22,591 nt of DNA from a virus, in IMG/VR virus record IMGVR_UViG_3300029319_000307, positions 3,936 to 26,526 of that record; one strand, written 5' to 3'. The first letter of the stretch is position 1, and each line of letters starts with the position of its first letter. Positions 1-22,591 of this stretch are shown here, in pieces. The position numbers and the translations under genes are program-made. The notes beneath the pieces were generated by a model, which was not told the DNA's origin, did not search any database, and saw nothing but the letters and a program-made list of their open reading frames with translations.

Positions 1-2885
1 TAAAAAAACTTAAAAGTGAAACAAAAAAGAATGGAGAGCTTACTGAAGAACAATCAAGAAAATTTATAGAGCTTGAAACTTCACTAAAAGCTAATAGAAA
101 AAATTATAGAGGTGCTCAAAAAGATTTGCAAAATTTAAGTCAAGCACAAAAGAAATCAGGTAGCTTTACTATGAAAATGGCTAAAGCTTTTGGTTTAGCA
201 CAATTAGCAGTTGATGGTTTTAAAATGGCTAGTAGAGCTTTGATGACACAAATGCAAGACTCTATAAAAGTTTTTGCAGACTTTGATATACAGATGCAAA
301 AAGTAAAAGCTATCAGTGGTGCTAATAAAGAGGAGTTTGAAAAACTACAAAAATCTGCACAAGAATTAGGTCGTTCTACATTCTTTACAGCAACTCAAGT
401 TGGTGAGCTACAAATGAATTTTTCTAAATTAGGATTTACTGCTACAGAAGTTTTAGCAGCACAATCTGCTGCACTTGACATGGCAACTGCAACAGGTGAA
501 GATTTAGCAAGAACAGCAACAGTTATAGGTTCTTCTATTAGAGGTTTTAATTTAGATGCTTCAGAGGCAGGTAGAGTTGCTGATGTTATGGCTGCTTCTT
601 TTACAAGTTCTGCTCTTGACTTAGAAAAGTTTCAAACATCTATGACAAAAGTTGCACCGATTGCTGAACTTATGGGTGTAAGTATAGAAGAAACAACTGC
701 TATTATGGGTAAGCTTTCTGATGCAGGTATTGAAGCATCTATTGCTGGTACATCACTTCGTAACATATTTCTTAAAATGGGTGACCCTTCTTCTGACCTT
801 GCTAAAGCTTTAGGTAAGACTATTGGTTCTGGGGAGGAGTTAGTACAAGAATTAAAAAATCTTAGAGATGCAGGTGTTGATGTAGAGAAGATGTTGGCTG
901 TTGTTGACCAAAGACAAGTTGCTGCTTTTGCTACAATGGTAAAAGGTGTAGATGTTATAGAAAGTCAAATACTTGCTTTTGAAAACGCAAATGGTGCAGC
1001 AGCAGAAATGGCAGGCACAGTTGGTGACTCTTTACAAGGTGCTATGCTTAGATTTAAGTCAGCATTAGATGGATTAAAAATAGTATTAGTGGATAATATT
1101 GCACCAGCAATACAAAGTACGATTGATGGTTTAGCCACAATGTTTAATATTATTTCAAAATTTGCAGAAGGTGAAACTGTAACAGAAAGCTTTGCTAGTC
1201 AGTTAGGTAAAATTAAAGAAACAGATGAGCAAATTAAAAAATCTTTAGAAAGATATGAGGAGTTGGCTGAAAAGCAAAATAAAAGCACCCAAGAGATGAG
1301 AAATATGGATATAGAGCTGCAAAATCTAAACAAATTGTTTGGAGAAAATGTAACTCAAATAAATGAAGAAACAGGAGCTTTAGAAATTAACAGGAAAGAG
1401 TTATTTAGACAAATACAATTAAGAAAAACTCTACAGTCTGAAACAGCTATTCAGCTAATGGCAGAACGAACTGATATTGAAAAACAGTTTGAAAACCAAA
1501 TGGATTTGCAGAAAAAAATACAGGAGTCTTTTGCAATAGCTACACATGGTATGACTAAAGCAGAAAAAGGGCTACTTCAAGCATATCTTGATTATAGAGG
1601 TGAGATACCCATGCTTCACGAACACTCACAAGAGATGCACTTAGCAGCTATGAATATGTTTGATAATCCCAACTTTCAAAAAGCTATGTTTTTAAGAGAA
1701 GAATTAGATAAAATGCTTGACGAACAAGGGGGAGATGCAAACACAAGGTTGGCTGAAATAGATGCAGAACTTAACAAGTTAGGTATAAGTATAGAGGACT
1801 TAAACAAGGTTTACTTAGACTCATTCTTAGGCGACACAGGTGAAAAACCTAAAGGGGGTAAGCCTGTTACATCTGAGGGTGAATCAGGTGGTCTTACACC
1901 TGCTCAACAAGAGTTAAAAGATACAGAGTTACAGTTACAATTAGATTTATTAGCAGCACAACAAGCTTTTGCTAATGGCACTATTGAAACTAGAGAAGAA
2001 TTAAACGAATTTTTATTAGATGATACTATACATCATCTTGGAGAAATGTTAAAAATAGAAGGGTTATCAAATGAAGAAAGGCTAGAGTTAGAAAAAAGAT
2101 TAGCACAAGCTAAAAGTAAATTAAGAGATGAAGAAATAAAAGATACAATAGAAGGTGAAAAACTTAAAAAAGAAGCTTTAGAAAATAATATAAACACCAT
2201 GAAAGAAACTGGTCAAGTTCTAATGAATATAGGGCAGATTACTGGTAAAAACTCATTAGCTGCAAAAGCAGGTATTAAAATAAGTCAAGCTGCTGCTATA
2301 GCTGATGGTGTTCATGGATTGATAAATGCTAAAGTAGGTATAGCTGCACAAGCAAAGTTACCTTTTCCATCTAATATTTTAGCTATGGCATCCACAGCAG
2401 CACAGGTTGCTTCTATTGTAGTTGCAATAAAACAATTATTAGGAGGAGCAGGTGGTTCTGGAGGAGGAGCAGGTGATGTAGAAAGAGCAAGTACAAACGC
2501 AGAAGGCACAGCTACATTTGCTAGAGGAGGTTTGACCAGAGGTGGTGTATTTCAAGGTGCTTCCCATGCTAATGGTGGTGTTAAGTTTGCAGTAGGTGGT
2601 AGAGTTATGGAAGCAGAAGGTGGTGAAGCAATTATAAATAAAAAATCTACATCAGCTTTTAGACCTATATTATCTGCTATAAATTCTTTCAATGGTAATG
2701 GTGTTAAGTTTGCTGATGGAGGATTAATTAGTTCTGGAGAAAGATTTGCTTTAGGTGGTGAGCTAAGAAGCATACAAAATATTGTAAGTAATAATTCAGG
2801 TACTTCACAAGTTATAGTTGTAGAAAGTGAAGTTACAACAACACAAAATAGAGTATCTGCATTAGAGAGTCAAGCATCTTTCTAA
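1..2885 (+). CDS. Tail tape measure protein, TP901 type (5' end outside window)
   Basis: The tape measure protein sets tail length and is threaded through the tail tube during assembly. The frame is open from position 3 with no start needed, so the gene begins before the window; a TTG at 126 is only an internal codon. Counting from 126, residues about 45-310 match the TP901 tape-measure core: an amphipathic region, FADFDIQMQKVKAISGA, STFFTATQVGELQMNFSKLGFT and repeated Ala/Met-rich helices. Residues about 370-700 are coiled-coil-rich. A hydrophobic Ala/Ile stretch lies near 710-785. The C-terminus is Gly-rich with spaced FARGG, FAVGG, FADGG and FALGG motifs, as in other Bacteroidota phage tape measures. 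More than 960 residues are present. It sits upstream of the capsid genes, which is unusual. The family is secure. Confidence 0.93.
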   Translation, partial: KKLKSETKKNGELTEEQSRKFIELETSLKANRKNYRGAQKDLQNLSQAQKKSGSFTMKMAKAFGLAQLAVDGFKMASRALMTQMQDSIKVFADFDIQMQKVKAISGANKEEFEKLQKSAQELGRSTFFTATQVGELQMNFSKLGFTATEVLAAQSAALDMATATGEDLARTATVIGSSIRGFNLDASEAGRVADVMAASFTSSALDLEKFQTSMTKVAPIAELMGVSIEETTAIMGKLSDAGIEASIAGTSLRNIFLKMGDPSSDLAKALGKTIGSGEELVQELKNLRDAGVDVEKMLAVVDQRQVAAFATMVKGVDVIESQILAFENANGAAAEMAGTVGDSLQGAMLRFKSALDGLKIVLVDNIAPAIQSTIDGLATMFNIISKFAEGETVTESFASQLGKIKETDEQIKKSLERYEELAEKQNKSTQEMRNMDIELQNLNKLFGENVTQINEETGALEINRKELFRQIQLRKTLQSETAIQLMAERTDIEKQFENQMDLQKKIQESFAIATHGMTKAEKGLLQAYLDYRGEIPMLHEHSQEMHLAAMNMFDNPNFQKAMFLREELDKMLDEQGGDANTRLAEIDAELNKLGISIEDLNKVYLDSFLGDTGEKPKGGKPVTSEGESGGLTPAQQELKDTELQLQLDLLAAQQAFANGTIETREELNEFLLDDTIHHLGEMLKIEGLSNEERLELEKRLAQAKSKLRDEEIKDTIEGEKLKKEALENNINTMKETGQVLMNIGQITGKNSLAAKAGIKISQAAAIADGVHGLINAKVGIAAQAKLPFPSNILAMASTAAQVASIVVAIKQLLGGAGGSGGGAGDVERASTNAEGTATFARGGLTRGGVFQGASHANGGVKFAVGGRVMEAEGGEAIINKKSTSAFRPILSAINSFNGNGVKFADGGLISSGERFALGGELRSIQNIVSNNSGTSQVIVVESEVTTTQNRVSALESQASF

Positions 2886-2911
2886 CAATTAAATGTTAAT
2901 AAAATATTAAT

Positions 2912-2927
2912 AACTTTTTGCAAAGTT
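2912..2927 (+). other. Small hairpin in spacer after the tape measure gene
   Basis: AACTTT and AAAGTT form a perfect 6 bp stem around a TTGC loop in the 66-base AT-rich spacer. Only two further T follow the stem, so it would be a weak terminator at best. The TAACTTTTTG it contains resembles a -7 box but has the wrong spacing between TA and TTTG. I cannot decide between a weak terminator, a degenerate promoter and chance. Confidence 0.3.
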
Positions 2928-2951
2928 TTACGTAAATATATAAATTAGATT

Positions 2952-3272
2952 ATGGCAATACGTCAAAATAAGCTTGAAATAGTTAATCAGTTTGTAGAAA
3001 AAACTTATGATGAAATAAAAGCTAAATACTCTGAAGAAGCTGGTATTAAAAATGTTTTACATTTTCTTATAGAAAAAGGCTTGGTTGATCCTAAAAAACT
3101 AAGAGATTATATGGTAATGTCAGATTTTTCTGGAATGTTGAAAAAAAACAAAGGCAAGGTTGTTTATGCTTTTATGGATTTATCTGTTAAGTACGATATA
3201 ACAGAAAGAACAGCAGCTAATATTGTATATAAAAGAAGTAAGAGTTTTAAAAAAGAATACAACATTAGATAA
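2952..3272 (+). CDS. Small protein with HTH-like C-terminus
   Basis: 106 residues, not recognised with confidence. The N-terminal half is charged and helical. The last third (AFMDLSVKYDITERTAANIVYKRSKSF split over residues about 74-100) looks like a helix-turn-helix: a helix, a turn at YDIT, then a basic recognition-like helix. The protein ends in a Lys/Arg-rich tail and is predicted basic. It lies alone between the tape measure and protease genes. A DNA-binding role, in late-gene control or packaging (small-terminase-like), would fit, but that is inference. Start: ATG at 2952 after an AT-rich spacer. The gene ends 52 bases before my chosen protease start. Confidence 0.7.
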   Translation: MAIRQNKLEIVNQFVEKTYDEIKAKYSEEAGIKNVLHFLIEKGLVDPKKLRDYMVMSDFSGMLKKNKGKVVYAFMDLSVKYDITERTAANIVYKRSKSFKKEYNIR

Positions 3273-3312
3273 AAAATTCCAACTTTTTCCTATCAAAAAT
3301 AAAGGTATATCG

Positions 3313-3320
3313 TATTTTTG
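3313..3320 (+). promoter_or_regulatory. Possible -7 box (TATTTTTG) at the protease start
   Basis: TATTTTTG fits the Bacteroidota -7 consensus TAnnTTTG, but no convincing TTG lies 19-21 bases upstream (only a T-run near 3284-3288). It ends 4 bases before the protease ATG at 3325, so a transcript from it would be almost leaderless. Treat as tentative. Confidence 0.3.
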
Positions 3321-3324
3321 CAAA

Positions 3325-4311
3325 ATGAATAACTGGTACACTTTTGAAAACAATGCAAGTTTTGTGGAAATTTCTATTTATGATGAAATAGGAGATTATG
3401 GAACTTCAGCAAAAAACTTTATACAAGATTTAAAATCAGCAGGAGATAAAAACATTAACCTTAGAATGAACTCTGTAGGTGGTAGTGTTTTTGATGGTCT
3501 TGCTATATATAATGTATTAAGAGCACATAAAGGTCATGTCAATGTAAAGATTGAAGGTTTATCTGCATCTATTGCTAGTATTATAGCTTTAGCAGGAGAT
3601 AAGATAGAAATGGCTGAAAATGGATTCTTTATGATACATAATCCTTTCGGTAAATCAGCAGGTGATGCAGAAGATATGCGTAAAACAGCAGATTTACTAG
3701 ATAAGATTAAACAAGAGCTTGTATCTATCTATGCGAGTAAAACTGAGTTAACAAACGAAGAAATCTCAAATATGATGGATGAAGAAACTTGGCTAACAAG
3801 CCAAGAGGCTAAAGAAATGGGTTTTATAGATGTTATTACAGATCCTATTAAAGTAGCTGCAAGTTTTAACTTCTCTAAGTTTACTAATGTAAATGAGTCA
3901 GAAGTTAGAAACAAACTAGAGTTAATTAGTAATATTAAAAAAACGAAAATGACTGACGAATTGAAAAATTGGTTTAATGGCGTAAAAGAAGAAATAATCA
4001 ACGCTGTTAAGGGTAAAGACGTAGATGAAAGCCCAGTTAATGAAGTTTCTGTTGTTCTTTCTGACAATGACGAAGTAGTTAATAAACTTACAGACTTATC
4101 AAATGAGAAAGAAGAACTTTCAAATATCGTTTCTGAAAAAGAAAGTAAAATTTCTGAATTAGAAAACAAGATGTCTGAATTGGAAGCAGAGTTAGCGAAA
4201 TTAAACGCTACAGAAACAAAACTAGAGGCAGAAAATGACCCTGCAATTAACAAAGCTGATGTAAAAGCTGTTAATGAGTGGGAAGTTTTCGCTAAATCAT
4301 TATTAAAATAA
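3325..4311 (+). CDS. Head maturation protease, ClpP/S14 type, with scaffold-like C-terminal tail
   Basis: Cleaves scaffold and capsid precursor during prohead maturation. 328 residues from ATG 3325. The fold starts with FVEISIYDEIGDYGTS, then MNSVGGSVFDGLAIYN (48-63). The serine nucleophile motif is GLSASIAS (Ser82), the catalytic His is in MIHNP (His105), and the acidic residue is probably in DEETWLTSQEAKEMGFID (152-169). Residues about 205-328 form a separate tail rich in Glu/Lys/Ser heptads, a coiled coil like phage scaffolds. This is the lambda C/Nu3-type arrangement. The frame stays open upstream to an ATG at 3223, but that start would overlap the previous gene and add a non-homologous leader, so 3325 is preferred. 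The capsid gene follows 13 bases later. Confidence 0.9.
   Translation: MNNWYTFENNASFVEISIYDEIGDYGTSAKNFIQDLKSAGDKNINLRMNSVGGSVFDGLAIYNVLRAHKGHVNVKIEGLSASIASIIALAGDKIEMAENGFFMIHNPFGKSAGDAEDMRKTADLLDKIKQELVSIYASKTELTNEEISNMMDEETWLTSQEAKEMGFIDVITDPIKVAASFNFSKFTNVNESEVRNKLELISNIKKTKMTDELKNWFNGVKEEIINAVKGKDVDESPVNEVSVVLSDNDEVVNKLTDLSNEKEELSNIVSEKESKISELENKMSELEAELAKLNATETKLEAENDPAINKADVKAVNEWEVFAKSLLK
3949..4311 (+). other. Possible internal start producing scaffold alone
   Basis: An in-frame ATG at 3949 (Met209 of the protease), preceded by the A-rich AAAAAAACGAAA typical of starts in this phage, falls at the junction between the protease domain and the coiled-coil tail. Translation from here would give a 120-residue free scaffold, as Nu3 is made inside lambda C. 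The position is what the sequence shows; use of the start is inference. Proteolytic release would be the alternative. Confidence 0.35.
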
Positions 4312-4323
4312 AAATAAAAAATT

Positions 4324-5334
4324 ATGGCTAATACTGTCGCAAGTTTACCTACAGTAAATAAATATGATGTAAGTAAATTTATTTTAGAGCCTCTATTTAT
4401 GGGGCAAGATTATATGTCTTATATGGACATTATGCCTAATGTGTCTGGAACTATTGTTATAGATAAGTTCAAGCAATTAGGTGGAATTACTAACGCTTTT
4501 TCTTCTTCAGCTTTTACTGCTGAAACAGGTGAGATAGGTGATACTGTTACTATTACTCCTGTTCGTAGAGAAGCAGAAATTGCATTTGCAGGTAATTCAT
4601 TATACAACAAAATCAAAGGTCAACTAATGAGAGGTGGACACGAATTTGATAATGTTGATGGAACTATCGTTAAAAACATTTTATTAGACCTTATTGGACA
4701 AGGTGTAAAAGCTGACTTTAACAAGCACCTTTGGTTATCTGATGCTTCTGCTTCAGGTGCTTTTGGTGATTTTGATGGTTTATTTGATTCTGCTTTTGCT
4801 TTAAGTGCAAACAGACACAATAGAGGAACTTTAGCTACTGAACAAACTACTGATGCAGCTTTAGTTGCAGGTCGTGGTTTAGACATCTTAAAAGGTCTTT
4901 ATGAAATTGCTTCTCCTGAATTATTAGAAGCTGGAAATCATGTTTACTTTGTTTCAGGTGATATTGCTGATGACTACATGGCTACAAATTTAGAATCTTC
5001 TAGTTTTGCTGCTGCTGGTTATGGAGCTATGGTAAATGGTGTTCCAAACCTTACTTACAGAGGTATTCCTATCATTGTACGTAGAGATTGGGATGTTGCT
5101 ATTGCTGCTAATGTTGCTAACATCAATGGTGCTTCTACTGCTGTAGAAACTCACAGAGCAATGTTAACTACTAAAGATGCTTTCGTTGTAGCAACTGACT
5201 TCAATGAAAACTCTGTTGAGCAGTGGTATTCAAACGACAATAAAGAATATCGTTTTAGAGTATCTTACTCTATAGGATGTGCATTAAAAGATGCTAAATT
5301 AGCAACTTACTACACACCAGATAATATGTCGTAA
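4324..5334 (+). CDS. Major capsid protein
   Basis: 336 residues. Main shell subunit, probably HK97 fold. Support comes from position directly after the protease-scaffold gene, a length typical of major capsid proteins, and recognisable features: an N-terminal SKFILEPLFMGQDYMSYMDIMPNV segment (split around residues 17-40), a hydrophilic TAETGEIGDTVTITPVRREA region where an E-loop would lie, and a C-terminal domain with TYRGIPIIVRRDWD then FNENSVEQWYSNDNKEYRFRVSYSIG. Codon choice shifts visibly toward gct, ctt, gac and ttc compared with neighbours, as expected for a highly expressed gene. ATG at 4324 follows an A-rich spacer. A strong hairpin terminator lies 6 bases after the stop. Confidence 0.88.
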   Translation: MANTVASLPTVNKYDVSKFILEPLFMGQDYMSYMDIMPNVSGTIVIDKFKQLGGITNAFSSSAFTAETGEIGDTVTITPVRREAEIAFAGNSLYNKIKGQLMRGGHEFDNVDGTIVKNILLDLIGQGVKADFNKHLWLSDASASGAFGDFDGLFDSAFALSANRHNRGTLATEQTTDAALVAGRGLDILKGLYEIASPELLEAGNHVYFVSGDIADDYMATNLESSSFAAAGYGAMVNGVPNLTYRGIPIIVRRDWDVAIAANVANINGASTAVETHRAMLTTKDAFVVATDFNENSVEQWYSNDNKEYRFRVSYSIGCALKDAKLATYYTPDNMS

Positions 5335-5340
5335 ATAAAT

Positions 5341-5374
5341 TTAGGGGGATGAAATATGCCCCCTAATAATTTTT
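5341..5374 (+). terminator. Terminator after the capsid gene
   Basis: TTAGGGGG (5341-5348) and CCCCCTAA (5359-5366) form a perfect 8 bp stem with a 10-base loop, followed by TAATTTTT. This is a rho-independent type structure. It lies inside the structural operon, so it is more likely to adjust expression levels than to end the operon. Confidence 0.82.
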
Positions 5375-5396
5375 AACTTTAAATAATAATAATAAA

Positions 5397-5960
5397 ATGG
5401 CAATAGAAGCATTAGGAGTAAATCACAGCGATTTAGAATTAAGAGGTGGTTTACGATATATAGCAATAACTGACTTTACAGATGCAACTGGCGTAACTTT
5501 TGATGATGCTGGTGACCATGCTGTTTCTGCTGTTACAGGTGTAGGTGATGCAGTGCTTTTTGATTTAAAGCAAGGCACAGGTTCATTAACTACTACTGGT
5601 ACAAAAGAAGGTGGTACTATTATGTTTGAGCACACTATTTCATTTTTTGTTCCTAACATTTCTTCTGCTCACCTTAGAGCATTAGAATCAACTAGAAATC
5701 AAAAATTAATGGTATTCGTTCAAGATTTTAATGGAGCTGCTTATGTTGTAGGTTGTTCTAAAGAATATGCACTAGAAGATGATTTTGCAAACCAGCAGAT
5801 GTTTGCTACTGTTTCTTCAATAGAAGGTGGTACAGGTGCAGCTTTAGGTGATGAAAATGGTGTTACAGTAAGTATTACTTGTCAATCAGGAGAATTACCA
5901 AGAGCATTTACTGGTACATTCACACCTGATTCATCAGCAGGTACAGTCGCTATATCGTAA
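5397..5960 (+). CDS. Probable major tail tube protein
   Basis: 187 residues, beta-rich. It begins MAIEALGVNHSDLELRGGLR, has a central GGTIMFEHTISFFVPNISSAHL segment, then NQKLMVFVQDFNGAAYVVG, and closes with LGDENGVTVSITCQSGELP. The pattern of a receptive beta-sandwich with a D.NGVT.S..C.SGELP C-terminal strand recurs in tail tube proteins of Bacteroidota siphophages. Like the capsid gene it has its own terminator and favours optimal-looking codons, so it is probably a major virion protein. Tail tube is the best guess; a major head decoration protein is the alternative. ATG at 5397 follows AAATAATAATAATAAA. Confidence 0.65.
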   Translation: MAIEALGVNHSDLELRGGLRYIAITDFTDATGVTFDDAGDHAVSAVTGVGDAVLFDLKQGTGSLTTTGTKEGGTIMFEHTISFFVPNISSAHLRALESTRNQKLMVFVQDFNGAAYVVGCSKEYALEDDFANQQMFATVSSIEGGTGAALGDENGVTVSITCQSGELPRAFTGTFTPDSSAGTVAIS

Positions 5961-5978
5961 CAATAATAAATATACAAT

Positions 5979-6014
5979 AGTTAGGGGTCTTTCCCCTAGC
6001 TATGTATTTTTTTT
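5979..6014 (+). terminator. Terminator after the tail tube gene
   Basis: AGTTAGGGG (5979-5987) pairs with CCCCTAGCT (5993-6001): nine pairs including one G-U, with a 5-base TCTTT loop. T8 follows at 6007-6014. The core TTAGGGG/CCCCTA is shared with the hairpin after the capsid gene. Confidence 0.82.
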
Positions 6015-6028
6015 AATATATTAGCATT

Positions 6029-6238
6029 ATGTATAAATCAAGATTAAAAAAAGGAGTTATCAAGTTTCGTGATACTAGACTTAGAGTAGATTGGTCTAAC
6101 GCAACACAAGAACAACTAAAAGAGGTTTATGAAAGAGGTGATAATGACTTAGTAATAAAATTAGAAGATGCAGCACCTAAAAAAACCAAAAAGAAATCAA
6201 AAGCAAAGTCAAGTAAAGACAGCTCAGACAAAGAGTAG
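6029..6238 (+). CDS. Small basic structural-region protein
   Basis: 69 residues. It opens MYKSRLKKGVIKFRDTRLRVDW, continues with NATQEQLKEVYERGDNDLV and ends in a Lys/Ser tail (KKTKKKSKAKSSKDSSDKE). Short proteins with a 'K-x-x-I-x-F-R ... A-T-x-E-Q-L-x-x-x-Y' pattern are commonly found beside head-tail genes in Bacteroidota phages, but I know of no assigned function. The Lys-rich tail overlaps the portal reading frame by 71 bases. Possible roles are an adaptor, a small-terminase-like protein or a DNA-contacting virion protein; none is supported directly. Confidence 0.7.
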   Translation: MYKSRLKKGVIKFRDTRLRVDWSNATQEQLKEVYERGDNDLVIKLEDAAPKKTKKKSKAKSSKDSSDKE

Positions 6239-7466
6239 TTTTAACACTAAGTATGCTTTTGTAAATATAAGCACACCTAACGTAGATAGAGAGGTAAAGC
6301 AAATAGATAGAGTAAGAGAAGATTATATACCATTTGGTAAGGATAATCTTTTTCCACAATATCTTGCTGATTTAAAAAGACACTCATCAACACATAGATC
6401 TGTTCTAGCACAAAAAACTACATTTACTACTGGTAGTGGTTTTAAAACAGAAAACAATAAATTAAAAGAGTTTATATCAGACGTAAATGCTGATGGAGAA
6501 ACACTAAAAGATTGTTTTAAAAAATTAGCTGATGATTATTACACTTATGGAAACGCATACCTAGAGGGTGTTGTGTATGAAGGTGGTGTTAATTTTTATC
6601 ATAAAGATGCTGCAACAGCTAGAGTAAGTAAAAATAAAAAGAGTATTTGTTTTCATCCTGATTGGGATAATTACAAAAGAACACCTGAGAAAAAGCAGGT
6701 TATTCCTATTTATCCTGAAATAAAAAGTGACCGATTTGTAATTCACTATAAAGATTATGAAAGCACATTTAGCTTTTATGGTTTACCAGATTATGTTGCT
6801 GCACTAGAGCACATAGCGATAGATTATGAAATAGGTAAATTTAACCATACAAATTTTAAGAATGGATTTAGTCCTTCTGCAATAGTAACAGTAAATGGTG
6901 ATTTTGGTGAAGCAGAAGCAGAAAAGTTTGTAGAAACTGCTAAAGACACTTTAACAGGTAGTGGTAACAATTCAAAGATATTATTCCTTGTAAAAAACGC
7001 AGATGAAAGTAGAGGTACAGATGTTCAGATTCTAAACAACAAAGAAGATGGTGACTTTTTAGATTTACAAAAATTAACAGATCAAAATATAATAACTGCT
7101 CATAGATGGCAACCAGCACTTAGTGGTATAGTATCTTCAGGTAAGATGAATAACACTGGTAGTGAGATTAGAATAGCTTATGAACTAGCTATGTCAACAG
7201 TTATAAAAGATACAACTAATATATTATTAGACCCAATAAAAAAGGTTATAACTACAGAGTTAGGAATAGATACAGAAGATTTAACTGTGATTTATGAACC
7301 ACCAATATCATTCTTATCAGACATAGACCCAAAACAAGTTCTTACGATAAATGAACAGAGAGCTATGTTACACAAAGATTTAGGTAAGTTAGAAGATGGT
7401 GATATGTTACTAGCTGATAGACAGCTAATTAGAGTAGAAAAACAAGAAACTATAACAAGAAATTAA
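6168..7466 (+). CDS. Portal protein
   Basis: 432 residues. The portal forms the dodecameric ring at the capsid vertex through which DNA passes. Portal features: REDYIPFGKDNLFPQYL near residues 50-66, a YYTYGNAYLEGVV segment near 124-136, YGLPDYVAALEH at 204-215, NGFSPSAIV at 232-240, and a C-terminal half with QNIITAHRWQPALSGI and SEIRIAYELAMS. Length is normal for HK97-type portals. The only plausible start is ATG 6168, which lies inside the previous gene; no ATG, GTG or TTG occurs between it and the conserved region. The first about 25 residues are therefore a basic read-through of the neighbour's Lys-rich codons in another frame. The next gene starts 1 base after the stop. Confidence 0.88.
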   Translation: MQHLKKPKRNQKQSQVKTAQTKSSFNTKYAFVNISTPNVDREVKQIDRVREDYIPFGKDNLFPQYLADLKRHSSTHRSVLAQKTTFTTGSGFKTENNKLKEFISDVNADGETLKDCFKKLADDYYTYGNAYLEGVVYEGGVNFYHKDAATARVSKNKKSICFHPDWDNYKRTPEKKQVIPIYPEIKSDRFVIHYKDYESTFSFYGLPDYVAALEHIAIDYEIGKFNHTNFKNGFSPSAIVTVNGDFGEAEAEKFVETAKDTLTGSGNNSKILFLVKNADESRGTDVQILNNKEDGDFLDLQKLTDQNIITAHRWQPALSGIVSSGKMNNTGSEIRIAYELAMSTVIKDTTNILLDPIKKVITTELGIDTEDLTVIYEPPISFLSDIDPKQVLTINEQRAMLHKDLGKLEDGDMLLADRQLIRVEKQETITRN

Positions 7467-7467
7467 T

Positions 7468-7995
7468 ATGGCAAACGTAAGACAATACAATAATTTAGTA
7501 ACTGCTTCTGAAGTAATATCTAATGCTTTTACAAATCAAGCAACAGATACAGCTTTGATAACTAATAGTATTATTGATATTGCAGAATTAGCACACATAA
7601 AACCAGAATTAGGACTGGATTTTTATGAAGAAATAAAAACACAAAATCATAACTCAACTTTAACATCTGACAACACAGTTTTAATGAATGACTTTTTAAA
7701 ACCTGCACTTTGTTGGTTTGTACGTTTTGAAGTTATGAACGAAATACAATATAATACAACTTCTGCTGGCGTTGTAGTAAATGTTTCTGATTTTAGCACA
7801 CCTGCTAATGTAGAGCAATTCAACCAAATGAAACAAGACACATATAGAAAAGCAAAAGTATTTCTTGATGATATGATAGCATTTATACAACATGAAGATC
7901 AGTCAGGAAAATACACTTTGTTTGGTCATGATGGTGATTCATCTATGCCAGATGTTGACCAAGCAACTAAACTTAACGGAATAATATTTTACTAA
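7468..7995 (+). CDS. Head-tail connector candidate
   Basis: 175 residues, mostly helical. It opens MANVRQYNNLVTASEVISNAFTNQ and includes a central NDFLKPALCWFVRFEVMNEIQYN segment, then a helix around QMKQDTYRKAKVFLDDMIAFIQ. Small helical proteins with a hydrophobic 'L-K-P-x-L-x-x-x-x' middle segment lie immediately after the portal in many Bacteroidota phages and are thought to join head and tail. Position and fold type support a connector; the sequence alone does not prove it. It overlaps the next gene by one base (TAATG). Confidence 0.6.
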   Translation: MANVRQYNNLVTASEVISNAFTNQATDTALITNSIIDIAELAHIKPELGLDFYEEIKTQNHNSTLTSDNTVLMNDFLKPALCWFVRFEVMNEIQYNTTSAGVVVNVSDFSTPANVEQFNQMKQDTYRKAKVFLDDMIAFIQHEDQSGKYTLFGHDGDSSMPDVDQATKLNGIIFY

Positions 7996-8918
7996 TGGCT
8001 ACAAATTTTCCAACAAAAGGCGAAGATAAAAAGATTACTTTACGAAATAGTAAAGAAAAGCAGTTTAGCTATACGTTTGCTAAAAACCTAAAAGAACAGC
8101 AGCCAAAGATTTGGAAGGCAGGAGGTAATATAAGAGGTAACGAAGCTTTTACTTTATGGGGTAGAGCAAGAAAAGGAGAAGATACACCAGCAATTAGAGC
8201 ATGGATTAAAGAAAGAGAATCATGGGCTAAAAGACATTTTAGAGATGGTCAAAAATTTAAAGGAGATGCACAACCTAATCTATCAAATGTAGCAGGTGTA
8301 GTAGCACAAATAAAATGGGGTGTTATAGGTAATCTTGGTCAGCAAGGTATGAAAGATGTAATTTTAGAACTAACAAAAAAATTAGAAGGTAGAAAAGATA
8401 ATATGAAAAATGTAAGCCCAACTGTAAAAAAAGGACTACAAGCTAAAGTAGAAAAGCATAATGAAGATGTAAAAGATTTAAAAGTTGAATGGAATCCAAA
8501 GGTTACTTATGGTAAATTAGAAAAGGTTTTTGACAGGGGAGTAGGTGCTTATAGAACTAACAGAGAATCAGTAAGACCAAATGTAAAATCAGAGGAGCAG
8601 TGGGCGTATTCTCGGGTAAATTCGTATCTTTTTGTAATGCGTAAAGGTAGATTTCAAGGTGGTACTCATGACACTGATTTACTTCCTGAAAAGCATCCAA
8701 TGAAAAAGGCTATGAAAGAAACAGATAATGCAAGAAGAAACCCTAAATGTCCAGATGGATATGAGCATCAAATGCCTGATGGCTCTTGGATGTGTGGTAA
8801 AAGACATGGTGGTGGTGGTTACAAGAGTAAGGTAGATGAAAAGGAACTTTTAAGGTTCTTAAATATATTAAAAGAAGATTTAATCACAGAAATAAAACTA
8901 ATAAAAAAGAATAAATAA
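7995..8918 (+). CDS. Conserved phage structural-region protein (DUF5824-like C-terminal domain)
   Basis: 307 residues. Two conserved parts can be seen. Residues about 50-125 carry GNEAFTLWGRARKGEDTPAI, RESWAKRHFRDGQKF and NVAGVVAQIKWGVIGNLGQQ, a segment recurring in Bacteroidota and marine phages. Residues about 180-220 carry FDRGVGAYRTNRESVRP and SEEQWAYSRVNSYLFVMRKGRF, resembling DUF5824. A following KCPDGYEHQMPDGSWMCG has two Cys and His residues that could bind metal. The C-terminus is a basic helix. Its place after portal and connector suggests a capsid-associated or injected virion protein. I infer no catalytic role. Start overlaps the previous stop by one base. Confidence 0.65.
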   Translation: MATNFPTKGEDKKITLRNSKEKQFSYTFAKNLKEQQPKIWKAGGNIRGNEAFTLWGRARKGEDTPAIRAWIKERESWAKRHFRDGQKFKGDAQPNLSNVAGVVAQIKWGVIGNLGQQGMKDVILELTKKLEGRKDNMKNVSPTVKKGLQAKVEKHNEDVKDLKVEWNPKVTYGKLEKVFDRGVGAYRTNRESVRPNVKSEEQWAYSRVNSYLFVMRKGRFQGGTHDTDLLPEKHPMKKAMKETDNARRNPKCPDGYEHQMPDGSWMCGKRHGGGGYKSKVDEKELLRFLNILKEDLITEIKLIKKNK

Positions 8919-9382
8919 TGGCAACGACAATAACAGCAGCAACACTAACTGTAAATCTTTCTGAAACTTTGACACTTGGTGGTCAAAATTTTGGTGGTAC
9001 AAAAGAATTGACTATTAGTAATATTACAGAAGCATTTAAAAGAATAGTTAGATGTATGAATAGTCAAACAACTACAATAGCAACATTTAGTGGTAATGCT
9101 TTTGCCTCTGCAAACGCTATTGATTTAGAAGATGCAAAATACATAAGAGTTACTAATTTAGATGATACTAACCCTGTAGAACTTGCAGTGGTAGGTGCAG
9201 CAACTCTTTATCAAGTAAGATTGGATGCTGGTCAATCTCATATACTTGGAGCTCCAGATGATTTAATGTTAGCTGAAGCAGATACATCTCCTAGTTTTGG
9301 AACTATGGCAGATATAGCAAGCATACAAGTAAATCCAGCAGGTAATGATGTAGATGTAGAAATCTTTGTAGCAGGTATATAA
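8918..9382 (+). CDS. Marine-phage type structural protein
   Basis: 154 residues, beta-rich, no Cys cluster beyond one residue. It runs MATTITAATLTVNLSETLTL, then a TTTIATFSGN motif, DAKYIRVTNLDDTNPVELAV, and a QVRLDAGQSHILG strand, ending DVDVEIFVAGI. The 'T-T-I-A-T-F ... D-x-K-Y-I-R-V-T-N-L-D-x-x-N-P-V' pattern is common in minor virion proteins of marine tailed phages. Probable capsid decoration, neck or tail completion protein; no function is known to me. Starts on the last base of the previous stop (TAATG) and is followed by the next start after 1 base. Confidence 0.6.
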   Translation: MATTITAATLTVNLSETLTLGGQNFGGTKELTISNITEAFKRIVRCMNSQTTTIATFSGNAFASANAIDLEDAKYIRVTNLDDTNPVELAVVGAATLYQVRLDAGQSHILGAPDDLMLAEADTSPSFGTMADIASIQVNPAGNDVDVEIFVAGI

Positions 9383-9383
9383 T

Positions 9384-10010
9384 ATGGCAAGTAATGAACA
9401 TAGCACACTAGCTGAATCACAATTACATAATCCTAAAGGATTTAGTACAGCTAGTAATAATAGTTATTTAACTAAAAATTCAGCAGGATCTTTATCATGG
9501 GCTGATAATAGAACTTACACCTATTTATCTATAGGTGGTTATCACAGTTCAAGTGGTTCTGTAGGGACTTATTATGCAAAGCAGTTTTCTGCTGATTATC
9601 ACAACTGGAATCAAACTGTTGATCCACAAGATGCAACTAATGCTTCTGTAAATTCAGGTAGAAAATGGGCTTCTATGTATTCTGAGTTAGTATGTCCTGT
9701 TGGGGGTAGCATTACCAACTGGAAAATTATGCACTCTGGAACTGCTAGTGCAGATTGGGATTTAGAATTATACAAACTATCTATAACTGATGGGGTTGGT
9801 ACAAATGCAGACTTAACTCAATTAGGTCAAACCTGTGATTGTACTAATAATGCTTCTGGTAGTAAATATGTAGAGATTGTAGATATGAGTGTAAGTGGAA
9901 CTTTAACAGTAGAAGCAAATGATATAATTATATGTTTACTTAGAAAGCAAACTGCTGGTACTAAAAACATATATTGGAACTCAACTCTAACTATTGTTTG
10001 GGATTCATAA
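9384..10010 (+). CDS. Virion appendage protein candidate
   Basis: 208 residues. The N-terminus MASNEHSTLAESQLHNPKGF is a recurring anchor in marine phage appendage and fibre-like proteins, followed by SNNSYLTKNSAGSLSW. The rest is beta-rich, Ser/Thr/Gly-rich with many aromatic residues and a Cys pair in QTCDCTNNASGS, ending NIYWNSTLTIVWDS. It could be a tail-tip or fibre-like receptor-contact protein. The domain after about residue 50 shows no recognised fold. Its stop codon overlaps the start of the secreted-protein cassette (TAATG at 10008-10012). Confidence 0.58.
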   Translation: MASNEHSTLAESQLHNPKGFSTASNNSYLTKNSAGSLSWADNRTYTYLSIGGYHSSSGSVGTYYAKQFSADYHNWNQTVDPQDATNASVNSGRKWASMYSELVCPVGGSITNWKIMHSGTASADWDLELYKLSITDGVGTNADLTQLGQTCDCTNNASGSKYVEIVDMSVSGTLTVEANDIIICLLRKQTAGTKNIYWNSTLTIVWDS

Positions 10011-11038
10011 TGAGATGGCTGCTTCTAACATTACTTTCTGTTATTTGCATATCATCTGAGGCACAAATAAAAAAAATATTTAAATTTTCTACATTTTATG
10101 TGGCAGCAAATGGAGGCACATCTATATCAGATAGGGATGTGTTTTCAGTATCTAGTCAGTTGACTAAAGAAGTAGTTGAAACACCTTACGATTACTCTGT
10201 TATAGCTGGTGTAAGAAAGATACAACGCTTTCAGTACGAAGGTAGCACACCTTTTAAGGATGGTACAGAATCTTCTTATGGTGATGCAGCAACAGTAGGT
10301 AGAAATCCTTTTGAATATTTATTTGAAATAAACTATACAAGACAAGAAGGTGTAAAGTATATAGATCAAAATCATTTTATAAGATATGTAAAACCTAAAT
10401 GGTTAGTCAAATTAGAATATGTAAAAGATGGTTTTGCAGATATAGAATATTATGAAACTACACAAAGACTAAGATTAAGAGGCAACAAGAAGCTGTCGTT
10501 TAATATAGGAGCTTTACAGCGTATATCTGAGCCTTATGGATATAACCCCTTAGATGAGTGGTTGCTGTCAAATAACAACATACATTACACTTATTTAGCA
10601 ATACAAGAAGGTTATTCTGTAGATGTATTTGCTTCTGAATATAAAGACCCACAAGGTAATGTAGTTGCTACAAGTACAGATGTATGGGAGCAGGTTGTAA
10701 TACCTGATGTATTATCTGATTATGTAGAGAAAAAAAGAAATGAATTGCCAAATCAATGGGTACATTCTTTAGTGTTAGGGTTTGACTTTTATCATTACAA
10801 AAAAAACTGGTGGTTACATAGTTGGGGAAACCTAATACCATACCACTATAATGATGGAGGTAGGTACTCTTATCATAATTTTAACAACAATAAACAATGG
10901 TATGATTATTCTGGGGGTATGATTTTTGGCTGGAAGGTCAATAAATCTTTAGGTTTATTTGTAGAAAACAAATATTCTAAATACTGGAATAGAACTTGGT
11001 ATGACTTTAAAGTAGGAATTAACTATATAATATTTTAG
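10010..11038 (+). CDS. Exported outer-membrane-like protein
   Basis: 342 residues from ATG 10010; an upstream ATG at 9974 is in frame but would precede and spoil the signal peptide. MRWLLLTLLSVICISSEAQ is a clear Sec signal ending in a Bacteroidota-style EAQ site. The mature part is beta-rich: STFYVAANGGTSISDRDVFS, a SVIAGVRKIQRFQYEG motif, HFIRYVKPKWLVKLEY, GFADIEYYE, and alternating aromatic strands to a terminal Phe (VGINYIIF), the end expected of an outer-membrane beta-barrel. A related protein recurs in flavobacterial phages; I know of no assigned function. It may be a host-surface modifier or a virion protein with a vestigial signal. It heads the envelope-targeted cassette. Confidence 0.75.
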   Translation: MRWLLLTLLSVICISSEAQIKKIFKFSTFYVAANGGTSISDRDVFSVSSQLTKEVVETPYDYSVIAGVRKIQRFQYEGSTPFKDGTESSYGDAATVGRNPFEYLFEINYTRQEGVKYIDQNHFIRYVKPKWLVKLEYVKDGFADIEYYETTQRLRLRGNKKLSFNIGALQRISEPYGYNPLDEWLLSNNNIHYTYLAIQEGYSVDVFASEYKDPQGNVVATSTDVWEQVVIPDVLSDYVEKKRNELPNQWVHSLVLGFDFYHYKKNWWLHSWGNLIPYHYNDGGRYSYHNFNNNKQWYDYSGGMIFGWKVNKSLGLFVENKYSKYWNRTWYDFKVGINYIIF

Positions 11039-11040
11039 AT

Positions 11041-11127
11041 ATGAAAAAAATAATTTGTAAATTAATAATGTTTTTAACTTTTGGAATGGTATGTTTAAAT
11101 TATTGTTCTAAAAAATGTTGTAAATAA
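11041..11127 (+). CDS. 28-residue Cys-rich membrane peptide
   Basis: ATG 11041 to TAA 11127, between two tightly packed genes (2-base gap before, 1-base gap after). The product has a Lys-flanked hydrophobic segment (KLIMFLTFGMVCLNY, residues 7-21) and a C-terminus of CSKKCCK; five of 28 residues are Cys. It reads as a mini membrane protein or degenerate lipoprotein signal, with no good lipobox. Packing and codon-perfect spacing argue it is real. Function unknown; the Cys cluster could bind metal or be oxidised outside the cytoplasm. Confidence 0.5.
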   Translation: MKKIICKLIMFLTFGMVCLNYCSKKCCK

Positions 11128-11128
11128 A

Positions 11129-11401
11129 ATGAAAGAATTAAATGAAGATACAAGTTTTAAAATTAGCATAAAAACTTTAGCTGGTATTGCTGCTCTTATC
11201 TTTACTTTAGTTGGTATGTGGTTTACACTTCAAGCAGATATAGCAGAAGCTAGAGAGTTACCAGCACCAGAAGTTTCTAAAATGGAGTTTGACATGAAAG
11301 ATGTTAACATAAGAAATACTATTATGGAAACTAGAGATGACGTTAAAAAATTAGAGGAGAGAATGATTAGAATGGAAGATAAAATAGATGCTTTAAGATA
11401 A
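11129..11401 (+). CDS. Single-TM coiled-coil protein
   Basis: 90 residues. After a short polar N-terminus (MKELNEDTSFKISIKT) there is one membrane segment (about 17-35, LAGIAALIFTLVGMWFTLQ), then PAPEVSKMEFDMKDVNIRNT and a charged coiled coil to the end (ETRDDVKKLEERMIRMEDKI). Proteins of this type recur near the tail or lysis genes of marine phages. It could be a spanin- or holin-accessory protein, or a membrane anchor for the neighbouring thioredoxin-like protein. No direct evidence selects one. The stop shares one base with the next ATG. Confidence 0.68.
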   Translation: MKELNEDTSFKISIKTLAGIAALIFTLVGMWFTLQADIAEARELPAPEVSKMEFDMKDVNIRNTIMETRDDVKKLEERMIRMEDKIDALR

Positions 11402-11751
11402 TGTATATAACAAGATGGAAATTAATGTTGACATGGTTGTTGGTTTCTTTATTCTTGCTTGTATCGCAGGACACCTTATCACAGGTCAAAGCGATACACT
11501 TTAATGCAGATTGGAATAAACAAAACACAGCAGAGTGGTTTGACAAATTAGGTGATTGTGAAAAGCAATCTTTTATGATAGATGGTAATGATTTGCAAAA
11601 AAAATACCAAATAGCTATTGTACCTACTATTGTAATTTTTGATGATGGTGAAGAAGTAAAAAGGTTTCAAGCAGATATTAGCTTCAAGATGTCAGCAACT
11701 AGACAAGAAGTACAAGATTATATTGATGAATTAATAATGAGTAAATTCTAA
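11401..11751 (+). CDS. Exported thioredoxin-fold protein without the CxxC
   Basis: 116 residues. An N-terminal hydrophobic signal (WKLMLTWLLVSLFLLVSQ, about 6-23) is followed by a thioredoxin-like domain: strand VKAIHFNADWNKQN (the active-site loop, where WCxxC would be, reads ADWNKQN with no Cys), helix, strand SFMIDGNDLQKKYQI, then VPTIVIFDDGEEVKRFQAD with the conserved cis-Pro and Gly, and a terminal helix. Related redox-dead thioredoxin-like proteins occur in marine phages. Without the two Cys it cannot do dithiol exchange, so binding or chaperone-like use is more likely. Its neighbours are Cys-rich exported proteins. One-base overlaps at both ends (TAATG) suggest translational coupling. 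Confidence 0.75.
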   Translation: MYITRWKLMLTWLLVSLFLLVSQDTLSQVKAIHFNADWNKQNTAEWFDKLGDCEKQSFMIDGNDLQKKYQIAIVPTIVIFDDGEEVKRFQADISFKMSATRQEVQDYIDELIMSKF

Positions 11752-13922
11752 TGAACAATTATACAAAATTTATATATGCTTTTATAATAGTTATTGTTTT
11801 TACAGTAGCTACAACATTTGGTCAATGTCCTCCTAATACATGGAGTCTTAATGTAACAATAAATCCAGATCAATATCCTGAAGAAACATCTTGGTATATT
11901 ATGAACTTTTGGGGTGATACACTAATGCAAGGAGGTACTTATGATAATATAGTAGATTATGAACCACAATATGCTTCAGCTTGTGCACCGATAGATAGTT
12001 TTTATTTTGTTATTAGTGATACTTATGGTGATGGTATTGCAGGTAGTCTATGGGGTGGTAATGATGGTTCTGTTTATATAGAACAATGTGGTGATACTAT
12101 ATGGACTTTACCAGTAGCAGATTTTGGTAACTTTTTATATGATACAATATACACTTCAGGATGTCCTCCACCACCACCTATTTTTGGGTGTATGGATAGC
12201 AGTTATGTAGAGTTTGACCTAACAGCTACATTAGATACAGGTATGTGTTTTACACCTAAAATTTATGGATGCACAGACTCAACTGCTTACAACTATGTTG
12301 TGGGTGCTAACACTGATATAAATATTGATAGTTGTTTACATGAGTTAGAATTAACTGACTTAGCTGGTAATGGTTGGGCTGGTTCTTCACTTAAAGTACA
12401 ACAAGCTACAAGTTTGATACCTCCTTTTAATTATGTAGATATAGGAACATTTACTTTGCTAGATGGTTTTGACACTACATTTTTCTTTAATTTACAAGCA
12501 GGATATAAAGTAAAAGCAGTATTTGAAATAACACAACAATCTGATTTTACAGCAGTACAATGTGGTTATAAATTATATTCTGGTGATTATGTTGCTATAG
12601 ATATTGAAGGTGGATTTGTAAATCCTATACCACCATTTTTTCCAATAATAGGTAATCCTTATTGTGGCAATCAATGTATAGAAAGAACTTATGGTTGTAC
12701 TGATAGCACTGCTTTAAACTACATAGATACAGTAAATACAGATGATGGTAGTTGTTACTACTATGCAGGCTGTACTAATCCTTTATATTTAGAGTATGAC
12801 TCTATATACGATTATGATGATGGTAGCTGTCAAACTTTAATAGTTCTAGGATGTATGGATAGCACAGCATTAAACTATAATCCAAATGCAAACGTAGAAA
12901 TACCAAATTCTTGTATTGAGGTTGTAGAAGGATGTACTGATAATACAATGTTTAATTATAATGTAAATGCAAATGTTGATGATGGTAGTTGTATTCCATT
13001 TATTTATGGATGCACTGATGTTACTGCATTTAATTATGATTCATTAGCGAATACAGATGATGGTTCGTGCACACCAGTAGTCTGGGGTTGTACTGATGGT
13101 ACAGCCTTTAACTATAACCCATTAGCTAACACAGATGATGGTAGTTGTGTACCTGTAATTTTTGGTTGTACTGACAATACAATGTTTAACTACAATCCTT
13201 TAGCTAATACTGATAATGGAAGCTGTGAGCCATTTGTTTATGGTTGTATGGATTCTACTATGTTTAATTATAATCCTACAGCAAATGTAGATAACAACTC
13301 ATGTATTGCATTTATATATGGTTGTACTGATCCTTCAGCTTTAAATTATAATCCACAAGCTAATACTGAAGATTTTAGCTGTATTGATTATGTATATGGC
13401 TGTACTGATAGCACTGCTCTTAATTATGATGCACAAGCAAACACTGATAATGGCACTTGTATATATCCTATATATGGTTGTACTGATTTAGATGCAGAAA
13501 ACTATAATTCATTAGCTAATGTATCAGATAGCTCTTGTTATTACTCTGCTGGTTGCTCAGTAGGAGATATTTATTACATACCTAATGAATGTTTTGAATG
13601 GGTTATTGATGTAGATAATTTTTGTTGTGATGTAGAATGGGATAATACTTGTGATTATTTATACCAATATTGTGTAGATGGATGGACAGGAACTACTGAT
13701 ATACAAAATTTAAGAACATCAATGTTTCAAGTATATCCAAACCCAACAAAAGGAACTGTATTTTTTACTGATAAAGTTAATGTTAAAGTATATGATGCAA
13801 TAGGTTCTATTATTATAGATAAAGAAAATGTTACATCAATAAACATAAACAAAAAAGGCATTTATATGATAGCTATAAGCTACAAAGATATGTCAATTTT
13901 AACTAAAATAATTAAAAACTAA
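11751..13922 (+). CDS. Secreted Cys-rich repeat protein with T9SS C-terminal sorting domain
   Basis: 723 residues. A signal peptide (1-24, ending TTFGQ) is followed by a beta domain with SDTYGDGIAGSLWGG (about 25-140). Repeats 1-2 of a 'GCTDSTAxNYNPxANxDDGSC' unit lie at 145-195. A second beta domain with LELTDLAGNGWAGSSLKV covers 196-313, repeats 3-13 cover 314-596, and a Cys-rich domain with DNFCCDVEWDNTCDY follows (about 597-650). Residues 658-723 are a type A T9SS sorting domain: VYPNPTKG, VKVYDAIGS, then KKGIYMIAIS and a basic LTKIIKN end. In Bacteroidota such tails send proteins across the outer membrane and attach them to the surface. This phage product should therefore be exported by host machinery, as a surface adhesin, mask or decoy. 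Virion attachment cannot be excluded. One-base overlaps at both ends tie it to the operon. Confidence 0.88.
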   Translation: MNNYTKFIYAFIIVIVFTVATTFGQCPPNTWSLNVTINPDQYPEETSWYIMNFWGDTLMQGGTYDNIVDYEPQYASACAPIDSFYFVISDTYGDGIAGSLWGGNDGSVYIEQCGDTIWTLPVADFGNFLYDTIYTSGCPPPPPIFGCMDSSYVEFDLTATLDTGMCFTPKIYGCTDSTAYNYVVGANTDINIDSCLHELELTDLAGNGWAGSSLKVQQATSLIPPFNYVDIGTFTLLDGFDTTFFFNLQAGYKVKAVFEITQQSDFTAVQCGYKLYSGDYVAIDIEGGFVNPIPPFFPIIGNPYCGNQCIERTYGCTDSTALNYIDTVNTDDGSCYYYAGCTNPLYLEYDSIYDYDDGSCQTLIVLGCMDSTALNYNPNANVEIPNSCIEVVEGCTDNTMFNYNVNANVDDGSCIPFIYGCTDVTAFNYDSLANTDDGSCTPVVWGCTDGTAFNYNPLANTDDGSCVPVIFGCTDNTMFNYNPLANTDNGSCEPFVYGCMDSTMFNYNPTANVDNNSCIAFIYGCTDPSALNYNPQANTEDFSCIDYVYGCTDSTALNYDAQANTDNGTCIYPIYGCTDLDAENYNSLANVSDSSCYYSAGCSVGDIYYIPNECFEWVIDVDNFCCDVEWDNTCDYLYQYCVDGWTGTTDIQNLRTSMFQVYPNPTKGTVFFTDKVNVKVYDAIGSIIIDKENVTSININKKGIYMIAISYKDMSILTKIIKN
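12183..12335 (+). repeat. First two Cys-rich repeats of the T9SS protein
   Basis: Two diverged copies of the 'GCxDSxxxxYxxxAxxDxxxC' unit (residues 145-195), starting FGCMDSS and YGCTDSTAYNY. They are separated from the main tandem block by a beta domain of about 120 residues. They look like the oldest or most drifted copies. Confidence 0.7.
12690..13538 (+). repeat. Eleven tandem Cys-rich repeats
   Basis: Eleven coding repeats averaging about 26 codons. Each has two Cys: one in GCT/MD at the start and one in DDGSC or a variant at the end, linked by NYNPxAN. Copies 7-9 are the most alike at DNA level (for example ACAGATGATGG in copies 7 and 8). This indicates past duplication or exchange inside the gene. 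Each unit probably closes one disulphide outside the cell. Confidence 0.88.
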
Positions 13923-14050
13923 TGGCTGCAAGAAAGGCTAGTTTTATTTTTAGACCTACAAAAAGTGTTAAAAGAAAAGGAGTTCACTCAAAGAACGCTA
14001 GTAAAGGACAGAAAGGTTATAAGAAGCCTTCTCGTGGTCAAGGAAAATAA
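13922..14050 (+). CDS. 42-residue basic protein
   Basis: ATG 13922 shares a base with the preceding stop; TAA ends at 14050. The product is MAARKASFIFRP..., then a KRKGVHSKNASKGQKGYKK core and a PSRGQGK end, with about a third of residues Lys or Arg. Short proteins with the 'KRKGxHSK...K...KGYKKPxxGQGK' pattern are common in marine tailed phages, usually beside structural or lysis genes. Function unknown; nucleic-acid binding or ribosomal-protein mimicry is possible from composition. Its packing between two genes and recognisable pattern support it as real despite its size. Confidence 0.72.
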   Translation: MAARKASFIFRPTKSVKRKGVHSKNASKGQKGYKKPSRGQGK

Positions 14051-14056
14051 AATAAA

Positions 14057-14533
14057 ATGAAATTAAAAGTATTAAGATTTAGTTCTGAGGCAGACTCTAC
14101 TTCTGGTTTGCTGTTTGAAGAAACAGATATGGGCTTACAATTCTTATGTTACACATTAGAAGATGAACGTAGAGCTTTAAAAGTCAAAGGAGAAACAAGA
14201 ATACCAGCAGGTATTTATAATTTAAAATTAAGAAAAGAGGGTGGTTTTCATGAAAGATATTCTAAAAAATATCGTAATATGCACATTGGTATGCTTCATG
14301 TCACTGATGTTCCTAACTTTGAGTATATTCTTATTCACACTGGAAACACTGACGAGCACTCCAGTGGATGTCTAATCGTTGGCTTGTCGCAAGAATCCAA
14401 TCAAGTTCTTAAAGATGGATTTGTTGGTAAAAGTGTTAACGCTTATAAAAGGATTTATCCTAAAATTGCAAAAGCCATAGATAGTGGGCAAGATGTAACT
14501 ATTGAATATGTTGACTTTGATAAAGAATTTTAA
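14057..14533 (+). CDS. DUF5675 protein, L,D-transpeptidase-like (lysis candidate)
   Basis: 158 residues. The motif ILIHTGNTDEHSSGCLIVG (about 91-109) gives His94 and Cys105 in the H...S-x-GC arrangement of YkuD-type L,D-transpeptidases, preceded by CYTLEDERR and GETRIPAGIYNLKLR (substrate-loop-like). This matches DUF5675, found in phages and type VI islands and thought to act on peptidoglycan. With a holin gene 57 bases downstream, the likely role is peptidoglycan cleavage or modification at lysis, as the endolysin or a helper; no other endolysin is visible in the window. No signal peptide, so holin-dependent access is expected. ATG 14057 follows AAATAAA. Confidence 0.75.
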   Translation: MKLKVLRFSSEADSTSGLLFEETDMGLQFLCYTLEDERRALKVKGETRIPAGIYNLKLRKEGGFHERYSKKYRNMHIGMLHVTDVPNFEYILIHTGNTDEHSSGCLIVGLSQESNQVLKDGFVGKSVNAYKRIYPKIAKAIDSGQDVTIEYVDFDKEF

Positions 14534-14543
14534 GGGTTCATAA

Positions 14544-14559
14544 AGGGTTAATAAACCCT
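14544..14559 (+). other. Hairpin between lysis genes
   Basis: AGGGTT, AATA loop, AACCCT: a perfect 6 bp stem 10 bases after the DUF5675 stop. No T-run follows, so it is more likely an RNA-stability or processing element than a terminator. Confidence 0.4.
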
Positions 14560-14590
14560 ATATAATAAAGATAAAGATAAATATAAAGAT

Positions 14591-15004
14591 ATGATAAATA
14601 ATATATTAGGAGGAATACTTGGAAAAGTTGTAGATAATGCAGAAGGTATATTGGATAAAGTAATTACTACAGATAAAGAAAGAGATGAAGCTAAACTACA
14701 ATTAAGAAAAGTATTATTAGATGCTGAGAAAGAAGCTTTTGCTAAAGAAGTAGAAGATAGAAAATCAGCTAGAGATATGTATAAGGATGATGCTATTATA
14801 CAAAAAGTATTAGCAACATTATTTACAGTAGCTTACTTTGGTATAACATTTGTAATGTTTAGCTATTTTGTAACTAAAACAATAGACTTAGGAGAGTTTG
14901 AGATCAGTTTTATATCTACAATATTTGGAGCTATGTCCAGTAAAGTTAATACTATTATTGATTTTTTCTTTGGTGGTAGTGCTAAAAAACAAGAAGAAAA
15001 ATAA
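14591..15004 (+). CDS. Holin, 3-TM GTA-type
   Basis: 137 residues. A short hydrophobic/amphipathic N-terminus (MINNILGGILGKVVDNAEGIL) is followed by a charged helix with KEVEDRKSARDMYKDDAIIQ (about 52-71). Two strong membrane segments follow (about 71-94 and 103-127) with ISTIFGAMSSKVNTIIDFFFGGS between and after them, then a charged tail. The EDRKSAR.MYKDD and GAMSSKVNTI.DFFFGGSA motifs match the GTA-type 3-TM holin family. It forms the membrane lesion that starts lysis, acting with the DUF5675 protein. It is the last gene before the non-coding gap at 15005, so it probably closes the late operon. Confidence 0.85.
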   Translation: MINNILGGILGKVVDNAEGILDKVITTDKERDEAKLQLRKVLLDAEKEAFAKEVEDRKSARDMYKDDAIIQKVLATLFTVAYFGITFVMFSYFVTKTIDLGEFEISFISTIFGAMSSKVNTIIDFFFGGSAKKQEEK

Positions 15005-15039
15005 TTCTACTTTTTTCCTATCTACTCATAATTTATTAG

Positions 15040-15047
15040 TATATTTG
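15040..15047 (+). promoter_or_regulatory. -7 box TATATTTG upstream of the candidate small RNA
   Basis: A perfect TAnnTTTG match followed by CAC, in a gene-free stretch. No TTG is present 19-21 bases upstream, only a T-rich stretch near 15011-15016, so the promoter is incomplete by consensus. Confidence 0.45.
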
Positions 15048-15052
15048 CACAC

Positions 15053-15131
15053 TTACGAAAAACTCATTCTGAGTTATCATTGTTTTAGGGTTAGTAAAAA
15101 AACGAGATTTCTGTTGGTTATCTCGTTTTTT
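15053..15131 (+). ncRNA. Candidate small RNA or attenuated leader
   Basis: If transcription starts about 6 bases after TATATTTG, the RNA would be roughly 80 bases. It would hold a first hairpin (AACTCA-TTC-TGAGTT, 15061-15075), a single-stranded U/G-rich linker (TATCATTGTTTTAGGGTTAGT, partly) and a strong terminator (15097-15131). No credible ORF fills the region. The next gene starts 34 bases after the terminator with no other promoter visible, so this could equally be a leader controlling the phosphoesterase by read-through. Confidence 0.4.
15097..15131 (+). terminator. Strong rho-independent terminator
   Basis: AAAAAACGAGAT (15097-15108) and ATCTCGTTTTTT (15120-15131) form a perfect 12 bp stem with an 11-base loop. 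The 3' arm supplies the U-tract and A-tract on the other side. The structure is nearly symmetric, so it could also stop transcription from the right, but no - strand gene is visible. It separates the late and early modules. Confidence 0.88.
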
Positions 15132-15164
15132 ATTTTATATTGCACCAACCAATAAAACAGTTTA

Positions 15165-15926
15165 ATGAAAAAGATATATGGTAAAAGACTTAGACTTACC
15201 CCAGAAGAAGTACAAATGGTTGAGAACCATAGGCTTACAAAAAATGTAGGCATCATAGGTGACACGCATGAACCTTTCTGTCACCCAAAATACAGAGATT
15301 TTTGTTACGAAGTGTTTAATAGATTTGGAGTTTCTGAGATAGTTCATATAGGTGATGAAGTAGATAATTCGGCTTTGTCATACCATGAGAAGATGGCTGA
15401 AATGCCTAATGCAGAAACAGAAGCAGAAAGAGCACAAGCAGCTATGGAAAAGTGGTATGCAACCTTTAATAACGTAAAGGTATGTGTGGGCAATCATTCG
15501 GCTTTACCTTTTCGTCAGGCTACTACAGCAGGTATTCCTAAAAGATTTATGAAGTCTTATGAAGAAATATGGAACGCACCAAAAGGCTGGCAGTGGAAGT
15601 TACAATGGGAAATAGACAATGTTTTATACGAACATGGTACAGGAAGTAGTGGAGCAAGAGCAGCAGTTAATAGAGCAACAGCAAACAGACAATCTACTGT
15701 TATAGGGCACTGTCACAGCTTTGGTGGTGTAAACTACATGGCATCTCGTAATGATCTTATTTTTGGTTTAAACGTAGGTTGTGGAATATCTGTATCAGCA
15801 CTAGCTTTTCATTATGGTAAAAACTTTCCCAAGAAGCCTACACTTGGCTGTGGTGTTGTTTTAGACGAAGGAAAAACAGGACTTTTTATCCCAATGGACT
15901 TAGGAAGTAAGATAGTTCATATCTAA
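15165..15926 (+). CDS. Calcineurin-like metallophosphoesterase
   Basis: 253 residues. The full metallophosphoesterase signature is present: GDTH (32-35), GDEVDN (63-68), GNHS (109-112), a His in EHGTG (156-160) and GHCH (181-184), ligands of a two-metal site. Phage members of this fold hydrolyse phosphoesters in nucleotides, DNA or phosphoproteins; the substrate here cannot be read from sequence. Residues 70-100 (MAEMPNAETEAERAQAAMEKW) form a helical insertion probably capping the active site. It lies alone between the late terminator and the early promoter at 15953. Start ATG 15165 is the first in frame and precedes a basic N-terminus typical of phage members. Confidence 0.85.
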   Translation: MKKIYGKRLRLTPEEVQMVENHRLTKNVGIIGDTHEPFCHPKYRDFCYEVFNRFGVSEIVHIGDEVDNSALSYHEKMAEMPNAETEAERAQAAMEKWYATFNNVKVCVGNHSALPFRQATTAGIPKRFMKSYEEIWNAPKGWQWKLQWEIDNVLYEHGTGSSGARAAVNRATANRQSTVIGHCHSFGGVNYMASRNDLIFGLNVGCGISVSALAFHYGKNFPKKPTLGCGVVLDEGKTGLFIPMDLGSKIVHI

Positions 15927-15952
15927 TTTTTTTAAAAAAAATACAAAAAAGT

Positions 15953-15982
15953 TTGTCAATATAATTTTTTATTATACATTTG
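15953..15982 (+). promoter_or_regulatory. Early promoter, Bacteroidota type
   Basis: TTG (15953-15955), 19 bases, TACATTTG (15975-15982) matches the Bacteroidota housekeeping promoter consensus at both boxes with the ideal spacer. The predicted start lies near 15988, giving a leader of about 20 bases before the ATG at 16010. It probably drives the early/replication operon. Confidence 0.82.
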
Positions 15983-16009
15983 CAGTATTAACCCACTAAA
16001 TAATGTATT

Positions 16010-16252
16010 ATGTTAAAAGAATTATTAAAGAAAAATTACAAATTAAATAGTAATGAAACTTATGTTTACTTATCTAATGTTAACAAAGTATTAGATGAAG
16101 TAAAAGATAATATCAAAGCATTACAGCTAGAAGCTCATAATAGTGAAAACTATGAAGCATCTGAAGCTTACAAAAATGCTTGGTATGAATTAGCTTTTGT
16201 AGGAAATAGAATATTAGATATTCAAATACAAAACTTAATAGATAAAAAATAA
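16010..16252 (+). CDS. Small helical early protein
   Basis: 80 residues, not recognised. It is first in the operon behind the promoter at 15953. Composition is helical and charged: a Lys-rich N-terminus (MLKELLKKNYKLN), then VYLSNVNKVLDEVKDNIKAL and AYKNAWYELAFVGNRILDIQ, likely two or three helices. It is predicted near neutral. Position makes it an early-expressed protein, perhaps a host-takeover factor, but nothing in the sequence says so. Confidence 0.72.
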   Translation: MLKELLKKNYKLNSNETYVYLSNVNKVLDEVKDNIKALQLEAHNSENYEASEAYKNAWYELAFVGNRILDIQIQNLIDKK

Positions 16253-16271
16253 TAACCCTAAAAATTATATT

Positions 16272-16664
16272 ATGTCAGAAATTAAAAAAGAAACAAGAAA
16301 AGAAGCATTAAGAAGGTTGTTTGAAACAAATGGCTTAGTGCAAGAAGATGTTTACAAAGACAAAAGAGGATTTGTAATTATTACTAGAACAGGTATAGAT
16401 AAGATAGTAAGTAACAGAGGTATTGATTTATCTTACGAACCTATAGTCATGGAAAAGGATTGGGTAGTATTACGTTGTATTGCTAAGATGTCCGAAACTA
16501 AGGTAGAAAGTTTTGGTGAGTGCTCACAAGAAAACACTATGGGTCTAGCTGGTAAATATCCTGTAGCTATGGCAGAAAAGCGTGCAAAGTCACGAGCAGT
16601 ATTAATGATGACAGGATTTTACGAACAAGGAATCTATGGTCAGGATGAAATGATGGATAGTTAA
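16272..16664 (+). CDS. Phage replication/recombination-region protein
   Basis: 130 residues. Notable parts: GLVQEDVYKDKRGFVIITRTGIDKI near the N-terminus, a mixed strand region with WVVLRCIAKM and SFGECSQENT, and a conserved-looking KYPVAMAEKRAKSRAVLMM helix followed by GFYEQGIYGQDE. Helices of the 'YPxAMAEKRAKxRAVL' kind close the core of single-strand annealing proteins (Erf/Rad52-like) and related phage proteins. Alongside an SSB-like gene this suggests DNA annealing or repair, at low confidence; the protein is shorter than usual annealing proteins. It overlaps the next gene by one base. Confidence 0.6.
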   Translation: MSEIKKETRKEALRRLFETNGLVQEDVYKDKRGFVIITRTGIDKIVSNRGIDLSYEPIVMEKDWVVLRCIAKMSETKVESFGECSQENTMGLAGKYPVAMAEKRAKSRAVLMMTGFYEQGIYGQDEMMDS

Positions 16665-16888
16665 TGGATTGGATAGATGATTTATTAGATGACAGATGTA
16701 ACTTGTATCAGATCTCTACAATAGAAAATTTGATGAAAACATCATCTGTCGCTAATGAATATATTAATATTGACTTTGAACAGCTTACAATTATGGAAGC
16801 AGAGCAAATAATATTACATCTGTACGATAATAATAATCCAACAGATCCTAAAGAACAATTTAAAAAAATGTTTAGAGATGGCAATTAA
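16664..16888 (+). CDS. Small acidic protein
   Basis: 74 residues, acidic (MDWIDDLLDD start), with YQISTIENLMKTS and TIMEAEQIILHLYDNNNP segments and a basic end (EQFKKMFRDGN). The combination of 'IxTIExLxxTS' and 'xxAExIIxxLxDN' occurs in small proteins of Bacteroidota phage replication regions; I know of no function. It may be a partner of the annealing-like protein encoded just before, with which it overlaps by one base; it overlaps the following gene by 11 bases. Confidence 0.65.
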   Translation: MDWIDDLLDDRCNLYQISTIENLMKTSSVANEYINIDFEQLTIMEAEQIILHLYDNNNPTDPKEQFKKMFRDGN

Positions 16889-17078
16889 AAAACACGCAAT
16901 GACAAAAGAGGGTGCTATACTGTGCATAACTAGAAACCAAGTTAAACAACTTGATGGGAAACACTTAACAGGTATAAGACAATCTTTTATAGATGCCTAT
17001 AAACACTTAGAGAACAGCAAGATAAAGGAGCTGTATAAAAAAACCTTTGATGTCGAATTAGTTATAATAGAAAAATGA
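16878..17078 (+). CDS. Small basic protein
   Basis: 66 residues, not recognised. It reads MAIKKHAMTKEGAILCITRNQ, then KHLTGIRQSFIDAYKHLENS and a final strand DVELVIIEK. A strand-helix-helix-strand order is plausible. Basic N-terminus. It overlaps both neighbours (11 bases before, 4 bases ATGA after), so it is embedded in the early operon and probably translated by coupling. Confidence 0.62.
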   Translation: MAIKKHAMTKEGAILCITRNQVKQLDGKHLTGIRQSFIDAYKHLENSKIKELYKKTFDVELVIIEK

Positions 17079-17284
17079 AAAAAGCAAGAAGTGAATTTGA
17101 AGTATTTATAAGAACACAAGGTATTTCTAAAAGAAAGTTTGGTCAAATTACAGGCAATAAAGGTTCTACAATAGAAAAATACTTAGCAAACCCTTCATTA
17201 CTTAGAGTAAAACATTTAAGATGTTTAGTAGAGAGTGATGAATGTGATAAATCAATGATAGAAATAATTAAATTAATTAAATAA
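17075..17284 (+). CDS. XRE/Cro-like HTH protein
   Basis: 69 residues. EVFIRTQGISKRKFGQITGN (about 9-28) and KGSTIEKYLANPSLLRVKHL (29-48) give the four-helix pattern of a Cro/CI-type domain: 'S-x-R-x-F-G-x-x-x-G' for helix 2 and 'S-T-I-x-x-Y-L-x-x-P' for helix 3 and the loop. It likely binds DNA as a small repressor or early-to-late switch. It is not divergent with a CI partner, and no integrase is seen, so lysogeny control is not implied. ATGA overlap with the preceding gene. Confidence 0.7.
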   Translation: MKKARSEFEVFIRTQGISKRKFGQITGNKGSTIEKYLANPSLLRVKHLRCLVESDECDKSMIEIIKLIK

Positions 17285-17285
17285 A

Positions 17286-17585
17286 ATGGAAATAAAAGGA
17301 ACACTAGAAGCAAAATATGACACTAAAGAATTTAAAAGTGGCTTTAGAAAAAGGGAGTTTGTAATTAATACAGGTGGCGATTATCCACAAACAATTAAAT
17401 TAGAAGCTCATAAAGACAATATATCTAAGATAGATAGTATTAGTGTAGGTCAGGATATTATATGTCAAATAAACATAACAGGAAGGCTTTATGAAGGCAA
17501 CTATTACAATAATATAGTAGCTTGGAAAATAGACACAACTACACAAACCGAAACTAAAAACAATGAACCAGATTTACCCTTTTAA
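17286..17585 (+). CDS. Single-stranded DNA-binding protein, DUF3127-like OB fold
   Basis: 99 residues. The order G-T-L-E-A-K-Y, F-K-S-G-F-R-K-R-E-F-V-I, YPQTIKLEAH, ISVGQDIICQINITGRLYEG and YYNNIVAWKI matches the five-strand OB fold of the DUF3127/SSB-like family. The C-terminus NNEPDLPF copies the acidic '-DDDIPF' tail that bacterial SSB uses to recruit partners. It should coat ssDNA during phage replication and bring in replication proteins. Neighbours are the HTH protein and the DnaA-domain-IV-like protein. Length is short compared with host SSB, normal for phage versions. ATG 17286 follows TAAA. Confidence 0.78.
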   Translation: MEIKGTLEAKYDTKEFKSGFRKREFVINTGGDYPQTIKLEAHKDNISKIDSISVGQDIICQINITGRLYEGNYYNNIVAWKIDTTTQTETKNNEPDLPF

Positions 17586-17587
17586 TT

Positions 17588-18064
17588 ATGAAACAATATA
17601 ACAAAGAAAAGAAGTTTGTAGGACAAAAAGAGATCAGTAGATTAAAAACTATTGTTTGTGCACAGCTTGGATTAAACAATACTGCAATTAATAGCAGAGT
17701 AAAAAATTCTGATAATGTAAATGCTAGACTTATATTTAGCAACATACTAATGTTTGAATTAGAAATACCTGTTGGTAAGATGTCAGAATTTGTCAATAAG
17801 GATAGAAGTAATTTTTATCACTACATAAAATTACACAATCAAGCATTAGAAATGCCAAAGTTTTACCAAGAGTATTTAAGAGATTATGAAATTTGCAAGG
17901 ATGAGTTTTTAAACAAAACACATACAAAAGTTAAAAAGTGGCAAATAATGATTGAAAAATTATCATACAATTACAAAAAGCTAGATGATAAGCTAAATAA
18001 TATTCAAAGACAGATCAACAATTTTGTAGAAGAAGAACAATTAAATAATCAAGACAATGGCTAA
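17588..18064 (+). CDS. DnaA domain IV-like DNA-binding protein
   Basis: 158 residues. Residues about 46-87 (ARLIFSNILMFELEIPVGKM, then SEFVNKDRSNFYHYIKLHNQ) resemble the DNA-binding domain IV of DnaA: 'A-R-x-I-x-x-x-L ... I-x-x-x-F-x-x-D-R-S-x-x-x-H-x'. The usual DHST signature reads DRSN here. There is no AAA+ domain. The N-terminus is basic; residues about 98-150 are charged coiled coil (KLDDKLNNIQRQINNFVEEE). It probably binds specific sites at the phage origin. It sits between the ssDNA-binding and replisome organizer-like genes. Overlaps the next gene by 8 bases. Confidence 0.65.
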   Translation: MKQYNKEKKFVGQKEISRLKTIVCAQLGLNNTAINSRVKNSDNVNARLIFSNILMFELEIPVGKMSEFVNKDRSNFYHYIKLHNQALEMPKFYQEYLRDYEICKDEFLNKTHTKVKKWQIMIEKLSYNYKKLDDKLNNIQRQINNFVEEEQLNNQDNG

Positions 18065-18686
18065 AAGAATGACTGATACAGATAAATGGAAGAAAAGATT
18101 TATTCGTGAACTAAAACCTAAACACAAATTGCTGTGGCTATATATATTAGATGATTGTAACCATGCTGGTATATGGGAGATTGATTTAGATGTAGCATCT
18201 ATAAGGGTAGGTGAAGCAGTTGGATATAAAGACTTAGATGTTTTTGGTAATAAGATAATTATGTTTGACAATAATGAAAAATGTTTTATACCTGATTTTA
18301 TAGAGTTTCAATATGGCGAATTAAATCCAAACTCTAATGTTCATAAGTCAGTCATTTCATTATTAAGCAGATACAATCTTGAAGGGTACATGAAGGGTAC
18401 ACAAACCCCTCCTGAACCCATTATTGAAAAAACTATAAAAAGATTTAAAAAACCAACAGTAGAGGATGTTTCTTTGTATTGTCAAAGCAGAAATAACTTT
18501 GTAGATGCAGAAAAGTTTTTTGATTTTTATTCTTCTAATGGTTGGAAGGTAGGTAAAAATGCTATGAAAGATTGGAAGGCTGCTGTTAGAACTTGGGAGA
18601 AGAACTCAACAACAGAGCAAACTAAAAGTAAAGTAGAACAATCTCTTGATACTTGGCAAGAGGCAAGACGTATGATAAATGGATAA
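18057..18686 (+). CDS. Replisome organizer / replication initiation-like protein
   Basis: 209 residues. The N-terminal KWKKRFIRELKPKHKLLWLY, then DDCNHAGIWEIDLDVASIRV (about 10-50) is the winged-helix type start common in phage replication initiators. A middle region with IPDFIEFQYGELNPNSNVHKS follows, then Pro-rich linker. The C-terminal FKKPTVEDVSLYCQSRNNF and FFDFYSSNGWKVGKNAMKDW (about 136-180) match the domain often found at the end of phage replication proteins (DnaD-like or O-like). Expected to bind the origin and help load helicase. A second ATG is 12 bases downstream. Overlaps both neighbours by 8 bases. Confidence 0.75.
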   Translation: MAKRMTDTDKWKKRFIRELKPKHKLLWLYILDDCNHAGIWEIDLDVASIRVGEAVGYKDLDVFGNKIIMFDNNEKCFIPDFIEFQYGELNPNSNVHKSVISLLSRYNLEGYMKGTQTPPEPIIEKTIKRFKKPTVEDVSLYCQSRNNFVDAEKFFDFYSSNGWKVGKNAMKDWKAAVRTWEKNSTTEQTKSKVEQSLDTWQEARRMING

Positions 18687-19074
18687 AAGCAATCAAGTAT
18701 GGTATAGGTTTAAAAATAACCTTGAACAGTTTAATATTGACTGTGTTGATCTTTTAAGTAAGTGTTATATGATGTTAGGTCAAAGACCAGACACATCACA
18801 AATAGTAATGATGTCTAAATTTTTAATAGAAGATTTATCTAGGAATCATGGCTCTATGACTTTGGATGAGGTAGCTTTTGCTTTTGAGCAAGGTATTAAA
18901 CACTCAGAGCATGGGGGCTTCATTAATGTAAGAACTATGAGTCAATTTATTAAAGAGTATAAAAAAAATGCACAAGCTAAAAGACAGCAACAATTATTAA
19001 CAGATTATGAAAAAGAACAACAAAACCTTAAATTTATAGGTCAAAGTATAAACAAAGCAAAAAGATTAAAATGA
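18679..19074 (+). CDS. Possible helicase-loader-like protein
   Basis: 131 residues, helical. It contains NLEQFNIDCVDLLSKCYMML, SQIVMMSKFLIEDLSRNHGSM, VAFAFEQGIKHSEHGGFINV and MSQFIKEYKKNAQAKRQQQL, then a charged coiled-coil tail. The order 'long helices, A-F-x-x-G, F-x-N-V-R-T, x-x-I-x-E-Y' is seen in small phage proteins next to replication initiators, some proposed to load DnaB. There is no Walker motif. Position is the main support for the role. The final ATGA overlaps the next small gene. Confidence 0.58.
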   Translation: MDKSNQVWYRFKNNLEQFNIDCVDLLSKCYMMLGQRPDTSQIVMMSKFLIEDLSRNHGSMTLDEVAFAFEQGIKHSEHGGFINVRTMSQFIKEYKKNAQAKRQQQLLTDYEKEQQNLKFIGQSINKAKRLK

Positions 19075-19217
19075 ATTTATTTATATTAACATTGTCAATA
19101 CTATCTTTATTATATGTTAGCATTTGGTTAGTTTATTCTGATAGGGTATATAAAAAAAAGAAGAAAGAATTTGAAGATAGATTAAAAAAATTTGACAATA
19201 AAGATACTGAAAATTGA
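19071..19217 (+). CDS. 48-residue single-TM protein
   Basis: ATG 19071 overlaps the preceding stop (ATGA). The product has an N-terminal membrane segment (NLFILTLSILSLLYVSIWLV, residues 2-21) and a highly charged tail (YKKKKKEFEDRLKKF...). The arrangement suggests an inner-membrane peptide with a cytoplasmic basic coiled coil. Its TGA stop overlaps the TTG start of the nuclease gene, so coupling to both neighbours supports it being real. Function unknown; membrane tethering of replication proteins or host control are possible. Confidence 0.65.
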   Translation: MNLFILTLSILSLLYVSIWLVYSDRVYKKKKKEFEDRLKKFDNKDTEN

Positions 19218-19573
19218 AAGAATTAAGTGAAGAAAAAATACAAATAGCTATTGTAAATTATTTAAAGTTGCAATATCCTAAGTTGTTATTTACTGCAACA
19301 ATGGGTGGTCAATATCAAAAACATCACTCACAAAGGCGAAGGGCAAAGCAAACAGGCTATTTAAGGGGGGTAAGTGATTTACTTATATTTGAGCCAAGAG
19401 GTATATACTCAGGATTATTTATAGAATTGAAAAGAAACAAAAAATGCTACCCAACTAAAGAACAAAAAGAATTTATATTAAAAGCAAAAAGCAGGGGGTA
19501 CTACGCTGTATGTGCCAAAGGTTTTGATCAATGTAAAGAAATTATAGATAATTATTTAAATGATAAATTATGA
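19214..19573 (+). CDS. VRR-NUC nuclease (TTG start)
   Basis: 119 residues. The PD-(D/E)xK core is GVSDLLIFEPRG (Asp55) and GLFIELKRNKK (Glu71, Lys73), followed by PTKEQKEFILKAKSRGYYAV and CKEIIDNYL, the signature of the VRR-NUC family. N-terminal EEKIQIAIVNYLKLQYP is the family's first helix. Phage VRR-NUC proteins act on DNA junctions or ends in replication, recombination or packaging. The start must be TTG 19214 (TTGA with the previous stop), because the next ATG is beyond the conserved first helix. This is one of the few non-ATG starts in the window. Contains G6 and G5 tracts. Confidence 0.85.
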   Translation: MKELSEEKIQIAIVNYLKLQYPKLLFTATMGGQYQKHHSQRRRAKQTGYLRGVSDLLIFEPRGIYSGLFIELKRNKKCYPTKEQKEFILKAKSRGYYAVCAKGFDQCKEIIDNYLNDKL

Positions 19574-19881
19574 CTGAACATAGTAAATATTATTACGATT
19601 ATAAAAGAAACACTACTGACGAGGGGGGAGAGGTCTGTGAAAATGCTAACAAAGATAATCTTAACATTCCACATTATTATATAGGAAAGAATGGTTATAT
19701 GGCAAAAGATGTTATAGCAAATTTTGATTTATCTTACAATGTTGGGACTGCCACGAGCTACCTAATTCGTTGTGGAAAGAAAAAAGAAAAAGGAATGTCA
19801 GATGTTGATAAGCATATAGAAGATATTGAGAAAGCAATAAACCATTTAAGATTTGAAATAGAAAAACTAAAACAAAAATAA
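19570..19881 (+). CDS. DUF3310 protein
   Basis: 103 residues. PHYYIGKNGYMAKDVIANFD (about 34-53), TATSYLIRCGKKKEKGMSDV (60-79) and HIEDIEKAINHLRFEIEKL (82-100) match DUF3310, a small phage family sometimes called SaV-like or annotated as a nucleotide kinase. Catalytic activity is unproven for the family and no P-loop is present. The first 30 residues are polar and variable. Probably a replication accessory. ATGA overlap with the nuclease gene before it and one-base overlap after. Confidence 0.78.
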   Translation: MTEHSKYYYDYKRNTTDEGGEVCENANKDNLNIPHYYIGKNGYMAKDVIANFDLSYNVGTATSYLIRCGKKKEKGMSDVDKHIEDIEKAINHLRFEIEKLKQK

Positions 19882-20093
19882 TGAAACCAGAAATTACAGA
19901 CAAACACATTAAAGTTCAAGCTTTACAACACTTGTTAATACATTACGAGAATAAGCATAAGAAATATAAAGGGGGGGGTAGAGAGGATGTATTAGAGATT
20001 ATAGAACTATATATAGCAAAGATCAGAAGAACTATAATTAGTGTTTTAGAAGAAGATAATAAAAAAGTAAATAAACCAATAGAATTTTATTAA
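19881..20093 (+). CDS. Small helical protein containing a G8 tract
   Basis: 70 residues, not recognised. Helical: ITDKHIKVQALQHLLIHYEN, then a KYKGGGRED loop, then DVLEIIELYIAKIRRTIISV. The loop is coded by an uninterrupted run of eight G (19971-19978) giving three GGG/GGT Gly codons, unlike the GGT/GGA used elsewhere. A slip in this run would truncate the protein. Predicted basic. The next gene starts directly after the stop. Confidence 0.6.
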   Translation: MKPEITDKHIKVQALQHLLIHYENKHKKYKGGGREDVLEIIELYIAKIRRTIISVLEEDNKKVNKPIEFY

Positions 20094-20291
20094 ATGAGCA
20101 TAAATCCATTTGAAAGAAAAGATAGCAGAGGAGGGGGGTACGCTAAAAGAAAGTTTACCTTACAAGAAGCTATAGAAATTAGAGAAGAATATAATCAGGG
20201 GGGGGTGTCCCAGAATCAACTTGCTAGAAAATATAATGTTTCTCAGCCTATTATTAATATGTTGTTGAGAAAGAAAACTTATACAAAATAA
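20094..20291 (+). CDS. HTH protein, resolvase/homing-nuclease-module type
   Basis: 65 residues. After a basic, Gly-rich N-terminus (INPFERKDSRGGGYAKRKF) comes a helix-turn-helix: LQEAIEIREEYNQGG, SQNQLARKYNVSQPIINML, then a basic RKKTY end. 'Q-x-x-L-A-x-K-Y-x-V-S-x-x-x-I-x-x-x-L' is the pattern of the C-terminal HTH of resolvases and of nuclease-associated modules. Stand-alone phage versions act as transcription regulators. It is the last gene of the operon and lies directly before the promoter at 20294, which it might control. Contains G6 and G8 tracts. Confidence 0.68.
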   Translation: MSINPFERKDSRGGGYAKRKFTLQEAIEIREEYNQGGVSQNQLARKYNVSQPIINMLLRKKTYTK

Positions 20292-20293
20292 TT

Positions 20294-20323
20294 TTGTACT
20301 TTATAAAATAATTTGTATGTTTG
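20294..20323 (+). promoter_or_regulatory. Promoter, Bacteroidota type, with G-rich leader
   Basis: TTG (20294-20296), 19 bases, TATGTTTG (20316-20323): both boxes and spacer fit the consensus. The start would be near 20329, giving a leader of about 85 bases that contains GGG, GGGG and G8 tracts (20333-20365) before the ATG at 20415. TTGTG (20321-20325) and CACAA (20374-20378) could pair around it. Confidence 0.8.
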
Positions 20324-20414
20324 TGGTGTGTGTGGGTAGTGATAGAGGGGCAAGGTAGGGGGGGGTGCTCTTACACAACTTTAAAAAAAGTAACCCTAAA
20401 ATTAAAAAATAATT

Positions 20415-20744
20415 ATGAGAGCAGGTTCAGACATAGGATATTGCGACAGCAATTACAAAAATAACAATACAGTTCCAAACTTACCAAGTGAAGAAGATGT
20501 AACAAATCATTTAGAGTCTATGGGCTTTGAAGTAAATGATATAAGATTAGGAGATAACGATCTAGATATTTACATTACTTACAATGGATTATCTTATGAC
20601 TTTGTAGATTTTGATTGGGATTGTTATGAATCATTTGATAAAGATAATTATTTAAAAGAATATGATGAGGTTTACAGTATGTGCTGTGGAGCTTCAGTAG
20701 ATACAGATGTAAGGCGTTGTGACAGTTGTCAAGAAGCTTTATAA
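20415..20744 (+). CDS. Acidic protein with C-terminal zinc-ribbon-like motif
   Basis: 109 residues, very acidic (DNDLDIYITYNGLSYDFVDF and DWDCYESFDKDNYLKEYDEV, about 50-90). The C-terminus YSMCCGASVDTDVRRCDSCQ has CC and CxxC pairs, the 'CCGAx...D...RRCxxC' mini zinc-ribbon seen at the end of several phage proteins. It stands alone between its own promoter and terminator, so it is a one-gene unit. Strong negative charge could indicate DNA mimicry, but acidic phage proteins are common and this is inference. ATG 20415 follows AAATAATT. Confidence 0.68.
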   Translation: MRAGSDIGYCDSNYKNNNTVPNLPSEEDVTNHLESMGFEVNDIRLGDNDLDIYITYNGLSYDFVDFDWDCYESFDKDNYLKEYDEVYSMCCGASVDTDVRRCDSCQEAL

Positions 20745-20765
20745 ATTTGTGTATTCATTTGTTTG

Positions 20766-20802
20766 AAAAGTGGGAGTGGTTGAAACTGCTCCCCTTTTTT
20801 TT
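20766..20802 (+). terminator. Terminator after the acidic gene
   Basis: AAAAGTGGGAG (20766-20776) pairs with CTCCCCTTTT (20789-20798) with one bulged T, and T8 follows the C-run (20795-20802). The loop contains the first TGAAACTGC repeat. Confidence 0.78.
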
Positions 20803-20858
20803 ACTGAAACTGCCAACAAAATCCCAGCAAAACTTCTGTGAAACTGCTGTGAAACTGC
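20781..20858 (+). repeat. Iteron-like TGAAACTGC repeats
   Basis: Four exact copies of TGAAACTGC at 20781, 20805, 20839 and 20850. The last two are 11 bases apart, one helical turn, and sit between inverted CCCAGCA (20823-20829) and TGCTGGG (20856-20862), the latter overlapping the last copy. This looks like a protein-binding cluster and lies beside very AT-rich DNA. Confidence 0.7.
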
Positions 20859-20869
20859 TGGGTCTGCTG

Positions 20870-21046
20870 TGTAAAATTTAGTATGCACTTATATTTATTA
20901 ACAATTTTTTTGTTCATAACTTTTTTATATTTTTTATTTTGTTTTTAATTATTTTTTGTTATTCGCCTGTACCTATATAACAAAATGAGTATATAAATTT
21001 TTTTATTTTTTTTTAATTTATTTGTATTGTATTAAAATATTTTTAT
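20870..21046. other. AT-rich region, candidate DNA-unwinding element
   Basis: About 177 bases with almost no G or C apart from a short GTTATTCGCCTGTACC patch (20959-20974), and long T-runs. No ORF is visible. Next to the iteron-like repeats this is the arrangement of many plasmid and phage origins. It also supplies the upstream region of the promoter at 21047. Origin function is inference. Confidence 0.5.
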
Positions 21047-21054
21047 TATATTTG
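21047..21054 (+). promoter_or_regulatory. -7 box TATATTTG upstream of the small-gene cluster
   Basis: A perfect TAnnTTTG match 28 bases before the ATG at 21083. TTG triplets lie 17 bases (21027-21029) and 22 bases (21022-21024) upstream, neither at the ideal 19-21. It is the only promoter candidate for the genes up to 22545. Confidence 0.6.
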
Positions 21055-21082
21055 TACCAATATTAATCAAAACAAAAAACAA

Positions 21083-21226
21083 ATGTGGGAAATAAAATTT
21101 TTTAAAAATTATAATGAAGCAAAAAAATTTATGTTAAGAATAACAAAAAACGCTTATAAATATGAATTAATATTTGTTGAAAATGGGTATGCGGTAGAAT
21201 ACAAAAAAATAAAAACAATATACTAA
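21083..21226 (+). CDS. 47-residue basic small protein
   Basis: ATG 21083, first gene after the promoter at 21047. MWEIKFFKNYNEAKKFMLRI, then a strand-like YELIFVENGYAVEYKKIK segment. A beta-alpha-beta-beta order is plausible. No family is recognised, though short proteins of this 'N-Y-x-E-A-x-x-F ... Y-x-x-x-x-x-x-N-G-Y-x-V-x-Y' kind exist in phage early regions. A 28-base leader with A-rich start context supports it. Very AT-rich codons. Confidence 0.6.
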   Translation: MWEIKFFKNYNEAKKFMLRITKNAYKYELIFVENGYAVEYKKIKTIY

Positions 21227-21244
21227 TAAATAAAAACTAAAAAA

Positions 21245-21376
21245 ATGACATACTTAAAAAAACAAGAGAAAAAAAGAAAGCAAGAAAGAAACAAGAATTT
21301 ATTTTGCTGCTTTATTTTTTTACTGGTGGTTACGTTATCACCTTTTATAGAATCAATTTTTAACCTAAATATATAA
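21245..21376 (+). CDS. 43-residue single-TM protein
   Basis: ATG 21245. A strongly basic N-terminus (YLKKQEKKRKQERNKN) precedes one membrane segment (about 19-35, LFCCFIFLLVVTLSPFI), then a short tail. This is the positive-inside arrangement for an inner-membrane peptide. No family recognised. It sits in the run of tiny genes with A-rich starts (CTAAAAAAATG). Confidence 0.5.
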   Translation: MTYLKKQEKKRKQERNKNLFCCFIFLLVVTLSPFIESIFNLNI

Positions 21377-21379
21377 CAA

Positions 21380-21511
21380 ATGAAAATTAAAATTAAAATT
21401 AAAATAGCCGTTGAAATGCTTAAAGGAATTTTAAATTGGTCTGATAGAATCGGTTCTGATGAAATTTCGGAAATTCAACAAATAATAAAATTATTAAATA
21501 ATGAAAACTAA
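21380..21511 (+). CDS. 43-residue small helical protein
   Basis: ATG 21380, 3 bases after the previous stop. It begins with a KIKIKIKI run coded by an AAAATT microsatellite, then AVEMLKGILNWSDRIGSDEI and SEIQQIIKLLNNEN, two likely helices. Overlaps the next gene by 11 bases. No family recognised. The non-repetitive two-thirds looks protein-like, which supports a real gene. Confidence 0.48.
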   Translation: MKIKIKIKIAVEMLKGILNWSDRIGSDEISEIQQIIKLLNNEN

Positions 21512-21851
21512 ACAAATGAAATCAACAGAATTGACAATTAATCTAGGGTTGAATAATAACCCACACCAAGCCCCAATTCTTTTAATGTATATGCGAAAGT
21601 ATATTTTTAAAAGTAGTAAAGACACAATAAAAGAAGGGGTTTGGGATGGTCAAATAGAAAAAACAATAATAATTAAAGGTAAAACAGAATTAACGCCCTT
21701 TCAAATTAGAAACAAAATTGACTATTTAAATAATTTATGTACTCAAGATTGTATCTCTTACAAAATAAATGATTTAGGTTTTTTACAATACAATAAAAAA
21801 TTTAAAGGAGATAAATATAAATTTGACAATAAATATTTTTTAACACTATGA
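21501..21851 (+). CDS. Hypothetical early protein
   Basis: 116 residues, not recognised. A mixed alpha/beta order is suggested: STELTINLGLNNNPHQAPIL, a long basic MRKYIFKSSKDTIKEGVWDG segment, KTIIIKGKTELTPFQIRNKI, then two strand-like pieces (CISYKINDLGFLQYNKKFK). Predicted basic. Either ATG 21501 or ATG 21516 could be the start; the first overlaps the previous gene by 11 bases. ATGA overlap with the next. Confidence 0.65.
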   Translation: MKTKQMKSTELTINLGLNNNPHQAPILLMYMRKYIFKSSKDTIKEGVWDGQIEKTIIIKGKTELTPFQIRNKIDYLNNLCTQDCISYKINDLGFLQYNKKFKGDKYKFDNKYFLTL

Positions 21852-21979
21852 TAAAAGAAAATAACAATAAAAACAATTTAAAAAGACTTTTAAAGCTTAA
21901 TAAAATAACATTTCAAAACTATTTATTTAGATTAAAAGCAAATCAATTAAATATTAACACTTATAAACTAAAACAATGA
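21848..21979 (+). CDS. 43-residue Asn/Lys-rich small protein
   Basis: ATG 21848 and TGA 21979 both overlap neighbours in ATGA form, which is the main support. The product is MIKENNNKNNLKRLLKLNKI, then TFQNYLFRLKANQLNINTYK; an HTH-like fold of two short helices is conceivable (F-x-x-Y-L-F-R-L). Composition follows the extreme AT bias. No family recognised. Confidence 0.5.
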   Translation: MIKENNNKNNLKRLLKLNKITFQNYLFRLKANQLNINTYKLKQ

Positions 21980-22260
21980 AAACAAAATTAAAAGTAGAAA
22001 ACATGAAAAGCCCCAGAACGGGAAACAATGTTGCAAATCAATTTATAATATATACAGATAAAGGAACGTATTTTCAAAGCTATTCTAGTATTATTGCATT
22101 TATTAGAAAGAAAGACAATAAAGTATTTTTAGACTCTTATTTCTGGGATTATTCAAGGACTACCAGCAAATATAGAAACGAGTTTTTAAATGAATATACA
22201 GCAGAAACAAGAGAGAAAATAAAAACAAAAGAATATAAATTAACTAACTTAAATAAATAA
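21976..22260 (+). CDS. DUF8033-like protein
   Basis: 94 residues. SPRTGNNVANQFIIYTDKGT (about 12-31), YFQSYSSIIAFIRKKDNKVF (32-51), then LDSYFWDYSRTTSKYRNEFL (52-71) give the 'SPxxGxxVxNQFII ... xFQSYxSxIA ... LDxxxWDYSxTTxKYRxxFL' signature of DUF8033, a small family in phages and mobile elements of Bacteroidota and others. Function unknown to me. It is the best-conserved gene of the small-gene cluster. ATGA overlap with the previous gene. Confidence 0.75.
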   Translation: MKTKLKVENMKSPRTGNNVANQFIIYTDKGTYFQSYSSIIAFIRKKDNKVFLDSYFWDYSRTTSKYRNEFLNEYTAETREKIKTKEYKLTNLNK

Positions 22261-22264
22261 AACA

Positions 22265-22462
22265 ATGAACACAATAAAAAATAAAAAACAATATATTCAA
22301 AAATATATTTTACCAAATGAAACAAAGGAAATTATTTTAAACTATTATAATGGATGTTTAAATTATGATCTTGATTATTTAGTTGAACACATTAATTTTA
22401 ATACAGAATTAACAAAAGAAAATAAAAAAGAATTAATAAATATTATAAATAAAAATGAATAA
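22265..22462 (+). CDS. Small helical protein
   Basis: 65 residues, not recognised. Helical: NKKQYIQKYILPNETKEIIL, then NYDLDYLVEHINFNTELTKE and a basic end. It resembles a helical-bundle protein with no motif. ATG 22265 lies 4 bases after the DUF8033-like gene, with the A-rich AAACA start context. Confidence 0.6.
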   Translation: MNTIKNKKQYIQKYILPNETKEIILNYYNGCLNYDLDYLVEHINFNTELTKENKKELINIINKNE

Positions 22463-22464
22463 TT

Positions 22465-22545
22465 ATGAACAATAAACAATTACCAATTAATAATTTTTGG
22501 TTATTAATTGCATTAATTTTATCCTTGTTAGGTTGCTTTAATTAG
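22465..22545 (+). CDS. 26-residue hydrophobic peptide ending in a lipobox
   Basis: ATG 22465, 2 bases after the previous stop; TAG ends at 22545. MNNKQLPINN is followed by FWLLIALILSLLGC and only two residues (FN). SLLGC is a good lipobox, but almost nothing would remain after cleavage. It is therefore either a tiny membrane peptide or a spurious ORF. The stop codon lies in the loop and first stem base of the terminator. Position supports it; size weakens it. Confidence 0.4.
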   Translation: MNNKQLPINNFWLLIALILSLLGCFN

Positions 22546-22559
22546 CGACCTTTTTTTTT
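22530..22559 (+). terminator. Terminator closing the small-gene cluster
   Basis: AGGTTGC (22530-22536) pairs with GCGACCT (22545-22551), seven pairs including one G-U, loop TTTAATTA, followed by T9 (22551-22559). Rho-independent type. Confidence 0.85.
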
Positions 22560-22591
22560 GTCCTGATGTCTTACTATTGATTTATTTTGAT

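Follow-up and report, generated by a model that had tools for sequence, protein, structure and literature searches.

The locus and its replication operon

The window analysed here is a stretch of 22,591 nucleotides, positions 3936–26526 of the contig of IMG/VR record IMGVR_UViG_3300029319_000307, a viral sequence of 30,539 bp. Between 17.3 and 20.7 kb, it contains an early operon for a single-strand DNA-binding protein, nucleases, an organizer-like protein and a DnaA domain IV protein that stands alone, with the following genes:

17286–17585, + strand: single-strand DNA-binding protein (DUF3127 / phrog_4932)
17588–18064, + strand: DnaA domain IV-like protein, candidate TTATNAACA binder
18057–18686, + strand: replisome organizer-like protein, candidate iteron binder
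19214–19573, + strand: VRR-NUC / Holliday-junction-resolvase-like nuclease, also part of this operon

The GC skew of the contig is positive throughout, without a sign change at the locus or elsewhere; as every ORF of at least 100 amino acids that was counted in the contig lies on one strand, the skew is uninformative about the origin.

The protein encoded at 17588 had been described from its sequence as DnaA-domain-IV-like, and its predicted structure agrees with this. The model (pLDDT 86.7) consists of a DNA-binding domain (helices 13–88), followed by a 46-residue carboxy-terminal helix (residues 111–156). Its ten best matches in the PDB are all DnaA, and it superposes onto the DnaA domain IV-DNA complexes 3pvp (target TM 0.80) and 1j1v (0.78) with an r.m.s.d. 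of 1.9–2.2; the Foldseek E-values are modest (best 0.02), with probabilities of about 1.0. Against the Pfam family Bac_DnaA_C, the protein itself scores 13.3 bits, under the gathering score of 31.5, while homologues from the same neighbourhood in related phages score 41–70 bits, apart from the divergent L023, which stays below 31.5. A joint profile of these homologues retrieves DnaA structures. The likeness to bacterial DnaA lies in the fold, the Pfam matches of the homologues and a related 9-bp box. Unlike bacterial DnaA, the phage protein has no AAA+ domain, it carries the long carboxy-terminal helix, its recognition segment reads KDRSNFYHY instead of DH[AT]TV, and the phage box differs at position 6.

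The protein encoded at 18057 is a candidate replisome organizer. Its amino-terminus has the helix-helix-strand-helix-helix-wing topology typical of winged-helix domains, modelled with good local confidence, while the carboxy-terminal part is poorly resolved in the model and appears DnaD-like, as in helicase loaders, by a weak match. The sequence matches phrog_8489 (E 0.0023), and a search of the PDB with the model gave no significant match.

The gene-free region downstream of the operon

The operon is followed by a region that contains only short, mechanically called ORFs and is in this sense gene-free, as first noted. The following features are located in it:

20772–20803, + strand: intrinsic terminator, GGGAGTGGTTGAAACTGCTCCC plus T-run, closing the replication operon
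20781–20789, + strand: TGAAACTGC copy 1, within the hairpin of the terminator
20805–20813, + strand: TGAAACTGC copy 2
20828–20836, + strand: decayed iteron CAAAACTTC, one 11-bp step ahead of copy 3; its counterpart in L004 reads CGAAACTGC
20839–20847, + strand: iteron copy 3
20850–20858, + strand: iteron copy 4, spaced from copy 3 by 11 bp, the modal pitch of the family
20860–20867, + strand: terminal element GGGTCTGC
20880–21067, no strand: AT-rich tract, candidate duplex-unwinding element
20895–20903, + strand: DnaA-box-like site TTATTAACA, with a single change, C6 to A, relative to TTATNCACA
20911–20919, − strand: DnaA-box-like site TGTTCATAA (TTATGAACA on the − strand)
20960–20978, + strand: GC-containing element TATTCGCCTGTACCTATAT (conserved element TATTYGCSYGTACYTATAT) inside the AT-rich tract
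21027–21054, + strand: Bacteroidota-type promoter TTG...TATATTTG, −7 element at 21047–21054, directed away from the array

The four exact copies of TGAAACTGC reported in the original prediction were recovered (starting at 20781, 20805, 20839 and 20850, all on the + strand and spanning 78 bp), and there are no further exact copies anywhere in the 30,539-bp contig. When the contig was shuffled with its dinucleotides preserved, none of 200 shuffles gave any 9-mer with at least three G/C four times within 80 bp; three copies within 80 bp were obtained in two of the 200. Helical phasing in the window is limited to copies 3 and 4, the two predicted to lie one helical turn apart, plus the decayed unit before them. 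Copy 1 is placed differently, being contained in the loop and 3' arm of the terminator hairpin (20772–20793), which has a 9-bp stem, a folding energy of −17.4 kcal/mol and a z-score of −5.1. Copies 2–4 lie beyond the terminator, and the array is downstream of the replication operon, as first noted.

The sequences CCCAGCA and TGCTGGG, which had been taken to frame the phased copies, are both present (20823–20829 and 20856–20862). As a separate functional palindrome they were discarded, as the pair is not conserved in relatives (L010 has GCCAG). In L004, the closest relative, the window segment CCCAGCAAAACTTC is replaced by CCCAGCGAAACTGC, so the left-hand frame looks like part of the decayed iteron at 20828–20836, and the two sequences most likely belong to the iteron units. 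Window and L004 differ by one unit, missing in one or the other as an exact 11-bp step with both flanks unchanged.

Beyond the iterons, the two DnaA-box-like sites form an inverted pair of the TTATNAACA type with a 7-bp spacer, at the start of the AT-rich tract. The least stable 100 bp of the contig start at 20973 and the least stable 180 bp at 20888. The description of this tract as some 180 bases of nearly pure A/T was too strong: positions 20880–21060 are 86% A+T, with TTCGCCTGTACC inside.

Conservation in related phages

A scan of IMG/VR with the organizer protein yielded 80 loci. Most of those reaching far enough contain a gene-free array downstream of the operon, of either the TGAAACTGC type or the AAGTAACTGC type, the sequence GWAACTGCY being common to both alleles. 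With an independent DNA-pattern scan, made without a protein query, a total of 103 non-redundant GWAACTGCY arrays was collected from IMG/VR. Of the loci from the pattern scan, 80 hold an organizer gene too, and in all 80 the array lies 1.5–4.7 kb downstream of that gene on the same strand. Arrays contain two to six exact units, and their pitch, measured over the 117 distinct arrays, is mostly 11 bp, in 194 intervals, or 12 bp, in 49. An element of the GGTCTGC/AGTCTGC/GACCTGC type follows within 25 bp of the last unit in 48 of these 117.

Residue 20 of the organizer was considered as a switch for iteron specificity, being lysine or serine with TGAAACTGC and threonine or glutamine with AAGTAACTGC in 41 loci. 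New loci contradict this, with S20 beside AAGT arrays in L112, L009, L021, L037 and L039 and Q20 beside a TGAAAC array in L045; once they were added, organizer residues did not track the iteron allele.

In the 80 organizer loci, TGAAACTGC occurs 284 times on the + strand, against 5.5 expected (52-fold), and twice on the − strand. This strand bias, together with the position of copy 1 in the terminator hairpin, would suit an element acting at the RNA level, such as a regulatory or sponge RNA, with the repeats carried by transcripts. We consider this highly improbable: the 11-bp pitch indicates DNA, the bias outside the arrays is largely that of Glu-Thr-Ala codons in one frame (see below), and most copies would be little transcribed because they sit between the terminator and the next promoter.

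Boxes of the TTATNAACA type are enriched next to the arrays, with 63 found within 300 bp downstream of the 103 arrays (shuffle mean 9.7, maximum 19), and two or more present in 12 of the 103 (shuffle mean 0.4); about half of the arrays have no TTATNAACA box within 300 bp. The boxes, in the window as in its relatives, differ from the canonical TTATNCACA by a single base, that at position 6. Other relatives have them as direct repeats of 11–12 bp. Presence or form of the box could not be tied to a variant of the DnaA-like gene, as boxes accompany both types of recognition helix. In three Bacteroidota genomes, too few boxes lie around dnaA to separate TTATNAACA from TTATNCACA as the host form.

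Low duplex stability is likewise found in seven relatives, whose best segment no farther than 450 bp from the array belongs to the least stable 0.6%. The GC-containing element at 20960–20978 is present, with up to three mismatches, in 15 of 100 relatives, for instance L007, L016, L026, L068 and L218.

The promoter and the packaging genes

The −7 element of the promoter resembles the Flavobacterium sigma-A consensus TAnnTTTG (PMC9723704). Downstream of the arrays, TAT[ACG]TTTG is found in 80 of 98 cases, against 6 in shuffles, and the TTG...TATATTTG promoter occurs near arrays and almost nowhere else. Among the four closest phages, the stretch beginning at the terminator is conserved up to and including the −7 element; similarity ends there, because the genes that come first after it are different. 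Some relatives of the AAGTAACTGC type carry the whole module (T-run, iterons, AT tract, TATTTGCGTGTAC-type element and promoter) twice, 1.1–1.7 kb apart, each copy followed by its own promoter (G003:9133–9198 and 10258–10304; G001:18451–18515 and 20110–20153).

Because of these double modules, the main rival to an origin is an operator or enhancer of the promoter at 21027–21054, at which a phage regulator bound to the direct repeats controls the small downstream genes, the AT tract being the promoter region; the regulator may be a 65-residue HTH protein encoded at 20094 or the organizer itself. The double modules are the strongest counter-evidence to the origin reading and suit an operator equally, and the close association of array and promoter also agrees with one. 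However, about 190 bp separate the repeats from the −7 element downstream of them (median about 155 bp in relatives), a long way for a simple operator, and the module is constant while the first downstream genes vary between the closest relatives. The DnaA-box-like sites and the extreme instability of the whole tract would also be left unexplained. On balance the operator explanation appears rather unlikely, with a role in promoter control, alone or in addition to an origin, being possible.

An imperfect palindrome, TTATTTAGAATNATTCTAAATTA, absent from the window, is found by the promoter downstream of the arrays of several relatives (G001:20204, G003:10442, L040, L059, L075 and L081). Judged by its sequence, it looks like an operator.

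The genes for the small and large terminase subunits (terS and terL) lie about 2.2 and 2.6 kb downstream, which would fit a packaging (pac) site where the small terminase binds the direct repeats. This is very unlikely, as the distance to terS ranges from 2.1 to 4.0 kb among relatives, with other genes between, and the DnaA-like boxes and the promoter would again have no explanation. A gene-free gap of 450 bp immediately 5' of terS is a better candidate. In L083 this gap of about 450 bp (L083:2500–2945, corresponding to about 22564–23009 of the window and partly outside it) contains the near-boxes ATATTCACA and ATATCCACA and a stretch of 10 N; from its sequence it is an alternative candidate, for pac or for a second origin.

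A candidate replication origin

Returning to the iterons, boxes and AT-rich tract as parts of an origin, relatives keep the terminator, the iterons of 11-bp pitch, DnaA-box-like sites and the least stable AT tract in the same place, which supports the original prediction. Iteron-plasmid origins are described as combining iterons, DnaA boxes and a duplex-unwinding element (DUE) (PMC4980987; PMC5043065), and it is because iterons, DnaA-type boxes and a tract of low stability are found here beside a phage replication operon, an arrangement also partly like that of phage lambda, that the origin reading is accepted as likely. Positions 20781–21067 are therefore probably a composite origin of the iteron/DnaA-box/DUE kind, belonging to a double-stranded DNA phage of a Bacteroidota host, from an uncultivated marine group.

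In the mechanism we propose, the organizer would bind the 11-bp-phased GAAACTGC iterons, while the inverted TTATNAACA pair just past them would be the target of the DnaA domain IV protein or of the host DnaA. Together, the two proteins would strain and open the neighbouring AT tract, and the organizer might, through its DnaD-like carboxy-terminal part, load the host helicase there, so that replication would start within 20781–21067. The terminator would exclude operon transcripts from the origin, while the promoter at 21027–21054 would direct transcription away from it.

With the origins of iteron plasmids (RK2 oriV, P1, F, pSC101), the locus shares helix-phased direct repeats, candidate DnaA-type sites, an adjacent AT-rich DUE and a replicon-coded initiator, for which the candidate here is of the winged-helix type. 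DnaA boxes accompany the iterons in many, though not all, origins of the iteron type. It differs from them in belonging to a phage, in its 9-mer core with 11-bp pitch, in its TTATNAACA sites, in that the replicon encodes its own DnaA domain IV protein, and in the location of the putative origin about 2.7 kb downstream of the initiator candidate, beyond the operon terminator. The lambda origin (O iterons plus a 40-bp A+T tract) is similar in having a phage-coded organizer and repeats beside an AT-rich tract to be opened, but the lambda iterons are 19-bp inverted repeats within gene O (PMC5043065), whereas here short direct repeats lie outside genes and are accompanied by DnaA-like boxes. The PLE satellite of Vibrio cholerae also has an iteron origin, used in phage growth, with an initiator distantly like DnaD (PMC7145576). 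In PLE the initiator is of the RepA_N type and the iterons are semi-palindromic, and no sequence relationship to the window was found. A search of a phage collection for cultured relatives gave weak or partial matches only, and a literature search found no origin described for this group of marine Bacteroidota phages.

It is conceivable, though we hold it with considerable doubt, that these phages own a DnaA system. In it, the stand-alone domain IV protein with its long carboxy-terminal helix would read shifted TTATNAACA boxes that the host DnaA may not, and, with the organizer on the iterons, opening would be partly uncoupled from the host DnaA; 9-mers in coding regions of relatives would be extra sites counting or titrating the initiator. 

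Phages of marine Bacteroidota are abundant, and most of them have not been cultured. As a replicon, an origin as compact as this, of less than 300 bp, could together with the candidate proteins yield genetic tools for marine flavobacteria. It could also help to locate origins in phage genomes from metagenomes, and serve as a test case for a DnaA DNA-binding domain working in initiation without AAA+.

Repeats in coding regions

In many relatives, the iteron 9-mer TGAAACTGC is also present as in-frame 9-bp tandem repeats, (ETA)n, coding for Glu-Thr-Ala in up to nine copies and always on the + strand (L005, L031, L032, L053, L063, L065, L070 and others); no other 9-bp tandem unit is as common in the set of relatives. 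Relative to the organizer gene, the repeats lie at about −4.8 kb and +2.4 kb, in two unrelated coding positions: that of a gene which we take, from its sequence, to be DUF3310-like, and a short ORF that precedes a gene of lysis type. G001 has AGTAACTGC at one of the two positions, the same as its array allele; G003 has no such match. A functional link between coding repeats and array is thus a possibility, and the repeats are possibly extra initiator sites or a product of slippage. In the window itself, a protein of 723 residues encoded at 11751–13922, in the lysis/structural region, contains many repeats of the GCTD(S/N)TA(L/F)NYN...A(N)TD(D/N)GSC type.
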